A DNA stretch of 64,000 nucleotides. Source: a virus. How positions within the stretch are numbered: the first letter of the stretch is position 1; the number at the start of each line of letters is the position of its first letter. The translations under genes were made by a program, and so were the position numbers. The notes below the pieces were generated by a model that saw only the letters and a program-made list of their open reading frames with translations, did not search any database and was not told the origin of the DNA. Shown piece after piece: positions 1 through 64,000 of the stretch. The stretch lies in the IMG/VR virus record IMGVR_UViG_3300046616_000348, positions 1 through 64,000 of that record; one strand, 5' to 3'.

Positions 1-114
1 GGCTGGGCGCAGCGCAAGGAAAGCGAGGTTTTCGACCTCCGAAATCGACGTTTCCGCTTCCTTTTGGCGGATTTGCTGGTGCTTTCGTGCGCGCGGCCCA
101 CGATTTGCAGCTGA
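1..114 (+). CDS. possible 3' end of a gene entering from the left
   Basis: Frame 1 is open from the first base to a TGA at 112-114, giving at most 37 residues, Arg-rich then Leu-rich, with no recognisable domain. The stop falls inside the left arm of a hairpin followed by a T run, which is how a real gene end often looks. Nothing else supports coding, so this may be chance. Confidence 0.25.
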   Translation, partial: GWAQRKESEVFDLRNRRFRFLLADLLVLSCARPTICS

Positions 115-149
115 AACCACCGAGATCGCTGGGTTTCAGCGAGGTTTTT
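110..149 (+). terminator. rightward intrinsic terminator
   Basis: GCTGAAACC (110-118) pairs exactly with GGTTTCAGC (132-140). The 13-nt loop is followed by GAGG and a run of five T at 144-148. It would insulate the promoter at 178-206 from transcription arriving from the left. Confidence 0.55.
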
Positions 150-177
150 GAGGGCGAAATATACGAATAGCGGTGGG

Positions 178-206
178 TTCACACCTACTTATTCACAACG
201 TATAAA
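178..206 (+). promoter_or_regulatory. sigma70-like promoter for the left-end rightward operon
   Basis: TTCACA (178-183) and TATAAA (201-206) are separated by exactly 17 bp; each hexamer matches the sigma70 consensus at five of six positions. The HNH gene starts about 80 bp downstream at 287. A repressor-type operator (189-205) covers the spacer and most of the -10 box, so the promoter should be off in a lysogen. Confidence 0.65.
189..205. promoter_or_regulatory. repressor operator, left-end copy
   Basis: TTATTCACAACGTATAA belongs to a family of seven imperfect palindromes, consensus TTATnCGnnnCGnATAA. The others lie around the repressor and cro genes and ahead of the integrase. It differs by one base from the copy at 45482-45498 read on the opposite strand. 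This copy overlaps the -10 box of the promoter at 178-206. Confidence 0.7.
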
Positions 207-286
207 CCGGAAGTGACGGCACCGAGAGCGGCAATCAGCCCACCGGTGCCCGACACTAAGGCGAGAGCCCCGGAGAACATCAGAAA

Positions 287-1438
287 ATGACGGCATCTGT
301 TGTGCCGGCGTCCAGCGACGCCGAGCGTTTTCACGTCTGTAGTGTATGCGATGTGAATAAAACTGCCGCAGATTTCTACTACTTGCCTAAGACAGACCGC
401 CCCTGGGTGAGGCGGGTCTGTCGCAGCTGCAGGATGGTGGAGACCGCTGCTTGGAAGGCAGCCAACCCGGACAAAGTTCACGAGGCCGGGGAGCGCCGGA
501 AGGCTCGCCTGCGGGAGAAGAACGCACCGGCGATCGCAGAGCGCGCGGCCGAGGTCGCGGCAAGGAAGGCTGACCGCAAGGCCGCTGCCGAACAGCGCGC
601 GGCCAGGAGGGCGCATCGCCTCGCCACCGAGGGGAAGGCTGCGACGGCGGCGCGCCGTCAGGCCCGCTTGGATCGAGAGCTCGCGGAGGGGCGCTGCTGC
701 ACTAGCTGCGCTCAGACAAAGCCCCTTGAGATGTTCGGCCGCGTGAAGCAGTCGCGCTCGGGCTACGCGACGGCGTGCAAGGCATGCACGAGCGAGAAGG
801 CCAGGCTGCGGATGAGGCCGGAACAGCGAGCGGCGCAGAACGAGCGGGCAAGGTTGAAAAGGCGGGAGAACCCCGAGAAACAGCGGGAGGTGGCGAAGGC
901 CTCGCGCCAGCGGAACCGTGACGCACATCTCGCGCGCCTCGCCAAGTGGGCGAGGGAGAACCCGGAGAAGAAGCGCGCCAACGACAGGGCGGCGGCCGAG
1001 CGACAACGCCTCCGTATGGCGGCTGACCCCGAGTATGCGGAGCGCATCCGCCAAACGGAGCGCGCGGCCCGGGCTCGGCGTCGGCAGCACCCAAAGATCC
1101 GGCTGAACCATAACGTCAGCAGGAGGGTGTCGGACACGCTGGCCCGCGGCGCGAAGTTCGGCCGGCGGACCTACGACCTGCTCGGGTACTCGTCGGCCCA
1201 GTTGGTCGCTCACCTTGAGAAGCAGTTCCTCCCCGGTATGACCTGGGAGAATTACGGTGAGTGGCACGTCGACCACATCATCCCCCTCGCGGCGTTCAAC
1301 TTCGAGCGTCCGGAGGACATCGACTTCTGCCGCGCCTGGGCGCTGAGCAACCTGCAGCCTCTGTGGGCGATGGACAACATCAAGAAGAACGCGTCGCTCG
1401 CGGCGCCCTTCCAGCCGAGCCTGCTGCTCGCGGTGTAA
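287..1438 (+). CDS. HNH endonuclease with two zinc-ribbon modules
   Basis: The 383-aa protein has two N-terminal CxxC...CxxC zinc-ribbon modules, near residues 19-48 (CSVC...CRSC) and 137-163 (CTSC...CKAC). A long, very basic, probably helical linker follows. The C-terminal HNH nuclease (ββα-Me) domain has WHVDHIIPL near residue 326 and the later Asn residues of the motif in SNLQPLW and NIKKN. HNH proteins beside terminase genes often assist cos cleavage during packaging, and homing-type nucleases look similar; the position about 1.6 kb upstream of the small terminase favours the first. The start at 287 follows GGAGAA. The gene is driven by the repressed promoter at 178-206. Confidence 0.85.
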   Translation: MTASVVPASSDAERFHVCSVCDVNKTAADFYYLPKTDRPWVRRVCRSCRMVETAAWKAANPDKVHEAGERRKARLREKNAPAIAERAAEVAARKADRKAAAEQRAARRAHRLATEGKAATAARRQARLDRELAEGRCCTSCAQTKPLEMFGRVKQSRSGYATACKACTSEKARLRMRPEQRAAQNERARLKRRENPEKQREVAKASRQRNRDAHLARLAKWARENPEKKRANDRAAAERQRLRMAADPEYAERIRQTERAARARRRQHPKIRLNHNVSRRVSDTLARGAKFGRRTYDLLGYSSAQLVAHLEKQFLPGMTWENYGEWHVDHIIPLAAFNFERPEDIDFCRAWALSNLQPLWAMDNIKKNASLAAPFQPSLLLAV

Positions 1439-1450
1439 AGGAGGCCTGGA

Positions 1451-2143
1451 ATGCAGGTCGTGGTGAGCAAAAAGCTCACGAATTTCGTGCGTTTCCAGGA
1501 CATCCCAAAACTCATTCAGCGCCCAAACTTCCGTTTGGAGCTGCATCGAGGGGTCATAGACGCAGGTCGAAAAACGCGAACTCAGGTCCAGCGGGCCGTC
1601 GCCAAGCAGATGGCGGTCACTGCCGGAGGATACCGGGGCTACGTGGTGCCCAACATGAGGGGCATTTCCCGGCCGGCGAGGCTCGAATTTGAGATCCGCG
1701 GCAGTGGAAAGGGCGCGCCCATCGAGACCTACAAGGGTCTCCGGGCCCTCTCGCCGAGGGGGAAGGTAGCGGCATCCTTCAATAAGGGCCGCTCGTCCAT
1801 CGACAAGGGCTTCGTCCGGTCCGAAGTCTGGAACGCGCCCCGCACCTTCAAGCGGTCGTTCGCCCAGGGCGGCGGATTCTTCGCCCTCATCCCTGCGACG
1901 ACCGGGTCAGGTCGCCTGCCCAAGGCGTTCTGGACCTACGGCCACAAGCCGACCCAGCCGCGAGATGCGACGGGGCGGTTCGGCAAGAGTGGAGCGCCCG
2001 GGTTCAAGATCCGACGCCTCTACGGTCCGGCCCTGGGCAAGGAAATCGACAAAGACCAGTCGCTCTCGACGTTCCTGACCTTCGGTCCACCGGAGCTCGA
2101 GCGGCAGGTCTCCAAACGCGTCGCGAAACTGATGCGTTACTAA
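1451..2143 (+). CDS. putative minor tail / tail-completion protein (gpZ-like)
   Basis: The 230-aa basic protein starts after a very strong ribosome site (AAAGGAGG, 7 nt from the ATG). The N-terminal stretch with AGRKTRTQVQRAVAKQM and the C-terminal TFGPPELERQVSKRV resemble the lambda gpZ / HK97-gp10 type of tail-terminator and minor tail proteins, which sit at the head-proximal end of the tail. Its place upstream of terminase, far from the tail module at 10-28 kb, is unusual. The family call rests on motif resemblance only. Confidence 0.45.
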   Translation: MQVVVSKKLTNFVRFQDIPKLIQRPNFRLELHRGVIDAGRKTRTQVQRAVAKQMAVTAGGYRGYVVPNMRGISRPARLEFEIRGSGKGAPIETYKGLRALSPRGKVAASFNKGRSSIDKGFVRSEVWNAPRTFKRSFAQGGGFFALIPATTGSGRLPKAFWTYGHKPTQPRDATGRFGKSGAPGFKIRRLYGPALGKEIDKDQSLSTFLTFGPPELERQVSKRVAKLMRY

Positions 2144-2266
2144 TCCCGAGGTGGTCGGCAGCCGACACCCGTCGTGAGACAGCGGGCATGCCGGCGTATT
2201 GCCGACTGCCTCGGTGATGGCGAGCGCACGAACCTGGCGCCGTCAAACTCAACCAAGGAACGTCCA

Positions 2267-2494
2267 ATGAAGAAGCTGTTGTCCGCCATCCTGGCGGTCG
2301 CGGCACTCGCTCTGTCGTCTTTCGCGACCGGGCTGGTGACCGCAGAAGTTGCCGTCGCCGCTCCCTCGATCGTGTCGTGCTCCACCGCTCACCCGGTGAA
2401 GTGGGATCGCCCCGGTGGCTACTGCGAGCAGGTCCGCGACCTGAAATCGCTCGCGAGCCACAAGAGCGAGCCGAAGAAGAAACCCCCCGCATAG
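2267..2494 (+). CDS. small secreted protein
   Basis: The 75-aa product begins MKKLLSAILAVAALALS, a textbook signal peptide with two Lys, a hydrophobic core and a probable Ala-x-Ala cleavage near AVAA. The mature part has two Cys (CST, YCE), perhaps a disulfide, and a Lys/Pro-rich tail. AAGGA lies 7 nt before the ATG, which decides the start over the longer open frame beginning at 2174. No family is recognised. Export suggests a role in the envelope, such as exclusion or lysis timing, but that is a guess. Confidence 0.6.
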   Translation: MKKLLSAILAVAALALSSFATGLVTAEVAVAAPSIVSCSTAHPVKWDRPGGYCEQVRDLKSLASHKSEPKKKPPA

Positions 2495-2560
2495 CAGATC
2501 GATCAGCAGCGCCCCGGCAGGTCCGGGGCGTCACTGAACGGTTACGGGACAGGAGCGCTC

Positions 2561-2746
2561 ATGCGCCAGGAACTCAACGACCCGCCGGCCACGTGGCAGC
2601 AGCGCTTGATCACCCTCGCGGTGGTCATCGGCATTGCCGCCGGCGTCGCGGCCATTGTCATCGGCGTGGCTGCGCTCCAGCGCACCTGCGCCGTCTACGA
2701 CCTCACCGGCCAGGAGGCCCGCTGCAAATGGAGCGGTGCCCACTGA
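2561..2746 (+). CDS. small membrane protein
   Basis: The 61-aa protein has one strongly hydrophobic segment (residues about 16-40, rich in Ile, Ala, Val and Gly) preceded by a polar N-terminus. Two Cys lie in the short C-terminal tail (RTC...RCKW). An AGGAG site precedes the ATG. A single-pass inner-membrane protein is likely. It lies between a secreted protein and terminase genes, so neither holin function nor superinfection exclusion can be assigned. Confidence 0.6.
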   Translation: MRQELNDPPATWQQRLITLAVVIGIAAGVAAIVIGVAALQRTCAVYDLTGQEARCKWSGAH

Positions 2747-2883
2747 GCTTCGCAATGCGCTGGGGGGCGTGGCTCGGCGAGCCCCGCAACCTGCAGACGT
2801 ACCTGATGCGCATCAGGGATCGCTATCCGAGCCTTCGGCCCGACGTGGGGCAGTTGGTCAGGGGGAGGATGACCTTCCGATGA
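2728..2883 (+). CDS. hypothetical protein, 51 aa
   Basis: This short frame starts inside the preceding membrane-protein gene at an ATG 9 nt after AGGAGG. Its TGA overlaps the next ATG (ATGA at 2880-2883), as expected for translational coupling. The product is basic with Trp and Arg (MERCPLSFAMRWGAWLG). No family is recognised. Tight overlaps on both sides are the main support. Confidence 0.5.
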   Translation: MERCPLSFAMRWGAWLGEPRNLQTYLMRIRDRYPSLRPDVGQLVRGRMTFR

Positions 2884-3089
2884 TCTTCGGCATCAAGAAC
2901 AGCCAGCTCGGCCAGTGGCGCCGGCGCTACGCCTGGGCACCGCAGGTGCTGTCCGACGGCCGGATGATCTGGTTCGAGCGCTACTGGATCCGCTGGCGGG
3001 TGAACCTCGCCGGCTTCTCGTACCCCGAGCTGGTGCTCGAGCCCTACGAAGATGCGCCCCGGCCCACCACGCCGCCAGTGAGGAGGTAG
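2880..3089 (+). CDS. hypothetical protein, 69 aa
   Basis: The gene begins at the ATGA overlap with the upstream frame, with GGGGGAGG shortly before. The product is rich in Trp, Tyr and Arg (QWRRRYAW, WFERYWIRWR) and ends Pro-rich. It lies 4 nt ahead of the small terminase gene, so it is co-translated with the packaging genes. It might be a packaging accessory, but no family is recognised. Confidence 0.55.
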   Translation: MIFGIKNSQLGQWRRRYAWAPQVLSDGRMIWFERYWIRWRVNLAGFSYPELVLEPYEDAPRPTTPPVRR

Positions 3090-3093
3090 CCGC

Positions 3094-3651
3094 ATGGCTG
3101 CACGCAACACCCCTGCCACGAAGCCCCGCCAGCGCGAGGCCAAAGACAAGCCCCTGGAGCGCCGCATGCCGGATCACGTCATCCAGAAGGAGATGGCGAA
3201 GATCCTCAGCATCACCGATCGCCAGGTCCGAAACCTGATGAACGACGGCGTGCTGGTGCGCGAGGGGCGATCAGAGTTCCCGGTGGCCGAGAACGTCGCC
3301 CGGTATGTGGCCTTCAAGGAGAAGGCGGCGACCGAAAAGGCAGCGCCGGCAGCGGCGGACGGGCTCCGCACCAAGCGCGAGGAACAACTCGCGATCCGTA
3401 TCGGCCGTGAAGACCGGCAGCTCATCACCCTCAAGGAGGCGATGGAGTTCGTCGACAACGTCTGCGGCCTGTTTGTCCAAACCATCTCCGGCCTGCCGGC
3501 GCGGCATACCCGCGACCTGGCCGAGCGGAAGCGTCTCGAGGCGACCTGCGACGATGTCCGAAAAGAGCTTTCCGATGGTTTCGGCAAAGAGCAGCGAGCT
3601 CTCCGCACGGGTGTGCCGATTGCTGAAGCCTCCGACGAGGATGACGCCTGA
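3094..3651 (+). CDS. terS: terminase small subunit (Nu1-like)
   Basis: The 185-aa protein recognises phage DNA and starts packaging together with the large subunit. Its N-terminal half has a MerR/Nu1-like winged helix-turn-helix (KEMAKILSITDRQVRNLMND, residues about 31-50). The middle holds a helical segment with RTKREEQLAIRIGREDRQL, typical of lambda Nu1-family proteins. It directly precedes and overlaps the GpA-type large subunit, the standard arrangement. Start at 3094 follows GGAGGTAGCC. Confidence 0.85.
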   Translation: MAARNTPATKPRQREAKDKPLERRMPDHVIQKEMAKILSITDRQVRNLMNDGVLVREGRSEFPVAENVARYVAFKEKAATEKAAPAAADGLRTKREEQLAIRIGREDRQLITLKEAMEFVDNVCGLFVQTISGLPARHTRDLAERKRLEATCDDVRKELSDGFGKEQRALRTGVPIAEASDEDDA

Positions 3652-5584
3652 CGCCTGGGGCGCAGCGAACCGCGTATACCCGCCCACCTCCGGCATGCCC
3701 GGCAAGCGCAATCCGAACGTTACGCCTTACATCATCGCGTTCGAGCGCGCCGTCGACGCCCGCACCCACAAGCGCGTGGTGCTGGTGATCTCGGCGCAGT
3801 CGGGCAAGTCCGAGGCGCTGCTCGACATCATCGGGCAGCGCATGGACACCTCGCCGATCCCGATGCTCTACCTCGGGCCGACCAAGCAGTTCATCACCGA
3901 GCAGTGGGAGCCCCGCGTAATGGAGCTCCTCGACGGCGCAAAGGTGCTGTCGAGCAAGGTGACGCGCGGCCGCACGATGAAGAAGACCATGAAGAAGATC
4001 GGCGGCGTGCCGCTGCGTCTTGCTCATGGCGGTTCGTCGTCCGCCCTGAAGTCCGACCCTTTCGGCCTCGCCCTCACGGACGAGGCGGACGAGCTCATGA
4101 GCAACGTCAAGGGCGCCGGTAACCCGATCGACCTCGTGGACATCCGCGGCGACACCTACGCCGACTTCGTCCACGCCATCGTGTCGACCCCCAGCGAGGG
4201 CCCGAACGAAGTGGAACGCGACCCCGAAAGCGGCCTCGAGTTCTGGCAGAGCGAGACGGCCGAAGAGGTCAAGTCGACCATCTGGCGGCTGTGGCTGTCG
4301 GGCACCCAGTATCACTGGGCGTGGCCGTGCCCGCACTGCGAGGACTATTTCATCCCGCGCTTCAAGGATCTCCGCTGGGAGAAGCCGACGAGCGACACCG
4401 GCAAGGAGATGCCCTCCGACCCGGTGATGGCGAAGCGGACCGCGCACCTGTCGTGCCCGTGCTGCGGCACGGACATCTACCAGCAGGAGCTGATCGGCAA
4501 CCAGAACACCAAGGAGTGGATGAACGAGCGCGGCGTCTTCGTCGCGCCCGGGCAGCACATCCTGCCGGATGGGACGGTGGTCGGCGACCCGCCGGAGCGA
4601 GAGACGATCTCGTTCTGGGTGTCGGGGCTGGCTTCGCCGTTCAAGTCCTGGGGCGATCGAGCCGAGCGGTATGTCACCGCTGTGCTCTCCCGCGACCCTG
4701 CCGCCATCCAGGCGGTGGTGAACGGCGGCTTCGGCGAACTCTACAGCCCGACCGGCGGCGTCGTCCCGGACTGGTCCGAGGTCGCGAAGCTCCGCTCCAA
4801 AGAATACGTCTCCGGCCAGGTGGTCGGCGGCGTGCGCATCCTGACCATGACGGTCGACGTGCAGAAGAACGGCATGTTCTACACCGTCCGAGGGTGGGGC
4901 GCTCGCGCTCGATCCTGGCTGGTTGAGGCCGGTTTCCTGCAGGGCGAGACGGCTGAAGAGGCCGTCTGGGATACGCTCGAGGGCATGATCTACGATACCT
5001 ACGACGGTATCCCCCTCCGGCTTGTCATCGTCGACGCCGGTTTCCGTCCGGGCAAGAAGGACGAGGTTCCTCTGAACCGCGTCTATGAGTTCGCCCGCAA
5101 GCACAAGCGCCTCGTCCGAGCGACGAAGGGTGCCTCCTCGGCGATGGTTCGCCCGATCGTCAGCTCGGCGATCGACGTGAACAAGAACGGCGAGGTCATC
5201 CCGAACGCGCTCGAGCTGTTCCGCCTCGACACCGACTATTTCAAGCGGTGGGTGCAGGAGCGGTTGCGGTGGGATCCCGAGCAGCCCGGTGGCTGGGCGC
5301 TGCCCGGCGACGTCAGCGATGACTACTGCCGGCAGATGGTCTCGGAAGCCCGCGTGAAGAACGCGAGCGGCAAGGCCGTCTGGATCCAGAAGTCGAAGGA
5401 CAACCACTACTTCGACTGCGAGGCGATGCAGGCGGCCGCGGCCACCATGCTCAACGTCATCAAGCTCCGCGAGGACGCTCCCGCCCCCGAACGGGGCGAG
5501 AAGCCCCAGCGGCGCACCACCGAAACCCAGCAGACCTCGACCAGTCGTTCCGACAGCTGGCTCGGGGGAGGGAGCATCTGGTAA
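3554..5584 (+). CDS. terL: terminase large subunit (GpA family)
   Basis: This is the ATP-driven DNA-packaging motor and nuclease. From the 3554 ATG the protein is 676 aa. Walker A is SAQSGKS (about 80-86), Walker B and catalytic acidic residues are in LALTDEADEL (about 172-181), and CPHC...CPCC (about 260-303) looks zinc-binding, as in lambda gpA relatives. The C-terminal nuclease shows acidic residues in TVDVQKNG (about 434) and VDAGFRPGK (about 494). The open frame reaches back to 3305, inside the small-subunit gene. ATGs at 3554, 3575 and 3641 are all possible; 3554 keeps the N-terminal segment usual for the family. Confidence 0.93.
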   Translation: MSEKSFPMVSAKSSELSARVCRLLKPPTRMTPDAWGAANRVYPPTSGMPGKRNPNVTPYIIAFERAVDARTHKRVVLVISAQSGKSEALLDIIGQRMDTSPIPMLYLGPTKQFITEQWEPRVMELLDGAKVLSSKVTRGRTMKKTMKKIGGVPLRLAHGGSSSALKSDPFGLALTDEADELMSNVKGAGNPIDLVDIRGDTYADFVHAIVSTPSEGPNEVERDPESGLEFWQSETAEEVKSTIWRLWLSGTQYHWAWPCPHCEDYFIPRFKDLRWEKPTSDTGKEMPSDPVMAKRTAHLSCPCCGTDIYQQELIGNQNTKEWMNERGVFVAPGQHILPDGTVVGDPPERETISFWVSGLASPFKSWGDRAERYVTAVLSRDPAAIQAVVNGGFGELYSPTGGVVPDWSEVAKLRSKEYVSGQVVGGVRILTMTVDVQKNGMFYTVRGWGARARSWLVEAGFLQGETAEEAVWDTLEGMIYDTYDGIPLRLVIVDAGFRPGKKDEVPLNRVYEFARKHKRLVRATKGASSAMVRPIVSSAIDVNKNGEVIPNALELFRLDTDYFKRWVQERLRWDPEQPGGWALPGDVSDDYCRQMVSEARVKNASGKAVWIQKSKDNHYFDCEAMQAAAATMLNVIKLREDAPAPERGEKPQRRTTETQQTSTSRSDSWLGGGSIW

Positions 5585-5796
5585 TGGACCCCGCAGAGAT
5601 GGCGGAGCTGCTGATCGAGCTCAAAAGGGCACGGTTCAGCGGCGCCCGTCGCATCAAGTTCCGGGAACGGGACGTCGAATACAAGTCCGACGCCGAGATG
5701 GCGAAGGCGATCAAGGCGCTCGAGGCGGAGATTGCCAAGGCGAGCCCGCTGCCCAGCTCCTCGCTGGCTGAGTTCGATGGAGGGTTCACCTCGTGA
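5584..5796 (+). CDS. head-tail joining protein (lambda gpW family)
   Basis: The 70-aa protein matches the short lambda gpW family, which plugs the portal after packaging and makes the tail-binding surface. The diagnostic stretch is YKSDAEMAKAIKALEAEIAK (about 37-56). The gene sits between the large terminase and the portal, as in lambda, and overlaps both: its ATG shares the terminase stop, and its stop overlaps the portal start. It is distinct from the P2 gpW-like baseplate gene at 12028. Confidence 0.88.
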   Translation: MDPAEMAELLIELKRARFSGARRIKFRERDVEYKSDAEMAKAIKALEAEIAKASPLPSSSLAEFDGGFTS

Positions 5797-7418
5797 GCTT
5801 CCTCGAAACCGCTATCTCGACGGTGGCGCCCGGCTGGGCGCTCCGTCGCGAGGTGTCGCGTCAGCGCATGGAAATCCTTCAGGGTCTCCGCGCTTACGAC
5901 GGCGCCGCGCAGGGCCGCCGGCTCAAGAACTGGAACGCCAGCGCGACCGACGGCGATGCCGAAATCTCGGCCAACGGCGACCGGCTCCGGCACCGCGCCC
6001 GCGACCTGGTCCGGAACAACCCGCACGCCGCAAAGGCGGTGACGATCCTTGCCGACAACCTGGTCGGCGAGGGCATCATCCCCCGCGCCAACACGGGTGA
6101 CCCGGAGAAGGACAAGGAGATCAACCGCATCTTCGACATCTGGTCGAAGAAGTGCGATCCGGCCGGGCAGGCGACCTTCTACACCAAGCAGTACCAGGCG
6201 GTGCGCGGCATGGTGGAGGGCGGCGAAATGCTGGCCCGCCGGCAGGTCTACCGCCCGAAGCTCGTCGACCCGGAGAACCCGCTCGTCGGTCTGCAGATCC
6301 AGCTCCTCGAGCCGGACTTCCTCGACACGACGAAGACGGCGGGCAAGGGCAAGCAGGTTGTCCAGTCGGGTATCGTCTTCGACCAGAAGGGTGCCCGCCT
6401 CGGCTACTGGCTGCGCTCGAAGCACCCGGGCTCGTCGAACACCTCCGGCGCCGGCAACAGCGAAAGCACGCTGGTCAAGGCCGACGAGATCGCCCACCTC
6501 TACGAGGCAGGACGTCCCACGGTGCGCGGCGTCACCTGGCTGGCACCTGGCATCGTCACGATGCGCGACGCCGACGAGTACGACCAGGCCGAGCTTGTCC
6601 GGAAGAAGATCGAGGCCTGCGTTGTCGCGATCGTCACCCCGGGCGAGGACGATCCGAACGACACCGGCATCACCTCGAAGGTGACCGACGCCAACGGCAA
6701 CGTCCTCGAGCGCTTCGAGCCGGGCGTCATCGCCTACTCGCGTGGCGGCAAGCAGATCAACTTCAACAACCCTTCGGTGTCGGCCGGCTACGAGCCGTTC
6801 ACCCGGACGATGTTGCGGAAGATCGCCGCCGCTCTGCGCATCCCCTACGAGTTCCTGACGGGCGACCTCTCCACGGTCAACTTCTCGTCGGCGCGCGTGG
6901 GGATCATCGAGTTCCGCCGCTTCGTGCGGGCTATCCAGCAGCACTACATCATCCCGATGTTCTGCCAGCCCATCTGGGACTGGTTCATCGAGACGGCGCA
7001 GCTGCAGGGCCTGATCGAGGACGGCGTGACCATCCCCGTGAAGTGGGTGCCGCCGAAGTTCGAGTTCATCAATCCGATCGACGACGTCAAGGCCGACATC
7101 CTCGCCATCCGTGCGGGTCTCCGGTCCTGGCAGGACGTCGTGGCCTCCTACGGCTACGACCCGAACGAGGTGTTGAGCGAGATCGAGGCGATCAACCTGC
7201 TGCTCGACAGCGCCGGCATCGTCCTGGACAGCGACCCCCGCAATACCACTCAGCAGGGCCTCGCGCAGATCTTCGGCGACGCCAGCGGTGATGGGGGAGA
7301 CGGGGAAACTGATCCCCCGACGAAGGACAAGCAGCCGGCCGCCAAGCCCGCCGCCAAGTCCTCCACCAAGGCACCGGCTGCGAAGCCGGCCGCCAAGAAG
7401 AAGGCAACCGCAAAATGA
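5793..7418 (+). CDS. portal protein (lambda gpB family)
   Basis: The 541-aa protein forms the dodecameric DNA channel at the head vertex. Family landmarks include LRHRARDLVRNNPHAAKAVT near residues 65-84, the phrase DNLVGEGIIPRANTG, and a C-terminal helical core around RKIAAALRIPYEFLTGDLS. The last 50 residues are a low-complexity Lys/Ala/Pro tail ending in AAKKKATAK, probably disordered and possibly inside the capsid. The start is a GTG at 5793 in a 4-bp overlap with the gpW gene. The stop overlaps the start of the capsid fusion gene. Confidence 0.92.
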   Translation: MSFLETAISTVAPGWALRREVSRQRMEILQGLRAYDGAAQGRRLKNWNASATDGDAEISANGDRLRHRARDLVRNNPHAAKAVTILADNLVGEGIIPRANTGDPEKDKEINRIFDIWSKKCDPAGQATFYTKQYQAVRGMVEGGEMLARRQVYRPKLVDPENPLVGLQIQLLEPDFLDTTKTAGKGKQVVQSGIVFDQKGARLGYWLRSKHPGSSNTSGAGNSESTLVKADEIAHLYEAGRPTVRGVTWLAPGIVTMRDADEYDQAELVRKKIEACVVAIVTPGEDDPNDTGITSKVTDANGNVLERFEPGVIAYSRGGKQINFNNPSVSAGYEPFTRTMLRKIAAALRIPYEFLTGDLSTVNFSSARVGIIEFRRFVRAIQQHYIIPMFCQPIWDWFIETAQLQGLIEDGVTIPVKWVPPKFEFINPIDDVKADILAIRAGLRSWQDVVASYGYDPNEVLSEIEAINLLLDSAGIVLDSDPRNTTQQGLAQIFGDASGDGGDGETDPPTKDKQPAAKPAAKSSTKAPAAKPAAKKKATAK

Positions 7419-9469
7419 CTAAGCCGACTAAGAGCGTGAAGGTCGACAACGGCCGGATCGCTCTCGAGGTCCGGTCCGACAGCGTCAACATGGACGCCCG
7501 CACGGTGGAGGTGATCTTCGCCGCCGGCGCGGCCGTCAAGCGTTGGAGCTGGGACGAGGGCTTCTTCATGGAGGAGCTCTCGATGGACCGCGCAGCGGTT
7601 CGCCTCGAGCGCCTCAACGCCGGCGCAGCGTTCCTCGACACCCACGACAGCTGGTCGATGGGCTCCCGCCTTGGTGCGGTGGTGCCCGGCTCGGCCCGCA
7701 TCGAGGGTGGCAAGGGCTACGCGACGGTGAAGTTCTCCCGCAGCGACGAAGCCGAACGGATCCTCCAGGACACCCGCGACGGCATCCCGCTGCTCATCAG
7801 CGTTGGGTACAAAACCCACCGCTATGAAAAGATCGAGGGCGACGGCGAGAAGCTGCCGATCCTCCGCGCGACCGACTGGGAACCGATGGAGCTCTCCGCG
7901 GTCCCCATCCCGGCCGATCCTGGCGCGCACGCTCGCTCCGAGCCCAAAGACGGCGTCTACGACGTCGAAGTCGTCACCAGGGACGACACCACCGAGACCG
8001 CGGCTGCGGTCGAACCCAAGGAAGAGACTATGACCCCTGAAGAGATCGCGGCCGCCGAAGCGGCTCGCGTGGCCGCTGCTGCTGCCGCTGCCCCGGCGCC
8101 CGTCGTCGAGACCCGCGCCGCTCCCGTGGTTGCGCCGGCCCCGGTCGTTGCCCCGGCCCCCGTTGCCACCCAGCAGGCCGTCGACGTGGATGCTATCCGC
8201 GCTGCCGAGACCACCCGCGTCTCGACCATCCTGCAGCTGGCCGCTCGCTACGGCGTCACTGACGCTGCCCGCGACGCTGCCATCTCCGGCAACCACGACG
8301 TGCAGTCGTTCCGGAACGCCATCCTCGATGGCATGGAAGCCCGCCAGTCCCGCCAGCCCACCGCCCCGATGGTTGACGCCACCGTGCGCGATGCGCAGCA
8401 GGACGAGGTCACTACCCGCCGCGAGGCGATGACCAACGCGCTGCTGAACCGCTCGGCTCCGGCCCGCACCAAGCTGACCGACGCCGGCCGCCAGTACCGC
8501 GGCCTGTCGCTCATCGAAATGGCCCGCGAGTCGCTGCGCGAGGCTGGCGTCAACGTCCGCGGCATGACCTACGACGACATCGCCAAGCGCTCGTTCCAGT
8601 CGACCTCGGACTTCCCGATCATCCTCGAGAGCGTCACCAACCGCACCCTCCTTGCTGCTTACCAGGCTGCCCCGCAGACCTGGCGCGAGTTCTGCAAGCA
8701 GGGCACCGCGCGTGACTTCAAGGAGATGACGCGCGCCCGCCTCGGCGGCGCCGGCGAGCTGCTCAAGGTGAACGAGAGCGGCGAGTTCAAGCGCACCTCG
8801 CTGAAGGAAGGCAAGGAAAGCTACAAGATCGCGACCTATGGTCGTGTTGTGTCCGTCACCCGCCAGGTGCTGATCAACGACGATCTCGGCGCTTTCACCG
8901 ACCTGCCGTCGCAGTTCGGTAAGGCCGTCGCGAACCTCGAGAGCGACACCGTCTGGGGCGTCATCACGAACAACGTGAAGATGGCGGATGGCAACGGCCT
9001 GTTCCACGCCAGCCACTCCAACATCGCCGCTGGCGGCGTTGGCTTTGGCGTCGACGGCCTCGCCGCCGGCCGCACCCTGATGGGCAAGCAGCTGGACATG
9101 GACGGCAAGACGGTCCTCAACCTCCGTCCGGCCTTCGTGCTCCTGCCGACCGAACTCGAGCTCAAGGCCGAGCAGCTGCTGGGCTCGTTCCAGCCGAACG
9201 TCCCGGGCAACGTGACGCCCGAGTCGATGCGCAAGCTGAAGCCGATCGTCGAGGGTCGTCTGTCGCAGAAGTCCGCCACCGAGTTCTACCTCGTGGCCGA
9301 CCCGTCGCAGATCGACACCATCGAGTACGCGTACCTCGAAGGTAACGAAGGCCCGTACACTGAGAGCCGCCTCGGCTTCGACGTGGACGGCCTCGAGGTG
9401 AAGGTCCGCCTCGACTTCGGCGCGGCCCCGCTCGACAGCAAGGGCTTCGTCCGGCACCCCGGCGCGTAA
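7415..9469 (+). CDS. prohead protease - scaffold - major capsid protein fusion
   Basis: One 684-aa chain carries three head functions. Residues about 15-180 are an HK97-type prohead protease with His77 (LDTHDSWSMGSRLGAVV) and Ser129 (PLLISVGYK). Residues about 185-270 are an Ala/Pro/Glu-rich linker with AAPAPVVE and VVAPAP repeats, acting as scaffold or delta domain. Residues about 300-684 are an HK97-fold shell protein; SVTRQVLINDDLGAFTDLP and the Asn/His-rich NGLFHASHSN are typical of gpT-like capsid proteins. Self-cleavage would release the mature shell subunit. No internal stop or slippage signal was seen. Fusions of this type are known in other phages. Confidence 0.9.
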   Translation: MTKPTKSVKVDNGRIALEVRSDSVNMDARTVEVIFAAGAAVKRWSWDEGFFMEELSMDRAAVRLERLNAGAAFLDTHDSWSMGSRLGAVVPGSARIEGGKGYATVKFSRSDEAERILQDTRDGIPLLISVGYKTHRYEKIEGDGEKLPILRATDWEPMELSAVPIPADPGAHARSEPKDGVYDVEVVTRDDTTETAAAVEPKEETMTPEEIAAAEAARVAAAAAAAPAPVVETRAAPVVAPAPVVAPAPVATQQAVDVDAIRAAETTRVSTILQLAARYGVTDAARDAAISGNHDVQSFRNAILDGMEARQSRQPTAPMVDATVRDAQQDEVTTRREAMTNALLNRSAPARTKLTDAGRQYRGLSLIEMARESLREAGVNVRGMTYDDIAKRSFQSTSDFPIILESVTNRTLLAAYQAAPQTWREFCKQGTARDFKEMTRARLGGAGELLKVNESGEFKRTSLKEGKESYKIATYGRVVSVTRQVLINDDLGAFTDLPSQFGKAVANLESDTVWGVITNNVKMADGNGLFHASHSNIAAGGVGFGVDGLAAGRTLMGKQLDMDGKTVLNLRPAFVLLPTELELKAEQLLGSFQPNVPGNVTPESMRKLKPIVEGRLSQKSATEFYLVADPSQIDTIEYAYLEGNEGPYTESRLGFDVDGLEVKVRLDFGAAPLDSKGFVRHPGA

Positions 9470-9492
9470 GCGTTCCCCACCACCACTGACGA

Positions 9493-9525
9493 CGAAATGG
9501 GCTCCTTCGGGAGCCCTTTCGTTTT
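9493..9525 (+). terminator. intrinsic terminator after the capsid gene
   Basis: CGAAA-T-GGGCTCC (9493-9505) pairs with GGAGCCC-TTTCG (9510-9521) around a stable TTCG tetraloop, with TTTCGTTTT after the stem core. Inside a late operon it probably attenuates rather than stops transcription, favouring capsid over distal genes. Confidence 0.75.
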
Positions 9526-9549
9526 CCAGCAACCTCACGAGAGGAAAAT

Positions 9550-9894
9550 ATGAAGAACTTCATTCAGCCGGGGAACGTGATCACCGTCACCGCTCCGGCA
9601 GGCGGCGTCCTCAGCGGCGCCGGCCTCCTGGTCGGCTCGCTCTTCGGCATTGCCAACGGCAAGGCTGCCCAGGACGAGGACGTCGAGCTTTCGCTCACTG
9701 GCGTCTACGCGCTCCCCAAGGTCTCGGCGCAGGCCTGGACCCAGGGCGCGAAGATCTACTGGGACAACGCCACCAAGCTGGCGACCACTGCGGCCGCTGC
9801 CGGTGCCAACGCCCTGATCGGCGTCGCCACCAAGGCCGCTGCCAACCCGTCCGCCGAGGGCGAGGTCCGTCTCAGCGCGTCCTTCACGATCTAA
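9550..9894 (+). CDS. DUF2190 family capsid decoration (cement) protein
   Basis: The 114-aa protein opens with IQPGNVITVTAPAGGVLSGA and continues through IYWDNATKLATT. These are the DUF2190 hallmarks of a small β-rich protein, usually next to the major capsid gene, thought to stabilise or decorate the head. Two hairpins bracket the gene (9493-9525 and 9902-9939), so it may have its own transcript level. AGAGGAAAAT supplies the ribosome site. Confidence 0.8.
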   Translation: MKNFIQPGNVITVTAPAGGVLSGAGLLVGSLFGIANGKAAQDEDVELSLTGVYALPKVSAQAWTQGAKIYWDNATKLATTAAAAGANALIGVATKAAANPSAEGEVRLSASFTI

Positions 9895-9901
9895 CCAAGT
9901 G

Positions 9902-9939
9902 GGGCAGGGTGGTTCGCCATCCTGCCCTTTCCCCTTTTC
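9902..9939 (+). terminator. second hairpin after the decoration gene
   Basis: GGGCAGG (9902-9908) pairs with CCTGCCC (9921-9927). The loop contains its own TGG-TTCG-CCA mini-stem. TTTCCCCTTTTCT follows. It is a probable attenuator within the head operon. Confidence 0.6.
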
Positions 9940-9955
9940 TGAGGGAGCTTCTCCG

Positions 9956-10402
9956 ATGTCGATCTTCAAGCGCCTGGACAAGATGGTCTCCGCGACCGTC
10001 GACCGCGTGAACAAGGAGCGCTTCCGCTGGATCCCCATGCGGGACAGCGTCGACCCGAACGGCCGCCGCCGTGCAGACCCCGAGCGCGGAACCCGCGACG
10101 ATCTGTGGGGCATCTTCGACTACACCAGCGCCGAGTACGGCCTCGAGCTGGGCGTGCGAAAGAGCTACCGCGAGGCCAACGACCTTCGCGCCGTGTCCGT
10201 CGGCCGCAAGCCGCTGCTGTCGATCGACCGCAAGTTTTTCCCCGACCCGCTGCTCGAGCCTCGCCAGGGTGACCTGATCGAGATGCTGAACGACGACGGG
10301 ACGCCACAAGCCGACCTCCCCCAATTCGAGGTCATGGACAATCAGCGCGATGGCCTGGCTCGCATGGAGCTGCGCCTCGTGCAGCGAGGGCAGCAGGCAT
10401 GA
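9956..10402 (+). CDS. probable head-tail connector / head closure protein
   Basis: The 148-aa protein sits where phages encode head-completion proteins, between the decoration protein and the baseplate cluster. The sequence has polar and β-rich stretches (WGIFDYTSAEYGLELGVRKS, DPLLEPRQGDLIEML); the segment about an RQGD turn and a C-terminal MELRLV strand would suit a stopper-type β barrel. I do not recognise a named family. The start at 9956 follows GAGGGAGC and is preferred over the longer frame at 9899, which runs through the hairpin. Confidence 0.6.
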   Translation: MSIFKRLDKMVSATVDRVNKERFRWIPMRDSVDPNGRRRADPERGTRDDLWGIFDYTSAEYGLELGVRKSYREANDLRAVSVGRKPLLSIDRKFFPDPLLEPRQGDLIEMLNDDGTPQADLPQFEVMDNQRDGLARMELRLVQRGQQA

Positions 10403-11157
10403 GCCTCAATCGTCTCGTTCTCCGGACGGCCATCGTCACGGCGCTCAACAACTTCGGCGTGGGGCCGTATCCGACCCTCGCCGGCCCGCACATCTACGAC
10501 AGCAAGATCGAGCCGGTCGACAGCGTCGACAAGGACGTCGCCTACCCGATGTGCGTCATCTACACCGACTACGACAAGAACGCGGTCGCGCACCGGGAAC
10601 TCACCGAGCCCCGGTCGCTGACGATCACGTTCGAGCTGCTGATCGGCATCCTCAGCAAGGACGCCGACACGCCGAGCTACACGCTCAACATGCCGGTGAC
10701 GGACAGTGAGCTCGAGGCCTCGCTCGACATCTTCGAGTTCCAGATCTTCGAGGCCCTGCGCGCTGACAACGTGGCGGCCAATGTGTTCCGGACCATCTGC
10801 TACGGCCCGAAGCAGATCACCAGCCGGCGCGGTGCAACCACGGAGGGCGGCACGAAGATCGCCGCTCGGCAGGTCACCTACGAAGCCGACTGCCTCCCGG
10901 AGCCGTCCGCTCCCACCGTCCCGTCGTGGATGGCACCGTTCCTCGACCAGCTCGAGGCCTCGGACGGGTTCGACGGCATCGGCCAGCAGCTGAAGGCGAT
11001 CTACGCCGGCGGCGCAGCGGTAACCGAAATGGATCGGATCGCTCGCACCCTCGGGTGGTCGAAAGACACCTACGATCGGCTCGGCTACCCGCCGAAACCG
11101 TTCGTGATGCTGGGCACCCCGGTGACCTGGCTCAACCAACACGGCCAACCCCTATAG
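10399..11157 (+). CDS. probable tail completion / neck protein
   Basis: The 252-aa protein overlaps the preceding gene by 4 bp. Its first 150 residues look like a tail-terminator fold: an N-terminal helix (NRLVLRTAIVTALNNFG), then alternating strands with PRSLTITFELLIGILS and a FQIFEALR helix. An extra C-terminal helical region is unrecognised. The family is not certain; the position just before the baseplate genes supports a neck or tail-completion role. Confidence 0.5.
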   Translation: MSLNRLVLRTAIVTALNNFGVGPYPTLAGPHIYDSKIEPVDSVDKDVAYPMCVIYTDYDKNAVAHRELTEPRSLTITFELLIGILSKDADTPSYTLNMPVTDSELEASLDIFEFQIFEALRADNVAANVFRTICYGPKQITSRRGATTEGGTKIAARQVTYEADCLPEPSAPTVPSWMAPFLDQLEASDGFDGIGQQLKAIYAGGAAVTEMDRIARTLGWSKDTYDRLGYPPKPFVMLGTPVTWLNQHGQPL

Positions 11158-11259
11158 CGCGCGGCGATCCCTCACCGCCTGCGCGCTGTGCGCGGCGACG
11201 ATCTCGGCCTCCCGTTTCCTGGGCCTTGAGGTCGTCGCCGCAGCAATTCGGAGCCCGAC

Positions 11260-11793
11260 ATGGACATGTTCGGACGCCTCCTCGACCGCATCGCGTCGCT
11301 GGAGGCTGAAGTTGTTCGACTGCAGCGACGCGTAAACAACACGTTTCGCGAAGCCCGCGTCGAAGAGATCTACCCGGGCGAGGGGCTGGCGCGGGTAAGT
11401 GCCCACGGCGCCAGCTCGAAGAAGGTGCCCTGGCTGCAGCGCGCCGGCGACATCCGCGACTGGGATCCTCCCACCGTGGGTGAGCGGGTGATGCTGATCT
11501 CCCCCACTGGCGAGCCCGGCAAGGGGCTGATCCTGCCGGGCGGCTACAGCAGCCAGTTCCAGCAGCCGCACGACAAGGGCGGCGAGGCGAAGCGGGTGGT
11601 CGGGGATACCTCCGACCTCTGGACCTCGGACACCCGGGTCATCGAGTCGCCGCGGATCATCCTCCGCGGCAAGGTCACCATCGAGGGGCCGTGCGTCACG
11701 CACAACGGCATCGACATCGGCAGCAGCCACAAACACCAGGACGTCATGCCTGGCCCGGCGCTCACCGGCCTCTCAATTCCAAAGGACTGCTGA
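11260..11793 (+). CDS. V: baseplate assembly / central spike protein (P2 gpV-like)
   Basis: The 177-aa protein is a small gpV-type spike, the trimer that pierces the outer membrane when the sheath contracts. An N-terminal helix (MDMFGRLLDRIASLEAEVVRLQRR) precedes an OB-like region with the characteristic VPWLQRAGDIRDWDPPTVGER. The C-terminal repeats end in NGIDIGSSHKHQDVMPG. The HxH pair there is the usual iron-binding tip motif of these spikes. GGAG precedes the start by 6 nt. It opens the P2-order baseplate cluster. Confidence 0.9.
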   Translation: MDMFGRLLDRIASLEAEVVRLQRRVNNTFREARVEEIYPGEGLARVSAHGASSKKVPWLQRAGDIRDWDPPTVGERVMLISPTGEPGKGLILPGGYSSQFQQPHDKGGEAKRVVGDTSDLWTSDTRVIESPRIILRGKVTIEGPCVTHNGIDIGSSHKHQDVMPGPALTGLSIPKDC

Positions 11794-11794
11794 C

Positions 11795-12031
11795 ATGAAG
11801 ATCAACTACCAGGTGCTGACCGGCGACGCCGACGGCTTCAACTGGATCAACGACCAGCGCGTCAAGGTCGGCGACACCGTCAAGCTCACCGTCGAAGAGG
11901 CCAAGTACCTCGAGATGACGGGGCAGGTCGAGAAGACCCGCGATCTCGCCGCGCAGAAGGCCAAGATCACCAAGGCCGAGCGCGCCCAGCCCGCCACCCC
12001 GACGCCGCCCGCTGAGGTCGTGAAGGAGTGA
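11795..12031 (+). CDS. hypothetical protein between baseplate genes, 78 aa
   Basis: The short protein has a β-rich start with the phrase VKVGDTVKLTVEEAKYLEMTGQVE, which reads like a small barrel or SH3-like fold, and a Lys/Ala/Pro-rich C-terminus that is probably disordered. It lies between the spike and the gp25-like genes, 1 nt after the former and overlapping the latter. It may be a virion accessory. No family is assigned. Confidence 0.55.
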   Translation: MKINYQVLTGDADGFNWINDQRVKVGDTVKLTVEEAKYLEMTGQVEKTRDLAAQKAKITKAERAQPATPTPPAEVVKE

Positions 12032-12432
12032 GCTCCGTCGGGATCGACCGCAACACTGGCGTCGTCCTCGTCGGCTGGCCCCATGTGGCGCAGTCGATCG
12101 TGACGATCGTCACCACCGAACTCGGGGAACGCGTCCAGCGGCGCGACTTCGGGTCCAACGTTCCTGGCCTCATCGACCGGCCGCAGAACGAAGAGACCCT
12201 CCTCGAGTTCTTCATCGCCATCGCCGAGGCGCTCGAGCCCCGGCAGGTTCGCAACTCGATCTACGGCGAGCCCCGCTTCCAGATCGACCAGATCTTCGTC
12301 GACATCGACACGCCCGGAGAGATGATCGTCTCCATGACCGGGACGTATCTCCCGGACGGGCACAAAGGGAAGGTGGCGGGCGCTTCCCGCCAGACCCTGC
12401 GCATCCCGATCGCGGCCGCCGACCTCAACTAA
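12028..12432 (+). CDS. W: baseplate wedge protein (P2 gpW / T4 gp25 family)
   Basis: The 134-aa protein shows the gp25-like landmarks ELGERVQRRDFGSNVPGLID and EALEPRQVRN, found in the lysozyme-like wedge protein that starts sheath polymerisation. A GTG at 12028 (GAAGGAGTGAGC) is the likely start, overlapping the previous stop. It is flanked by spike and J genes, as in P2. Confidence 0.92.
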   Translation: MSSVGIDRNTGVVLVGWPHVAQSIVTIVTTELGERVQRRDFGSNVPGLIDRPQNEETLLEFFIAIAEALEPRQVRNSIYGEPRFQIDQIFVDIDTPGEMIVSMTGTYLPDGHKGKVAGASRQTLRIPIAAADLN

Positions 12433-12443
12433 GGATCGAACAC

Positions 12444-13307
12444 ATGACCACGCTGCCCGAGGCGCTGGCCGGCTTGCCGCTGCCCGGCGTCATCCAGGAG
12501 ATCGACTACGAGGCGCGCCTGCAGCTCTTCGTCGACAAGCTGGTCGCACTCTTCGACGCAGTAGGGATCGCCTACGACGTCCAAGGCCTCGAGGTTGATC
12601 CCGCCAAGATCCTCCTCGAGGCCGCCACCTACGCCGACGTGTTGCTCCGGCAGCGGATCAACGAAGCTGTCCGGGCGAACCTTCTGGCGTTCGCCTATGG
12701 CTCCGACCTCGACCACCTGGCCGCCTTCTACGACGTGGTGCGGCTCTACCAGGAGAGCGACGAGCGCCTGCGCGATCGCGTGATCCTTGCCATCCAGGGC
12801 AGGTCTACCGGCGGCACCGCTCCTCGCTACAAGTACGTGGCGATGACCTCGGACGTGCGCGTCTCCGACGCCGCCGTCTACACGGTCGGCCGTGATCCTA
12901 CGATCCGCGTTGCCGTCTTCAGCACGGAGCCTGACGGGGTCGCCAGCTCGGCGCTCCTGACCGTCGTCGACGCCGCGCTGCAGGATGCCGAGGTGCGGAT
13001 GGTCAACGACCGCATCGTCGTCAGCGGCGCCGTGAAGCACGTCGTCAACATCGTCGCCAACGTCTGGCTGCTGCCCGGTGCGGCTCCATCGGTGGCGACC
13101 GGCCTCGAGGCAACCCTCCGCGCCGAGTGGGACAAGGTCGACACCCTCGGGTTCGACCTCGCCCGCTCCTGGCTCACCGCCAAGCTGATGCAGCAGGGCG
13201 TGCAGCGCGTGGAGATCGTCGCGCCGGCCACCGACATCTCCGTCCCGTTCAATGAGGCTGCCTCGCTCGGGACGATCACCATCACCAACATGGGGCGTGG
13301 GTTCTGA
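12444..13307 (+). CDS. J: baseplate wedge protein (P2 gpJ family)
   Basis: The 287-aa protein has the Baseplate_J-like architecture. It begins with PLPGVIQEIDYEARLQLFVD, then the AYGSDLDHLAAFYDVVRL segment and the RSTGGTAPRYKYVAMT phrase near residue 120. The C-terminal half has paired β-α units (FDLARSWLTAKLMQQGVQRVE). It forms the wedge arms of the contractile-tail baseplate with gpI. Its stop overlaps the next ATG. Confidence 0.92.
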   Translation: MTTLPEALAGLPLPGVIQEIDYEARLQLFVDKLVALFDAVGIAYDVQGLEVDPAKILLEAATYADVLLRQRINEAVRANLLAFAYGSDLDHLAAFYDVVRLYQESDERLRDRVILAIQGRSTGGTAPRYKYVAMTSDVRVSDAAVYTVGRDPTIRVAVFSTEPDGVASSALLTVVDAALQDAEVRMVNDRIVVSGAVKHVVNIVANVWLLPGAAPSVATGLEATLRAEWDKVDTLGFDLARSWLTAKLMQQGVQRVEIVAPATDISVPFNEAASLGTITITNMGRGF

Positions 13308-14419
13308 TGCTTAAGCAGCTTCTTCCGACGAACGCGACCCTGTTTGAGGAGGCGCTCGCCGACGCCTTCGACACCGTCGCCGACGTGACCGCGCCGATCA
13401 ACGCGATCCGCGGAACGAAGCTGGTCACCCCGCCCCCGTCCTTCCTGCCGTTCCTCGTCTACGAGTACGGCCTGGACGAGCTCCGGCCCTATGTGCCGAA
13501 CCTCTACGAGCTGATCGACCAGGGGATCGACTGGCAGCGCATCCGCGGCACCCACGCTGCGGTCGCGATGGGCCTGGGCTTCATCAACTACACTGCCTCG
13601 ATCGAGGAGGCGTTGGCCCGCCGCATCTTCTGGAACTCGTTCCAGCTCCGGTTCCCGACCCTGCCGCCGAACGACAATCCGGACCTCGACCGGATCGACG
13701 GCATCGCCACCCTCTCGGTGCCGAAGCGGTCGGTCTTCCGACGCGGCGTCCACTACTACGACGTCGGGCCGCTGGTCGCTGATGGCGGCACGCGGCTGGA
13801 CGGCTCGCGCCTCGAGGCAGAGAGCGGCGTCCGCCTGCGGGAGAATGGCCCCTTGTGGTCGTTCGGCCGGCCGACTGAGACGAGCTCTCTGCTCACGGAA
13901 GCTGAGGGCACGCTCATCGGCAACTGGCTCGCCACGATCGAGAGCGGCCTCACCTGGGAGGATATGACCTATCCCTGGGACGAGGCCGATTTCCCGTGGA
14001 CCGCCGATGGCATCGAAGCCCGCGCAGCGCTGCTCGCCGCCTGGTTCGCCGATCGGGAAGGCTATGTGGTCTTGCGCGGCGCGGATGGCGTCATCGGTTA
14101 TCGGCGTCTTCGTGCCGCTCATACCGTCGAGCCCGACAGTGCCGGCGCCTACAAGGTGGCGAACATCCGCTACCGCCCCCAACTGGCAGGGCGACGCGTC
14201 TACCTCGCTGCCCTGACCGGCTTCGGTGACGGGGCAGGGCAGGTGGCGACGTCCGCCTCCCTCGCCTTCAACCTGGTGCGCGCCGGTGGCGTGCCGCCCG
14301 GCCGCCTCTGGCTCGAGCCGGACGAGGTCGTCTCGGCCGACGAGATCGCCACCACCACCGTCAACATCCCGCTGCGGCCTACCGTGCGGGAGGACATCAA
14401 GTTTCTTCTGAGGTTCTGA
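13307..14419 (+). CDS. I: tail protein I-like baseplate protein with extra C-terminal region
   Basis: The N-terminal 190 residues match P2 gpI-type proteins (LPFLVYEYGLDELRPYV, then IRGTHAAVAMGLGFI). These connect baseplate wedges to fibres. At 370 aa it is about twice the usual gpI length. The additional region (about 200-370) includes a Trp/Asp-rich stretch (TWEDMTYPWDEADFPWTADG) and a β-rich end, perhaps a fibre-attachment domain. The gene lies directly after J and shares its ATG with J's stop. Confidence 0.8.
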   Translation: MLKQLLPTNATLFEEALADAFDTVADVTAPINAIRGTKLVTPPPSFLPFLVYEYGLDELRPYVPNLYELIDQGIDWQRIRGTHAAVAMGLGFINYTASIEEALARRIFWNSFQLRFPTLPPNDNPDLDRIDGIATLSVPKRSVFRRGVHYYDVGPLVADGGTRLDGSRLEAESGVRLRENGPLWSFGRPTETSSLLTEAEGTLIGNWLATIESGLTWEDMTYPWDEADFPWTADGIEARAALLAAWFADREGYVVLRGADGVIGYRRLRAAHTVEPDSAGAYKVANIRYRPQLAGRRVYLAALTGFGDGAGQVATSASLAFNLVRAGGVPPGRLWLEPDEVVSADEIATTTVNIPLRPTVREDIKFLLRF

Positions 14420-17400
14420 TGGCTCACGAGCACGAAAGCGGCATCCCGAACGCGTTTGATCGCACCCAGCCGGACTGGCAGGACGTGACCTTCGTCGGCG
14501 ACCGCGACATCCAGGCCGCCGAGCTGAACGAGGCGCAGTCGATCGCCCGCAAGCGCCACAACCGCATCGCCGGCCTGATCGCCAAGGACGGCGACCGGAT
14601 CGAGGGCGCGGCGGCCGTGGTTGACACCGAGGCGGAGAGCATCCTGCTCACCCCCGGCAGGATCTACGTGGGCGGCGACGTCCTCCCGGTCGCCCTCGCC
14701 ACGCTCTACGACGTGCCGATGGTCGGCCGCGTCGAGATCGGCGTCCGTGTCACCAAGGTCTGGATTGACCACGAGGACGAACCGACGCTGCTCGGGCTTG
14801 TGCCTGGCACCCTCAGCGAGGGCGAGCCCGGCGCGGCGCGCGAGAAGGTGTCGATCGCGTGGGATCTGGCCTCCTCGGACAGCGATCTCCCGTTCGTCTT
14901 GGTCTACACGCTCTCCGACGGCACGGTGATCGACCAGACGCCGCCGCCGAGCCTCAGCGGCATCAACCAGGCGATCGCGATCTACGACCGCGAGGCGCAC
15001 GGTCACTACATCGTCGAGGGCTGCCGCGTGACCGCCCTGGGCAAATCGGGCGGCGACCAGGTGTTCTCGATTGAAGAGGGCATCGCCAACATCTTTGGCT
15101 TCAAGCGGTCGCGCGCTGCAGCGCTCCGGCACGCGCAGCTCGAGGAGTGGGACATCGGGGAGGTGGCGGCCGAGAGCCACACCTTCGTCGGCACCACCCC
15201 CAACACCTTCACCACCTCGCGCTTCCCCATCGCCGGCATCAACACGGTGCTGGTGACGAAGCAGAAGACGGTGTCCATCACGCGCGGCACCACGGTGCAC
15301 GGCGCCGACCTCCTGCCCGACAGCTCGGTGACCTCGATCATCTCTGTCGTGCAGGGTGCGACGACGTACACGAACCCCGCGTCCTGGCTGAAGACCGGCG
15401 ACCAGATCGACTGGTCTCCGGCCGGTCCGGAGCCTGCGGTCAGCTCGCAGTACGACGTGACCTATCGCTACCGCGCCGTCGTGGTTCCGACGAGCTTCAC
15501 CGACTTCACGGTGGTGATCGCCGGCGGCGTCGACGGCACTGAGGTGCTGATCGGCTACGACCACAAGCTGCCGCGCATCGACCGGCTCTGCCTGAACCAG
15601 TTCGGCGAGTCGGTCTACGTGAAGGGCGTCTCGGCGCAGGCGCTCGATAAAGCCCTGCCTCCGATCCCGCCCGGCGACGTGCTGCCGCTTGCCCAGATCA
15701 AGAACAACTGGGTAGGGCCGCCGGAGGTCGAGAACGACGGCGTGTATCGCCGCACGATGGCCGAGATCGACCGCATGGCTCGCGTCCTCGAGAACCAGGT
15801 CCGCCTGGTCCAGCTCGAGCGCATCAAGTCGAGCATCGACGCTCGAGAGCCGACCGCGAAGAAGGGGACGTTCGTCGACCCGTTCCTCAACGACTATTAC
15901 CGCGATGCCGGCGAGCCTCAGACCGCGTCTGTTGCCGACGGCTTCATGGAGCTGTCGATCACGCCGACCTTCTTCCAGGCGTCGCTCAACGGCCCGGTCA
16001 TGCTCGACTGGGTCGAGGAGGTGATCATCGCCCAGGAGCTCGACACCCTGTGCGAGAAGATCAACCCGTACCAGAACTTCAACCCGATGCCGGGGGCGCT
16101 CTCGCTCTCCCCGGCCGCGGACTTCTGGACCGAGCAGCAGACCACCTGGGCATCGCCGGTGACGCAGCAGTTCAATCGGGGCATCCGCCGCGATGGCGGG
16201 CCGCTCACCTCGACCTCGATCACCACCCAGGTGCTCGGGGAACGCGAGCAGTTGATTGAGTTCCTCCGCTCGATCCCGGTGGCTTTCACCATCAAGGGCT
16301 TCGGCCCCGGTGAGATCTTGCAGTCGCTGACCTTCGACGGCGTCAACGTGAAGCCCCCGGGCACACAGACCGCCGACGGCACCGGTCAGATCACCGGCAC
16401 CTTCGTCATTCCGTCCAACGTCACCGCCGGCACGAAGCAGGTGGTAGCTGTGGGCATGGCGTCGGGGGAGGCGAGGGCGTTCTTCGTCGGTCAGGGCACG
16501 ATCGAGATCACGACCATGCGTCGTGTCACCACGATTGAGCGCTGGCAGCGGCCGCCGGAGAGCAGCGGCAGTCAGACGACGATCGGCTCGAACGGCATCG
16601 CCAACGACCCGCAGGCTCAGACCTTCACGGTCCTCGAGGCTCGGCAACTGGTCGGCGTCGACTTCAAGCTGTGCCACATCGGCAATACCGCCAACCCGCT
16701 GCTCATCCAGCAGGTGACGGTCGAGAACGGCATCCCCACCGAGGATGTGATGGCCGAGTCGTTCGTCTCCATGCTTGGCGCAGTGCCCGGCTGGAAGTCG
16801 GCTCGCTACAACTTCCCGGTGCTGACGCTGCCCTCGCCGGATGCCGCGATGGTCATCAAGACGGACGACGCCGATCACTCGATCGCTCTCGCCCGCCTTG
16901 GTGACTTCGATGCTGTTAACCAGAAGTGGGTCGGCGCGCAGCCGTACTCGGTTGGTGTGAACCTGTCTTCGTCCAACGCGAAGACCTGGACCCCTCACAA
17001 CGAACGCGACATGACCTTCCGGGTCGTGGCGGCCAAGTTCACCAACCCCGGCTTCACCAAGACGGTGCCCCTCGGCTCCTTCAACCTGGTGAATGCCAGC
17101 GACCTTCAGGTCCGCGCCGTCGTGGAGCTCCCCTCGGCGGCATGCTCGGTGGTCTTCGAGATCGTCCGCGGCAACGGCGAGGTTTGGCGGCTGCTGCCCT
17201 TCCAGGTGCTGCAGCTGACAGAGTTCATCACCGAAACCGTGCAGCTTCGGGCAGTGCTCACCGGCACCCAGAAGCTGTCGCCGGTGCTCTACGCGCCGGT
17301 GTGGCTGGTCTCGGGCACGATTGCCACGAGCGGCACCTACGTCTCCCGCGCTTTCAAGCTCGGCTCGGTGGTGAAGCTCACGTCGTACATGAAGGCATTC

Positions 17401-17622
17401 CTTCCCGCCGGCTCGACGCTGGTGGCCCAGTACGACAAGGCAGACGACACCTGGATCTCGCTGCCAACCGCCGCGACCGAAGTCCTCGCCGAGCCCGGAT
17501 GGGTGGAGCGGAAGATGGAGGCGACCGGCATCTCCGCAATCGAGGGGCGCCTGAAGTTCACGATCACCGGCGGGCCTGCTGCCCGTCCGCTGTTCGGGGA
17601 CCTCGGCGCCGCCGTCATGTAA
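14419..17622 (+). CDS. DUF4815-type large baseplate/tail fibre-network protein
   Basis: The 1067-aa protein starts with the DUF4815 signature: FDRTQPDWQDVTFVGDRDIQ, then AELNEAQSIARKRHNRIAGL. Such proteins follow gpI-like genes in many contractile-tail phages and are structural baseplate or fibre-network components. The rest is β-rich and Thr/Ser/Gly-rich, with no catalytic motif noticed. It starts at the ATG overlapping the gpI-like stop. Confidence 0.8.
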   Translation: MAHEHESGIPNAFDRTQPDWQDVTFVGDRDIQAAELNEAQSIARKRHNRIAGLIAKDGDRIEGAAAVVDTEAESILLTPGRIYVGGDVLPVALATLYDVPMVGRVEIGVRVTKVWIDHEDEPTLLGLVPGTLSEGEPGAAREKVSIAWDLASSDSDLPFVLVYTLSDGTVIDQTPPPSLSGINQAIAIYDREAHGHYIVEGCRVTALGKSGGDQVFSIEEGIANIFGFKRSRAAALRHAQLEEWDIGEVAAESHTFVGTTPNTFTTSRFPIAGINTVLVTKQKTVSITRGTTVHGADLLPDSSVTSIISVVQGATTYTNPASWLKTGDQIDWSPAGPEPAVSSQYDVTYRYRAVVVPTSFTDFTVVIAGGVDGTEVLIGYDHKLPRIDRLCLNQFGESVYVKGVSAQALDKALPPIPPGDVLPLAQIKNNWVGPPEVENDGVYRRTMAEIDRMARVLENQVRLVQLERIKSSIDAREPTAKKGTFVDPFLNDYYRDAGEPQTASVADGFMELSITPTFFQASLNGPVMLDWVEEVIIAQELDTLCEKINPYQNFNPMPGALSLSPAADFWTEQQTTWASPVTQQFNRGIRRDGGPLTSTSITTQVLGEREQLIEFLRSIPVAFTIKGFGPGEILQSLTFDGVNVKPPGTQTADGTGQITGTFVIPSNVTAGTKQVVAVGMASGEARAFFVGQGTIEITTMRRVTTIERWQRPPESSGSQTTIGSNGIANDPQAQTFTVLEARQLVGVDFKLCHIGNTANPLLIQQVTVENGIPTEDVMAESFVSMLGAVPGWKSARYNFPVLTLPSPDAAMVIKTDDADHSIALARLGDFDAVNQKWVGAQPYSVGVNLSSSNAKTWTPHNERDMTFRVVAAKFTNPGFTKTVPLGSFNLVNASDLQVRAVVELPSAACSVVFEIVRGNGEVWRLLPFQVLQLTEFITETVQLRAVLTGTQKLSPVLYAPVWLVSGTIATSGTYVSRAFKLGSVVKLTSYMKAFLPAGSTLVAQYDKADDTWISLPTAATEVLAEPGWVERKMEATGISAIEGRLKFTITGGPAARPLFGDLGAAVM

Positions 17623-17634
17623 TAGGGGTGGACC

Positions 17635-18921
17635 ATGTCCAACACCGTGCACCGAGCTTATCCCAAGCCGGTGCCGACCAATAACGTCTCCGACGACGTT
17701 CTTGTGCTGCAGCAGGCGATGGACCTGGTCGACGGCGACATCCACCTGCTGTTCGCCGCGATCGCCGAGCTGGCCCCGGTCAGCCACGAGCACGTCATCG
17801 CCGACATCACCGGCCTGTCGGCGGAGCTGGCGGGCAAGGCGGCGGTAGACCACACCCACACTCTCGAGGATCTCTCGGATGTGGGCGGAACAGTTGCGGC
17901 GCCGGCTGGCTACCTACTGGTGAAGCAGTCGGATGGCACCTGGGGGCCGGCCTCGCCGGCCTCCGTGGTGGGCGCGCACCAGCACGTCATCTCCGACGTC
18001 GTCAACCTTCAGACTGCGCTCGACGGCCTCACGGGGCAGAACCAGATCCTGAACGCCGTCGACACGACCGTGTCGGACGCCGACCACTTCGGCATCCGGA
18101 AATTCTCGAACGGCACGTTCATCAAGCGGACCTGGACGCAGCTGAAGGCGAGCGTCTTCGCCGGCTGGGGAGCGCTGATCGCGACGGGCACCTCCAAGCC
18201 CATCGTAATCGACGCTGACGTCATCGACCTGGCCGACAGCGCCGCAGCCAACGCCACCCGAAAGGTGTCGTTCCTCGAGCTGTGGGATAACTACTTCAAG
18301 GTCAAGGCGAACGCGCTCTACCAGCCTCTGAAGACGATCCTCACGACGCTGGGCAACCTCGCCAACGGCAACGGCTACCTGAAGAACGATGGCGCGGGCG
18401 CCCTGTCGTGGGGCACCGTCACAAGCATCGCCCACATCAAGGAGACGCTGTTCGAGGTGAACGGCACCTTCACTCCTGACCCGGATGCGGTGGTGACGCA
18501 AATCGTCGCTGTTGGTCAGGGCGTCGGCGGCAACACCGGCACCGGCGGCAGCGCGGGGAAGGGCGCGGCGGCTGTCGCGGTGTCCGGCTCCAAGGCGGAG
18601 GTTGGTAATGGCGCGATCACCGTCAACATGGGCGTGGCCGCGAACACCAACAGCGCGGACGGAACGTCCCTGACTTTCGGCTCGCTGATCACCATCCAGT
18701 CACTGCGCCGCGGCTCTGCCACCGCTCCCACGGCCAGCACCAACCTGCCGAAGTCGACCCCGTACCCGTCCTCCGGCCCGAACCACAACGTCCCCTATCT
18801 CCTGAAGGATTGGGGCAACGCGGGGTCGGCGGGCACCAACAGTAACGCCAACCAGTCGGGCAGCGGCGGCGGTCCCGGCGGGCCGGGCGTTGTCCTCGTG
18901 AGAGAGTACCTTTCGACATGA
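17635..18921 (+). CDS. tail fibre with glycine-rich adhesin-like tip
   Basis: The 428-aa protein is modular. An N-terminal part carries repeated HEHVIADITGLSAELAGK, HTHTLEDLSDVG and HQHVISDVVNLQ segments, the His-x-His collar-type repeats of trimeric fibres. The C-terminus (about 285-428) is Gly/Thr/Ser-rich and closes with GSGGGPGGPGVVLVREYLST, the signature of glycine-rich receptor-binding tips. It therefore probably determines host range. It lies at the P2 H/G position, after the gpI-like and DUF4815 genes. Confidence 0.85.
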   Translation: MSNTVHRAYPKPVPTNNVSDDVLVLQQAMDLVDGDIHLLFAAIAELAPVSHEHVIADITGLSAELAGKAAVDHTHTLEDLSDVGGTVAAPAGYLLVKQSDGTWGPASPASVVGAHQHVISDVVNLQTALDGLTGQNQILNAVDTTVSDADHFGIRKFSNGTFIKRTWTQLKASVFAGWGALIATGTSKPIVIDADVIDLADSAAANATRKVSFLELWDNYFKVKANALYQPLKTILTTLGNLANGNGYLKNDGAGALSWGTVTSIAHIKETLFEVNGTFTPDPDAVVTQIVAVGQGVGGNTGTGGSAGKGAAAVAVSGSKAEVGNGAITVNMGVAANTNSADGTSLTFGSLITIQSLRRGSATAPTASTNLPKSTPYPSSGPNHNVPYLLKDWGNAGSAGTNSNANQSGSGGGPGGPGVVLVREYLST

Positions 18922-19643
18922 CGACGCAGCGCATCATCTTCGAGGTCGGCGAGAAGACCCTCGCCGACCACTTCTCGGTGGCACCCCTCAAGAAGGAGGT
19001 GCCGCAGTGGTATAAAGACCTGGACATGCACATCGGTGCAGGCGGTCTGAGCCTCGAGGCGCTGGTGCGCGGCGGTGCGCCGAACGGCAACAAGACGATG
19101 AAGTATTGCGTGCCGGTGCTGGACTATCTGACCAGCGGCTACGTGATCAAAGCCGCGATGCACCTGAAGATCCGGAACGTGCCGGCCGAGGGTGATGTCC
19201 CGGCCGGCCTCGAGTATGTGACTTCGCACACCGAGCGGGTCGAGCATCACGCCCATGCGCAGTGCCCGTTCCCCTTCCACGGGCGGAGGCACAGCTACCC
19301 GAAGCTCGGCAACCCTTGGACGGTGATCACCCCGCCGGGCTACTCGTGCCTGTTCTACCAGCCGTTCTATGCGGACATCGAGACCAAGCTCCGCCTCTTC
19401 CCGGCGATCGTGGACACCGACACCTACCCGGTGCCGGTGAACTTCCCAGGCATGGTGCTCGGCGACGAGGAGGTGGAGATCCTGCCCGGCCAGCCCCTCA
19501 TGGCCGTCTTCCCGTTCAAGCGCGAGGAGTGGCGTATGGAAGTCCGCGTCCGTGACAAGCCGGAGGAGAAGCCGGGGCTGATGCCCTACCTGCTCCACCG
19601 GGCCTACAAGACCTTCTACCACCGACCGAAGAGCTTCAAATGA
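18918..19643 (+). CDS. hypothetical cargo protein (DUF6065-like)
   Basis: The 241-aa protein overlaps the fibre gene by 4 bp. It contains VAPLKKEVPQWYKDLDM near the N-terminus, HHAHAQCPFPF centrally and a C-terminal helix ending HRPKSFK. The Pro-Gln-Trp-Tyr-Lys phrase resembles phage proteins grouped as DUF6065, whose function I do not know. His and Cys near residues 110-120 could bind metal. It starts a block between fibre and sheath genes corresponding to the P2 G-FI cargo site. Confidence 0.5.
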   Translation: MTTQRIIFEVGEKTLADHFSVAPLKKEVPQWYKDLDMHIGAGGLSLEALVRGGAPNGNKTMKYCVPVLDYLTSGYVIKAAMHLKIRNVPAEGDVPAGLEYVTSHTERVEHHAHAQCPFPFHGRRHSYPKLGNPWTVITPPGYSCLFYQPFYADIETKLRLFPAIVDTDTYPVPVNFPGMVLGDEEVEILPGQPLMAVFPFKREEWRMEVRVRDKPEEKPGLMPYLLHRAYKTFYHRPKSFK

Positions 19644-20125
19644 CCGAGAAGCGCTACGCCATCATGAATGGCAACACCGTGATTGACGCCGTGCTCTGGG
19701 ACGCCGCTGCGCACCCGGAATACGTCTACCCGTTCTCGCACACCGGCATGGTGCAGCACGACGCCGCGATGCCGGGGTGGACCCTCAACGCCGGCGTCTG
19801 GGCGCCGCCCCCCGAGGAGGAGCCGGACCCCAACCTCGAGCCCAAGCTCGACAACATCTACCCGCCGCTTGAGAAGTGGCGCTTCTGGTCGATCGTGCGC
19901 ATGCCCGGGTCGATCGGGGAGGCGAACCTCCGCGGCGCCATCGCTGCGCACCCTGACGGGGCGTTCTCCGCCATCGCGCTCTCAATGCTCGATGATCCTC
20001 CTGGCGGGATGTATTGGCGCAGCAACCCGCTCTTCGCCAACGCGGCGTTCTTGGGGTCGCTGGGACTGAACGAGGCGGCCGTGAACGCCATGTGGGACAG
20101 CGCCCACGCGCTGGCCGCGCCATGA
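19640..20125 (+). CDS. hypothetical protein, 161 aa (possible fibre accessory)
   Basis: The protein begins with a β-rich segment (YAIMNGNTVIDAVLWD) reminiscent of fibre-assembly or fibre-associated proteins of the form 'Y..i.dg.V.n....d'. A Pro/Glu-rich hinge (APPPEEEPDP) and a helical C-terminus follow. It is coupled to both neighbours by 4-bp overlaps. No family is firmly recognised; the fibre-side position suggests an accessory or chaperone role. Confidence 0.45.
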   Translation: MTEKRYAIMNGNTVIDAVLWDAAAHPEYVYPFSHTGMVQHDAAMPGWTLNAGVWAPPPEEEPDPNLEPKLDNIYPPLEKWRFWSIVRMPGSIGEANLRGAIAAHPDGAFSAIALSMLDDPPGGMYWRSNPLFANAAFLGSLGLNEAAVNAMWDSAHALAAP

Positions 20126-20919
20126 GTGAGCCGATCCGGTTCGATGGCCGAAAGCTCGACGGCAAGAAGATCTTCGTCGCGGTGCCGATGTATGGCGGCA
20201 ACGGCAAAACCGACTTCATGAACTCGCTGCTGGACCTGCAGAGCGCATTTGCCCAGCTGGGGATCCCGATGGAGTGGCGCACGATCAAGGGCGAGAGCCT
20301 GATCCCGCGCGCCCGCAACTGGCTTGCGAACGAGTTTCTGAAGTCGGACGCGACGCACCTTCTGTTCATCGACGCCGACATCAAGTTCGACCCGGTCGAC
20401 GTGGTTCGGATGGTGGTGGCCGAGAAGGAGCTGATCGGCGGGCCGTACCCGATGAAGACCATCGACTGGAGCTTCATCCGCGAAATCGTGCTGGCGAAGC
20501 CCGAGATCACGCCCGAGGAGCTGAAGCAGGCCTCCTGCTACTACCACTTCAACTACTTCCCCGGGCAGTCGCGAAACTACGACCATTCGCAACCGCTCGA
20601 GGTGCTCGACGTCTCGACCGGCATGATGCTGATCGCTCGGGCCGTGTTCGACACGATCCGGGTGAAGTGGCCCGACCAGAGCTACATGACGAACTCGGAC
20701 CATTGGGTCCGGGAGCGGATCTACAACTACTTCGGGATGACCATCGAGGACGACATCCTCCTGTCCGAGGACTACCACTTCTGCAAGCGGTGGGCCGAGA
20801 CGGGCGGGCAGGTCTGGTTGGCGCCCTGGATGAAGATGCAGCACATCGGCGACCACGTTTACGGCGGTGAGGGGCTCGAGGCCTCTGAGCGCTGGCTGAC
20901 CGTCTGTCGCGGCGGATAG
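20122..20919 (+). CDS. GT-A fold glycosyltransferase-like protein
   Basis: The 265-aa protein starts with a Rossmann-like strand (KIFVAVPMYGGNGK). It carries the nucleotide-sugar and metal-binding DxD motif as HLLFIDADIKFDP (about residues 84-96), plus a typical late TGMMLIAR segment and a C-terminal HIGDHVYGG. This matches phage-encoded glycosyltransferases of the GT-A type. The target could be host surface glycan (seroconversion), virion protein or DNA; context between fibre and sheath genes does not decide. The start at 20122 uses the ATGA overlap rather than the longer frame from 20014. Confidence 0.75.
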   Translation: MSEPIRFDGRKLDGKKIFVAVPMYGGNGKTDFMNSLLDLQSAFAQLGIPMEWRTIKGESLIPRARNWLANEFLKSDATHLLFIDADIKFDPVDVVRMVVAEKELIGGPYPMKTIDWSFIREIVLAKPEITPEELKQASCYYHFNYFPGQSRNYDHSQPLEVLDVSTGMMLIARAVFDTIRVKWPDQSYMTNSDHWVRERIYNYFGMTIEDDILLSEDYHFCKRWAETGGQVWLAPWMKMQHIGDHVYGGEGLEASERWLTVCRGG

Positions 20920-20930
20920 GAGCGCTCAAC

Positions 20931-21347
20931 ATGTTCGCGAATGCCGAAGGGGGCGGTGGCCGGTTCACCGCCCCCCTCGTTTTGACGCCCGACCCGAAAG
21001 GGCGCGGTTACCGGACAACCCGGGCTTTCTCCTACGACATCGGCTTCAAGGGCTCCGGCCTGACGGTCACCGTCCCCGAGAATTTCCCGACCGATCTCGC
21101 CACCGTGCCTCGTGCGCTGTGGTGGCTCTTCCCGCCGCATGACCCGCAATACGCGGCTGCGGCGGTGCTCCACGACTACCTGTATTCGTGGCGCTCCCCC
21201 TCGGGTGAAGCCTTCGACCGCGCAACGGCCGACGGCATCTTCCTCGAGGCCATGTTGATCCTGGGCGTCCCTCGCTGGAAGGCCTTGGTCATGTTCGTGG
21301 CGGTCCGCGTCTACAGCGAAACCACCCCCATCAAAACGCCCGGTTGA
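20931..21347 (+). CDS. DUF1353 family protein
   Basis: The 138-aa protein has the DUF1353 core: NFPTDLATVPRALWWLFPP (about 44-62), then AAAAVLHDYLYSW with a conserved His-Asp and a late Ala/Arg helix. These are small phage proteins of unknown function often found among tail or lysis genes. The invariant HD pair could be catalytic or metal-binding. AGGAG lies 8 nt before the ATG. Confidence 0.8.
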   Translation: MFANAEGGGGRFTAPLVLTPDPKGRGYRTTRAFSYDIGFKGSGLTVTVPENFPTDLATVPRALWWLFPPHDPQYAAAAVLHDYLYSWRSPSGEAFDRATADGIFLEAMLILGVPRWKALVMFVAVRVYSETTPIKTPG

Positions 21348-21374
21348 CCGGGCCCCACCCCAAGGAGATCTGCA

Positions 21375-22832
21375 ATGGCAGACATCTACCTTCACGGTAT
21401 TGAGACCGTGGAGAAGGACAGCGGTCCGCGCCCGGTCAACACCATCGACACCGGTGTGATCGGCCTCATCGGCACTGCCCCCGACGCTGACGATACCCTG
21501 TGGCCGATCAACACCCCGATCGCGATCCACGGCATCAACGACGTGCCCGTCGCCCTTGGCGCCGCCGGCACGCTGCTGGACGCGATCAACGCCATCTTCG
21601 ACCAGGCCACCCGCGTCTCGCAGACGATCGTCCTGGTCCGCGTCGAAGAGGGTGCGGGCCTTGCCGAGACGGTGGGCAACATCGTCGGCAGCCCGACCGC
21701 CCGTACCGGCCTGCATGCCCTGCGTAAGGCCAAAACGCTGCTAAACCTCGACCCGAAGCTGCTCATCGCTCCGGGCTTCACCGGCCATCGTCCGACCGAC
21801 GGTCTCGCCTCCATCGCTGTCGGCACCCAGGGCGCCGGCTACGACGAGGCTCCGGTGGTGACGTTCACCGGTGGCAGCGGGTGGGGTGCTGCAGCTCACG
21901 CCGTGATCGACGGCACCGGCAAGGTGACTGACATCGTCATCGACAACCCGGGCCAGGGCTATGCCGCTGCTCCGACCGTTGTCCTGACCGGTGGCGGCTA
22001 CACCACCATCGCGGTTGCCACGGCAACCCTCGGCACGGTGGCGAACCCGGTCGCCGTCGAGATGGTGGTCCTCGCCAACATCCTGCGCGCCTGCGCCGTC
22101 GTCGACGGCCCGAACTCGACCACGGCCGCCGCGGTGACCTACCGTCAGGACTTCGACACCGACCGCCTCCTGATCGTGGATCCCTACGTTAAGGTGCAGA
22201 AGGGCTCGAGCATCGTCAGCGAACCGGCATCTGCCCGCGTCGCCGGCATGCAGGCGCAGATCGACTATGCCGAGGGCTTCTGGTTCTCGCCGTCGAACCA
22301 CGTCATCCAGGGCATCCTCGGCGCACACCGCGTTGTTGAGCACGCGCTCTCCGATCCGTCGGTCGAGAGCCAGTTCCTCAACCGCAACTCGGTGTCCACG
22401 ATCGTGCGGTCGCCCTCCGGCGGCTTCAAGCTCTGGGGCTCCCGGGTGCCGTCGTCCGACACCCTGAAGGCCTTCTGGTCGGTGCGGCGTGCGCACGACA
22501 CGATCATCACTTCGATCGAGCTGGCGCACGAACCCTTCATCGACAAGCCGTTCAGCCTGCAGGTGCTGACCGACATCGCCGAGACCGTCAACCAGGCCCT
22601 CCGCAAGTGGAAGGCGATGGGGGCGACGCTCGGTGGTCGTGTCTGGCTCGATGCCGGCCTGAACACGAAGGAGAGCTGGGCAAGCGGCCACCTGTTCGTG
22701 TCCTACGACGCGGAAGGCCCGGCGCCGATCGAGCACATCACCTTCCAGTTCTCGCGGAACACGGGCTACTACGAGCAGCTCGGGCAAGATGCCATCCGCG
22801 AAATCGCCCGGCTTTCCGGCCGCGCGATCTAA
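21375..22832 (+). CDS. FI: tail sheath protein (gpFI) with an inserted β-repeat domain
   Basis: The 485-aa contractile sheath subunit starts IYLHGIETVEKDSGPRPV, with GVIGLIGTAPDADD soon after. It has the C-terminal sheath domain (LQVLTDIAETVNQALRKWKA, SWASGHLFVSYDAEGPAP). It is longer than P2 FI (about 396 aa) because of an insertion at residues about 144-228, between LLIAPGFTGHRP and NPVAVEMVVLANILRA. The insertion holds two similar units, GAGYDEAPVVTFTGG and GQGYAAAPTVVLTGGG. It probably decorates the outer face of the sheath. AAGGAG precedes the ATG. Confidence 0.93.
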   Translation: MADIYLHGIETVEKDSGPRPVNTIDTGVIGLIGTAPDADDTLWPINTPIAIHGINDVPVALGAAGTLLDAINAIFDQATRVSQTIVLVRVEEGAGLAETVGNIVGSPTARTGLHALRKAKTLLNLDPKLLIAPGFTGHRPTDGLASIAVGTQGAGYDEAPVVTFTGGSGWGAAAHAVIDGTGKVTDIVIDNPGQGYAAAPTVVLTGGGYTTIAVATATLGTVANPVAVEMVVLANILRACAVVDGPNSTTAAAVTYRQDFDTDRLLIVDPYVKVQKGSSIVSEPASARVAGMQAQIDYAEGFWFSPSNHVIQGILGAHRVVEHALSDPSVESQFLNRNSVSTIVRSPSGGFKLWGSRVPSSDTLKAFWSVRRAHDTIITSIELAHEPFIDKPFSLQVLTDIAETVNQALRKWKAMGATLGGRVWLDAGLNTKESWASGHLFVSYDAEGPAPIEHITFQFSRNTGYYEQLGQDAIREIARLSGRAI

Positions 22833-22859
22833 CCCCACCCGTCACGCTAGGAGATACGA

Positions 22860-23378
22860 ATGCGCGACATTCTTCAGGGGTTCACCGTCTATATCGCGGG
22901 GGTGGACCACGGCATCGACTGCGAGGAGATCGGCCTGCCTACCCCGCAGGTCGTCCAGCAGGAATACCGCGGCGGTGGCATGGACCTCGCCGTCAACCAC
23001 GGCATGGCGGCGCTCGAAGCGCTGGAGGCGACCTTCAAGTTCGCCGGCCATGCCCGCAACATCCTGCAGCAGGTTGCCCGGGGTCCGGGCAAGTTCCTCA
23101 CGGTGACCGCTCGCGGCGCGGTGATGAACACCCTCACTGGTGAGCACGACGCCCACGTCGTGGTCCTCCAGGGGCAGTTCAACCAGCACTCCCGGGACAG
23201 CTGGAAGCGCGGCGAAAAGGGCGGCCTCGAGGTCACCATGAGCGGCATCCTGGCCTACCGGTACGAGATCGCCGGCAACGTCGTTCACGAGATCCAGGCC
23301 TACCCGCCGCGTCGCGTGATCAACGGCAACGACGAACTCGCCTCGATCAACACCATCCTGGGCTACGCGAATGGATAA
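22860..23378 (+). CDS. FII: tail tube protein (gpFII)
   Basis: The 172-aa protein has the P2 FII features: an early FTVYIAGVDHGIDCEEIGLP, the RGGGMDLAVNHGM loop and the late MSGILAYRYEIAGNVVHEI with IDxxN-like RRVINGND. It polymerises into the inner tube inside the sheath. It follows the sheath gene by 27 bp with its own ribosome site (AGGAGA). Its stop overlaps the E gene start. Confidence 0.93.
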   Translation: MRDILQGFTVYIAGVDHGIDCEEIGLPTPQVVQQEYRGGGMDLAVNHGMAALEALEATFKFAGHARNILQQVARGPGKFLTVTARGAVMNTLTGEHDAHVVVLQGQFNQHSRDSWKRGEKGGLEVTMSGILAYRYEIAGNVVHEIQAYPPRRVINGNDELASINTILGYANG

Positions 23379-23769
23379 AATCGTCAAGGCAACTCCGGGT
23401 CTCGAGGGGGCGGCTTCGGCCGCCCCTGTCGCATCCGGCCCGAACTACCTGAACGACCGCCCCCGGTCGAAGACCTTCCCCCTGGAAGAGCCCTTCGAGC
23501 TCGGCGGCGTGGTCTATCGGGAAATCACCGCCCGCCGCCTCAACGGCGCCGCGCTCCTCTCCCTCCAGCAGATGCTCCAGATCCCTGGGGCTGACCCCTC
23601 CGCCGTGATGTTCGGCGCCCTCTGCGGCGTCCCTCCGGCGGTCATCCTGGCCCTCGACGCCGTCGACTTCGCGGCGATCTCGGCGGGTTCCAAGGATTTT
23701 ATGCCCCAGTCGGCGTTCGCGGCGAGCGATGCGACTGGCGGAAATGGTCCGAATACGCCGCAGACGTAG
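23371..23769 (+). CDS. E: tail assembly chaperone, short form (gpE-like)
   Basis: The 132-aa protein is the upstream half of the E/E' tail assembly chaperone pair that loads the tape measure protein. It shows a REITARRLNGAALLSLQQML core of the gpE/gp41-like families. The end is Ala/Gly/Ser-rich. The reading frame behind it in -1 encodes a typical E' extension, described separately. Confidence 0.8.
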   Translation: MDKIVKATPGLEGAASAAPVASGPNYLNDRPRSKTFPLEEPFELGGVVYREITARRLNGAALLSLQQMLQIPGADPSAVMFGALCGVPPAVILALDAVDFAAISAGSKDFMPQSAFAASDATGGNGPNTPQT

Positions 23770-23888
23770 CAGCTGTCCTGCACTTCCCGCGTCGTGACCT
23801 CCTCGAAATGGACTTCGAGGAGCTCGCGGTGTGGTGGGTGGAGGCCATCCGAGTTGTGAGGGAAATGAATGGCGTCCGCAGCTCGTGA
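23371..23888 (+). other. predicted -1 frameshift product (gpE+E')
   Basis: The -1 frame is open from the TTTT at 23697-23700 (GATTTTATG) to TGA at 23886-23888. Translated from there it gives WRKWSEYAADVAAVLHF and PRRDLLEMDFEELAVWW, the usual E' pattern of a Trp-rich start followed by a small helical domain. It has no good start codon of its own and ends 20 bp inside the tape measure gene. A slip on TTT would fuse it to gpE, as in P2. The exact slip site is inferred; the GGCGGAAATGG stretch at 23736-23746 is an alternative. Confidence 0.75.
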
Positions 23889-26640
23889 AGCATCACTCAT
23901 CCTCCGCCTGGTCGATCAGGTCACCGGTCCCGCTAAGGCGATCACCGGTGCCCTGACGAACCTCAGCGGGGTGATGGCCGGGGTCCGCACCATGCGTGCG
24001 GTCTCCAACACCGTCGCCGATGCCGGCCGCAACATGCGCCGGGCCGCCACGGATGCCTCCGCTCTCTCGCTGCCGATGGTCGTCATCGGCAAGGAGGCGG
24101 CCGAGGCCGTCTACAACTTCGAGAAGGCGGGCAACGCGGCCGAGGCCTACGGCAACATCACGGCCGAGCAGCGCAAGGAGCTCGAGGCCTACGCCCAGGT
24201 GCTGAACGACGAGTCGCCGTTCACCCTCAACCAGATCATGGACGCCGCGAACGAGCTGTTCAAAGCGGGCCTGAACTTCGAGCAGGCGATGGGCGCCCTC
24301 CGCGGCGCGCTCCAGCTCGGCACCGCCGGCGACCTCGACGTCGCCACGGCCACCGACCTCTCGACCAACATTCTGACCTCGATGCGCCTGCCGGCCGACA
24401 CTGCCGAGCAGGTGGCGGCGTCGCTCGAAAAGGTCAACGACGTCCTGGCCTTCTCCGCCGCACAGTCGAACGCCGACGTGCTCGAGATGGCCGAGGCCTT
24501 CAAGTATGCCGGCGGCGTCGCGACGGCGGTCGGTATCCCGATGAACGAGCTCGCCACCATGTTCATGGTGATGGCGAAGAACGGCATCAAGGGTTCCGAG
24601 GCTGGTACGGCGCTCCGCTCGGGCATCGTCCGCATGCTCCGGCCGACGCTGTTCGCACAGCGGCAGCTCGAGGCGCTCAACATCGAGATGGGCGACTTCG
24701 TCACCCTGGGTGAGAAGATCGACTTCTCGAACATCCAGGACGCGGTCTCCTCGCTCACCGGCAACGACCTCGCCAACGTGAAGGGGCCGATCGAGGCGCT
24801 GCTCGAGGACGACATCCTCAAGCGCAGCCCTCAGAAGCTCGTGTCCCGAGTGATGGAGCTGGTCGCCAAGGAGGTTGAGGCCAGCGGCGCGGACATGGAG
24901 GTGATCGGCGACGCGGTCACCCAGGCGATCATGACCGGCGCCGAGAAGGTCGACATGATGGGCTTCCTCAAGGAGCTCAACGACAAGGGCGCCAGCGCCG
25001 TCGACATGTCCTACATCTGGGACGTGCGGCAGGGCTCACGCCTGATGTCGCTGATGTCGGAAGACCTCGACAAGCTCCTCGCCACCTTCGACGGCAACGT
25101 CGAGGGAGCGGCGGCCCGCATGGCGGCGACGCGCCTCAAGGGGATCGTCGGCGTGGTGAACGAGTTCGACTCGGCAATGAGCAAGCTCTACATCTCGGTC
25201 GCCGAGAGTGGGGTGCTGCAGACCGTCTCGAGCATGATCAAGTCGTTCACCGACTGGCTCAACAAGATGGCCGAGCTGAACCCGAAGATCCTCGAGTTCG
25301 GCACCTACGCCGCCGCGGCCCTCGCGGTGCTCGCGCCGCTCGGCCTGGTCCTCTCCGGCCTCGCCAGCGTCGTGGCCTTCATCGCCAACCCGATCACCCT
25401 GATCGTCGCTGCGCTCGCCTACCTGGCGGTGCAGAACTGGCAGGGCATCGTGCTCTTCTGGCAAAGCCTCCAGACGTTCTTCACCCAGGCGCTCTCGCCC
25501 GAGGCGGTGGCGATGCTGGGGCAGGTCGTCGGCTGGTTCCAGCAGCTGCCGGACGCCTTCAGTGGGCAGTGGATCAACGCCGATCTGTCGACCTGGGGTC
25601 GGCAGGTGGGCGAGGGGCTCGCGGCCGTCGTCAATGCCGTTCCGAAGTTCCTCGAGTTCCTCGATCAGCTGAAGACGGATGCGCAGCCGATCATCGAGAC
25701 CCTGACGCCGGTGTTCACCGCCTTCGGTGAGGGGGTGATGAACATCGCCGGCGCCATCGGCAACCTGACCAAGGGCGCCGTGGATGGGGCAGTGGCCTTC
25801 TTCCAGGGCATGGTGTCGGGGATCTCCCCCGAGACCATCGACACCCTCGGACGCTGGGGCACCGCGATTGCGGGGTTCGCCAAGGGCCTGTGGGATCTGA
25901 TCAGCAGCATCGCTGGCGCGGTCGCCAACGCCGACATGAGCGGGTTCACCGAGTTCATGCGGCTGTTCGGCGAGGCCTTCGCCATCGGTCTCAACACTCA
26001 GGTCGCACTGCTCGATAGCGTGGTCACCTTCCTCAGCAACCTTCCCTCGCTGATCCAGACCGGCATGTCCTCGGGCATGGCGACGCTGCAGGCGAAGGTC
26101 GAGGAGATCAAGACGTGGATCATCACGTTCTTCTCGAGCATCGACCTGGCGGCCATCGGTAAGGCGATCATCGACAGCCTCATCAACGGCATCGTGAGTG
26201 CGGTCCCCTTCCTGAAGGAGACCATCGACGGCATCGGCGGGCTGATCAACTCGATCGGCGGCGGCGGTGGCGGCAACGGCACTGCCGGCGGCGGTGGGAA
26301 GATGTTCGGCGACGCCGGGGGTGACCCTGGCCTGCCGATGCCGATCGAGGGCGCCCGCGCAAGCGGTGGCCCGCTGTGGGACGGCTGGTTCCTCGCCGGT
26401 GAGAAGGGCCCCGAGCTCGGCTACGCGTCGGGCAACGGGCACATGTTCAATGCCGACGAGACCAAGCGGATGCTGACCGGCGCCAACAACAACGGCGGCG
26501 GTGGGGTGACGAACCACAACACCTTCCACATCTCGACCAGCGACCCCGAGGCCGCTGCCAATGCCGTCGCTCGCAGGCTGGACGCCAGCCTGCAGCGGTC
26601 CCGCGGTCTCTCGATGGAGGACCGCCCCGTCTACGGGTAA
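23869..26640 (+). CDS. T: tail tape measure protein (gpT-like)
   Basis: The 923-aa protein sets tail length. It begins with the tape-measure signature LILRLVDQVTGPAKAITGAL, has conserved repeats around EAYAQVLNDESPFTLNQIMDA and the GTALRSGIVRM phrase, then hydrophobic segments (about 480-530). It ends with a Gly-rich patch, GGGGGNGTAGGGGK, and a FHISTSDPEAAANAVAR tail. It follows the chaperone gene with an overlap. Confidence 0.93.
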   Translation: MASAAREASLILRLVDQVTGPAKAITGALTNLSGVMAGVRTMRAVSNTVADAGRNMRRAATDASALSLPMVVIGKEAAEAVYNFEKAGNAAEAYGNITAEQRKELEAYAQVLNDESPFTLNQIMDAANELFKAGLNFEQAMGALRGALQLGTAGDLDVATATDLSTNILTSMRLPADTAEQVAASLEKVNDVLAFSAAQSNADVLEMAEAFKYAGGVATAVGIPMNELATMFMVMAKNGIKGSEAGTALRSGIVRMLRPTLFAQRQLEALNIEMGDFVTLGEKIDFSNIQDAVSSLTGNDLANVKGPIEALLEDDILKRSPQKLVSRVMELVAKEVEASGADMEVIGDAVTQAIMTGAEKVDMMGFLKELNDKGASAVDMSYIWDVRQGSRLMSLMSEDLDKLLATFDGNVEGAAARMAATRLKGIVGVVNEFDSAMSKLYISVAESGVLQTVSSMIKSFTDWLNKMAELNPKILEFGTYAAAALAVLAPLGLVLSGLASVVAFIANPITLIVAALAYLAVQNWQGIVLFWQSLQTFFTQALSPEAVAMLGQVVGWFQQLPDAFSGQWINADLSTWGRQVGEGLAAVVNAVPKFLEFLDQLKTDAQPIIETLTPVFTAFGEGVMNIAGAIGNLTKGAVDGAVAFFQGMVSGISPETIDTLGRWGTAIAGFAKGLWDLISSIAGAVANADMSGFTEFMRLFGEAFAIGLNTQVALLDSVVTFLSNLPSLIQTGMSSGMATLQAKVEEIKTWIITFFSSIDLAAIGKAIIDSLINGIVSAVPFLKETIDGIGGLINSIGGGGGGNGTAGGGGKMFGDAGGDPGLPMPIEGARASGGPLWDGWFLAGEKGPELGYASGNGHMFNADETKRMLTGANNNGGGGVTNHNTFHISTSDPEAAANAVARRLDASLQRSRGLSMEDRPVYG

Positions 26641-26651
26641 AGGAGTAGCAG

Positions 26652-27071
26652 ATGCCGCTGATGCGACTGGGTGCCTTCGTTTTCGCGGTGCCCACCTATT
26701 CGTTCGAGAGCCTGCAGCGGTCCGTGTCGAGCCGCGCCGAAAGCCAGATGGTGATCGGCGCGGCTCCTCCGATCCACCTGCTCGGCCCCGGCGAAGAGAC
26801 GGTTAGCCTCTCCAGCACCTTCTTCCCGTTCCACCTGAACGGGGCAGGGCTCGCCCAGCTGGAGGGCATCCGAGCTGCCTGCCAGGCACAGACCCCCATG
26901 ATGATGGTGTCGATCGGAGGCGTCGTCTTCGGGCGATGGATCATCCGCGACGTCGGGGACAGCCAGTCGTTCTTCCATCCCTCCGGCGCGCCGCAAAAGG
27001 TCGAGGTGGATATGAGCCTCGTCAAATACACCGCCGGCGGCACCGGGCGGTCCAGCTTCAGGTTCTTCTGA
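26652..27071 (+). CDS. U: tail terminator / assembly protein gpU
   Basis: The 139-aa protein matches P2 gpU: an N-terminal MLGxF-like MPLMRLGAFVFAVPTYSFE and central WIIRDVGDSQSFFHPSGAPQ with the KVEVDMSLVKY strand. It caps the completed tail. It lies directly after the tape measure gene, as in P2, and its TGA overlaps the next ATG. Confidence 0.92.
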   Translation: MPLMRLGAFVFAVPTYSFESLQRSVSSRAESQMVIGAAPPIHLLGPGEETVSLSSTFFPFHLNGAGLAQLEGIRAACQAQTPMMMVSIGGVVFGRWIIRDVGDSQSFFHPSGAPQKVEVDMSLVKYTAGGTGRSSFRFF

Positions 27072-28066
27072 TGGCACGCCCGTTCTTCAGGGTGTCGGCC
27101 GGTGGGGTGGACATCACGTCCAAGCTCGTCGGGCGCGGCATCTCGCTCACGATCAGCGATGGCGTCGGCCGCGAGTCGGACACGATCCAGCTCGAGATCG
27201 ACGACGTAAACGGCGAGGTCGCCGCCCCGCGCACGGGCGTGATCCTCAACGTGGTCGGCGGCTACGAGGACGGCCCCCAGCGGGACTTCGGCGACTACAA
27301 GGTCGACCAGGTGGCCTACTCGGGCTACCCGCAGAAGATCTCCATCAGCGCCCAGGCCGTGGACGCCAAGAGCGAGCAGAAGCAGAAGCGGGTGCTCGAC
27401 TACCAGGTCGAGGATTTCCCCACCTACGGGGACATCTTCTCGGCCGCCGCCGGTCGCATGGGGCTCGAGCTCGCGATCTCCGCCGAGATCAAGAGCAAGG
27501 CCAACCCCTACGAGATGCAGTCGGAAGAGAACGACCTCTCGTTCAGCACGCGCCTGGGCGACAAGCTCGACGCCTCGGTGTCGGTGAAGTCCGGCCGGCT
27601 CGTGGTGATGAAGCGCGGCAAGGGCACGACGGTCAGCGGCCAGCAGCTCCCCACGATCGTGGTGGAGTATGCGGTCAACGTCCTCAGCTACAACGTCACC
27701 CGCAAGGACAAGCCCAAGCACAGCACCGTGACCGCCACCTGGTTCGACCGCGACGAGGTCGAGCGCAAGGAGGTGTCGGTCTCGGCCAGCGCCGAGGGTC
27801 CGGACTTCCTCCTGCGCGACCCCTACGCCTCGGAAGCCGAGGCCAAGGAGAACGCCGAGGCCAAGTCGAAGGAGCTGCAGCGCGGTGAGGCGTCGGCGTC
27901 CTTCGAGATCGACGGCGACCCGATGGCTCGAGCCGAGGCCTACGTGGAGGCGATCGGCCTCCGCGACCAGGTCGACGGCAAGTGGCGGGCAACCACCGTC
28001 ACCCACAACTTCTCATCGACGTCGCCCTACACGACCTCGATCGAGTGCGAACTCCCCGACGCATAA
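27071..28066 (+). CDS. D: baseplate hub protein gpD
   Basis: The 331-aa protein is the P2 gpD / gp27-like hub on which the spike sits. Features are PFFRVSAGGVDITSKLVGRG at the start, DFGDYKVDQVAYSGYPQKIS in the middle and a repeated barrel with SARLGDKLD-like FSTRLGDKLDASV. The C-terminal VTHNFSSTSPYTTSIECELP is typical. The start at 27071 overlaps the gpU stop; the open frame upstream of it is a shadow. Confidence 0.9.
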   Translation: MARPFFRVSAGGVDITSKLVGRGISLTISDGVGRESDTIQLEIDDVNGEVAAPRTGVILNVVGGYEDGPQRDFGDYKVDQVAYSGYPQKISISAQAVDAKSEQKQKRVLDYQVEDFPTYGDIFSAAAGRMGLELAISAEIKSKANPYEMQSEENDLSFSTRLGDKLDASVSVKSGRLVVMKRGKGTTVSGQQLPTIVVEYAVNVLSYNVTRKDKPKHSTVTATWFDRDEVERKEVSVSASAEGPDFLLRDPYASEAEAKENAEAKSKELQRGEASASFEIDGDPMARAEAYVEAIGLRDQVDGKWRATTVTHNFSSTSPYTTSIECELPDA

Positions 28067-28075
28067 GAGGTCGCC

Positions 28076-28309
28076 ATGCGCTTCACGTACCTGCCGAACG
28101 GCGGGGCGAGCTACGTCACCTCACAGGGGGACGTGCTCGATCTCATCGCTTTCAACTTCTACGGCGACCACCCGGGCAACACGGAGCGGCTCTACGCCGC
28201 GAACCGTGACCTGGCCCTGGTCACCCAACCCTTCGTAGCAGGCGTCCAGATCCTGCTGCCCGCGCCCGCGCCGAAGAAGCCGGCCGCGCAAATCCAGCTC
28301 TGGGACTAG
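28076..28309 (+). CDS. X: tail protein X (LysM-like)
   Basis: The 77-aa protein contains a LysM-like fold, SQGDVLDLIAFNFYGDHPGN then LYAANRDLALV and AGVQILLP. This matches gpX, a small protein clamping the hub/spike. Here it follows D rather than preceding it. The start at 28076 lies 9 bp after the D stop. Confidence 0.88.
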   Translation: MRFTYLPNGGASYVTSQGDVLDLIAFNFYGDHPGNTERLYAANRDLALVTQPFVAGVQILLPAPAPKKPAAQIQLWD

Positions 28310-28318
28310 GAAACATCA

Positions 28319-28618
28319 ATGGAAGACATGGACTTCGGCGGCGCCATTAAGGCGCTGAAGGAGGGCAAGAAGGTTGCGCGGGCCGCATGGTCTGGGCAGC
28401 CGATCTCGTTCCTCTACCTCGTTAACGGCAGCACCTTCACCGTCAACCGCGCGCCACTGGCCCCGCGGTTCGGCGGCAAGGTCGTCGACTATCACGGCCA
28501 CATCGACGCCTTCTGGCACGCCCCGGCCTACGCCTCCAAGGGCAGCTCGCTCCACGCGTGGGTGTGGCAGCCGACCCAGGACGACATGCTCGCCGAAGAC
28601 TGGCAAGTCCGCGACTAG
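28319..28618 (+). CDS. DUF2829 / Tad2-like protein, candidate anti-Thoeris
   Basis: The 99-aa protein opens with MDFGGAIKALKEGKKVARAAW, the DUF2829 pattern, and closes with HAWVWQPTQDDMLAEDWQV. The latter is close to the end of the phage SPO1 Tad2 protein (WQPSADDLMANDWEV as I remember it). Tad2 proteins neutralise Thoeris defence by sequestering its cyclic ADP-ribose signal. Here the gene is an insertion between the last tail gene and the SGNH gene in the late operon, with its own TAGGAAA site. Late expression would be late for anti-defence, so virion or prophage roles remain open. Confidence 0.8.
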   Translation: MEDMDFGGAIKALKEGKKVARAAWSGQPISFLYLVNGSTFTVNRAPLAPRFGGKVVDYHGHIDAFWHAPAYASKGSSLHAWVWQPTQDDMLAEDWQVRD

Positions 28619-28641
28619 CGCAACCCCGAAAGGAGCCTCCT

Positions 28642-28947
28642 ATGGCTAACGTCCATATCGCCCTGACGGCCGCGCCGTCGCTGGGCAACCCATCCCACCC
28701 CACCCCTGTCGCCCCGTCGCGCACGCTCGCCTCCAAGAAGGTGGCGAGCAGCGCGGTGGCGGCCGACGTCGACATCACCGCCGACCGTGAGGGCGTCTGG
28801 TATGTCACCGCCATCGACGGCGATGTGTGGGTCACGTTCGACCCCGAGAAGGACGCCGCTGTTGAGGTGGAGTGGCTGGTCCTCGCCGGCACCACCCGTG
28901 ACTTCGGGGCACGCGCGGGCGACAAGCCCAGCCTGATCGACGCATGA
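28642..28947 (+). CDS. hypothetical protein, possible virion decoration
   Basis: The 101-aa protein has a Pro/Ser-rich N-terminus and a β-rich second half (GVWYVTAIDGDVWVTFDP, then VEVEWLVLAGTTRDF) that would fit a small jelly-roll or Ig-like fold. The start at 28642 follows AAAGGAG; the open frame from 28558 lies inside the DUF2829 gene. It is coupled to the SGNH gene by a 4-bp overlap, so it may mount that enzyme on the virion. No family is recognised. Confidence 0.55.
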   Translation: MANVHIALTAAPSLGNPSHPTPVAPSRTLASKKVASSAVAADVDITADREGVWYVTAIDGDVWVTFDPEKDAAVEVEWLVLAGTTRDFGARAGDKPSLIDA

Positions 28948-30284
28948 CCGGCCTCGGCACCGGCGTCGGCTTGATCGCACGTCGCTTCGGCTTCGTGCTT
29001 CCGGCGCCGTGGGGTTCGATCCCGCAGATTGCCGTCTTCGGCTGTAGCCTCGCGGCTCAGACCAGCCAGGACTACACCAACCACCCCGCCTACAACGCCA
29101 CCGGCTCGTGCGCCTGGGCGAACCTGCTCAGTGATGGGCAGTTCACCTTCCCCCACGAGCTGAACTTCGGCGTCGTCGGCGACACCACCGACCAGATCGT
29201 CGCGCGGCTGCCGGCGCTGATCGCCGCCAAGCCGTCCGCGGTGGTGCTGCCGTGCCCGGCCACGAACGACCGCAACAGCAATGAGCTGCGGACCGCCCAG
29301 CACTCGATCGACAACCTCATCAAGATCTTGGACGCCTGCTACTCGGCCGGCATCCCCGTGATCCTGACGACGGAGTTCCCGCGCGGCAACGCCACCTTTG
29401 CGAGCGGGCTGATCACCGGCACCCAGCTCAACTACCACCGGCTGCTTCGCCGCTGGGTGTTGGACGTCGCAGCGAACCGCCGTGGTGTGACGGTGATCGA
29501 CACCTGGCCGCTGCTCGCCGACCTCTCCCGGTCGGACGGCGCCATGCTGTTGGTCAACACCTACGACGGCACCCACCTGGCCCCCATCGGGGCGGCGAAG
29601 GTGGGCGCGGCGATCGCGGCTGTCCTGCGCGCGATGTTCCCGAGGAAGTGGATCCACGCCGACTACGACGCCGGCGGCCTCTACCACGCCACCGAGAACC
29701 CCCGCGGCAATCTGATCCCCAACCCGGGGATGATCGGCACGGCCGGCACCAAGGACGCTGCCTCGACGGGCTCGCTCGGCGACAGCAACACGTCGACCAG
29801 GGACGCCGCCTTCAACAGCGGCACCCTGACGACGGCATTCTCCAAGGTGGCGAGGGCTGGGTTCAACGACTGGCAGCAGGTCGTTCTCGGCGGCACCGCC
29901 GGCGCTACGGCCAACCAGAACCTCGAAATCTACCAGTCTGCGTCCAACGCCAACTTCGCCGAGGGGGATAAGGTTCGCGCTGTCTGCGATGTCGAGCTCG
30001 GCACCACCATGACGGGCATCTGCGGCGTGACGCTCCGCACCACCAAGACGGTGGGCGGCGTGGCCGAATCGTCCTCGGCCCTCCGGCCGATCGACACCAG
30101 CCCGATGCCGGCGTCGGGCATCTACGGCGGCCGCACGCTGCTGATGGTCACCCGGCCATTCACGGTTCCGGCCGGCGCCGTCACCCAGATGCGGGCGCGC
30201 ATGGTGATCAACACCATCCCTGGAGCTGTCGTCGACGGCACCGTGCGGTGGGGCAACATGCGCCTCGAGAAGGTGGCCGCGTAA
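28944..30284 (+). CDS. SGNH/GDSL hydrolase virion protein
   Basis: The 446-aa protein has an SGNH esterase core: nucleophile Ser35 in FGCSLAAQ (block I), a Gly in NFGVVGDTT (block II), Asn108 in PATND (block III) and Asp208/His211 in DGTHLAPIG (block V). The C-terminal 220 residues (about 225-446) are β-rich, like a carbohydrate-binding jelly roll. SGNH proteins in tails deacetylate host surface polysaccharide. The position at the end of the tail operon supports a depolymerase-like receptor-processing role. An intrinsic terminator follows. Confidence 0.82.
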   Translation: MTGLGTGVGLIARRFGFVLPAPWGSIPQIAVFGCSLAAQTSQDYTNHPAYNATGSCAWANLLSDGQFTFPHELNFGVVGDTTDQIVARLPALIAAKPSAVVLPCPATNDRNSNELRTAQHSIDNLIKILDACYSAGIPVILTTEFPRGNATFASGLITGTQLNYHRLLRRWVLDVAANRRGVTVIDTWPLLADLSRSDGAMLLVNTYDGTHLAPIGAAKVGAAIAAVLRAMFPRKWIHADYDAGGLYHATENPRGNLIPNPGMIGTAGTKDAASTGSLGDSNTSTRDAAFNSGTLTTAFSKVARAGFNDWQQVVLGGTAGATANQNLEIYQSASNANFAEGDKVRAVCDVELGTTMTGICGVTLRTTKTVGGVAESSSALRPIDTSPMPASGIYGGRTLLMVTRPFTVPAGAVTQMRARMVINTIPGAVVDGTVRWGNMRLEKVAA

Positions 30285-30310
30285 GCGACCCCAACCCAGC
30301 AACCCAAGAG

Positions 30311-30339
30311 ACCCGCCCTTCGAGGCGGGTTTTTTGTTT
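30311..30339 (+). terminator. intrinsic terminator between tail and lysis genes
   Basis: ACCCGCC (30311-30317) pairs with GGCGGGT (30324-30330) around CTTCGA, followed by TTTTTGTTT. It is a strong rightward hairpin separating the tail operon from the endolysin gene. Confidence 0.85.
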
Positions 30340-30353
30340 CAAGGAGAACGACA

Positions 30354-30893
30354 ATGACCACCGCCATTGTGGGCTCGCCGCCGTGGCTGACGAACTTCGA
30401 GAAGTTCAAAGGCATCCACGAGATCAAGGGCAAGCTGCACGAGCAGAAGATCCTCGACCTCATCGACTGGGGGGACGGCCGCTTCGACGGCAAGCGCCTG
30501 TTCAACATCAACGACGACGAGACCGCCTACTGCGCCTCGGCGCTCTGCGGCAGCCTGGAGATGATCGGCATCCGGTCGCCTCGCAGCCCGGCAGCGCGCT
30601 CCTTCGACAAGTGGGGCGAGATGCTCGGCGGCCCGGCCGTCGGCGCGATCGTCACCTTCTGGCGCAAGAGCCCGACCAGCGGCCTCGGCCACGTCGGCAT
30701 CGTCGTCGGCCGCAACAGCGCCGGCGAGCTGATCGTCTACGGCGCCAACCAGGACGACCAGTTCAAATACTCGGCGTTCAAGATGGACCGCGTCGTCGGC
30801 TATCGCTGGCCCACCGGCTACGACAAACCCTCGAAGATCGGCTTCACCAAGCTGCCGATCACCAGCGCCTCGCCCTCGCGGTCGGAGGCGTAG
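30354..30893 (+). CDS. endolysin, NlpC/P60-like (TIGR02594 type) peptidase
   Basis: The 179-aa protein cleaves peptidoglycan peptide bridges. Cys60 in DETAYCASAL and His113 in GLGHVGIVVGR are the expected catalytic pair, and VYGANQDDQ near residue 130 completes the TIGR02594 pattern. There is no signal peptide, so it depends on the holin encoded at 32070 for release. It follows the terminator at 30311-30339 after AAGGAG, so the lysis cassette may have separate control. Confidence 0.85.
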   Translation: MTTAIVGSPPWLTNFEKFKGIHEIKGKLHEQKILDLIDWGDGRFDGKRLFNINDDETAYCASALCGSLEMIGIRSPRSPAARSFDKWGEMLGGPAVGAIVTFWRKSPTSGLGHVGIVVGRNSAGELIVYGANQDDQFKYSAFKMDRVVGYRWPTGYDKPSKIGFTKLPITSASPSRSEA

Positions 30894-31415
30894 ATGCAGA
30901 GCACCGACCACCTCTGCCCGCGCCGCGCGGAAAACCCGATGGCCGACCGGATGTTCCCCGGCCCCGACAAGTGGGACATGCGGGATGGTGTTCGGTGCTG
31001 CTCATACTGCGGCTCGATGCATCCCGAGGACGTGTTCCTTGCCATCGCCGAGAAGGTCGAGTTCGGCCCGACCGACAAGAGCTACAAGGTCTACGTCGAC
31101 CTGCCGAACCCCAACGCCGGCAAGCGCGTGGTGGTCGGGTCCGAGAGCGGCCCGGCCTTCAACGTGGTGACCGGCAAGCCCAACCGGACCGACCTGTCGA
31201 TCTGGGAGATGATCACCAACCGGTACAGCCGGAAGATCTGGGGCACGGCCTCGGCGAAGCTGCACGCGAAGTTCTACTTCCAGCACTTCGACCGCGACCA
31301 GCAGGCCCGGTTCATCAACCTGCTCAACGTCAAGGCGGTGAACATCGGCTACCCGGGCCATTTCTACCGGCTGCCGTTCTTCTGCGTCGTCGACAAGAGC
31401 ACGAGGGCGGAGTGA
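30894..31415 (+). CDS. hypothetical protein with N-terminal zinc-finger-like Cys
   Basis: The 173-aa protein starts at the base after the endolysin stop and overlaps the i-spanin start. It has Cys residues at CCSYCGSMHPED (about 35-46), a CxxC pattern suggesting metal binding, then a basic, Tyr/Phe-rich region (HAKFYFQHFDRDQQARF). No family is recognised. Its position in the lysis cassette is suggestive only. Confidence 0.55.
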   Translation: MQSTDHLCPRRAENPMADRMFPGPDKWDMRDGVRCCSYCGSMHPEDVFLAIAEKVEFGPTDKSYKVYVDLPNPNAGKRVVVGSESGPAFNVVTGKPNRTDLSIWEMITNRYSRKIWGTASAKLHAKFYFQHFDRDQQARFINLLNVKAVNIGYPGHFYRLPFFCVVDKSTRAE

Positions 31416-31771
31416 TGGACCTCAAGGTCATCGGCCTCGCCCTGGCCGTCGTCGCCGGCATGCTCGCCTACAACTTCTGGATCGAGAACCCGGGCGTTGC
31501 CCAGCTCGCCAAGGAGCAAGAGGCGCACGCGTGCTCGATCCGCACGGTGGACGCGGAGAACCGCGCCCGCCAGGCGGCCGAGGCCCACTACCAAGCGGTC
31601 GGTGAGGCCGCGCTCGAGGAGTTCAAGAAGACCTCCGAGGCGCGGGACAGCCTCTACCGACAGGTGCAATCCCAGCTCGAACAGGACATCGCGAACTATG
31701 AGCAAACGCTCGAAGCTGCTGGCCGCAGCTGCAAGCTCGATCGCTCTGATTTTGAGTGGTTGCGCCACTAG
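31415..31771 (+). CDS. i-spanin (Rz-like inner-membrane spanin)
   Basis: The 118-aa protein has one N-terminal transmembrane anchor (VIGLALAVVAGMLAYNFWI, about residues 5-23) followed by a long charged coiled coil (EAALEEFKKTSEARDSLYRQ). This is the Rz topology: inner membrane anchor with periplasmic helix. The ATG at 31415 overlaps the previous stop. The o-spanin gene is embedded in its 3' third in another frame, the classic Rz/Rz1 arrangement. Confidence 0.82.
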   Translation: MDLKVIGLALAVVAGMLAYNFWIENPGVAQLAKEQEAHACSIRTVDAENRARQAAEAHYQAVGEAALEEFKKTSEARDSLYRQVQSQLEQDIANYEQTLEAAGRSCKLDRSDFEWLRH

Positions 31772-32024
31772 CCCGACCTCCTTCCAGGTCGACCACGCCG
31801 CCGCCAAGGCTGTAGCCGAGGCACCCGTCCGCACGGAGCGCCAGCCGGACATCTGCAACCAGGGGTTCGAGAAGCTCCCCGAGTCGCAGGTCGTCGGTGC
31901 CGAGGCCGTCACGGTGATCAAGCGGTACGAGAAGCTGATCGAGGGGCCGGTCAATGACCGGATCCACGGCTGCTACGCCTACGGCGAGGCAATCCGCAAG
32001 GGCCTCGCTCCCCCAAAACTCTAA
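31698..32024 (+). CDS. o-spanin (Rz1-like outer-membrane lipoprotein)
   Basis: The 108-aa product starts at an ATG inside the i-spanin gene. It carries a lipoprotein signal, MSKRSKLLAAAASSIALILS followed by lipobox Gly-Cys (GCATS). The mature part has two further Cys and is longer than lambda Rz1. With the i-spanin it should fuse inner and outer membranes in the last step of lysis. A 74-bp overlap in a different frame with the i-spanin gene supports the pair. Confidence 0.82.
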   Translation: MSKRSKLLAAAASSIALILSGCATSPTSFQVDHAAAKAVAEAPVRTERQPDICNQGFEKLPESQVVGAEAVTVIKRYEKLIEGPVNDRIHGCYAYGEAIRKGLAPPKL

Positions 32025-32069
32025 CGCCACAGCGTCGCCTTCCCACTCAGAACGGACAGGAGCTCCGTG

Positions 32070-32453
32070 ATGAAATTCGACTTTACCTGGCTCCCCGACG
32101 GGGCCGGGCAGCTTCTCATTGCGGGCGTGGCGGGCGGCATCGTCCGCTGGGCGACGCTGAAGGAGAAGTGGCCCGACGGACTGATCAGCATCCTCGTGGG
32201 TGCGCTCTGTTCTGTGTTCGTCGGCCCGGCCGCTTTCCCCCTCATGGGTCCGCTGATCGACTTCAGCAAAATCGACCCCAACTCGGCCAAGTCCCTCGCG
32301 GGCTTCATGATCGGCGCCGGCGGCATCCTCGTCGCTGGCTTCCTCATCGACCTTTGGCGCGAACGTCGCCGGCAGCTGCGCACGCCGCGGCCTGCCGACT
32401 TCGTCGTGATCCCTCCCAACCCGGAGAAGGATGATGATGCGGCACAGTCTTAA
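32070..32453 (+). CDS. putative holin, multi-pass membrane protein
   Basis: The 127-aa protein has three hydrophobic segments: LLIAGVAGGIV (about 14-25), LISILVGALCSVFVGPAAF (about 38-57) and SLAGFMIGAGGILVAGFLI (about 73-91). A basic, soluble C-terminal tail (DLWRERRRQL) follows, as in many holins. It sits among endolysin, spanin and RlpA genes. AGGAG precedes the ATG at 32070 by 7 nt; a GTG at 32067 is the alternative. Confidence 0.75.
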   Translation: MKFDFTWLPDGAGQLLIAGVAGGIVRWATLKEKWPDGLISILVGALCSVFVGPAAFPLMGPLIDFSKIDPNSAKSLAGFMIGAGGILVAGFLIDLWRERRRQLRTPRPADFVVIPPNPEKDDDAAQS

Positions 32454-32862
32454 GTACGCAGCCAAGCGCAGCTGGGTGGCGGGGAGGGCTCTCCTCGTCA
32501 CCGTAGCCGCCCTAGTCGCGATCCTGTTGCTTCTCGGCCGGGGTCAGGCACAAGCCGCCGAATGCGGGGGGGCGTCCTGGTACGGGCCAGGGTTCCACGG
32601 CAAGAAGACGGCGTCCGGTCAGCGGTTCAATGAGAACGCGATGACCGCGGCACACAAATCACTGCCCTTCGGCACGATCGTGAAGGTCACCGACCAAGCG
32701 ACGGGCCGCAGTATCAAGGTAGAAATCACCGATCGCGGCCCGTTTCACCCGGGTCGGATCATCGACCTGTCGAAGGCGGCCGGAGCTGCGTTCGACCTCC
32801 CATACGATCGGGGCGTGACCAAGGTCTGCATCAAGATCTTGAAGCCGCCCGATCGAGCGTAG
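32431..32862 (+). CDS. RlpA-like double-psi β-barrel protein in the lysis cassette
   Basis: The 143-aa protein has a basic N-terminus, a signal segment (LLVTVAALVAILLLLG) and a complete RlpA domain. The domain shows GASWYGPGFHGKKTASGQRF, then KSLPFGTIVKVTDQATGR and the EITDRGPFHPGRIIDLSKAA block with the conserved Asp and Arg. RlpA proteins cut naked glycan strands or bind septal peptidoglycan. It overlaps the holin gene by 23 bp, so it is likely made at lysis. Whether it keeps lytic transglycosylase activity is unknown. Confidence 0.85.
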   Translation: MMMRHSLKYAAKRSWVAGRALLVTVAALVAILLLLGRGQAQAAECGGASWYGPGFHGKKTASGQRFNENAMTAAHKSLPFGTIVKVTDQATGRSIKVEITDRGPFHPGRIIDLSKAAGAAFDLPYDRGVTKVCIKILKPPDRA

Positions 32863-32893
32863 CCCCTGTGACCTCCAAGAAGCAGGCAGACTG

Positions 32894-32930
32894 AGACCCC
32901 CTGGCCCTCGCGGGCTGGGGGGTCTTTTCG
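32894..32930 (+). terminator. terminator of the rightward late operon
   Basis: AGACCCCC (32894-32901) pairs with GGGGGTCT (32918-32925), with an inner CCC-TCGC-GGG stem, followed by TTTTCG. It lies exactly where rightward late and leftward genes converge. Confidence 0.75.
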
Positions 32931-32934
32931 CGTT

Positions 32935-33237
32935 TCAGCGCCGCGAAACTTCCCAGCGGCCATACTCGCCAGACAGCGTGTAGGTGTGGACGAACCCATC
33001 GCAGCTCACCCGGATGTCGGGGAGGCTGCGGATGTCGTACTCGGCCTCGCCCAGCGTCTCGCACGGGAGCCCAGCCTTGAGCACTGCTCGGCGGGCATCA
33101 TCGGCGACCCCGATCGCCATCTCCAAGCTCATATCCTTGCCGTTCATCAGCATCGCGCCGTCCTCGAGCCAGGCCGGCCGCTCCTCGGCCGACGCCGCCG
33201 TTGCGGTGATGATCAGGGCGATCGCGAGAGCGCGCAT
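32935..33237 (-). CDS. small secreted protein
   Basis: The 100-aa product has a signal peptide (MRALAIALIITATAASAEE, cleavage after ASA). Two Cys (PCETLGE, VSCDGF) could form a disulfide. An EYGRW-containing β-rich end closes it. GGAGGAGAAT precedes the ATG. It is the last gene of the leftward operon, ending at the convergent terminator. No family is recognised; similar single-domain periplasmic proteins in prophages may inhibit host or phage envelope enzymes. Confidence 0.65.
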   Translation of the reverse strand: MRALAIALIITATAASAEERPAWLEDGAMLMNGKDMSLEMAIGVADDARRAVLKAGLPCETLGEAEYDIRSLPDIRVSCDGFVHTYTLSGEYGRWEVSRR

Positions 33238-33258
33238 ATTCTCCTCCGTTTTTTCGCC

Positions 33259-33597
33259 CTATCGCACCTCGAGCAAATGGTGGCAAGCCACCTTGTGCCC
33301 GTAGCGGCCGATCTCTCCCCCAATATCGCTAACGAAATCAACGCTCATCGGCGCGGCCTTGCACTGGCTGCAGCTGAGTAGGGGGACGATTTCCCGGAGC
33401 GTCCGGTTCCAGCCCTGGGTGGCCGCAAGCAGGCGCAGCGGCAGCCCCGTCATGCCGTGCGTCCCGCACCGCACCTCGAGCCACCACCCCGACAGCTTGT
33501 AGATCGGCTCATCCCAAGGGGGCTCGGCGGGGAAGGGCGTGAAGGGGTCGATCAGCTCGGGGAACCCGTAGCGGGTCTTCGGCTCTCTATTGCTCAT
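33259..33597 (-). CDS. hypothetical protein with Cys pair, 112 aa
   Basis: The product begins MSNREPKTRYGFPELIDPFT, has a single Cys in WWLEVRCGTHG and a CSQCKAAP pair near residue 76, then CHHLLE near the end. The arrangement suggests one zinc site. It overlaps the upstream frame by 11 bp. No family is recognised. Confidence 0.6.
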   Translation of the reverse strand: MSNREPKTRYGFPELIDPFTPFPAEPPWDEPIYKLSGWWLEVRCGTHGMTGLPLRLLAATQGWNRTLREIVPLLSCSQCKAAPMSVDFVSDIGGEIGRYGHKVACHHLLEVR

Positions 33598-33784
33598 CGC
33601 CCTTGAGGGCGCTGGCCCGGATCGTCACCGGGTAATCGTACCCGGGGATGCGGATTGTCACCGTGTCGCCGGTGTCCCAGGTGTTCCGGCCGGTGCGGGT
33701 GACCTCGACCGTCAACGGCAGCTTGTCCCCCTTCTGAGGGAGCCGCTTGATCTGGAGGGTCTCTTTCGGCGTGCGTCTCGGCAT
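33587..33784 (-). CDS. hypothetical protein, 65 aa, after integrase
   Basis: The ATG at 33784 lies 4 bp beyond the integrase stop, with TAAGGGC serving as ribosome site. Upstream extension would run into the integrase. The protein is basic and β-rich (LPLTVEVTRTGRNTWDTGD, then VTIRIPGYDYPV), like a small barrel. In integrase-linked positions such genes are sometimes excisionases, but no helix-turn-helix is seen here. Confidence 0.6.
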   Translation of the reverse strand: MPRRTPKETLQIKRLPQKGDKLPLTVEVTRTGRNTWDTGDTVTIRIPGYDYPVTIRASALKGDEQ

Positions 33785-33788
33785 GCCC

Positions 33789-35141
33789 TTAAGATAGTGC
33801 GGCTGCGCCACGAGTCGAGTCGTCGGGCACCGCCCACCTGAACTTGATCCCGTCGAGCACCTCGAGCTTGGCCTCCAACGTCGCGCCCTCGCCATACTCC
33901 TCCCGATCCATCGAGTGGCCCATCAGGTCAGCCTGCACGCGATCCAGCGCCTTCGCCGCGAGGATGCGATCCTGGAAGCTGTGGCGCAGCGAGTAGAGGG
34001 AATGGCGCGGCGTCGGCCGCAGCCCGTTCTCGCGGAGGAACTTGTTCACCGCGGCCGACAGCGAGTCGGAGTTGTCGAAGTAGGCCGGGAAACCGTCGGG
34101 GCACTGCTTGGCCGCCCAGAGCGAGACGCCCACCAGAGGGATCGACCTCACGGCCGAGTCGGTCTTGAGGACGCGGTCCGTCCGCTCCTCGATGACGATG
34201 TGCGGCACCTTGTGGTCGAGCACGATGTATTGCCGCTTCAGGTTGACGATCTCGCTCGGCCGCAAGCCCGTCTCCACCATGATGTAGAGCACCATCCGGG
34301 CCTGATGGTTCATCCGGTCGAGCGCCCCGGGGGCGAGCAGCTGGTTCTGGATGAAGTCGAGCGGGTAGGGCACGCCCTTCTTGGCCTTCGTCTTGGTGTT
34401 GCCCTCCAGGTTGAGCTTCGTCCACACCGCGCTGTAGTCGGTCTGCAGTGCGGCGTCGATGACGGTGAGCATCCCCTTGATGTTCGAGAACGACTTGTTC
34501 GGCGCCTCGACCGTGAGCCCGTCCCGGTCGACCTTCTTCACCCACCACGCCCGGAAGTCGAGCGCGTCCTTGCGCACGATCGCCTTGAGGGCCTTGTCGC
34601 CCTTCAGCACCTCCATGAGGTACTTGATCGCGGTCCGCCGCTGCCCCTCGTGGATGTGCCGTTGCTTCGGCGACATGCCGGCGAGCTTTAGGGAGTTGTG
34701 GCTGGCATATTCGTCGTAGAGCCCGCTGAGCATCAGATCGGGTTCGGGTGCGACGCCAAGAAGGGCCTCGGCCGCTGCCGGCGCTTGGTCAACCACTTTC
34801 TCGGCGGCGAGGATGCGGGCCTCTAGGTCTGGCGTCAGCCCGCCCGCCATCAGCTCGTCGAGCGGGCGGTAGCTGAAGCCGAACGAGCGAGCAGTGTCGA
34901 CGGCGGCCAAGTATCGCTCATAGGGGGTCTTCGCATCCTCGCCCCGCTGGAGTGCGCCCCAGTAGGCTTCGAGCTTTTCGTTGATCTCGCGCGCCTTGAT
35001 CGCGGCAACGTGCTCGTCTTTGGTCTTCAGGCTGGTACGAATTTCCTTCCGGCTATCGAGGTGCTCGATCTCCTTCGGCACCCTCCGGCGGAACATCAAA
35101 TTGCCGTCTGCTCGCGCGCAGATGTAGTCCTTGAAGCCCAT
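33789..35141 (-). CDS. int: tyrosine recombinase integrase
   Basis: The 450-aa protein integrates and excises the phage at att sites. The N-terminus (YICARADGNLMFRRRVPKEI) is a DUF6538/arm-binding type. A SAM-like core-binding domain spans about 135-245, and the catalytic domain has Arg294 (TGLRPSEI), Arg386 (YSLRHSF), Gly-His at 408-409 (LMGHS) and nucleophile Tyr416 (REEYGEG). The position usually held by His in HxLR is Tyr383 (YSLR), seen in some related integrases. It starts next to the candidate attP arm repeats and an operator, so expression is probably repressor-controlled. Confidence 0.93.
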   Translation of the reverse strand: MGFKDYICARADGNLMFRRRVPKEIEHLDSRKEIRTSLKTKDEHVAAIKAREINEKLEAYWGALQRGEDAKTPYERYLAAVDTARSFGFSYRPLDELMAGGLTPDLEARILAAEKVVDQAPAAAEALLGVAPEPDLMLSGLYDEYASHNSLKLAGMSPKQRHIHEGQRRTAIKYLMEVLKGDKALKAIVRKDALDFRAWWVKKVDRDGLTVEAPNKSFSNIKGMLTVIDAALQTDYSAVWTKLNLEGNTKTKAKKGVPYPLDFIQNQLLAPGALDRMNHQARMVLYIMVETGLRPSEIVNLKRQYIVLDHKVPHIVIEERTDRVLKTDSAVRSIPLVGVSLWAAKQCPDGFPAYFDNSDSLSAAVNKFLRENGLRPTPRHSLYSLRHSFQDRILAAKALDRVQADLMGHSMDREEYGEGATLEAKLEVLDGIKFRWAVPDDSTRGAAALS

Positions 35142-35153
35142 ACCAGCCGCATA

Positions 35154-35190
35154 TTTGTGTCACGGTTTGCGCCCGGTTTGTGTCACGGTT
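35154..35190. repeat. arm-type repeat pair, integrase side (candidate attP arm)
   Basis: Two copies of TTTGTGTCACGGTT lie at 35154-35167 and 35177-35190, 23 bp apart start to start. The same 14-mer recurs as a pair at 35422-35447. Repeats flanking a short noncoding stretch beside int are the expected layout of integrase arm-binding sites. Confidence 0.55.
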
Positions 35191-35203
35191 ATAGACCCAA
35201 CGT

Positions 35204-35220
35204 CAATACGCCATGTATAT
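35204..35220. promoter_or_regulatory. repressor operator ahead of integrase
   Basis: CAATACGCCATGTATAT matches the operator at 44587-44603 in 14 of 17 positions. It is preceded by CGT, so the plus-strand 10-mer CGTCAATACG (TTGACG -35 box on the minus strand) is identical to that at the left early promoter. It lies 63 bp upstream of the int ATG and would reduce int transcription in a lysogen. Confidence 0.55.
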
Positions 35221-35241
35221 TTAGGCGGTATGAAGGGCCTG

Positions 35242-35265
35242 AAACCCCCGGATTTGCGGGGGTTT
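35242..35265. terminator. perfect hairpin in the attP region
   Basis: AAACCCCCG (35242-35250) pairs exactly with CGGGGGTTT (35257-35265) around GATTTG, and the flanks are AT-rich. It could be a weak bidirectional terminator or a structural element of the attachment region. Confidence 0.5.
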
Positions 35266-35351
35266 AGCTGAATAGAGTGAGGGGAGGTTTTGGCACGCCC
35301 GCCGTGTCCAATGTGGTACGCCCGGATCGTCCAAGTACCATTCTTGAGAAA

Positions 35352-35380
35352 AGAAAAAACCCCGCTTTCACGGGGCTTTT
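35352..35380 (-). terminator. terminator for leftward genes entering the attP region
   Basis: CCCCG (35360-35364) and CGGGG (35371-35375) form a stem with A6 on the left and T4 on the right. Read leftward, the stem is followed by TTTTTTCTT, a good intrinsic terminator that would isolate int from the upstream early operon. Confidence 0.65.
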
Positions 35381-35421
35381 CTGGCGGTCTCGGCATGGGT
35401 GGTCATCTAGCTGTGCCCCGG

Positions 35422-35447
35422 TTTGTGGCACGGTTTGTGTCACGGTC
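35422..35447. repeat. arm-type repeat pair, distal side (candidate attP arm)
   Basis: TTTGTGGCACGGTT (35422-35435) and TTTGTGTCACGGTC (35434-35447) are overlapping copies of the 14-mer found next to int. Each differs from it by one base. Their distance from the first pair, about 230 bp, is typical for lambda-type attP sites. Confidence 0.5.
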
Positions 35448-35637
35448 TCGCGGCCTGCTGAAGGAGGCGACGCGCCCTCGCCAGACTGCCTCCCCTCTCT
35501 TGCGCCTTCTCGAGCTCGCGCTCAAGCATCTCGAACAAGGGGAGGTAGGCGTCTCCGCGCGCGTCGATCAGCTTCGCAACGGCGAGCATAAGGCGCTCGA
35601 TGCGGTCGGCGGTCATGGGGGCGGAAGAGGTCTTCAT
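35440..35637 (-). CDS. hypothetical helical protein, 65 aa
   Basis: The product (MTADRIERLMLAVAKLIDAR, then MLERELEKAQERGGSLARAR) is nearly all helix with an Arg/Gln-rich end. Its 3' end overlaps the distal arm repeats. The size and basic helices are compatible with a recombination directionality factor, but no winged helix is recognised; similar short proteins of unknown role occur in rhizobial prophages. Confidence 0.55.
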   Translation of the reverse strand: MKTSSAPMTADRIERLMLAVAKLIDARGDAYLPLFEMLERELEKAQERGGSLARARRLLQQAARP

Positions 35638-35639
35638 GC

Positions 35640-36332
35640 TCAGAGTTCGTCGCGTAGCCAGAGGTCGTAGTCTGCCGTCATCTTGCGGAAGGCGGCGGCG
35701 GCTTGGTCGTTGTGGTCGAGTTCACGGCGGCTGGTGATGCCGCAGCGGGTGCGGATGATCTCCGCGGCGTGGTCTTTGTCGGCGGCGCCGAGGAACACCC
35801 GGAAGCCGCCCTCGTCGCAGAGGATGGCAGCGCGCATCGCCAGCCGGCCGCCCTTCATCTCCGGCTCGGCCGGCGCGGGCGGGGTCTCCGGCTTGTTCGC
35901 GTCGAACTCGGCCCGGGACATGTAGGGCGGGTCGAACGGCGGCTCGTCGTCGGTCGACGGCGTCGGCGCCGGGGCGGGCTCGCGGGGCAGGCCCAGCTCG
36001 ATCGCCCGCTGGCAGTCGTGCTTGTGGATGTAGTGAGTGCCGTCCGGCGAGAGCCGGGCGTTGCAGTCCTCGCCCGCAGCGGTGTCGGGCTGGGGAGGCG
36101 GCACATACTCCGGCTCCTCCTCCGGCTCGGGCTCGGGAGCGCGAAGCTCGTCGATCGCTTCCTGCCTACGCCAGACGTCGGCGTAGGTGTCCGGCCGCTT
36201 GTAGACGCGGACGAAGGTGTCCTCGCCCACGCCCTCGATGCGGAGGTCGTAGGGCACGGCCTCGGAGAAGGAGGGGCCGAGCAGCAGCTTCAGAGCCCGG
36301 GGAAGGCGGATGCTGGAGACGGGCTGGGTCAC
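35640..36332 (-). CDS. hypothetical acidic protein with proline-rich linker, 230 aa
   Basis: The N-terminal part is folded-looking (RLPRALKLLLGPSFSEAVPY), followed by a Pro/Glu-rich linker (APEPEPEEEPEYVPPPQPD) and a C-terminal domain with FRVFLGAADKDHAAEII and AAAAFRKMTADYDLWL. Scattered Cys and His lie in the middle (GEDCNARLSPDGTHYIHKHD). No known family is recognised. It overlaps the next gene by 4 bp. Confidence 0.6.
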   Translation of the reverse strand: MTQPVSSIRLPRALKLLLGPSFSEAVPYDLRIEGVGEDTFVRVYKRPDTYADVWRRQEAIDELRAPEPEPEEEPEYVPPPQPDTAAGEDCNARLSPDGTHYIHKHDCQRAIELGLPREPAPAPTPSTDDEPPFDPPYMSRAEFDANKPETPPAPAEPEMKGGRLAMRAAILCDEGGFRVFLGAADKDHAAEIIRTRCGITSRRELDHNDQAAAAFRKMTADYDLWLRDEL

Positions 36333-36784
36333 GGGATGATCGGTCCGCCCGCCCTGAGAGTGTCGGCCTGCAGCTCGGTGACGCCGCTGCGGGCGATGTC
36401 AGCGAGGCAGCCGATCGTCGCCGTGATCAGCGCCAGCCCGCCCGAGACCATGTTCTGCGCCACGACGTGGTGCCGGGTGTCGGTGTGGATGATGAACAGC
36501 TCGACGGCTGCGGTGTAGACCTTGCCGCCGGGGGTGTTCGCCGACTGCACGACATAGGTCGCTGCCGGCATCACCTGGTCGAGCACCGACTGGGCGGCGC
36601 CGGCCTGGGACATCTCGCCACCGCTGCCGATGGCGAGGAACAACTGGGTTGGCGCGCCCTTCGGGAGGGCGGCCTCGGCCACGTCGATGATCTCCTTGCG
36701 CTGCTGCCGCAGCGGCACGCCCCGGAGGTTCCGCAGCTGGCCGTGGAGGACGGACAGCTCATGGCGCTTCAACTCGAACTTCAC
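36329..36784 (-). CDS. hypothetical protein, 151 aa
   Basis: The protein begins with a polar helical region (KRHELSVLHGQLRNLRGVPL), continues through a mixed α/β middle (TQLFLAIGSGGEMSQAG) and ends with a hydrophobic segment (SGGLALITATIGCLADIA) that could be membrane-associated. No family is recognised. It lies in a leftward string of overlapping small early genes. Confidence 0.55.
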   Translation of the reverse strand: MKFELKRHELSVLHGQLRNLRGVPLRQQRKEIIDVAEAALPKGAPTQLFLAIGSGGEMSQAGAAQSVLDQVMPAATYVVQSANTPGGKVYTAAVELFIIHTDTRHHVVAQNMVSGGLALITATIGCLADIARSGVTELQADTLRAGGPIIP

Positions 36785-36785
36785 T

Positions 36786-37001
36786 TCACAATGCTCCTAC
36801 TAGCTCGGCCCGCTTCCGCATCTCGGCCCTGACGTTGTGCACGGCGTGGGTGTCCTTCAGGATCCCGCCGACGTAGATGATCTCCCTCCCCCTCGGGCCC
36901 CGAAGCGTCACCTTGAAGTGACCCTTCCGCGTCTTGGACAAATCGAAGTCCTGGCACGCCGCCCTCACGATGGCCTTGAGCTCCCGCTCCCACCTGGTCA
37001 T
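36786..37001 (-). CDS. HicA-like small basic protein, 71 aa
   Basis: The product reads MTRWERELKAIVRAACQ, then KTRKGHFKVTLRGPRGREII and NVRAEMRKRAEL. The 'KGHxKV...GPxGRxxI...N....MRxR' pattern resembles the double-stranded-RNA-binding-like fold of HicA toxins and related phage proteins. No HicB-type antitoxin lies next to it, so a toxin role is doubtful. The ATG at 37001 overlaps the previous gene's end by 4 bp. Confidence 0.5.
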   Translation of the reverse strand: MTRWERELKAIVRAACQDFDLSKTRKGHFKVTLRGPRGREIIYVGGILKDTHAVHNVRAEMRKRAELVGAL

Positions 37002-37222
37002 TGCAAATTCCCCCTGATCCTCACCGGGTAGATGGTCCAGCCGCGTTCCTTCGCGCGCTCCCATCCCTCCTCGACTGTTTCCCCGGCCCGGGCGTAGACC
37101 GCTCCGAGCCAACCCATCACGTCCTCCGCTGCCCAGCGGATGGAGTGGGGCCAGGCAATCGCCTGACCCGCCTCCGCGTCCCACTGGATCGCGGCGTAGG
37201 CGTCGCTCTCAGCTGTCCTCAT
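36998..37222 (-). CDS. hypothetical protein, 74 aa
   Basis: The short product is Trp- and Ala-rich (AIAWPHSIRWAAEDVMGWLG, then GWERAKERGWTIYPVRIRG). No family is recognised. It overlaps both neighbours, with a 14-bp overlap upstream, which supports real translation in a coupled operon. Confidence 0.5.
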   Translation of the reverse strand: MRTAESDAYAAIQWDAEAGQAIAWPHSIRWAAEDVMGWLGAVYARAGETVEEGWERAKERGWTIYPVRIRGNLQ

Positions 37223-37466
37223 GGACGATGCCGAAGACCTGATGCAGCGTCCCCTTGGTGGCCGTCTGCTTGTTCACGAGCCGGAAGTCGCTGCCGACGA
37301 GGCCGGCCTGCTCGAGGCCTTTGCCGAGTTCGTTCTGCGCATTGGCGAGGGCGGTCTCGGTGCGACGGAGGGCGCTCTGGGCGCTGTCGACGCCCTTACG
37401 ATCATCCGCCCGCTGCCGCAGCAGGCCCTCGACGGTGTTGATCAGTTCGGAGAGAGGCTTGCTCAT
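37209..37466 (-). CDS. hypothetical coiled-coil protein, 85 aa
   Basis: The N-terminal 50 residues form a clear coiled coil (LINTVEGLLRQRADDRKGVD, then RRTETALANAQNELGKGLEQ), followed by a short β-rich end. It is encoded 6 bp downstream of the SMC-like ATPase and may be its partner, since ATPases of that type often act with a small helical subunit. That is inference from position. Confidence 0.5.
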   Translation of the reverse strand: MSKPLSELINTVEGLLRQRADDRKGVDSAQSALRRTETALANAQNELGKGLEQAGLVGSDFRLVNKQTATKGTLHQVFGIVHEDS

Positions 37467-37472
37467 AGCCGG

Positions 37473-38792
37473 TCACTCCGCCGCGGCCTTGAGGTCGGCG
37501 GCGACGAGCCGGCCGTCCTCGATGTAGAAGCCCACGTCGCCGGTCTCGTCGACCTCCTCGATCCAGAACTGCATGTCGTGCTTCTCAGCGAACTCGGCGA
37601 TCAGCTGGCGGGCCTGGCTGTCGAGGAGCGAGCCTTCGCGGATCTGGATCACCCGCAGCTTGGGATTGAGCGCCGAGGCGATCGCCACCGAGGCGGTGAT
37701 CTTCTGCGCCGTGGAGGCGCGGTCGAACGGGAGGCCGTCGAGCAGCACCGCGTCGTCCTCGAGCGTGAGCCCCTGGACAGGGATGTTGCTCGCGGCGATG
37801 GCCTTCTGCTGGTCGGCCTTGATGTCGTCGATCGCCTGGGTGAGGCCCTCGGACTTCTTGCGCAGCTCCTCCACCTCGCCGCGCAGGGCGGCACGCTGGC
37901 GGCGCTGGCGGATGTTCTGGCCGATCACCTCGTTCTGCCGACGGGCCTCGTCAATCTTCTCGCGCAGCTCGGACGTGTCCTTCGGGTTGGGCTGGGCGGG
38001 CATGTCCATCAGCGATGCCCGCATGCCCTTCACGTCGCGGTCGGCGGTGATGGCTTCTTGCTCCTTCGCCGCCGCCTGCTTCCGCAGCTCCTCGGCTTCA
38101 CGGTTCAGGCGCTCGACGTCGGCCTCGCGGGTGCTGATCTTGTCGCGGAGGGTCTGGTAGGCGTGGGTGGCTTCCTGGATCCTGGCGTTCTCGGCGCCGG
38201 CGGCTTCGAGCTCGGCAACCAGCGCCGCCTCGTCGATCAGTTCGCTCGGCACGCTGTCGTCGACAACGATGGCCTCGAGCTGCGCCTCGGACCGCTTCAG
38301 GTCACGATTGACGTCGGTGCGCTCGGCGTAGGCGTCCTTCCGGCGGGCCTCGGCGTCGTCGAAGTCGTAGTCGGGCACCAGCGGCTTCAGCAGGGCGAAC
38401 CGCTGCTCGGGCTTGGCCCGCACGAAGGTGAGCGGGTCGAAGGTGAGAGCGCCCATCAGGTCGTTCAGCACCGACTGCGGGTTCGCGTACTTCTTGCCGT
38501 CCTTCCCCTTGACCACGAGCATCTCGAGCGGCTCGTCGTTGTCGCGCTGCCGGATGATCTTCGTCACCTGCAGGTCGCCCAGGTCGACCTCGAGCAGTGC
38601 TTCCTTTTCGCCGAGATGGACCGGCGCCTCTGGGACGTACTTCTTGCCACCGAGCGCGGCCCAGATGGCGTCGAGCACCGAGCTCTTGCCTTGGCCGTTG
38701 GCGCCGGTGATGCGGATGACGTTGCCATCTGGCTGGATCTCGACCGCCTTAACGCGGGCGAAGCCCTCGACCTTGAGAGAGATGATCTTCAT
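37473..38792 (-). CDS. SMC/RecF-like AAA ATPase with central coiled coil
   Basis: The 439-aa protein has a RecF/SbcC-like head: MKIISLKVEGFARVKAVEI at the N-terminus and Walker A GANGQGKS (about 30-37). A long central coiled coil spans about 155-335 with Arg/Glu heptads. A C-terminal half-head follows with SAQKI-like FDRASTAQKITASVAIASAL and IQIREGSLLDS at the Walker B/D-loop position. The DE pair expected at Walker B reads RE, as I recall from related phage ATPases. A DNA-end processing role with the nucleases at 41.5-44.5 kb is likely. The start at 38792 follows from the conserved N-terminus. Confidence 0.8.
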   Translation of the reverse strand: MKIISLKVEGFARVKAVEIQPDGNVIRITGANGQGKSSVLDAIWAALGGKKYVPEAPVHLGEKEALLEVDLGDLQVTKIIRQRDNDEPLEMLVVKGKDGKKYANPQSVLNDLMGALTFDPLTFVRAKPEQRFALLKPLVPDYDFDDAEARRKDAYAERTDVNRDLKRSEAQLEAIVVDDSVPSELIDEAALVAELEAAGAENARIQEATHAYQTLRDKISTREADVERLNREAEELRKQAAAKEQEAITADRDVKGMRASLMDMPAQPNPKDTSELREKIDEARRQNEVIGQNIRQRRQRAALRGEVEELRKKSEGLTQAIDDIKADQQKAIAASNIPVQGLTLEDDAVLLDGLPFDRASTAQKITASVAIASALNPKLRVIQIREGSLLDSQARQLIAEFAEKHDMQFWIEEVDETGDVGFYIEDGRLVAADLKAAAE

Positions 38793-39217
38793 GCGGATGC
38801 CCCTGTGTGGTGCTGCTCGAGGAGAGCGTTGAGGATGGCTTTGGACCCGCCCGACAGCGCGTAGCCGCTGCCGAAGACGGTGTGGATTTCGATCTCGTAG
38901 GGAGCGAGCTTCTTGCGGACGTTCTTCATCACGGTCGTGGCCCGCATCTGCGCGGCCTGCGACGCGTCCTCGTAGAGGAGCATGGCGAGCTCGAACCGGC
39001 TGGCCGCGCTGAACTCGAGGAGGAACGAGACGATCTCGCACTCGAGGTGGGACAGCTTCAGGAAGAGATGCGGAACCTTCGCCACACCACGCCGCGACCA
39101 GAGCCGCGCGTTTTCCATCTCCAGGAAGGTGCAGCGGCGGTCGAGCGTCTCGAGGGCGCCGGTCAGGTAGTAGATGTGGTTCACCAGGTCGGTGATGCGT
39201 TCCTTCGTTGGGGTCAT
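38789..39217 (-). CDS. protein ending in an OmpR-like winged helix, 142 aa
   Basis: The N-terminal half is helical (RITDLVNHIYYLTGALETLD). The C-terminal half reads like a response-regulator DNA-binding domain: AAQMRATTVMKNVRKKLAPY then EIHTVFGSGYALSGG, matching the 'lRkKl...i.TvrGxGY.l' signature. There is no receiver domain, so activity is not phosphorylation-controlled. It could regulate early or late transcription. The start at 39217 is the first in-frame ATG after the upstream gene; a GTG just before it is possible. Confidence 0.6.
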   Translation of the reverse strand: MTPTKERITDLVNHIYYLTGALETLDRRCTFLEMENARLWSRRGVAKVPHLFLKLSHLECEIVSFLLEFSAASRFELAMLLYEDASQAAQMRATTVMKNVRKKLAPYEIEIHTVFGSGYALSGGSKAILNALLEQHHTGASA

Positions 39218-39222
39218 GTCGT

Positions 39223-39453
39223 TCACAGCCCGGCGCTCCGCTCGAGGACCGCGCGCTTGCAGCGCTGCCAGGTCCGGTTTTCCATCGTGGTCAGTTTGGG
39301 GTCCGAGCGCCGGCGAAGGCGGGCGCGCAGGCGGCGCAGCAGGCTCTTCATGCGAGCCGGCACCAGTTTCCAGTGCTTGCCGCAGATCCACTCGGAGTAG
39401 GGCTCCTTGGTGGTGCGGCCGCAGAAGGGGACGAGGCAGGGGGTGCGCGCCAT
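39223..39453 (-). CDS. small Cys-rich, Arg-rich protein, 76 aa
   Basis: The product starts ARTPCLVPFCGRTT and has a further Cys in WICGKHWK; C, C, C and H spacing suggests a zinc knuckle. A very basic patch follows (LLRRLRARLRRRSD), and there is a second Cys late (WQRCKRAV). Nucleic-acid binding is plausible. It is coupled to the helicase gene (1-bp gap). Similar small proteins are common in alphaproteobacterial phages, in my experience. Confidence 0.6.
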   Translation of the reverse strand: MARTPCLVPFCGRTTKEPYSEWICGKHWKLVPARMKSLLRRLRARLRRRSDPKLTTMENRTWQRCKRAVLERSAGL

Positions 39454-40569
39454 TCACATCACCACCGTGATGCTGTCGGCCGCCCGGGTGACGCCGGTGT
39501 AGAGCCACCGGGCCGGCTGCTCGCGGGCGACGAAGCTCTCGTCGAACAGGTAGACGCTGTCCCACTGCGAGCCCTGCGACTTGTGGACGGTCAGCGCGTA
39601 GCCGTAGGTGAACTCCTCGTACTTCTTGCGCTGCTGCCAGGTGAACTCCTCCTGGCGGTCCTCGAAGAAGGCGAGGTTGGTGTTCACGGTGGCCTTCGCC
39701 ACGCGGCGGCCTGCGTCCTCCGGGGAGAGCAGCAGGGTCATGTCCCCGCGCTTCGCCGGCGTGACGTTGTCGACGCTGAAGAGCATGCCGTTGAGCAGCT
39801 TCTTCGTGTTGTTGTTCTTTAGGCAGACGACCTTGTCGCCGCGCTCCGGCATCTGGCCCGTCCGCCCCTTCAGGGAGCGGATGCGGGTGTTGTAGGACTG
39901 CCGGGTCTTGTTGGTGCCGACGAGCACCTGGTCGGCGAGCAGGACTTCCTGCCGGTCGATGGCGTCGCGCCTGATCACCTTCGAGCTGCCGTAGGTGCCA
40001 TAGTCGAGCCCGCCACCCTCGCGGATGTCGATCGACATCTGGATGATCGGGCTGTCCTTTGCCTGCCGATGGATGTCGGTGAGCATGATGTCGGGGGTGT
40101 TCTCGGGCGCCGTGAAGAAGCCCGCGCCCTTAACCGGGGGCAGCTGGAAGGGATCGCCGAGGACCAGCACCTTCTTGCCGAAGGAGAGGAGGTCCATCGC
40201 GAGGGTGCTGTCGACCATCGACACTTCGTCGATGATGACGAGATCGGCAGCGCGCACCGCCGACTCGTCGTTCAGCAGCCACTTCGGCTCGCCGCCCTGC
40301 GACATCGGGCCATCGTCTTCCTGACGGTAGATCAGGCTGTGGATGGTCTGCGCGCCGGTGCACCCACGGCGGCGCATCACGAGCGCGGCCTTGCCGGTGA
40401 AGGCGGCGTATTCGACCTTGCCGGCGTCATCGGCGAGGTGCTTGGCGAGGGTGCTTTTGCCGGTGCCGGCCCAGCCGAACAACCGAAACACCTGGGAGGC
40501 GGATGGGTCCTTGAGCCACTTCGCAGCGGCGACGAGGGCGTCATCTTGTTGGGGCGACCACTTTGGCAT
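39454..40569 (-). CDS. SF1 DNA helicase (RecD/Dda-like)
   Basis: The 371-aa protein has the full SF1B set: Walker A GWAGTGKST (about 32-40), motif Ia AAFTGKAALVMRRRGC with TIHSLIY, Walker B VIIDEVSMVD, motif III LGDPFQLPPV, motif V/UvrD_C_2 LTVHKSQGSQWDSVYLF, and VI LYTGVTRA. Dda-type helicases drive recombination-dependent replication and remodel forks. It belongs to the leftward recombination block. Confidence 0.92.
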   Translation of the reverse strand: MPKWSPQQDDALVAAAKWLKDPSASQVFRLFGWAGTGKSTLAKHLADDAGKVEYAAFTGKAALVMRRRGCTGAQTIHSLIYRQEDDGPMSQGGEPKWLLNDESAVRAADLVIIDEVSMVDSTLAMDLLSFGKKVLVLGDPFQLPPVKGAGFFTAPENTPDIMLTDIHRQAKDSPIIQMSIDIREGGGLDYGTYGSSKVIRRDAIDRQEVLLADQVLVGTNKTRQSYNTRIRSLKGRTGQMPERGDKVVCLKNNNTKKLLNGMLFSVDNVTPAKRGDMTLLLSPEDAGRRVAKATVNTNLAFFEDRQEEFTWQQRKKYEEFTYGYALTVHKSQGSQWDSVYLFDESFVAREQPARWLYTGVTRAADSITVVM

Positions 40570-40812
40570 TTATGACCTCGGAAACATGGGGGCGAGCGCG
40601 TCGTCGATGACGGTCGCAACGAACTTCAGCTCTTCGTCGGACATCCCCTGGATCATCCGCGGAGTGACCGGCTGCAGGGCCACGGCGCGGTCCCCTGGAC
40701 GGCGGCGCTCGAGCCCTTTGTCGATTTCAAAGGCGTAGACGAACCCATCCGGAGAAGTGCTCACGGCGAAAATCCGATCGGTGTGATGGTGGGGGTGGCC
40801 GCGCCGTTGCAT
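40570..40812 (-). CDS. hypothetical protein, 80 aa
   Basis: The product has a His-rich N-terminus (MQRRGHPHHHTDRIFAVS) and a helical C-terminus (MIQGMSDEELKFVATVIDDA). No family is recognised. The start is weak: GAGGGC lies rather far upstream of 40812, and a later start would shorten it. It abuts the helicase gene. Confidence 0.45.
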   Translation of the reverse strand: MQRRGHPHHHTDRIFAVSTSPDGFVYAFEIDKGLERRRPGDRAVALQPVTPRMIQGMSDEELKFVATVIDDALAPMFPRS

Positions 40813-40873
40813 GCCGGCGCGGCCCTCGCAGCCGCTCTCCCGGGAGGAGGAAAGAGGCGGCTACGTCAGGAGC

Positions 40874-41194
40874 TTAAGCCTTGGGCTTGAAGCGCTCCCG
40901 GAACTCGTCGTCGGGTCGGGCGTATATCTTCCCACCCTCCTCGACATAGATGGTGAGCCGGTCGCCCTCTTTGATCGGCTGGGAGGTCTGGACCTCCACG
41001 CCGGTGTGCTTCACAGCGAAGTCACCGGGCCGGTGCACGTGATCAAACAATGGGAGGTCGTAGGCGTTGCGAAGAAGCTCAACCGCAGCGGCAAACACGT
41101 CCTGTGTGCCCTGGGTGAAGTAACGGCTCTTCGAATAGCCGGTCAGCTCTTCGATCACCCGTGACGTTGAAATCTCCAGCTTCCCCTCAGTCAT
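40874..41194 (-). CDS. hypothetical protein, 106 aa
   Basis: The product starts MTEGKLEISTSRVIEELTGY, has a helical core (TQDVFAAAVELLRNAYDLPL) and a β-rich region (GVEVQTSQPIKEGDRLTIYV). The ATG at 41194 overlaps the upstream gene's last codons through ATGACTGA. No known domain. It sits between the helicase and nuclease genes, so a DNA-metabolism accessory role is possible. Confidence 0.55.
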   Translation of the reverse strand: MTEGKLEISTSRVIEELTGYSKSRYFTQGTQDVFAAAVELLRNAYDLPLFDHVHRPGDFAVKHTGVEVQTSQPIKEGDRLTIYVEEGGKIYARPDDEFRERFKPKA

Positions 41195-41555
41195 TTTTTT
41201 GGAACCTTCTGTTCATCCGCGCCAAGCGCAAAACCTTGGCTGCCTCTTCAAAATTGCCGCTCACTGCATAGAGCAGCCGTGAAACTTTAACGGGATCGAC
41301 CGATTGTCGCTCCCAGAAGACCCGCTCGCTCATCGAATGTTGTTCGCGGTGCAGGTCGGGGTGGAGTGGAACCACGTATTCGTCATCGGGTTTTTCTCCC
41401 ATGCCGGTGGCCGGTTTGCCGTTCGCCAGATCCCCGTAGCGGATGTGGCAGGCCTCGACCGGGGTGCGTCCGGTGAGCAGGCACGGCAGGGTCCGGATGA
41501 ACTCCAAATGCCTATCGTCGCGAATGCGCGGTCGACGTTTTCCAATACCGGTCAT
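41187..41555 (-). CDS. DUF968-like putative HNH-type nuclease
   Basis: The 122-aa protein begins RDDRHLEFIRTLPCLLTGRT, then VEACHIRYGDL, GMGEKPDDEYVVPLHPDLHR and EQHSMSERVFW. The conserved Cys, ACHIR, PL...HREQH and F(W) elements are those of the DUF968 / P1 Ref-like recombination nucleases with a treble-clef metal fold. It lies between exonuclease and helicase genes and overlaps the exonuclease stop by 1 bp. Confidence 0.7.
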   Translation of the reverse strand: MTGIGKRRPRIRDDRHLEFIRTLPCLLTGRTPVEACHIRYGDLANGKPATGMGEKPDDEYVVPLHPDLHREQHSMSERVFWERQSVDPVKVSRLLYAVSGNFEEAAKVLRLARMNRRFQKND

Positions 41556-42259
41556 TAGAAACCCCGATCTGTGAGGTGCATCAGCGCAACCTCTCGGGTG
41601 TCCTGGTCGATCCGGTCAGCCTCGAAGGCCATCCATTTCAGGTAGTCGGTCGGGACGTCCGCCCAGCGGGCTCCCTTGTGCTTGTTGCCGAACTCGCATG
41701 TCGGCTGATGCACGGGCTGCGACGACCAGAGGAGCAGCTCCTCGAGCGTGACCTTGGCGAGCATCCGGACGAGGATGTGGGCGGTCACATGGACGTCGGC
41801 AGCGGCACGGTGGGGAGGCATAGACAGCACGGGGTCGACGGCAAGGCCGAGGTGATAACGGAGGCCCTGGTTCGAGTGCGTCGGCGCAGAGGGGATCATC
41901 CTCTTTGCGCATTTATATGAACACACCCACTGCGACCCCGGTGGGGTTTTAACGAAATGCATATCGAAGCGGCGGTTGTGGGAGGCGAAGACCGTTTCCG
42001 GTCCGCAGCCTTCAGTCGCAAACTCCACAACCGCCGCAGGCACGGGAGCCCCAAGCACGTCGGCATCCACAATGTGGTGGACGGCCGACGCCTGCGCCGG
42101 GATCGGGCAGCAGGGATTGGCGAGCATGGCCCGAGGAGCTGAGATCGTCAGCGTATTCAGGTCGATGTCGCACCACGCGGCCTCCACGAGCCGAGCCCCA
42201 GGATCGTCCTGGAAGCCGGTGGTTTCTGCGTCGATCACCCGCATTCGCGAGAAGGGCAT
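41555..42259 (-). CDS. DEDDh 3'-5' exonuclease with DUF3820-like C-terminus
   Basis: The 234-aa protein has the DnaQ-type motifs: Exo I VIDAETTG (about 9-15), Exo II ASHNRRFDMHFV (about 92-103) and Exo III HRAAADVHVTAHI (about 148-160). The C-terminal segment (FGNKHKGARWADVPTDYLKW) resembles the DUF3820 module attached to many phage exonucleases. It probably trims DNA ends in recombination or proofreads. Its promoter region (42260-42388) is AT-rich but no clear operator copy is seen there. Confidence 0.88.
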   Translation of the reverse strand: MPFSRMRVIDAETTGFQDDPGARLVEAAWCDIDLNTLTISAPRAMLANPCCPIPAQASAVHHIVDADVLGAPVPAAVVEFATEGCGPETVFASHNRRFDMHFVKTPPGSQWVCSYKCAKRMIPSAPTHSNQGLRYHLGLAVDPVLSMPPHRAAADVHVTAHILVRMLAKVTLEELLLWSSQPVHQPTCEFGNKHKGARWADVPTDYLKWMAFEADRIDQDTREVALMHLTDRGF

Positions 42260-42388
42260 TGGAGCACCCGATTTGACAAATTTTGGCGTTGGTTCCTCTG
42301 ATCGCCCACGAAAAACGTGAACGTCAGGAGAACATCGAGGAATGAATACCTATGCTTTAATGCACAAGTCTAGGGACAAATTCCTAGT

Positions 42389-43435
42389 TCATTCGTCATG
42401 GTAGCCGTTGAGCCAGACCTGCGCGGCCTGCTCGGACAGCCCCTCGGGAGGGGTCGGTTCGCCACCGGAAGCCTTGAACTGCTTGCCCTGCGAGAACAGC
42501 GCGTCGAGCTCTTCGTCGGTCAGCTTAGGCGTCTCGACGGTGCCGGTTTCCACAGACTTATCCCCAGCCGGAAGGGCGCCGCGCTTCGCGGCATCGCCCA
42601 GCGGATCGTAATCCTTGTCGACGGCCTTCTTGTCCGGGGCGAACATCTCCTCGACCGTCACCTCGCTGGAGCGCAGGCTCTGGAACATGCCCCGCAGGGT
42701 CACGAGGTTCTCAGCCGTCACCTGGGTCAGGCTGTCCACGCCGAGATGCTCGAGGAGCTGCTCGGGCTTCACGCCATAGATACCGAACGCCTTGACCGCG
42801 TCCTCGCGGCGCTGGGGCAGGGTATCGGCGTCGCCGGCGATCAGACGACGGGCAGCCTGGTAGGCCGGGCGATAGATGCTCCGGGGGATGCCGGCCAGGA
42901 TGGCATTGCGCTTGGCAATGGCGCACGCGGCGTTGCCGGTGACGATGATCATGTCGTCGGAGAAGATGCCGCCGCTCCTGGTCGAGATGCGCCTACGCAC
43001 CGTCGCCTTCGAGGCGGAGTTGGTCTCCAGGTCGAGGAACATGCCCTCGGCCTCGACGTACTTCTCGGCACGGTTGACCTCGACGATGTGCGCCTCGTAG
43101 CGGCAGTTGCCGTACTTCTGCGCGGCGATCTCAGCGAGACGGATGCTCGGCCCCTCGATCGCCTTGTTCTCCTCGTCGTCGCCACCGCTGCGCTTCTGGT
43201 TCTTCTTGCCGCGCACCAGAGCGTAGAGGCACTCGGCAGCAGCCTCCTCGTCGATCGTGGCGAGGGCCGTGATCTTGGCGATCACGGCGATCTCGTCGCG
43301 CGGGTGGGCACGGGCCGCGTCCAGCTGCATCTGCAGCGAGGAGGCCGAGACCAGCGCCGAGCCGGTTGGGCGATTGGCAGGCAAATTGGGTTCGCGCACC
43401 GGGACGATGTCCCGGCCTTCATCGTAGTCCTGCAT
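42389..43435 (-). CDS. candidate single-strand annealing / recombination protein
   Basis: The 348-aa protein has a conserved-looking core near residues 90-200: GPSIRLAEIAAQKYGNCRYE, then ATVRRRISTRSGGIFSDDMI and AKRNAILAGIPRSIYRPAYQ. The C-terminal third is acidic and probably disordered. It is encoded immediately downstream of a RecE-like exonuclease. In phages such a pair is usually exonuclease plus annealing protein, so I infer an annealase. It does not show RecT, Erf or Rad52 signatures, so the fold could be a less common type. The start at 43435 avoids overlap with the exonuclease gene. Confidence 0.55.
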   Translation of the reverse strand: MQDYDEGRDIVPVREPNLPANRPTGSALVSASSLQMQLDAARAHPRDEIAVIAKITALATIDEEAAAECLYALVRGKKNQKRSGGDDEENKAIEGPSIRLAEIAAQKYGNCRYEAHIVEVNRAEKYVEAEGMFLDLETNSASKATVRRRISTRSGGIFSDDMIIVTGNAACAIAKRNAILAGIPRSIYRPAYQAARRLIAGDADTLPQRREDAVKAFGIYGVKPEQLLEHLGVDSLTQVTAENLVTLRGMFQSLRSSEVTVEEMFAPDKKAVDKDYDPLGDAAKRGALPAGDKSVETGTVETPKLTDEELDALFSQGKQFKASGGEPTPPEGLSEQAAQVWLNGYHDE

Positions 43436-43445
43436 GGGGAGCCCC

Positions 43446-44510
43446 TTAGCTATAGATGCCGAAATTGGCGGGGAAATCGCTGTCGTCGAGCACGAGCACA
43501 TCGGGCTCGGGCATCCAGTCCTTGTCGTCGCCGAACTGCTGAACCATCGACTTGTAGATGTGGATGGCGTGCTCGATCTCGCGGGCTGCCGCCTCGAAGA
43601 CGTGCAGCTCGTCGGGGAACTCGACCAGGGTGGACGTCGGCGCACCGGTCGCTTTGACCATCAGCCAAAGCCACTGGATGTTGTCCTTCTGGAACAGCAG
43701 GTCGACGAAGTTGTCCGTCGGCGGCTCGCCGTGGATGGCGAGCTGGCCGGCGAAGTAGAGCTCACGGGCTCGGGCAAAGCCCTTGCGGTAGGCGGCCGAC
43801 TGCAGGTCGTACCGGAAATCGCGGATGGCCTTGATGACGTTCTTCCGCGTCTCGCGCGGCCGCCACGGGCGGTACGACTTCAGGTCGACGAACAGGCCGG
43901 GGTAGACGTAGTCGAAGCGGCACTTCAGGCGGACGCCGTCGTGCTCGTAGAACAGCGAGACTTCGGGCGAGCCGCCGTAGAAGGCGCCGTCGTCCATCAC
44001 GCCGGCGAGCTTCTGGTGCCGGGTCATCCACTCGATCGCGAGCTGGATCTCCTTCGCCATCTTCGCGGTGATGCCGGTGACGCCTTCGGTGAGGCTATCC
44101 TCGAACTGCTGCTTGATCACGTCCCAGATCGGCTGGGTGGCGTCGGCCTCGCGGATCAGCTTCACGCGATCGGCCTTCGTCTTCGTGCCGCGGGTGCTGA
44201 CGCCGTTCTCGGCCAGCCACAGCTTCACGTCCTTGTCGGTGACGATCAGGTTCTTGAAGGTCTTCGGATCGGGGGCGACGCGGTACTTTGCGTCGAACAC
44301 CTCGCGGCCCTCGAGGGTGCGGGCATGGAATGCCGAGCCCCAAGTCTTCTCGTAGCTCTCGGTTTCCTCGGCTGGGTAAAGCCGGTCGAACTGGAACTGG
44401 ATCGGGTCGTTGAAAACGGCCTTGAGGCCGGTCGACCCGAGTGCTGGGTCAGCATGGTAGACGTCGTCAGGAAGGCCGAAATGAAGGCCCAATGGGAGAA
44501 GGTTTGCCAA
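43446..44510 (-). CDS. PD-(D/E)XK exonuclease (RecE/exonuclease VIII-like, DUF3799 type)
   Basis: The 354-aa protein opens with FGLPDDVYHADPALGSTGLK, the typical start of DUF3799 nucleases. WGSAFHARTLEG carries the conserved His. The catalytic core is SPEVSLFYEHDGVRLKCRFD then YVYPGLFVDLKSYRP, giving the E...D...DxK constellation. It should make 3' overhangs for the annealing protein encoded next. It is the first gene of the leftward early operon, directly after the operator-rich region 44540-44633. Confidence 0.88.
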   Translation of the reverse strand: MANLLPLGLHFGLPDDVYHADPALGSTGLKAVFNDPIQFQFDRLYPAEETESYEKTWGSAFHARTLEGREVFDAKYRVAPDPKTFKNLIVTDKDVKLWLAENGVSTRGTKTKADRVKLIREADATQPIWDVIKQQFEDSLTEGVTGITAKMAKEIQLAIEWMTRHQKLAGVMDDGAFYGGSPEVSLFYEHDGVRLKCRFDYVYPGLFVDLKSYRPWRPRETRKNVIKAIRDFRYDLQSAAYRKGFARARELYFAGQLAIHGEPPTDNFVDLLFQKDNIQWLWLMVKATGAPTSTLVEFPDELHVFEAAAREIEHAIHIYKSMVQQFGDDKDWMPEPDVLVLDDSDFPANFGIYS

Positions 44511-44539
44511 GGTCCGCCGCCAACGGTTTTGTGCTGCGC

Positions 44540-44556
44540 TTATTCACAGCGAATAA
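44540..44556. promoter_or_regulatory. operator OL1
   Basis: TTATTCACAGCGAATAA is the most symmetrical copy of the operator family (perfect 6-bp arms TTATTC/GAATAA, 5-bp centre). It lies 30 bp upstream of the exonuclease start, within the transcribed leader or core promoter of the leftward early operon. Confidence 0.7.
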
Positions 44557-44560
44557 TCGC

Positions 44561-44589
44561 AAGCTACCGATGATGACCCACCCCGTCAA
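44561..44589 (-). promoter_or_regulatory. candidate left early promoter (pL-like)
   Basis: On the minus strand TTGACG (44589-44584) is followed 17 bp later by TAGCTT (44566-44561). The -35 box is good and the -10 poor. The -35 box touches OL2 (44587-44603) and OL1 lies just past the -10, so repressor would block it. Transcription would enter the exonuclease gene. Confidence 0.45.
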
Positions 44590-44603
44590 TACGCAACGTA
44601 TAA
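44587..44603. promoter_or_regulatory. operator OL2
   Basis: CAATACGCAACGTATAA shares the core CGCAACGTATAA with the copies at 189-205 and 45482-45498. Its left flank CGTCAATACG is identical to the int-leader copy and, inverted, to OR1. It overlaps the TTGACG -35 box of the leftward promoter. Confidence 0.7.
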
Positions 44604-44616
44604 GTTTGTTAGAATT

Positions 44617-44633
44617 TTATCCACAACGCATAA
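44617..44633. promoter_or_regulatory. operator OL3
   Basis: TTATCCACAACGCATAA has 14 of 17 matches to the left-end copy. Read rightward, TTGTTA (44606-44611) and CATAAA (44629-44634) around it form a weak 17-bp-spaced promoter pointing toward the 3' end of the repressor gene, with no rightward gene before 45532. Confidence 0.65.
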
Positions 44634-44699
44634 ACCAGCCTTGACCGGTCACGCGCGTTCGCGGAGTATGGTTACAGACCTATCCGATAGAATGGAGAG

Positions 44700-44731
44700 G
44701 GGGAGGGGGGTGCTAGAGCACCCCTCTCCCC
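44700..44731. terminator. long hairpin between repressor end and OL region
   Basis: GGGGAGGGGGGTGCT (44700-44714) pairs with AGCACCCCTCTCCCC (44717-44731) with one mismatch. It is very stable and lies 44 bp past the repressor stop. T runs are poor on either side, so it may act as a mRNA 3' end or processing signal rather than a strict intrinsic terminator. Confidence 0.55.
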
Positions 44732-44774
44732 TTTCCACGAACAGTAGTAAATAACTGATAGAATTGTCAGTAGG

Positions 44775-45416
44775 CTACAGCGCGCGATAAAGCGCCTCGA
44801 CTTGCCCGAGCAAGCGGCCATCTTCACCCAGCGACACGCCGTCAATCTCAGCGTTGCTGGAGCGCAGCACAAGTGTCCAAGAACCTTCGACCTGGACGCA
44901 CTGCGCCGGGACTAGTTGTCGCAGCTGTCCGCCGAACCCTGTGCGTTCGCAGATGCAGAGCGTATTGGGGGCAGCTTCCTCGACCTCTCGCACCAGCAGG
45001 TAGTCACCTGCGGAGTAGTTGGCCCAGTCCGTGTCCTCCGAGACGCCTACAGCAAACCAGTTCGCATCGGGCCCGCCGGCCACGACGGTGATCTGCAACG
45101 AATCTGCAACAGCGGCATGGATGTCTATGGGCTTCCGTTCCTCCCAGTGGGTGAGGGATATGGTTCCCACCACCGGAGTGCCCCGCATCCCGTCGGACTT
45201 GGGCACTAGGTCGCCCGTCCCGGTGAGTAGCCACTCGAGGGAGACGGCGAATCGTTTGGCGTAAATGGTTGCGTCTTCAACAGAAAATGCCCGGCCACCG
45301 TTTTCGTGGGCGGAATATGTCGGCACTGAAACGCCTAAACGGCGTGCCGCTGCGGATGCAGATGTGAAGCCCGCTGCAATGCGAGCCTGCCTAAGTCTTT
45401 GAGCGCGTTGAGGCAT
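44775..45416 (-). CDS. cI: CI-type repressor with degenerate S24/LexA-like C-terminus
   Basis: The 213-aa protein has an N-terminal XRE helix-turn-helix (RIAAGFTSASAAARRLGVSV, about 11-30; the next residues PTYSAHENGG complete it). The C-terminal domain resembles LexA/CI dimerisation domains (NWFAVGVSEDTDWANYSAGD then YLLVREVEE). The usual catalytic GDSM..P is replaced by GVSEDTDW and no clear partner Lys is visible, so self-cleavage is uncertain. AGAGGATC precedes the ATG. It probably keeps lysogeny by binding the operators at 44540-44633, 45458-45498, 35204-35220 and 189-205. Confidence 0.85.
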   Translation of the reverse strand: MPQRAQRLRQARIAAGFTSASAAARRLGVSVPTYSAHENGGRAFSVEDATIYAKRFAVSLEWLLTGTGDLVPKSDGMRGTPVVGTISLTHWEERKPIDIHAAVADSLQITVVAGGPDANWFAVGVSEDTDWANYSAGDYLLVREVEEAAPNTLCICERTGFGGQLRQLVPAQCVQVEGSWTLVLRSSNAEIDGVSLGEDGRLLGQVEALYRAL

Positions 45417-45457
45417 TCCCGATCCTCTGATTTCCGCGTTGAATATACGCGAGGCAT

Positions 45458-45474
45458 TTATGCATGTCGTATTG
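45458..45474. promoter_or_regulatory. operator OR1
   Basis: TTATGCATGTCGTATTG, inverted, is CAATACGACATGCATAA, close to OL2. Its right half overlaps the TTGACG -35 box of the rightward promoter. Its centre is 24 bp from that of OR2, just over two helical turns, which suits cooperative binding. Confidence 0.65.
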
Positions 45475-45500
45475 ACGAGCTTTATACGTTGCGAATAAGG
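45472..45500 (+). promoter_or_regulatory. rightward early promoter (pR-like)
   Basis: TTGACG (45472-45477) is followed by a weak -10 (ATAAGG at 45495-45500, 17-bp spacing). OR1 overlaps the -35 box and OR2 fills the spacer. It would drive cro and the replication genes to 52.7 kb. Confidence 0.5.
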
Positions 45501-45509
45501 TTTGGTTGC
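45481..45509 (-). promoter_or_regulatory. repressor maintenance promoter (pRM-like)
   Basis: On the minus strand a good -10, TATAAA (45486-45481), lies inside the OR2 repeat with a poor -35 (GCAACC at 45509-45504). The repressor ATG is about 65 bp further. A strong -10 with weak -35 is typical for a promoter needing activation or giving low constant expression. Confidence 0.4.
45482..45498. promoter_or_regulatory. operator OR2
   Basis: TTATACGTTGCGAATAA, inverted, is TTATTCGCAACGTATAA, one base different from the left-end operator at 189-205. It lies in the spacer of the rightward promoter and covers the leftward -10 box. Confidence 0.7.
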
Positions 45510-45531
45510 ATCCGAACCGGAGAAATACCTC

Positions 45532-45768
45532 GTGACAAACGAAACTCAGACACTGGGAACGCGGATTAGGACCGCCCGCCAGGGTCTCGGTTGGGGGCAG
45601 GTGGATCTCGCCAAGCATGTCGGCGTGACCCAGGCGACCGTTTCCCGCATCGAGAGCGGCGGCAAGTTCTCGACGTTGGTGGGTCGCGCATTCGAGACGT
45701 TCCTTGCTGACGCTGCATCTGGGGCGATCGCTCCGGCTGCGGAGCCGGCGCCTGCCAACCCCTCCTGA
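45532..45768 (+). CDS. cro: Cro-like XRE regulator
   Basis: The 78-aa protein is an XRE helix-turn-helix (TRIRTARQGLGWGQVDLAKH, then GVTQATVSRIESGGKF) with an Ala/Pro-rich tail. It is divergent to the repressor, the standard cI/cro layout. A GTG at 45532 is preceded by GGAG (9 nt), so it is preferred over the TTG at 45502, which would put coding sequence close behind the operator. It probably binds the same operators and shuts off repressor synthesis. Confidence 0.82.
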   Translation: MTNETQTLGTRIRTARQGLGWGQVDLAKHVGVTQATVSRIESGGKFSTLVGRAFETFLADAASGAIAPAAEPAPANPS

Positions 45769-45838
45769 CGCCAACCAGTATCCGCTTCTGCGCGGAGCAT
45801 CTTCCCCACCGTCGGGACAAATTGCCGGAGAGCAACCC

Positions 45839-46231
45839 ATGATGATGACCACCTCGATCTCATTACCGACCACCGCGGCCGCCGATGACCTCGTGACGGC
45901 GACGGCGTGGGTAGAAGGTTTGGAGCGGCGTTTCGCTGCATCCTACGGTTTCTCGAAGGTCGACGCCTGGAAGGCGATCGCCGAGGGCGACAAACAACTC
46001 ACCGTCGGAGCTGTCGAGGGTATTGCCCGTCGGCGCGTCAAGGACGTCTCCACGCGCATCTACCGCGCGCTGCAGAACGTCTTCATCCAGGAACTCACGA
46101 AAGAGATGAAGGGCTTGGAGAGTGAACTTGAGGCAGCTCGGCGCGCTGGTTTGCGCATGGATCCGAGCACGATCGCAGAGGCGCAAGCTGCGCTCACTCA
46201 CGCGCGGCACGTCCTCCACGCCACCCATTAG
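45839..46231 (+). CDS. hypothetical early protein, 130 aa
   Basis: The gene starts at the ATG 45839 (MMMTTSISLPTT) behind GGAGAGC; the frame upstream of it is a shadow of cro. The middle is basic and mixed helical (WVEGLERRFAASYGFSKVDA, then AVEGIARRRVKDVSTRIYRA), the C-terminal part a coiled coil. It occupies the position of a CII-like or other delayed-early regulator, and a DNA-binding role is possible, but no known helix-turn-helix is evident. Confidence 0.6.
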   Translation: MMMTTSISLPTTAAADDLVTATAWVEGLERRFAASYGFSKVDAWKAIAEGDKQLTVGAVEGIARRRVKDVSTRIYRALQNVFIQELTKEMKGLESELEAARRAGLRMDPSTIAEAQAALTHARHVLHATH

Positions 46232-46240
46232 CAGGAAGCT

Positions 46241-46696
46241 ATGAGCAACATGTTCGACCAGGATGAGGTTGCGGCCTTCATCCAGAGCATCGAAGGGCTT
46301 GAGGGGGAAATCGCCAACAGCAAGGCGACCCACATGAACTTCGCCCGCAAAAAGCGGGATGAAATCAAGGAGACGTTCGACGAGGCCAAGGAGCGGGGCA
46401 TCCCCCGCAAGGTGCTCGCGAAGATCCTGAAGCGTCGAGGCCTCGAGGCCGACATCGACGCCCTCGAGAAGGAACTCGACGAAGACCACAAGCCGCTGTT
46501 CGACAGCCTGGCCGAGGTCTTCGCCCGGTACAAGGAGCCGGTCCAGCAGGACATGTTCTCCGGCCAGGACGACGACGAGGAAGAGCAGGAGGAGCAGCCG
46601 TTTGAGCCGGCGTTCACTCCCGACCCGCAGGCCGCTCACGACGCCGAGCAGGCTGAGGGCGAGGCGGTCCTCAACGGTGATCAGACCAAGCACTGA
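46241..46696 (+). CDS. DUF2312/GapR-like coiled-coil protein
   Basis: The 151-aa protein has an N-terminal ~85-residue helical part: FIQSIEGLEGEIANSKATHM, then DEIKETFDEAKERGIPRKVL and AKILKRRGLEADIDALEKEL. This follows the DUF2312 pattern of GapR, an alphaproteobacterial protein that clamps overtwisted DNA ahead of forks. The C-terminal half is acidic (DDDEEEQEEQ) and unlike GapR. It is in the replication operon, supporting a fork-associated role. Confidence 0.6.
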   Translation: MSNMFDQDEVAAFIQSIEGLEGEIANSKATHMNFARKKRDEIKETFDEAKERGIPRKVLAKILKRRGLEADIDALEKELDEDHKPLFDSLAEVFARYKEPVQQDMFSGQDDDEEEQEEQPFEPAFTPDPQAAHDAEQAEGEAVLNGDQTKH

Positions 46697-46698
46697 TC

Positions 46699-47253
46699 AT
46701 GGCTCTCAGGCTGCTCGCGATCGACGCGGCCTCAAAGTTCGGATGGGCCTTCGGGCCCACCGACGGAATGCCCCTCTCGGGTCACGGGCGATTTGCCAGT
46801 GAGGGAGCGGAGCACGAGGCCTACTTCGCCGGCGCATGGCGCTGGATGCATCAAGCAATCAAGGACTGGGACCCCGAGGCGATCGCCATCGAAGCCCCTA
46901 TCCATCCCGGCACGAAGACGACGGTTCACACCATCGAGCTCCTCAATGGGATCCAAGCGAACCTCCGATCGGCCGCCCGGCTCAACAACCGATACCGGGT
47001 CCAGATCATCCACCAGGGGAAGGTGCGAACCTTCTTCATTCCGCAGCCGAAGCTGAAGCGTGGCGAGAAACGGCCCCGCCTCACCGGCGACCAGATGAAG
47101 CTCCTGTCGCGCAAGCGCTGCATCGAGCTGGGGTTCGTGGACGACAAGGTCCGCAGCCTCGACCAAACCGACGCCTTGGCCGTGTGGGCCTGGGCCGTCT
47201 CCTTCTACGACCCGGAGAACGCCAAGCGCTTCTCCCAACAACTGGCGGCATAG
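46699..47253 (+). CDS. RuvC-like Holliday junction resolvase
   Basis: The 184-aa protein has the RNase H-fold resolvase layout: first Asp in [16 protein letters not shown], Glu in [12 protein letters not shown] (about residue 55-60) and the late Asp pair in [15 protein letters not shown]. These four acids coordinate metal in RuvC-type nucleases. It probably debranches recombination intermediates before packaging. It follows the DUF2312-like gene by 2 bp and precedes ssb. Confidence 0.85.
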
Positions 47254-47255
47254 CA

Positions 47256-47732
47256 ATGGCGGGCAGCGTCAACAAAGTGATCATCGTCGGCAACCTCGGG
47301 CAGGATCCCGAGGTGAAGACCCTTCAGGCCGGCGGCAAGGTGGTGAACCTGTCGATCGCCACGTCGGAGAGCTGGCGCGACAAAAACACCGGCGAGCGCC
47401 GGGAGAAGACCGAGTGGCACCGGATCGTCATCTGGAGCGAGGGTCTCGTGAAGGTGGCCGAGCAGTACCTGAAGAAGGGCGCGAAGGTCTACATCGAGGG
47501 CCAGCTCGAGACCCGCAAGTGGCAGGATCAGGGCGGAAACGACCGCTACAGCACCGAGATCGTCCTCAAGGGCTTCGGCGCCACCCTGACCATGTTGGAC
47601 GGCGCACGCGACGGTGACGGCAACCGTGGCAGCAATGACCGCCAGAGCGACAATCGCGGCAACGGTGGCGGCCGTAGCCAGCAGTCGCAGCCGGCGTTCC
47701 AGGGCGGCATGGACGATGACATTCCGTTCTGA
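47256..47732 (+). CDS. ssb: single-stranded DNA-binding protein
   Basis: The 158-aa protein is a bacterial-type [23 protein letters not shown], then [20 protein letters not shown] and [20 protein letters not shown] form the OB fold. A Gly/Asn/Gln-rich linker leads to the acidic tip GGMDDDIPF, which recruits partner proteins. The ATG at 47256 is the true start; the long frame upstream (from 46836) is a shadow of the RuvC-like gene. Confidence 0.95.
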
Positions 47733-47952
47733 GCCGCTGGAGGTGGGCGAGCGCACGACCGCCCACCTCAACCTGAAGTTCTCCATCGCTGACATGGACC
47801 GCATCGCCGAAATGGCGAAGCGGAGGATGAAGCCGGAGGACATCGCTTGGTCGCTGGAGGCGACCGGGCTGAAGACGACGCCGGCGGAAATTGCCCGCCT
47901 GCTGCGCAGGAATGGCCACCTGTATTTCGGCCTGATCGGCTGGGGCGAATAG
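47716..47952 (+). CDS. hypothetical protein, 78 aa
   Basis: The gene starts inside the ssb end (ATG 47716) and continues past it. The protein has [20 protein letters not shown], then [20 protein letters not shown] and [16 protein letters not shown], which look like two helix-turn-helix-like helical pairs. DNA binding is plausible but unproven. The overlap of 17 bp with ssb is consistent with translational coupling. Confidence 0.55.
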
Positions 47953-47977
47953 CCCGCCATTTGTTGGGGCAAGAGGC

Positions 47978-48427
47978 ATGACTAGGAAGGGGCGCGCTCT
48001 CTCGGAGAGCGTGACGTCGCCGCGGCTTAAGCTGTTGGCGAAGCTGAAGACCGAAGGCCCGCAGAAGATCTCCCCGCGCTACGTGCCGTTGCGCTGGGCC
48101 TTCGAGCGGGGGCTGGTGCGCAAAGAGCAGGATCTCTTTGCCATCACGCCCGAAGGGCTAGCCAAGCTGTCCTACTCGGAGATGGACGCTGGCCTGAAGC
48201 GCGCGATCAGGGTCATGCCGACGCTCGTCGGCAAGATCCTGGTGCGCACCGCCAGCGAGGCGGAGGAGGCCGTTGTCGGTGGCGGATACCTCTACCACAC
48301 CGAACCAGATCACAAGCCATTCCCACCAGGCGCGGCCCGGGCGTTGATCGCCAACGGCCTCGTGGTCGGCCGCAAGGACGGCCTGCTCGAGGGCATCGCT
48401 CAGACCTTCCGCCTGCCGGGGGTGTGA
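47978..48427 (+). CDS. hypothetical protein, 149 aa (possible winged helix)
   Basis: The N-terminal part (SPRLKLLAKLKTEGPQKISP, then WAFERGLVRKEQDLFAITPE) reads like a winged-helix pair of the kind used by small phage regulators. The C-terminal half repeats the theme (GAARALIANGLVVGRKDGLL). No family is assigned. It lies between ssb and methyltransferase genes in the replication operon. Confidence 0.5.
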   Translation: MTRKGRALSESVTSPRLKLLAKLKTEGPQKISPRYVPLRWAFERGLVRKEQDLFAITPEGLAKLSYSEMDAGLKRAIRVMPTLVGKILVRTASEAEEAVVGGGYLYHTEPDHKPFPPGAARALIANGLVVGRKDGLLEGIAQTFRLPGV

Positions 48428-48428
48428 G

Positions 48429-49028
48429 ATGTCGGAGACCAAGAAGAAGAACGCGCACGTCTGGGAGCGCGACCCCAACGACTGGTACGTCGAGCCGCAA
48501 TGGGTGTGGGAGAGGTTCTTCGCCCGCGAGCAGTTCGATGGCGTGATCCGTGATCCGAGCTGCGGCATGGGCAACTGCGTCATCCCCGCCCGGGCTGCCG
48601 GCTACACCGTGGAAGCCCGCGACCTGATCGCCCGCTTCCCGATCGTCGAGCGCGAGGAGGACTTCCTCCAGTCGACCGACGAGGCGGACAACATCTGCAC
48701 CAACCCGCCCTTCAAGCTCTGCAACGAAGAGCCATACCCCTACATCCGCCACGGCCTGCGCCTCGCTCGGCGCAAGTTCGCGATCGTGATGCAGGCGAGC
48801 TGGGTGTTCGGCGAGAAGCGGAGCCACTTCCTCGAGAGCACCCCGCTCTCGTGCATCTACAACATCACACCCAAGCCCTCGATGCCGCCCGGCGCCATGA
48901 TCATGGCCGGCCACAAGCCGAACTCCGGCGCGATCGACTACGTGATCGCGGTCTTCAGTCGCGGCCATAACGGCGAACCCTCCCACCGCTGGCTCCGCAA
49001 GGGCCCGACCCGTCGCGTAAGGGGCTGA
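48429..49028 (+). CDS. DNA adenine methyltransferase-like protein (NPPF motif)
   Basis: The 199-aa protein shows an AdoMet-binding-like glycine motif, VIRDPSCGMGNCVIPARAAG (about 39-58), an acidic strand end VEARDLI and the catalytic-type NICTNPPFKL (about 77-86). This is the N6-adenine methyltransferase arrangement without a recognisable target-recognition domain. It is short for an active enzyme, so DNA modification or a protein/other N-methyl role is uncertain. A second, larger NPPF enzyme is encoded at 58767-60302. Confidence 0.75.
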   Translation: MSETKKKNAHVWERDPNDWYVEPQWVWERFFAREQFDGVIRDPSCGMGNCVIPARAAGYTVEARDLIARFPIVEREEDFLQSTDEADNICTNPPFKLCNEEPYPYIRHGLRLARRKFAIVMQASWVFGEKRSHFLESTPLSCIYNITPKPSMPPGAMIMAGHKPNSGAIDYVIAVFSRGHNGEPSHRWLRKGPTRRVRG

Positions 49029-49029
49029 G

Positions 49030-49332
49030 ATGTCTAAGCAAATCCCCATCACCGAGGTCTTGCTGTTCATCGAGGCCGACTATGAGTCGTGCGTGAACTC
49101 GCACCTCGCGTGGCGCGAAAAGCATAACGATGGTGTCACGCCCGAGAAGAACCGCCGCGAGATGCTCGCCATGCGGTCGGTCGTCAACGCCTTCCACTAC
49201 ATCAGCCGTGACACCGAGGGCTTCCGGGCCTTCTGCGAGGCGGTCCGTCGCAAGCAAGGCTCAATGCCCGGGGGCGGCGTCGTCGCCAAGATCGACGCCA
49301 TCCTCGACGAGAAGAAGGCAGCGGCCGAATGA
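49030..49332 (+). CDS. hypothetical helical protein, 100 aa
   Basis: The product is mostly helical (SKQIPITEVLLFIEADYESC, then EKNRREMLAMRSVVNAFHYI) with a Lys/Ala-rich C-terminus. No family is recognised. It overlaps the primase-helicase start by 4 bp, so a partner role in replication is possible. Confidence 0.5.
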   Translation: MSKQIPITEVLLFIEADYESCVNSHLAWREKHNDGVTPEKNRREMLAMRSVVNAFHYISRDTEGFRAFCEAVRRKQGSMPGGGVVAKIDAILDEKKAAAE

Positions 49333-51458
49333 GCGAGGAGATCAACTTCGGCCCCATGATGGAGGGTGTCGCCCGCGAGCTGTGGGGCGCGCCGAATGAC
49401 CATCACTCCAAGCCCGGCGTCGAGCTCCGGTGGGGCGATAGCGGCAAACGCTCCGTCGACCTGGAGAAGGGCACCTGGTTCGACCACCGCACGAAGACCG
49501 GGGGCGGCGTCCTGTCCCTGATCAAGGCGGAACTCAGCCTCGAGGGCAATGACGCCTTCGAGTGGCTCAAGGCCAAGGGCTTCCCCATCCCCGAGCGGGA
49601 TAGGCCCCAGCATCAGCAGCAGCAGAAGAAGGGCGGGCTCGGCGAGCTCGTCGCCCGGTTCAGCTACACCGACGAGAACGGCAAGGAGCTCTACGAGGTC
49701 TGCCGGTTCGAGAGCGGCGAGATCGACGCCGAGTCGGGCAAGCGGAAGAAGACATTCCGGCAGCGCCGCAAGGAGCCGGGTCACCCGGAGGCGAAGGGCG
49801 AGGGCTGGGTGTGGAACATCCGAGACGTCCGCCGCGTGCTTTACCGCCTGCCCGAGATCAAGGCTGCCATCGCTCGCGGCGAGCCGATCGTGTTCGTCGA
49901 GGGCGAGAAGGCGGTGAAGGCCGCCGTTTCCATCGGCCTCTGCGCAACCACCAACGCGATGGGCGCCGAGAAGTGGGAGGACGGCTTCACAGAGCTGCTC
50001 GCCGGCGCGGACCTGATCATTATCCCCGACAACGACGAGTCGGGCCGCAACCATGCGGACCTGGTCGCCTCGTCGGTGCGCGGTGTCGCCAAGCGCGTGC
50101 GCGTGATGGAGCTCCCCGTCCGGAAGGCGAAGGACGACATCCATGAGTGGGTGCAGCAGGGCGGTACGCGCGATCAGTTCTTCGCGCTCGCCGACAAGGT
50201 GTCGGACTGGCGCCCGCGTCCCCCGCAGTCGCGCTTCGGCGCGGTTGAGTGGTCGCGCATGAACGAGCCCGGCCGCGAATACGAGCACCGCGTGAAGGGG
50301 CTGCTCGCAAAGTACGGCGTCGCGATCATCGGCGGCGAGTCGGGCTCCGGCAAATCGTTCCTCGCCACGGACCTGGGGTTCGCCATCGCCCGCGGCGCTG
50401 ACTACGAGGGCCGCAAGGTCGAGAAGGGTCTCGCGATCTATCAGGCGGGCGAGGGCGGGCTTGGGCTGAAGAAGCGCATGCGCGCCTACCGGATCGAGCA
50501 CAAGATCGAGGAGGACATCCCGTTCGTGCTGCTGCCGGGCGAGCTCGACCTCCACAACAACGACGACCACACCAACAGCTTCATCGCCGAGTGCAAGGCC
50601 TGGCGGAACTACTACGGCATCGCGATCGGCGTGATCTTCATCGACACCTTCGCCACGGCCACGCCGGGTGCGAACGAGAACGATGGCGGCGAGGTCAGCA
50701 AGATCCTGGCCCGCGCCTCGCGGATCGCCAAGGAGTGCGAGACCGTGGTGGTGATCGTCCACCACATGAACGCCGACGGGAAGAAGCTGCGCGGCCACAC
50801 CTCGATCCGGGCGAACGTCGACAACGTGCTGCTCGTCTCCAAGCTCGACGTGAAGGACGCGAACGGTCGCTGGCAGCGCAAGGTGGAGCTGGTGAAGGAC
50901 AAGGAGGGCGCCGACGGCGTCTCCTGGCACTTCGTGCTGAAGCAGATCGAGGTCGGCTACGACGCCGACGGCGACATGGTCACCTCGTGCGTGGTGGATG
51001 CACCCGCGAAGGGCGGCCGCGAGCAGCAGGCGATGGAACGCCTCCGCCTGACCAACAACGACGAGCTGCTCTACCGCAGCATCAAGACGGCGATCGACCA
51101 GCACGGCGTCAACCCGCCGCCTGGGCTGCAGCTGCCTCGGCAGGTGCAGAAGGTCGTGCCGTGGCCGGCGGTGTTCGCCGAGCTCATGCGCAAGTGGACC
51201 TACACCGATCAGCCGGACGCCAGCGCCGAGGAGAACGAGGCACGCCGCAAGGAGGTCGTCACCCGCGCGATCGCCCGCAGCGGCGACAAGCTGGTGAAGT
51301 TCGGGATGATCGACCGCGACATGACCCTAGGCATCGCCTGGGATTTGGGCCTGCCGAAGTGGGCCAAGGAAGTTGCACGCGTGCCTGACGAGGCCGAGGG
51401 CGCGGCAAAGGATGATGGGGCCGTCCAAGAGGAGATTATCAGTGACCTCGGTTTCTAA
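49329..51458 (+). CDS. Toprim/AAA primase-helicase
   Basis: The 709-aa replication protein begins with a CHC2-like or primase N-terminal segment (KGTWFDHRTKTGGGVLSLIK). A Toprim domain (about 190-245) has PIVFVEGEKAVKAAVS with the catalytic Glu and LIIIPDNDESG with DxD. A RecA-type ATPase of the AAA_25/RepA kind follows: Walker A IGGESGSGKS (about 334-343), Walker B IGVIFIDTF (about 430-438), and TVVVIVHHMN sensor. It should unwind and prime phage DNA. It is near the end of the rightward early operon. Confidence 0.85.
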   Translation: MSEEINFGPMMEGVARELWGAPNDHHSKPGVELRWGDSGKRSVDLEKGTWFDHRTKTGGGVLSLIKAELSLEGNDAFEWLKAKGFPIPERDRPQHQQQQKKGGLGELVARFSYTDENGKELYEVCRFESGEIDAESGKRKKTFRQRRKEPGHPEAKGEGWVWNIRDVRRVLYRLPEIKAAIARGEPIVFVEGEKAVKAAVSIGLCATTNAMGAEKWEDGFTELLAGADLIIIPDNDESGRNHADLVASSVRGVAKRVRVMELPVRKAKDDIHEWVQQGGTRDQFFALADKVSDWRPRPPQSRFGAVEWSRMNEPGREYEHRVKGLLAKYGVAIIGGESGSGKSFLATDLGFAIARGADYEGRKVEKGLAIYQAGEGGLGLKKRMRAYRIEHKIEEDIPFVLLPGELDLHNNDDHTNSFIAECKAWRNYYGIAIGVIFIDTFATATPGANENDGGEVSKILARASRIAKECETVVVIVHHMNADGKKLRGHTSIRANVDNVLLVSKLDVKDANGRWQRKVELVKDKEGADGVSWHFVLKQIEVGYDADGDMVTSCVVDAPAKGGREQQAMERLRLTNNDELLYRSIKTAIDQHGVNPPPGLQLPRQVQKVVPWPAVFAELMRKWTYTDQPDASAEENEARRKEVVTRAIARSGDKLVKFGMIDRDMTLGIAWDLGLPKWAKEVARVPDEAEGAAKDDGAVQEEIISDLGF

Positions 51459-51771
51459 GATGCCGGAGCGGTACAGCATCCGGGTGATCCCGCATAAGAA
51501 GTTCACCGACATGTTCGCGTGCCGGATCGACGTGCCCTTCGAGGGTGTCTTCTGGCTGGTCGATGCCGCCAACAACGTGGACGTCTTCCCCTCCAGGGAC
51601 GCGGCCCAGGCCGCAGCGGCGCGCGCACTGCTGCCGATCCTGAACCGGCGCGTCACGCTCCCGAGCAAGGCGTGGAAGAAGCCCGAGCAGGTGGCGAAGA
51701 AAATCGCGCAGCATGGACGCCCCGACATCGAGTTCGGGTTCTTCGGAGCGCTCCGCGATGCCGCACTCTGA
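51442..51771 (+). CDS. hypothetical protein with FPSxDAAQ motif, 109 aa
   Basis: A GTG at 51442 has AGGAG 8 nt upstream and is preferred to the ATG at 51460. The protein has VFPSRDAAQAAAARALLPIL in the middle and a basic C-terminal helix (KKPEQVAKKIAQHGRPD). The same phrase (FPSEDAAQ..AYQAL..VLNAR) occurs in the protein at 53240-53725, suggesting a shared small domain. Function is unknown. Confidence 0.55.
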   Translation: MTSVSKMPERYSIRVIPHKKFTDMFACRIDVPFEGVFWLVDAANNVDVFPSRDAAQAAAARALLPILNRRVTLPSKAWKKPEQVAKKIAQHGRPDIEFGFFGALRDAAL

Positions 51772-52048
51772 GGGCATGAAGTACGTGGTCTATGTCCTTT
51801 GGCTCAAAGGGCATTCCCTGACCACCATCGGGCACTGGACCAAGCTGCGCGAGAAGCAGCTGGCCGGCATCATCACCCGCTCGCCCTGGCCCAACCGGTC
51901 GGACATGACCGACGCTGCGCGGGGTGCCGCGCTGGTTGAGCTGCAAGCGATCCGCAAAGGCGCAGACGGTCTCGCTCTCGACGGCGGCATGTTCGACCGC
52001 ATCGACTGGACCCCGCTGCCACTCACGAGGGATCAAGTCCGTGGCTGA
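51758..52048 (+). CDS. hypothetical protein, 96 aa
   Basis: The start at 51758 (GGAG 9 nt upstream) gives MPHSEGMKYVVYVLWLKGHS. The next segment (TTIGHWTKLREKQLAGIITR) resembles a helix-turn-helix; an ATG at 51776 is the alternative start. No family is recognised. It overlaps the previous gene's end by 14 bp. Confidence 0.5.
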   Translation: MPHSEGMKYVVYVLWLKGHSLTTIGHWTKLREKQLAGIITRSPWPNRSDMTDAARGAALVELQAIRKGADGLALDGGMFDRIDWTPLPLTRDQVRG

Positions 52049-52745
52049 CGAAGATAGCATCGCCAACCGTCTGAAGGCGCTCCGCGAGGGGCGCGAGGGT
52101 TCGCCCGTCGTGCCGGTTACGGGGCGCGAGCAGGGCAACCTGCGCGCCTCGCTCCCAGGCATGGACGGCCGCACCGCGAGGATCCGCGCCATCTCCGAGA
52201 AGGTCCGGCAGATCACCCCGTTCGAGGCGACCGGCGCTCCGTTCGAGAACCTGCTGTTCACCGACCAGCTGGCGCGCAAGGGCGAGGACAAGGAGCTCGC
52301 GATGCTGCGTGCAGAAGCCGGCTTCCGGTTCCGCGACGACGTCGAGCGGGCCCAGCTCTCGGCGCTGTCGGCCAAGCCGATCAGCGACAGCGGTGGCGGT
52401 GGGGGCGGCAGCCGCAGCACGGTTGCGGACATGAAGATCTACGCCATGCAGTCGCTCGGCCGCCTCCGGGAGCACATGCCCTGGGAGACCTACAACCTGC
52501 TCGAGGCGTTCCTGATCAACGATCAGTGGCTGCTCGAGGCGCCGAAGCCCACGCGGAAGGCGAAGAGCGGGGCCGAGCGTCGCCGGCAGAAGAAAAAGGC
52601 GGAGGCACATCGGGAGCTCATGCTCAACCGGGTGCTCTGTGGGTTGGACACGCTGGGGGTCCACTACGATCTGATGCGCTACCCCGAGTTCCAGGGGCGA
52701 TGGCCCGGCGCAAGGTACGGACGAATTAAGAAGGGCGGGGAGTGA
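52041..52745 (+). CDS. hypothetical protein, 234 aa
   Basis: The protein starts at a GTG at 52041 (VADEDSIANRLKALREGREG with V read as Met). Its central part is helical, with a Gly/Ser linker (SDSGGGGGGSRS) separating two halves. The C-terminal half includes EHMPWETYNLLEAFLINDQW and a basic KKKAEAHRELMLNR stretch. No family is recognised. It is the last rightward gene, ending at a strong hairpin. Confidence 0.55.
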   Translation: MADEDSIANRLKALREGREGSPVVPVTGREQGNLRASLPGMDGRTARIRAISEKVRQITPFEATGAPFENLLFTDQLARKGEDKELAMLRAEAGFRFRDDVERAQLSALSAKPISDSGGGGGGSRSTVADMKIYAMQSLGRLREHMPWETYNLLEAFLINDQWLLEAPKPTRKAKSGAERRRQKKKAEAHRELMLNRVLCGLDTLGVHYDLMRYPEFQGRWPGARYGRIKKGGE

Positions 52746-52763
52746 TCCCCGCCCTTTCGTTTA
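52731..52763. terminator. bidirectional terminator between convergent operons
   Basis: AAGGGCGGGGA (52731-52741) and TCCCCGCCCTT (52746-52756) form a perfect 11-bp stem with a GTGA loop, followed by TCGTTTAT on the right and AT-rich sequence on the left. It ends the rightward early operon and the leftward cluster together. Confidence 0.85.
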
Positions 52764-52988
52764 TGCCGGCGGAACGAGCCGCTCGCCCTTGACCAGGTCG
52801 ACGTCGTCGAGGGGCAGGTCGCCCCCGGGCAGCCACCAGAGGCGGCCGTCGTACTCCCCGGGCTGCCAGTCGCCGCCGGTACTGAGATGCACCCAGTAGA
52901 AGCCGGGCTCCCGGACGGGCGGCAGGAGTTCGCCCCGCCTCGCTGCACTCCGGCTGGCGAGGCGGCGTTCATGACGCAGAGGCTTCAA
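52761..52988 (-). CDS. hypothetical protein, 75 aa
   Basis: The product has an Arg-rich start (MKPLRHERRLASRSAARRGE) and a Trp/Gly-rich middle (PGFYWVHLSTGGDWQPGEYD, then GRLWWLPGGD). The 'GxxYWVxL..G.W..gEYDG..WW.PG' pattern is a known phage small-protein motif with unknown function. It is the last gene of the leftward cluster. Confidence 0.6.
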   Translation of the reverse strand: MKPLRHERRLASRSAARRGELLPPVREPGFYWVHLSTGGDWQPGEYDGRLWWLPGGDLPLDDVDLVKGERLVPPA

Positions 52989-53240
52989 CTATGCCGCCTC
53001 TTTGGTCAGTTCGATCAGGCGGCGGGTCTTAAGGAGCTGGCCGTCCGTCTCCTCCGACCAGGGCTCCAGGCCAGCGCGGAGCGCGGCCATCGCCAGCAGC
53101 TCCGTCTTGGACAGGTCGTCCTTGTCGATGATCCGGACCTTCACGGTGTTGTAGGACTTGACGCCGATCGCCTCGCCGGCGGCCGACACCTGCTTGCCGT
53201 TGAAGCCCATACGCTCCATCCAGGTTTTGAACCTGCTCAT
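52989..53240 (-). CDS. hypothetical protein, possible DNA-binding, 83 aa
   Basis: The product is helical (WMERMGFNGKQVSAAGEAIG, then SYNTVKVRIIDKDDLSKTEL) and looks like a small helix-turn-helix with 'KQVSAAGEAIGVKSYNTV' as recognition region. It abuts both neighbours. A regulator of the leftward cluster is possible but unproven. Confidence 0.5.
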   Translation of the reverse strand: MSRFKTWMERMGFNGKQVSAAGEAIGVKSYNTVKVRIIDKDDLSKTELLAMAALRAGLEPWSEETDGQLLKTRRLIELTKEAA

Positions 53241-53725
53241 CAGCGTGTCCTCTCGGTTTCGGCGGCGGCGGTGATCCGCTCCGCCCGCTCAATGTTCTCC
53301 GCGTCGTCCTTGCACAGGCCCACGATGATGCGGACCATGTGCGGGACGTCGTGGGTGCCGTCGAGCCACCCCATCACCCGGTTCGAGTGGACCATGTAGG
53401 CCAGCTCGGTGGGGGTGATGTCGGCGGCGTCGAGGGCGGCGGACAATTCCGCCGCGCTCATCTTCTCGACCCGGTCCTGGCCCATGCGCATCTCGAGCCG
53501 GGCGTTGAGCACCGCCTCGAGCGCCTGGTAGGCGGCGAGCTGGGCCGCGTCCTCTGACGGGAAGACCTGCGGCTTGCTCGAGCCGACCAGGTCGGGCACG
53601 AGGCCCGGCGCCGAGAACTGGCCGTAGAACCCTCGGCCGTCGGATGTCGGCTTAGCCTTGGCGAAAAACTTGCTGGAGGGTTTCAATTTCTGCGGCTTCT
53701 GGAAGTGAAGGTTCACCACATACAC
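53240..53725 (-). CDS. hypothetical protein with FPSxDAAQ motif and helix-turn-helix-like end
   Basis: The 161-aa protein contains GFYGQFSAPGLVPDLVGSS, then VFPSEDAAQLAAYQALEAVL, the motif shared with the protein at 51442-51771. The C-terminal part (LSAALDAADITPTELAYMVH, then SNRVMGWLDGTHDVPHM) resembles an XRE-type helix-turn-helix. It may be a regulator with a small sensor module. The start overlaps by 1 bp with the preceding gene. Confidence 0.5.
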   Translation of the reverse strand: MYVVNLHFQKPQKLKPSSKFFAKAKPTSDGRGFYGQFSAPGLVPDLVGSSKPQVFPSEDAAQLAAYQALEAVLNARLEMRMGQDRVEKMSAAELSAALDAADITPTELAYMVHSNRVMGWLDGTHDVPHMVRIIVGLCKDDAENIERAERITAAAETERTR

Positions 53726-54367
53726 CTATTCTTGAGCGATTGCGATAGAGCCGGTCGCGGCGAACCGGGTCAGCGCCGGCAGCAAGTCGCGGACCATGTC
53801 CTGGGTGAGGTGCGAGCGGGTCGTCTCCTGGTCGCCCAGCCAGACGCACGCCTCGGTGGCGAGAGAGCTGTCCTGCAGGGTGCACTTCCGGTCGTACCGG
53901 TCCTGGAACTCGATGATGGGGAAGCCGCGGGCGGTGTGCTTGACCTCGAGCTCGAAGGCTACCCGGGTCGACGCGGTCTGCACCTCGACGGGCACCGAGA
54001 GCTTGTTCGCCAGCTCCCGGGCCTCGTCGGCGGTGATCATTTCGCGCTTACCTTCCACGATCTTCCGCAGCACGCCCTCGACGGTCGCCATGCGATTGAC
54101 CAGGCCGGCCACCCAATCGGGCAGGGTGACCGCCTCCGGGATCTCCAGCCGGTGCGATGTGATGCTGTAGCTGTCCATGTAGCCCACGGTGCCCGAGAGC
54201 TTGTCGTGAGCCTCGTCAGCGCCGGGGAACTCGCCTTCGCCCCACCTTTCCCAGTCGATCCGCAGCAGCCCTTCGCGGGCGGCCAGGGCGTCGTCTCGGG
54301 TCAGGAAGGCGTCGGTGATCAGGCCTTCGTCACAGTCGGCTGCGAGGGTCCAGAAGGTAAACTGCAT
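53726..54367 (-). CDS. hypothetical protein with conserved QDSS/WLG core, 213 aa
   Basis: The start at 54367 is fixed by GGAG six bases upstream. The N-terminal half is mixed α/β (FTFWTLAADCDEGLITDAFL). The C-terminal half has PIIEFQDRYDRKCTLQDSS followed by CVWLGDQE and HLTQDMVRDLLPALTRFAAT. The latter block ('GxpIIeFxDRYg.kCslQ.SS...WLG....LT...v..LlP.L..Fa.tG') occurs widely as a stand-alone protein in unrelated phages; its function is not known to me. Confidence 0.65.
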   Translation of the reverse strand: MQFTFWTLAADCDEGLITDAFLTRDDALAAREGLLRIDWERWGEGEFPGADEAHDKLSGTVGYMDSYSITSHRLEIPEAVTLPDWVAGLVNRMATVEGVLRKIVEGKREMITADEARELANKLSVPVEVQTASTRVAFELEVKHTARGFPIIEFQDRYDRKCTLQDSSLATEACVWLGDQETTRSHLTQDMVRDLLPALTRFAATGSIAIAQE

Positions 54368-54383
54368 TTCTATCTCCAAAGGT

Positions 54384-55169
54384 TCACGATTGAGGGGCAG
54401 TCGACGGGGGCAGCGCGAGCTGCCCGCCGTTGGTCAGGGCGTATTGCAGGTTGGCTTCGGTATCGCCGAAGAAGTCGAGCATCAGGTAGCCGAGGGTGGT
54501 CAGGCGCTCGACCGTCTGCCGGAGGAACTCCTCCTTCTCGGCTGTCCACTCGAGGAGGCGGTTCTCGATTTTCTGCCGGGCCTCCGGGCTTTTCACATGC
54601 AGGAACGGGTTCTCGACGTACTGCATGCGCGGCTCCATCAGGTGGCCGCCGACCTTGCGGTAGAGCACGTCGCCGGCGCGCCAGAGGATCTCGTAGTTGA
54701 GATGGACGGCGGGCGATCCGACGAAGCTGATGTCGCTTGCGGTCACCCAGTGGCCGCCGCCGCGGGCAGGGGCGTGCTGCTTGCCTGCGGCGTGGCGCTC
54801 GTGGCTGTAGGGCAGGTTGGCGGCGAAGGTGACCTTGATCACCTTTCGGGCGGTCAGGTCGGTCAGGTGCTGGAAATACTGCAGCAGCACCTGCTTGTAG
54901 CCATCGACCACATGGTCGACGATCTTGCCGCTGATGCTGTCGCCGGAGTTGGACAGCCGGATTTGCATGAAGCTGCTCTTGGTGTGGCGTCCCTCTCTGA
55001 AGAGGGGAAGGTTCTCTACCACCTGCCTCATATGCTCGGGCAGATAGGCCCAGAACTGGTCGTCCTTGAAGTAGACCTTCACCGACACCGGGACGTGGCC
55101 CATGTCCTCCTGTGGCTCGTGGGTGGTGAAGGTTTTGACCTGCTGGCCCTTGGTTTCGCGCTTTGCCAT
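54384..55169 (-). CDS. hypothetical protein, 261 aa
   Basis: The protein starts MAKRETKGQQVKTFTTHEPQ, has a β-rich region (VPVSVKVYFKDDQFWAYLPE), a central HERHAAGKQHAPARGGGHWV stretch with several His, and a helical C-terminus (EFLRQTVERLTTLGYLMLDF). No family is recognised. The His cluster might bind metal. It lies between a QDSS/WLG protein and a short acidic gene. Confidence 0.5.
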   Translation of the reverse strand: MAKRETKGQQVKTFTTHEPQEDMGHVPVSVKVYFKDDQFWAYLPEHMRQVVENLPLFREGRHTKSSFMQIRLSNSGDSISGKIVDHVVDGYKQVLLQYFQHLTDLTARKVIKVTFAANLPYSHERHAAGKQHAPARGGGHWVTASDISFVGSPAVHLNYEILWRAGDVLYRKVGGHLMEPRMQYVENPFLHVKSPEARQKIENRLLEWTAEKEEFLRQTVERLTTLGYLMLDFFGDTEANLQYALTNGGQLALPPSTAPQS

Positions 55170-55178
55170 TGCGGCCTC

Positions 55179-55409
55179 CTAGTTGAGCTGGGCCAGGGAT
55201 TTGAGCATCCCTCGGGCGAACTTCCGGAACTCCTCCGGGTCCGCGAAGATCGTGGTGCCGCCGGTCGGGCCGGATGTCGCCAGGAAGAACGTCCCGTCCT
55301 CCTTGTGCCGGCAGAGGGAGGTCTGGGTGTCGGCGGTGTGGATCGAGGTGAGGATCTCGATCGCGACCTTGCCTTCTTCGGCGCCGGTGTCGTTGCGGTT
55401 CTCGTTCAT
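55179..55409 (-). CDS. hypothetical protein, 76 aa
   Basis: The product is a small α/β protein (VAIEILTSIHTADTQTSLCR, then GTTIFADPEEFRKFARGMLK). No family is recognised. It has its own ribosome site (TAGGAGAC) upstream of the ATG and 9-bp spacing to its neighbours, so translation is likely. Confidence 0.5.
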   Translation of the reverse strand: MNENRNDTGAEEGKVAIEILTSIHTADTQTSLCRHKEDGTFFLATSGPTGGTTIFADPEEFRKFARGMLKSLAQLN

Positions 55410-55417
55410 GCTGTCTC

Positions 55418-55687
55418 CTAGAAGGTCTGGAAGCCGCGAAGGGCGTTGCGGTCTGGCTCGATGGGGTAGCCCTCCTCGTCGATGCGGGTGACGGAGAGGA
55501 CGGGGCTGTCGGCGTTGCGGTTCACGAGGGTGACGACGTGCAAGGCGTCGTGCTCATCGCGGAAGTCGTCGGAGACGGTCTTGCCGTTCGCGTCGACGAT
55601 GGAGTGGGCGACTACCTCGGTGCTGCCGTCGGATTGCCGACGACAGACCACCAGGAGCCGCCACGGGGTGGGGCTGATCGCGGGCAT
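55418..55687 (-). CDS. hypothetical protein, 89 aa
   Basis: The ATG at 55687 overlaps the stop of the MazG-like gene; the longer upstream frame is a shadow. The protein begins MPAISPTPWRLLVVCRRQSD, followed by DANGKTVSDDFRDEHDALHV. 'TPWR...I.DA.G..V' followed by 'A..iv..vN' matches a common short phage protein type of unknown role. Confidence 0.6.
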   Translation of the reverse strand: MPAISPTPWRLLVVCRRQSDGSTEVVAHSIVDANGKTVSDDFRDEHDALHVVTLVNRNADSPVLSVTRIDEEGYPIEPDRNALRGFQTF

Positions 55688-56346
55688 CAGGCAGCCTTCA
55701 TCGCTGCCTCGATGAGGCCGGCGATGTCGGGAGCGGTCCAGCCGTCGGGCTTCAAGATCTTGCCGTCCGGCCGCCGGCGCACCTTGCCGGTGGTCGGGTC
55801 GACCTTCGCCATGTTGCTGCGCTGGATCAGGCGCCACGCCTTGGCGAGGGGCAGGCCGTAGACGATGGCCGCCTGAACCGCGACGTAGACCAGGTCGCCC
55901 AGGCCGTCGGTCGCCTCGACGGGGTCGCCGGCGTCGATCGCCTCGATAGTCTCCTTGTGCTCCTCATTGATCAGGTCTTTGCGGAGCGGCGAGCGGGCCG
56001 GGTCGATAAACGGGACCATCGAGAACGGCGTGTCCGTGGCCTTGGTGAAGGCCAGCACGTCCTTGACCAGGAGGTCCATGCCGTTCGGACCTTCGGCGAC
56101 GAGCTCGACGTCGTCGGACATGTGGATGTTGGTGCTCTCGGGGAAGAAGCCGAAGCCGTTCCCGATGCCGTAGTCGATGACGATGGCGGTGTTCACCGCT
56201 GGCGCCGGGGTGCCGGCGAAGGCGACCATGAAGGTGTCGGTGACGCCGTTGTTGTGGCGGCTCGTCTCCCAGAGGATCCGCTTCTGGATGCCGAGGTCTT
56301 CCAGCGCATGGAAAAAGGCGGCGATCTGCGGGTTGGCTGCACGCAT
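55687..56346 (-). CDS. MazG/HisE-like NTP pyrophosphohydrolase domain protein
   Basis: The 219-aa protein has an N-terminal unrecognised half and a C-terminal MazG-like all-α domain: RSPLRKDLINEEHKETIEAI, then ATDGLGDLVYVAVQAAIVYG. The EExx(E/D)...GDxxxV pattern carries the metal-binding acids, and the end (VDPTTGKVRRRPDGKILKPD) is the NMAKVD..G.v..r.DGKi.KP signature of phage HisE-like enzymes. These cut nucleotides or alarmones. TGGAGA lies 7 nt before the ATG at 56346. Confidence 0.8.
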   Translation of the reverse strand: MRAANPQIAAFFHALEDLGIQKRILWETSRHNNGVTDTFMVAFAGTPAPAVNTAIVIDYGIGNGFGFFPESTNIHMSDDVELVAEGPNGMDLLVKDVLAFTKATDTPFSMVPFIDPARSPLRKDLINEEHKETIEAIDAGDPVEATDGLGDLVYVAVQAAIVYGLPLAKAWRLIQRSNMAKVDPTTGKVRRRPDGKILKPDGWTAPDIAGLIEAAMKAA

Positions 56347-56374
56347 TGGGTAGTCTCCAGTGATGTGTTGGGGG

Positions 56375-56635
56375 TCAGTTCGAGGGCTGCGCTGGTTCGA
56401 TCCAGCACCCCGCCCAGGTGGGGTCATTCTCGGGACGGAAGTCGTAGAGCTGCACCTGGTTGTCCCACTCATCCAGGTCCGGGTTGTAGCGCCTGAGTTT
56501 CACCCAGACGCCGTCGTCGTTGATCTCGCTGATGCGCCCTATCGTGTCCTTCGGGATGGTGCCGATCATCGACCAGTTGAGGTCGAAGTCTCGGAAGAAG
56601 CGCACCCACACCCCCACGGTCAGGGGACGGGGCAT
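56375..56635 (-). CDS. hypothetical β-rich protein, 86 aa
   Basis: The ATG at 56635 overlaps the stop of the upstream gene. The protein (PLTVGVWVRFFRDFDLNWSM, then TIGRISEINDDGVWVKLRRY) looks like a small SH3-like or Tudor-like barrel with many Trp. No known family. It precedes the MazG-like gene in the leftward cluster. Confidence 0.5.
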   Translation of the reverse strand: MPRPLTVGVWVRFFRDFDLNWSMIGTIPKDTIGRISEINDDGVWVKLRRYNPDLDEWDNQVQLYDFRPENDPTWAGCWIEPAQPSN

Positions 56636-57171
56636 CAGGAGAACAGGTCTCGCTTGCACACCCACGGCGTCGCCTTCGCGATCTTGAAGGCGACCCCGCC
56701 GATGAGGGGCTTCAGGTCTTCCTGCAGGTGATCGGGGCACCACGTCCGCATCAGGATGCGACCGTCGCTCCACATGGCGTAGAGGTGCATGGGCTCCCAC
56801 AGCGTGCCATGCCGGCCCACGAAGACGAGCCAGGCCAGGCCGTCGCCCTCGAACATCAGAGCGGGGGCGTTGGCCCAGATGGTGCCGGTGACGGGCCACA
56901 GCGGGGGCTTGTCGGTGATCCCCTTGATGCTGAAGAACGCCTTGAACGCGGCCCAATGGCGCTCCAGCTCCGGGTGCCTCATCGTGCTGAACTCGAAGGC
57001 GTAGGTGCCGAGGCCGAGGAGGTTCTTGCTGTTGAAGTCCCCGGAGGCGAGGCGCCGGAAGTCGCCGGCGCTGGCCTTCCGGAACCGTTCGGCGGGACCG
57101 GGGCCCCACCGGCTCTTGAAGTTCACCCCGCCCGTTTTGGCCTGCTCGTATGGGTAGAGGTCAGGGTGCAT
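56635..57171 (-). CDS. hypothetical protein, 178 aa
   Basis: The protein is Trp/Phe-rich and mixed (NFKSRWGPGPAERFRKASAG, then PPLWPVTGTIWANAPALMFE). Cys residues near the end (RTWCPDH, WVCKRD) could pair. No family is recognised. It overlaps both neighbouring genes. Confidence 0.5.
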   Translation of the reverse strand: MHPDLYPYEQAKTGGVNFKSRWGPGPAERFRKASAGDFRRLASGDFNSKNLLGLGTYAFEFSTMRHPELERHWAAFKAFFSIKGITDKPPLWPVTGTIWANAPALMFEGDGLAWLVFVGRHGTLWEPMHLYAMWSDGRILMRTWCPDHLQEDLKPLIGGVAFKIAKATPWVCKRDLFS

Positions 57172-57562
57172 TCGCGATCCTGATGTCGAGCATGGCTTTG
57201 GCGAGCAGGTCGATCGCCGCGTCGATCGCCACCTGCATTTCGGGCGCGGTGTCGCCGGGGATGCCGCTCATGATCGCGGCGGCCGCCTCGTCGAAGTGGT
57301 GCTGCACCACGGCGCGGACGCCATCGTAGGTGGCGACGATCGGCTCCGGCGGGGTGGGGACGGCCTCACCCTCGTAGGCGGCGTTCTCGCCCAGCCAAAG
57401 ACCGGTGACGCGGTTCGGGCCGGCGCTCTCGTAGTCGAAGCGCTCGCCGCTCCAGTCGTCGATCTCGATCGCCTTTTCGCAGGCCTCAGCGGGGCTGTCG
57501 GCCTCGATGGTGCGGTGCACGAACACGGGCAGGTCGTAGGAAATCTCTGCGGTGTATTTCAT
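57161..57562 (-). CDS. hypothetical protein, DpnD/PcfM-like N-terminal unit, 133 aa
   Basis: The N-terminal 35 residues (MKYTAEISYDLPVFVHRTIE then ADSPAEACEKAIE) form a β-β-α unit with the 'v.AdS.eEA..kA' pattern. The same pattern starts the proteins at 61600-62199 and 62192-62587. The C-terminal half is helical and Ala-rich. Function is unknown; the shared unit suggests local duplication in this cluster. Confidence 0.5.
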   Translation of the reverse strand: MKYTAEISYDLPVFVHRTIEADSPAEACEKAIEIDDWSGERFDYESAGPNRVTGLWLGENAAYEGEAVPTPPEPIVATYDGVRAVVQHHFDEAAAAIMSGIPGDTAPEMQVAIDAAIDLLAKAMLDIRIANAP

Positions 57563-57564
57563 GG

Positions 57565-57999
57565 TCAGGCCCCTTCTTCTTCGGCGGCGTTCATGGTCAC
57601 GACGATGCCCAGGAGTTCGTTGATGGCCTCCGGGGAGTTGTCGATCGAGCGGGCGATGACATTGCCGTCGCGGACGGTGTCGACGATGACGTAGGTGTCG
57701 CCGTGGTCGCGCTGGTAGGGCAGCACCTCGTACCGAGCCCGCGGCTCCGGTTCCGGCAAGTTCATTACCGCATCATTGGGGTCGGTGGCGGTGAGCAGCT
57801 CCTGCACCTCGCAGGCGAACTGCCAGGCCTTCTGGCTGCGAGGATCCTGTTCCTCGTAGAACTTGTGGCCCTCGGGCACCTCGTAGCCGGTGCCGATGTA
57901 GCTCATGGCGAGGCGGGCCAGGACGTTGGTCTGGGCGACGATCTCTTCGTCGGTACGCGGCCGGGCGAGCTCGAGCAGCGTGGTTGAGATGGGCAACAT
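57565..57999 (-). CDS. hypothetical protein, 144 aa
   Basis: The ATG at 57999 follows GGAGAC and is preferred to a TTG at 58017. The protein is acidic, with helix-rich TTLLELARPRTDEEIVAQTN and a β-rich C-terminal half (YEVLPYQRDHGDTYVIVDTV). No family is recognised. Confidence 0.5.
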   Translation of the reverse strand: MLPISTTLLELARPRTDEEIVAQTNVLARLAMSYIGTGYEVPEGHKFYEEQDPRSQKAWQFACEVQELLTATDPNDAVMNLPEPEPRARYEVLPYQRDHGDTYVIVDTVRDGNVIARSIDNSPEAINELLGIVVTMNAAEEEGA

Positions 58000-58007
58000 G
58001 TTGTCTC

Positions 58008-58295
58008 CTAGGTGCAACTTTTTGCGGGGTCATTGGCGGCCGCGACGATGCGGCGGTGGCGCAGCAGCGCGGCCATAAGGGCGTGCTGGAGTTGGGTGGG
58101 CAGGATGACGCGGTGGGGAAAGTCGGGCGATCGCCGCTTGTCCATCTTCACCCCCTGCCAGAGCGGGGTGTCGTTCCAGTGGATCAGCACCCACTCTCGG
58201 GTGAGGTTGTGCTGGTCCACGAAGTAGTACCGGATGCACATCGTCTCATCGAGGCGCCGGCTATACCGGAAGGTGCGGGCGGAGATGGTGACCAT
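58008..58295 (-). CDS. hypothetical protein, ISARTF family, 95 aa
   Basis: The product begins MVTISARTFRYSRRLDETMC. The TISARTF phrase is also the start of the 92-aa protein at 60312-60590, so the two are probably paralogues. It contains LMAALLRHRRIVAAANDPAK near the end. Function unknown. It overlaps its upstream neighbour's stop by 1 bp. Confidence 0.5.
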   Translation of the reverse strand: MVTISARTFRYSRRLDETMCIRYYFVDQHNLTREWVLIHWNDTPLWQGVKMDKRRSPDFPHRVILPTQLQHALMAALLRHRRIVAAANDPAKSCT

Positions 58296-58540
58296 CAGAA
58301 GTCCAGCTGCCGGCTCGGCAGGGTGTGGAGCTTGATGGCGAGATGGGCATTGCCCACGGTCTCGTCGTCACCGAAGGCCTCGCCGAACATGCGGCGGGCC
58401 TCCTCGGGGGTGGAGAAGTAGCCGTACCACTCCTCCCGCGCCTCCCCGCCGACGTCGACGTCGTAGATCACGATGTAGGTGGGGCGGATAAGGTGGCGCA
58501 TGGTCTGCCGGAGTGCGGCCAGCAAGATCTTGAGCTTCAT
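58295..58540 (-). CDS. hypothetical protein, 81 aa
   Basis: The product is a small α/β protein (MKLKILLAALRQTMRHLIRP, then PTYIVIYDVDVGGEAREEWY). No family is recognised. It overlaps the next gene by 4 bp. The strong basic N-terminal helix followed by an acidic strand suggests a compact fold. Confidence 0.45.
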   Translation of the reverse strand: MKLKILLAALRQTMRHLIRPTYIVIYDVDVGGEAREEWYGYFSTPEEARRMFGEAFGDDETVGNAHLAIKLHTLPSRQLDF

Positions 58541-58770
58541 GTCGGTGTCCTATTGGTGGGGATGTAGCCATCGCGAATTGCGGCGGCGATGGCAGCGCAG
58601 GTCTTCGCCCAGCTCGCCGGCTTCGATCCGAAAGCCTTCGTCAACCTGTAGCCATCGGGCTCGAGGTCGAGGTCGAAGCTCTGCGGTGCGGAAGCGGGGA
58701 ATGGGCGGTAGATTAGGCGGAGGCCAGCGGGCATGCGCCCGCCGACCACCTTGAAGTGCGACGCCCTCAT
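58537..58770 (-). CDS. hypothetical protein, 77 aa
   Basis: The product ends TCAAIAAAIRDGYIPTN, closely resembling the end of the 60312-60590 product (AAAIRDGLVPVN). The N-terminal part (MRASHFKVVGGRMPAGLRLI) differs. It lies directly after the DUF4942-type methyltransferase gene and shares a 4-bp overlap with it. Confidence 0.45.
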   Translation of the reverse strand: MRASHFKVVGGRMPAGLRLIYRPFPASAPQSFDLDLEPDGYRLTKAFGSKPASWAKTCAAIAAAIRDGYIPTNRTPT

Positions 58771-60302
58771 GCCTTGGTCCGGAACGTCACGTAGAGGGTG
58801 TTGACGTTGGTGCCGACCTCGGAGAACGAGCCGGCCGGGAGATCGACGAACTCGCCATTGAGCGAGGCCACGAACTCGCGGAAGGCGATGGCCTTGCGCG
58901 TCTCGCGGAACTCGGTGCCGGCCGACATGATGGCGGTGAGCTTCCCGCCCGGCTTCAGGAACTTGACGGCGTGCATGACGTGGTCGATGTCGCGCTCGCG
59001 GTCGAAAGGCGGGTTCATCACGATGATGTCGTAGGGCTGGGTGCTGGCCGGATCGAGCTGCAGGAAGTCCATGCAGAACACCCGGTTGTAGTGGCCCTCG
59101 GCCTCGAGCGCGGCGGCCAGGTGGGGCTGGATCTCCACACAGTCGACGAGGTTGTCGTACCTGTATTGCTCGGCGTAGCGCCCGGCCTTGCTGGGGACGG
59201 TGATGCAGCGTCGGGCTAGGTTGCCGGTGCCGGCGCTGGGCTCGAGGATGCGCAGCCGGGGCTTGTCCTTGTCCTGGAAGACGTGGATGCCGCTGCTGTA
59301 GTGCCGCGACCCGCGACCATCGAAGACCCTGTCGCCGGCCTCGTCCGGGGTCGGGAAGAACCCGTAGTAGCGGGCGGGCAGGTGCTTCACCTCGGCGAAG
59401 GGGTCGGCCTCGGCGGTGTTCCCGTCTCCAATCACCTCGCCGTAGTATTCGGCGAGCACCTTGTTCACCTTCTCGACCATCCCCTTGTCGGTGAACCAGA
59501 GGTGGGCGTTGCCGTTCTTGTAGATGCGGATCTTCATGAACCGCGACTCGATCTCGCTCTGCTTCGGCGAGAAGGTGTTGGACCGGTCTCGCTCGATGAG
59601 GTGCACGATCGTGCCGGTCGCCGGCAGGGGTTCGCCAGCCAGGACGTAGAAGACCCGCTCGACATCCAGCAGCTGGTCGCGCTTGCTGCCCCAGCTGAAG
59701 CGGCCGTGGTCGCGGTCGCAGATGTAGTTGACGATCATGCGGGAGCCGACCTTGAAGCCGTCGTGCGAGCGGAAGCGGCGATCGAGGCCGGAGAACACGT
59801 TCGCCAGCCCGCGCCGGAAGATCATGTCGGCATCGAGCATGAACTGCTGGATGGTGGCCTGCACGTTCTCGACGCTGATCTCGGGGAGGCCCTTGGCCGC
59901 CTCCTCGTCGGTGATCAGCTGGCCGCGCCGATCGACGCGGTCGGGGACGTAGGCCATCTGGCTGCGGAGCTGCTTCTTGGCCTCGGCATCCATCAGGCGC
60001 TCGAGGTCAGTGCGCTCGATGATGTAGGCCCAGACGTTGATGTCCATGAGCTTCCGGGCGGTGCGCAGATACTCGTCGCGGTTGGGGAGCTTGATGGCTT
60101 CGTCGAAGCGCTTGATCTCCCCCTCGTGGCCGTAGTTGAAGCCGTTGATGCCGGGGGAGGCGTTGCCGGCCATCGCCTTGGCAGCGGCGACGGCTTCCTC
60201 GGCCTCGAGGAGCTTGTCGTAGGCGATGCCATAGAGCTGGAGGGCAGCGTCACGGAAGCCGACGATCTGCTCGATCGTGGCGCGGGGCATAATCGCGTTC
60301 AT
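58767..60302 (-). CDS. DUF4942-type DNA N6-adenine methyltransferase
   Basis: The 511-aa protein has a long N-terminal region typical of DUF4942 (about 1-310; IYKNGNAHLWFTDKGMVEKV). The AdoMet-binding part follows with RILEPSAGTGNLARR (about 350-364), an acidic VEIQPHLAAALE and the catalytic NPPF in IIVMNPPFDRERDIDHV (about 435-451). Such enzymes often methylate phage DNA against restriction. It is the only readily named enzyme of the right-end cluster besides the MazG-like one. Confidence 0.85.
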   Translation of the reverse strand: MNAIMPRATIEQIVGFRDAALQLYGIAYDKLLEAEEAVAAAKAMAGNASPGINGFNYGHEGEIKRFDEAIKLPNRDEYLRTARKLMDINVWAYIIERTDLERLMDAEAKKQLRSQMAYVPDRVDRRGQLITDEEAAKGLPEISVENVQATIQQFMLDADMIFRRGLANVFSGLDRRFRSHDGFKVGSRMIVNYICDRDHGRFSWGSKRDQLLDVERVFYVLAGEPLPATGTIVHLIERDRSNTFSPKQSEIESRFMKIRIYKNGNAHLWFTDKGMVEKVNKVLAEYYGEVIGDGNTAEADPFAEVKHLPARYYGFFPTPDEAGDRVFDGRGSRHYSSGIHVFQDKDKPRLRILEPSAGTGNLARRCITVPSKAGRYAEQYRYDNLVDCVEIQPHLAAALEAEGHYNRVFCMDFLQLDPASTQPYDIIVMNPPFDRERDIDHVMHAVKFLKPGGKLTAIMSAGTEFRETRKAIAFREFVASLNGEFVDLPAGSFSEVGTNVNTLYVTFRTKA

Positions 60303-60311
60303 GTGGGTCTC

Positions 60312-60590
60312 TCAGGTGTCACTGTTGACGGGGACGAGGCCGTCGCGGATCGCGGCGGCGAGGATTGCGTAGGCGACCTTGCGTGGGAGGATACAGGCGA
60401 GGTTGAACTTGCCGTGGTCGGTCTTCGATCGGTCCAGGGTCGCCGAAACGACCCCTTCAGGCCGGATCACCAGCTCCCAGTGGCGGCGCCGGCGCTTGGC
60501 GCCGCGGTCGCGGTAGGTGAGATAGGTCCAGCCACCGCCCTGATCGTCGATGCGGCCGTCGACGAAGGTGCGGGCGCTGATGGTTGCCAT
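60312..60590 (-). CDS. hypothetical protein, ISARTF family, 92 aa
   Basis: The product (MATISARTFVDGRIDDQGGG, then RRRRHWELVIRPEGVVSATL) combines the TISARTF start of the 58008-58295 product with the AAAIRDGLVPVN end of the 58537-58770 product. It looks like a fusion or common ancestor of the two. Function unknown. It lies directly upstream of the methyltransferase gene. Confidence 0.5.
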   Translation of the reverse strand: MATISARTFVDGRIDDQGGGWTYLTYRDRGAKRRRRHWELVIRPEGVVSATLDRSKTDHGKFNLACILPRKVAYAILAAAIRDGLVPVNSDT

Positions 60591-61033
60591 CAGCCGCCCA
60601 CGCCGCGCAGCACGGCGTTGCGCCCCCGGCGAACGATGATCTCGTCGGCGACGCGACTATCGATGTCGGCAGGAACCCTGAAGGGCCGGCCGTTCTCCTC
60701 CACTGCGATCGGGTGGCCGGGCATCCACTCGATCTGGTTGACGAACCACGGGATGAACTCCCAGTCGTAGGGGACGAAGAGCTCCTGATCGTCCTCGGGG
60801 ATCGCGTTCCAGGCGGCGCAGGCCGGGCCGCCGAGGTCGATGGCGGCGTGCCGCATCTCGACGCTGCCGTGGTTCTCCCAGGCGGAGGCGAAGATGGCGT
60901 GCTGCCCGTCCTCCATCGGCTTGGCGTTGTCAGCCCGGCCGTGCTCGGTGTAGGCGGCGAGCATGTCCTCCCAGATGCAGAGCGCGGCCTCGACGTGGAG
61001 GCGGGTGAAGCCTCCGGTCTGGAGCGCGCTCAT
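60590..61033 (-). CDS. hypothetical protein, 147 aa
   Basis: The protein has a helical N-terminal part (GFTRLHVEAALCIWEDMLAA) and a β-rich, Trp/Pro-rich middle (DWEFIPWFVNQIEWMPGHPI). The end is RGRNAVLRGVGG. No family is recognised. It overlaps the upstream gene by 4 bp. Confidence 0.5.
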   Translation of the reverse strand: MSALQTGGFTRLHVEAALCIWEDMLAAYTEHGRADNAKPMEDGQHAIFASAWENHGSVEMRHAAIDLGGPACAAWNAIPEDDQELFVPYDWEFIPWFVNQIEWMPGHPIAVEENGRPFRVPADIDSRVADEIIVRRGRNAVLRGVGG

Positions 61034-61554
61034 GCTGCGAGCACCGTGGCGCGGCCGATCTCGACGACGAGGTAGTCCTGTACTTCATCGCTGACCGTGA
61101 ACTTCGGGAGGTCGGCGCCGGCGGCGTGCTTGAGCTCCGCCACCTTGGCCCTGACGGCGGCCTCGAGGTCGGGTTCCTCGAGCAGCTTCTCCATTCCCCA
61201 GCCGCTGATGTCGCGGGCGCCGCTGTGGGTCTCCTTCTCGTCGCCCGGATACCAGACGCTGTTGCCGGGCTCTTCGCCCTGGGTAGCGTCGTAGTAGCGC
61301 TCGTAGCCGATGCCGAGCTCCTGCAGGACTTCGGTCACCGTCGACAGGTCGCCGTAGTTCACCTCGTCGTCCTCAAAGAGGGGCGAGCTCTCATTGGCGA
61401 GGGCGGCGGCGAACCCGCGAAGGTGGGCGGTGCGGCCCCTATCCTCGCTGCACTTCAGGTCCATCGTGTTCAGCGCATTGAGGATTTCCTCGAGGCCGTC
61501 GACGGTGGCGATGTGCCCGTGGATGGCGATATTGGCGTAGATGCGGTCACCCAT
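61030..61554 (-). CDS. hypothetical protein, 174 aa
   Basis: The ATG at 61554 follows AAAGGAG by 9 nt, better than the upstream GTG. The product starts MGDRIYANIAIHGHIATVDG. The segment LEEILNALNTMDLKCSEDRG and the later VAELKHAAGADLPKFTVSDE are mixed α/β. Similar to small proteins of unknown function in mobile elements, but not assignable to a family by eye. Confidence 0.5.
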   Translation of the reverse strand: MGDRIYANIAIHGHIATVDGLEEILNALNTMDLKCSEDRGRTAHLRGFAAALANESSPLFEDDEVNYGDLSTVTEVLQELGIGYERYYDATQGEEPGNSVWYPGDEKETHSGARDISGWGMEKLLEEPDLEAAVRAKVAELKHAAGADLPKFTVSDEVQDYLVVEIGRATVLAA

Positions 61555-61599
61555 AGGGGTGGTCTCCTTTGGTTGCACAGTTGCAGGGGGCAGGCAGGG

Positions 61600-62199
61600 T
61601 CAGTCGGGATCGAGCAGGTTCAGCTCGTGGATGGCGATCGCCTTGATGGCGATCGGCAGGCCCTTGGAGGCCAGCTGCCGGACGTAGTCGACGGCCTCCT
61701 CGTCGGAGCCGAAGACGGGTTCGCCTACACCGCTGGGGCGGACGTCGGACATGTCATCGACGCGGTTGATCAGGAAGCCGCGGCCGGTCGAGAACAAGTC
61801 CCAGCCGTCGCGCTGGGCGGCGTCCTGATCCTCGAACGACCAATCGCCCAAGACGGCGACCTGCCCCCGCACGAGGGCGAGCCGCTGTTCCTTAAGGTAA
61901 GCCCAGGCGTCGAACGTGGTGCTGTGCATCTGCGACAGCTCGGCCTGCGCCTCGGGGAAGACGGACTGCCAGAGCGGGCCGTCGCTGTCGTCGACGAACT
62001 CGACGAAGTAGCCGGCCGAGGCATACTCCTCCCTGATCTCGGTCAGGTCGAAGCGGTGGGCCTCCCCGTTCGCGTCATAGACGTCGAGCACGTCGGACGT
62101 GGTGCCCGGCTTCACCTGGTAGTAGCGGGCCTTGTGCGCGGCCTCTTCCAGGCTGTCGGCCTCGACGTCGATCTCCCAGGTTACGCGGTATTCAGTCAT
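61600..62199 (-). CDS. hypothetical protein, DpnD/PcfM-like N-terminal unit, 199 aa
   Basis: The protein begins MTEYRVTWEIDVEADSLEEA followed by AHKARYYQVKPG, the β-β-α unit shared with the 57161 and 62192 products. The middle has a FDLTEIREEYASAGYF and GPLWQSVFPEAQ stretch, the end a helix (EAVDYVRQLASKGLPIAIKA). No family is assigned. It overlaps its neighbour by 8 bp. Confidence 0.5.
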   Translation of the reverse strand: MTEYRVTWEIDVEADSLEEAAHKARYYQVKPGTTSDVLDVYDANGEAHRFDLTEIREEYASAGYFVEFVDDSDGPLWQSVFPEAQAELSQMHSTTFDAWAYLKEQRLALVRGQVAVLGDWSFEDQDAAQRDGWDLFSTGRGFLINRVDDMSDVRPSGVGEPVFGSDEEAVDYVRQLASKGLPIAIKAIAIHELNLLDPD

Positions 62200-62587
62200 G
62201 GTGCGGACCTCCCAGGTCGGACATCTTGCCCTTCAGCAGCTTGCCGGCGGCGGTGCGGATGCGGGGGAATTGGGCGGCGAGGGCAGTGTGCCCCCGGATG
62301 TAGTCGTCCAGGCCGGGCGGCACGCCGGCGCGAAGGGTTTGGTTGGGGACGATCAGGGTGTCGCCCTCGACGTCCCACCCGTCGGGGAGCGGCTCGCCGG
62401 TGAGCGGGTCGAGTGCCTCCCACCACATCGGCTCGACCCCCTGGCCGTTGCCTTGGAAGTCGCCGGTCGGGTCTTCGGACTGAGCCCAGGTCTCGGCCGC
62501 GATCTCCTGCGCCTCGTGGCCGTCCTCGGCCTCGACCTCGACGATGTAGGTGACAGTCTCCTTGAGCTGCACGCGGAACTTAGCCAT
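62192..62587 (-). CDS. hypothetical protein, DpnD/PcfM-like N-terminal unit, 131 aa
   Basis: The start MAKFRVQLKETVTYIVEVEA then EDGHEAQEIAAETW carries the same β-β-α pattern as two neighbours. The C-terminal half is acidic in part and ends GKMSDLGGPHHD. Function unknown. The recurrence of one N-terminal unit with different C-termini hints at interchangeable effector tails. Confidence 0.5.
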   Translation of the reverse strand: MAKFRVQLKETVTYIVEVEAEDGHEAQEIAAETWAQSEDPTGDFQGNGQGVEPMWWEALDPLTGEPLPDGWDVEGDTLIVPNQTLRAGVPPGLDDYIRGHTALAAQFPRIRTAAGKLLKGKMSDLGGPHHD

Positions 62588-62778
62588 CAGCTGGCCTCCA
62601 TGAATTGGGCATCTGCCTGGTTGAGGAGCTTGGCGATCCGCCGGCCCAGCGACTTGCGCTGGGCAAGGGTGCCCTCTCGAATTTCGATGAGCTCGGTGCC
62701 GTCGTCGTCGACGACGAGCACGGTGTCGTCGACCTTGTCGCCCTCTTCAGGGCCGCTCATGCCGTAGCGGTCACGCAT
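62587..62778 (-). CDS. hypothetical protein, 63 aa
   Basis: The ATG at 62778 (MRDRYGMSGPEEGDKVDDTV) overlaps the upstream gene by 8 bp; the longer frame is a shadow. The product is acidic then basic-helical (TLAQRKSLGRRIAKLLNQAD). No family is recognised. Confidence 0.45.
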   Translation of the reverse strand: MRDRYGMSGPEEGDKVDDTVLVVDDDGTELIEIREGTLAQRKSLGRRIAKLLNQADAQFMEAS

Positions 62779-63028
62779 CCTCGTCCTCCTCTTCCTCGTC
62801 GGCCGCCACGACGAGCTGGTCGAAGGTCCACTCGCTGCCGCCCTCGCAGAGGAACAGCTGCTTGCCGCCTCGCGTCTTGGCGTAGGAGTCGTCGTAGAAA
62901 TGCTCGGTGCCCGAGTAGTCGAACTCGGGCGAGCCATCGTCGTTGATGCCGGAAATGCCGCACTTGCCGGGGGTGAGGACGAGGGCTGCGACGATCGCGT
63001 CGCCGTTCGGGGAGACGTAGGCTTTCAT
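62771..63028 (-). CDS. hypothetical acidic-tailed protein, 85 aa
   Basis: The ATG at 63028 follows GGAGGACTT. The protein (MKAYVSPNGDAIVAALVLTP, then WTFDQLVVAADEEEEDEDA) is small, Gly-rich and β-rich, with a strongly acidic tail that could mimic DNA. No family is recognised. Confidence 0.5.
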   Translation of the reverse strand: MKAYVSPNGDAIVAALVLTPGKCGISGINDDGSPEFDYSGTEHFYDDSYAKTRGGKQLFLCEGGSEWTFDQLVVAADEEEEDEDA

Positions 63029-63351
63029 TTGGGAAGTCCTCCTTCGCGGTCGGTGTCGATCGAGGTGCGATCGGGTCCGATGCGGACGTTGATGGGTTCT
63101 TCGTGGTGGGCGTCGTAGCAGTGGACGACGAGGTAGCTGCCCTGCTGCTCGATCCAGACCGATCGCTTCATCAGGTCGTCGCCGGGGGCGTCCTCGACGT
63201 CGACGATGATGTCCGTCTCGGTGATCCGGATGGTGACGTTGAACGGCACGCACTCGCCCTCGTCGTGGACGGATGGGTCGAGGGTGCGAAGGGTTCTGGC
63301 TAGACGGATGTCGGTGTTGGGCATGCGCTTGCCCGCGGTGTTTTCCGGCAT
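63025..63351 (-). CDS. hypothetical protein, 108 aa
   Basis: The ATG at 63351 (MPENTAGKRMPNTDIRLART) is preceded by an AGAGAGG-type site; the longer frame is a shadow. The product is β-rich (FNVTIRITETDIIVDVEDAP, then QQGSYLVVHCYDAHHEEPIN). No family is recognised. Confidence 0.45.
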   Translation of the reverse strand: MPENTAGKRMPNTDIRLARTLRTLDPSVHDEGECVPFNVTIRITETDIIVDVEDAPGDDLMKRSVWIEQQGSYLVVHCYDAHHEEPINVRIGPDRTSIDTDREGGLPK

Positions 63352-63371
63352 GGTGGCCTCTCTGCTTGGGG

Positions 63372-63806
63372 TCAGTTGAAGGTGGGGACGACGCCCGATT
63401 TCATGGCTTCGAGCTGGGCGCGGGTGAGCCACTGGGTGAGCAGCTTGTCGGACGAGTATTCGTGCAGCACGGTCCACCGGACGGAGCCGGGCTGGCCTCG
63501 GCTGACCAAGAACTCGACCTCGTGGCATTCGGGGCTGAAGCCCTCGCCATCCTCCGGGCTCTCAACGTCCATGCAGTAAGCGGCGCCGTGATTGCCGCTG
63601 ATCGTCACGCTGTGGCCGAAGGGGGCGGCGACGGTCTCGGCTGCGGTCAAGAGGTGCAGCAGCTCCTCGATATGCTCGAGCTCGAGGGTGAGGGCGGCGT
63701 GTTTGAGGGACGGGAACCAGTGCTCGCTGGCAGCGTCCTTGAGGAAGAGGTTGAAGCCGGGGCCGTCATCCTCGTCGTCGAACTCTTGGTGGGTGAAGAC
63801 GGGCAT
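63372..63806 (-). CDS. hypothetical protein, 144 aa
   Basis: The product starts MPVFTHQEFDDEDDGPGFNL, has a helical middle (LKHAALTLELEHIEELLHLL) and a β-rich end (HEYSSDKLLTQWLTRAQLEA). No known family. It overlaps no neighbour and has an AAAGGAT site upstream. Confidence 0.45.
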   Translation of the reverse strand: MPVFTHQEFDDEDDGPGFNLFLKDAASEHWFPSLKHAALTLELEHIEELLHLLTAAETVAAPFGHSVTISGNHGAAYCMDVESPEDGEGFSPECHEVEFLVSRGQPGSVRWTVLHEYSSDKLLTQWLTRAQLEAMKSGVVPTFN

Positions 63807-63820
63807 TGCGGGCGATCCTT

Positions 63821-64000
63821 TCAGGTGAGGTGACCCCAGTGCCGCACCATCGCGGCGGCCAGTCCGGGGCGAGTGAGGGAGCGGCGCGCCCCTCGGGAGG
63901 GGCTGCGCTGTTCGTTGTGCTGGCCGCTCTCCGTCTGGTTGGAGTAGCGGTCCTTGATGAGCGGGGCGGTGGGCGTCAGCTCGGGTAGGTTGTCGAGCCA
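63821..64000 (-). CDS. partial gene cut by the window edge
   Basis: On the minus strand the frame is open from base 64000 to TGA at 63821-63823, 59 residues with no stop. It is Arg/Ser-rich then hydrophobic (RSPSRGARRSLTRPGLAAAM, HWGHLT). The 14-bp gap to the next gene and the cluster's orientation support it as the 3' end of a further leftward gene. No family can be named from the fragment. Confidence 0.4.
   Translation of the reverse strand, partial: WLDNLPELTPTAPLIKDRYSNQTESGQHNEQRSPSRGARRSLTRPGLAAAMVRHWGHLT

Follow-up and report, generated by a model that had tools for sequence, protein, structure and literature searches.

A predicted single-strand annealing protein of the PHROG 3657 family in a phage recombination module

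Organization of the recombination module

The analysed window comprises 64 kb of a 74.8-kb virus record and carries, on its minus strand, a recombination module in which the gene of a RecE-type exonuclease is followed by that of a 348-aa protein and then by genes coding for two further nucleases and a helicase. The order DUF3799 exonuclease, 348-aa protein, DEDDh exonuclease, DUF968-like nuclease, and SF1 helicase was given in a preliminary description made from the sequence alone, and it stands, as all these ORFs were found on the minus strand at the coordinates listed below. The features of the module and of its surroundings are as follows.

43446..44510, minus strand: RecE-like 5'–3' exonuclease, DUF3799, PD-(D/E)XK fold (Pfam DUF3799, E=3.9e-10)
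42389..43435, minus strand: 348-aa predicted single-strand annealing protein (SSAP), PHROG 3657 core at residues 32–274 (PHROG 3657, E=1.9e-42)
42824..43306, minus strand: core domain of the predicted SSAP, residues 44–204 (AlphaFold2 mean pLDDT 90.3, pTM 0.82 for the isolated core)
42392..42550, minus strand: C-terminal tail of the predicted SSAP, by eye similar to the Rmf/CrpP-like mini-domain of several close relatives (shared pattern ...G...A...G.......AWL.GYD)
41555..42259, minus strand: DEDDh exonuclease, ExoX-like (Pfam RNase_T, E=6e-13; best NCBIfam match ExoX, exodeoxyribonuclease X, E=1.6e-28)
41187..41555, minus strand: HNH endonuclease, DUF968-like (PHROG 96 HNH, E=2e-5)
40874..41194, minus strand: 106-aa ORF, the first of two small ORFs separating the HNH and helicase genes, conserved in a Devosia relative
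40570..40812, minus strand: 80-aa ORF, the second of these two, conserved in the Devosia relative
39454..40569, minus strand: SF1 helicase, Dda/RecD2-like (PHROG 325, E=2.2e-99; Pfam AAA_30 and UvrD_C_2)
37473..38792, minus strand: SbcC/RecF-like ATPase, PHROG 1499 (E=8e-95)
47256..47732, plus strand: phage single-strand binding protein (SSB) with the C-terminal tail DDDIPF, in a divergent operon (Pfam SSB, E=1.1e-36)

The G+C content at the third codon position of the minus frames is 0.67–0.93, while the overlapping plus-strand ORFs display a shadow pattern; the minus-strand genes are therefore regarded as real. The exonuclease, the predicted partner of the annealase, also matches PHROG 412, exonuclease VIII (E=2.1e-40), and its TTG start codon is uncertain; the gene of the 348-aa protein starts with ATG. 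The HNH protein scores 27.5 bits with Pfam DUF968, slightly below the cut-off of 27.8. The 106-aa and 80-aa ORFs were absent from the earlier gene list. A locus in a Devosia metagenome-assembled genome has the genes for the exonuclease, the 348-aa protein, the DEDDh and HNH nucleases, the 106-aa and 80-aa products, the helicase, and an SbcC-like protein in this order, which is wholly kept with respect to the window, and the respective proteins are 60–90% identical. A 5'–3' exonuclease gene adjoining an annealase gene is the hallmark of a RecET/Red-type module, and such a pair, with the 348-aa protein taken as the annealase, is present both in the window and in its relatives.

The PHROG 3657 family and its nuclease partners

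The 348-aa protein has no match in Pfam or NCBIfam even at E≤1, which agrees with the earlier remark that it bears no RecT, Erf, or Rad52 signature. The RecT profile PF03837 matched neither the protein itself (E≤1) nor nine aligned family members nor the phage record; the Pfam profiles of Erf (PF04404), Rad52 (PF04098), and Sak3 (PF06378) did not match the protein either, unlike the Rad52/Sak, Erf, and Sak3 proteins proper, and the RecA-like P-loop ATPase domain of Sak4 (PF13479) was not found in it. Since the Pfam profiles of RecT, Erf, Rad52, and Sak4 have no match elsewhere in the phage record, the annealase position is otherwise vacant. An HMM of the family gave E>1 with RecT, Bet, Sak, and Sak3, i.e., the core has no sequence similarity to these accepted SSAP families, and hhalign detected nothing in a comparison with small alignments of RecT and Erf, a result that is uninformative owing to the thin profiles and some mispicked ORFs. 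Neither PF03837 nor the small profile comparison picks up the 348-aa protein, which differs in this from RecT and Red-beta. Matches of the 348-aa protein to PDB sequences, such as a short one to an RNA-editing helical-repeat protein, were rejected as spurious.

The profile of PHROG 3657, a group of "unknown function", matches all 37 aligned family sequences. Its relatives occur on at least 587 confirmed viral contigs (one pattern scan) and also in phages and prophages of Pseudomonadota, Bacteroidota, Bacillota, and actinobacteria. The hosts of these phages or prophages include Devosia, Methylobacterium, Mesorhizobium, Acinetobacter, Aeromonas, Bordetella, and Sutterella, as well as Bacteroidales, Blautia, Anoxybacillus, Gordonia, Mycobacterium, and Microcystis. 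Among 150 Pseudomonadota genomes drawn, the PHROG 3657 core was found in two besides the centre genome, Pfam RecT in five, and Pfam ERF in five; the centre genome has a PHROG 3657 member and no match to the Pfam RecT and ERF profiles. Annotated relatives are mostly labelled "hypothetical" and some of the actinophage ones "RecT-like", the latter a label which may rest on shared tails rather than on the core. A search of the open-access literature yielded no paper naming PHROG 3657, separating it as an SSAP family, or testing its members.

The protein of the window belongs to a subgroup found in alphaproteobacterial, Microcystis, and related phages, which has an Rmf/CrpP-like tail and, in common with the Devosia relative, an insertion of ca. 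13 residues in the core hairpin. The actinophage "RecT-like" proteins gp57 of Mycobacterium phage Sparky and gp54 of Gordonia phage Mutzi are members of the same PHROG 3657 family (E from 1e-42 to 1e-113), and the window subgroup differs from the actinophage members in this insertion and tail.

The neighbourhood of the gene was surveyed by taking the adjoining ORF at 43 loci, mostly with less than 85% protein identity between them. A RecE-type nuclease, YqaJ or DUF3799, occupies the sampled position in 34–35 of the 43 loci (23 YqaJ and 12 DUF3799 by Pfam; 23 and 11 by our own HMM grouping). In an independent set of bacterial genomes from several phyla, YqaJ or DUF3799 is encoded in all 15 loci, nearly always directly next to the PHROG 3657 gene. 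The pairing of one family with two nuclease families is as expected for an annealase, and genes of the RecT/Red-beta family (PF03837; RecT of the E. coli Rac prophage, Bet of lambda) similarly lie beside those of RecE, YqaJ, or DUF3799 nucleases. For SSAPs of the Rad52/Sak, Erf, and Sak3 types, on the other hand, the usual neighbour in Firmicutes phages is an SSB gene (PMC8093625); PHROG 3657 genes adjoin an exonuclease gene instead.

In Acinetobacter phages, the place after the annealase gene where the nuclease gene is expected is taken by a gene coding for a 219-aa protein (positions 4936–5592 of locus L022). This product has no match in Pfam and may be an unrecognised nuclease.

Predicted fold of the core and the C-terminal tails

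The AlphaFold2 model of the 348-aa protein, built with 37 family sequences, has a pLDDT of 80 over its full length and mostly above 90 in the core. The core consists of a hairpin (strands 70–73 and 93–96), a helix (98–108), three strands (111–121, 126–135, and 140–149), and a second, long helix (160–182). The Rad52 superfamily is defined by a core in which a beta-hairpin is followed by a bridging helix, a three-stranded sheet, and a helix (PMC11783212); the confident model of the 348-aa protein predicts this order of elements, a likeness which it would share with RecT and Red-beta. Positions R46, R75, R99, R176, and R255 are basic in all 37 sequences, and D135, E137, and N139, located in the turn joining the second and third strands of the sheet, are invariant in them. 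In the model, R75 is placed at the hairpin and R99 in the helix following it, and we propose that the two would lie close to the DNA-contacting elements of known SSAPs.

A structure comparison with SSAPs, envisaged in the preliminary description, gave a divided outcome. In the viral structure library BFVD, two RecT-family proteins and one Rad52/59/22 protein were matched at E<1e-3, and Sak3, Bet, and Erf at E from 0.0016 to 0.03, so that the Rad52/Sak, Erf, and Sak3 types are all represented; nearly all named phage proteins among the top 50 matches are SSAPs, and nearly all the others are unnamed. The PDB matches, on the other side, are not significant. The first one for the full model is the Sak SSAP of phage 80-alpha (8qe9, E=0.025). 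For the isolated core, the best TM-score among the matches listed belongs to lambda Red-beta (7ujl; 0.44 both ways over 139 columns, E=0.06), which in the ranking by E-value stands below unrelated partial matches, with unrelated hydroxymethylbilane synthases first. As Foldseek is reported not to connect even accepted SSAP families to each other (PMC11783212), the weak PDB score of the core is to be expected and does not constitute proof.

The C-terminal tail of the window protein itself has no database match, and NCBIfam Rmf_CrpP matches the tails of two close relatives (best E=7.3e-6). An Rmf/CrpP-like mini-domain, resembling ribosome modulation factor, ends several annealases of the window subgroup (L003, L012, L015, L017, L019, and L020).

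Mycobacteriophages provide a link between the PHROG 3657 and RecT families. The gp65 protein of Mycobacterium phage TootsiePop (L205), encoded after a DUF3799 nuclease, has a PHROG 3657-family core (E=4e-48), and gp51 of Butters (L225), encoded after a YqaJ nuclease, is a Pfam RecT protein (E=1.3e-38); their 60-aa C-termini are 72% identical, and their cores display no similarity. Butters gp51, which has the tail alone in common, was ruled out as a PHROG 3657-family member. Among mycobacteriophages, 184 records contain this tail, and most of the proteins bearing it are labelled RecT-like. As the tails behind them are shared, the cores of PHROG 3657 and of RecT are considered to fill the same slot. 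Mycobacteriophage Che9c is the source of a known recombineering pair. A second type of tail is found in Sparky gp57, prophiGD44-1 gp12, and Mutzi gp54, which match PHROG 4171 "RecT-like" at profile positions 231–381. Such PHROG RecT-like matches of the relatives are located, where resolved, in the C-terminal tail, and they were accordingly rejected as a sign of core homology and discarded as evidence for a RecT core.

These data bear on the classification of the 348-aa protein. Its being a very divergent member of the RecT/Red-beta family (PF03837), which is a question of classification only and compatible with an annealase function, would suit the RecT-family proteins as the best named viral fold matches, Red-beta as the holder of the best PDB TM-score, and the RecT-like annotation of some relatives; we nevertheless consider it rather unlikely, as PF03837 matches none of the Pfam-scanned family members, the family HMM finds RecT at E>1 only, the RecT-like PHROG matches fall on the tail, and the fold matches include Rad52, Sak3, and Erf too. 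We rate the 348-aa protein as a new sequence family, to be placed by sequence outside RecT, Erf, Sak3, Rad52, and Sak4. Going one step further, we are inclined to regard PHROG 3657 as a sixth, unnamed annealase family of the Rad52 superfamily, the other five being RecT, Red-beta, Erf, Sak3, and Rad52; it would be widespread in phages whose hosts range from Alphaproteobacteria to Actinobacteria and Bacillota, with two exonuclease partners, tail swaps with RecT, and an Rmf/CrpP-like tail in the window subgroup.

Proposed function and accessory genes

The 348-aa protein is, with high probability, a phage SSAP, the equivalent of RecT/Red-beta in a two-component recombination module. This reading is based on the nuclease context, the predicted fold, and the C-terminal tail common with RecT. 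Computation directly yielded the order of the genes, the family of the protein, its predicted fold, and its conserved association with RecE-type nucleases, and the context of the homologs, the fold, and the RecT-type tail all back the assignment of the annealase role, which had earlier been deduced from gene order. The suggestion that the protein is an uncharacterised SSAP is thus upheld as a probable one, but the protein does not stand alone, since it belongs to the widespread PHROG 3657 with some actinophage members labelled "RecT-like"; these labels already hinted at an annealase, and the idea is not wholly new.

In the proposed mechanism, the DUF3799 exonuclease would resect a double-strand end in the 5' to 3' direction, and the 348-aa protein, presumably as an oligomer, would bind and coat the exposed 3' strand and anneal it with the complementary strand by means of its Rad52-superfamily core, while contacts with partners would be made by the C-terminal tail. 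Replication and the processing of intermediates would be supported by the phage SSB, the ExoX-like exonuclease, the HNH nuclease, and the SF1 helicase.

A constant nuclease neighbourhood would suit any partner protein, and the 348-aa protein could in principle assist the exonuclease as a subunit or a loader, for instance as a recombination mediator or as a cofactor that binds ssDNA, rather than being an annealase. The weak PDB fold scores are in line with such a role, as is the SSB which the phage already encodes. We deem it very improbable, however, because the family, like RecT, partners both YqaJ and DUF3799 nucleases, its core takes the place of that of RecT ahead of a common C-terminal tail, the viral fold matches are SSAPs, and the phage record yielded no further SSAP. 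A DNA-binding protein with another function, in replication or regulation, hitch-hiking with recombination genes, is less probable still: the "hypothetical" label of most annotated relatives would fit it, but the same neighbour recurs across diverse phages and bacterial phyla, and the tail swap with RecT and the SSAP fold matches speak against it.

The annealase reading has several consequences. Although members of PHROG 3657 are common, no function is assigned to them in Pfam, NCBIfam, or PHROGs, and naming the family would provide annotation for hundreds of phage recombination modules together. Its members are candidates for the annealase in oligonucleotide recombineering of alphaproteobacteria and of further hosts in which lambda Red performs poorly. 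With the cores exchanged and the RecT tail conserved, nature provides an experiment separating the DNA-pairing part from the part that would contact host or phage partners; TootsiePop gp65 and Butters gp51, i.e., unrelated core families on one tail, form a natural chimera suitable for testing the function of the tail.

Several genes surrounding the module deserve mention. The PHROG 1499 ATPase, labelled in PHROGs as of unknown function, recurs by the PHROG 3657 annealase in unrelated phages (L001, L002, and L008, and also L006, where the match to PHROG 1499 is weaker); it may belong to the recombination module. In the divergent operon (46699–47732, plus strand), the SSB gene is preceded by that of a 184-aa protein with no match in Pfam, which by eye looks like a resolvase of the RuvC/RNase H fold; both genes are kept in the Devosia locus (L188). 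Immediately upstream of the recombination module lies a divergent, CI/Cro-like pair of HTH regulators (44775–45416, minus strand, and 45502–45768, plus strand), which suggests a temperate phage.
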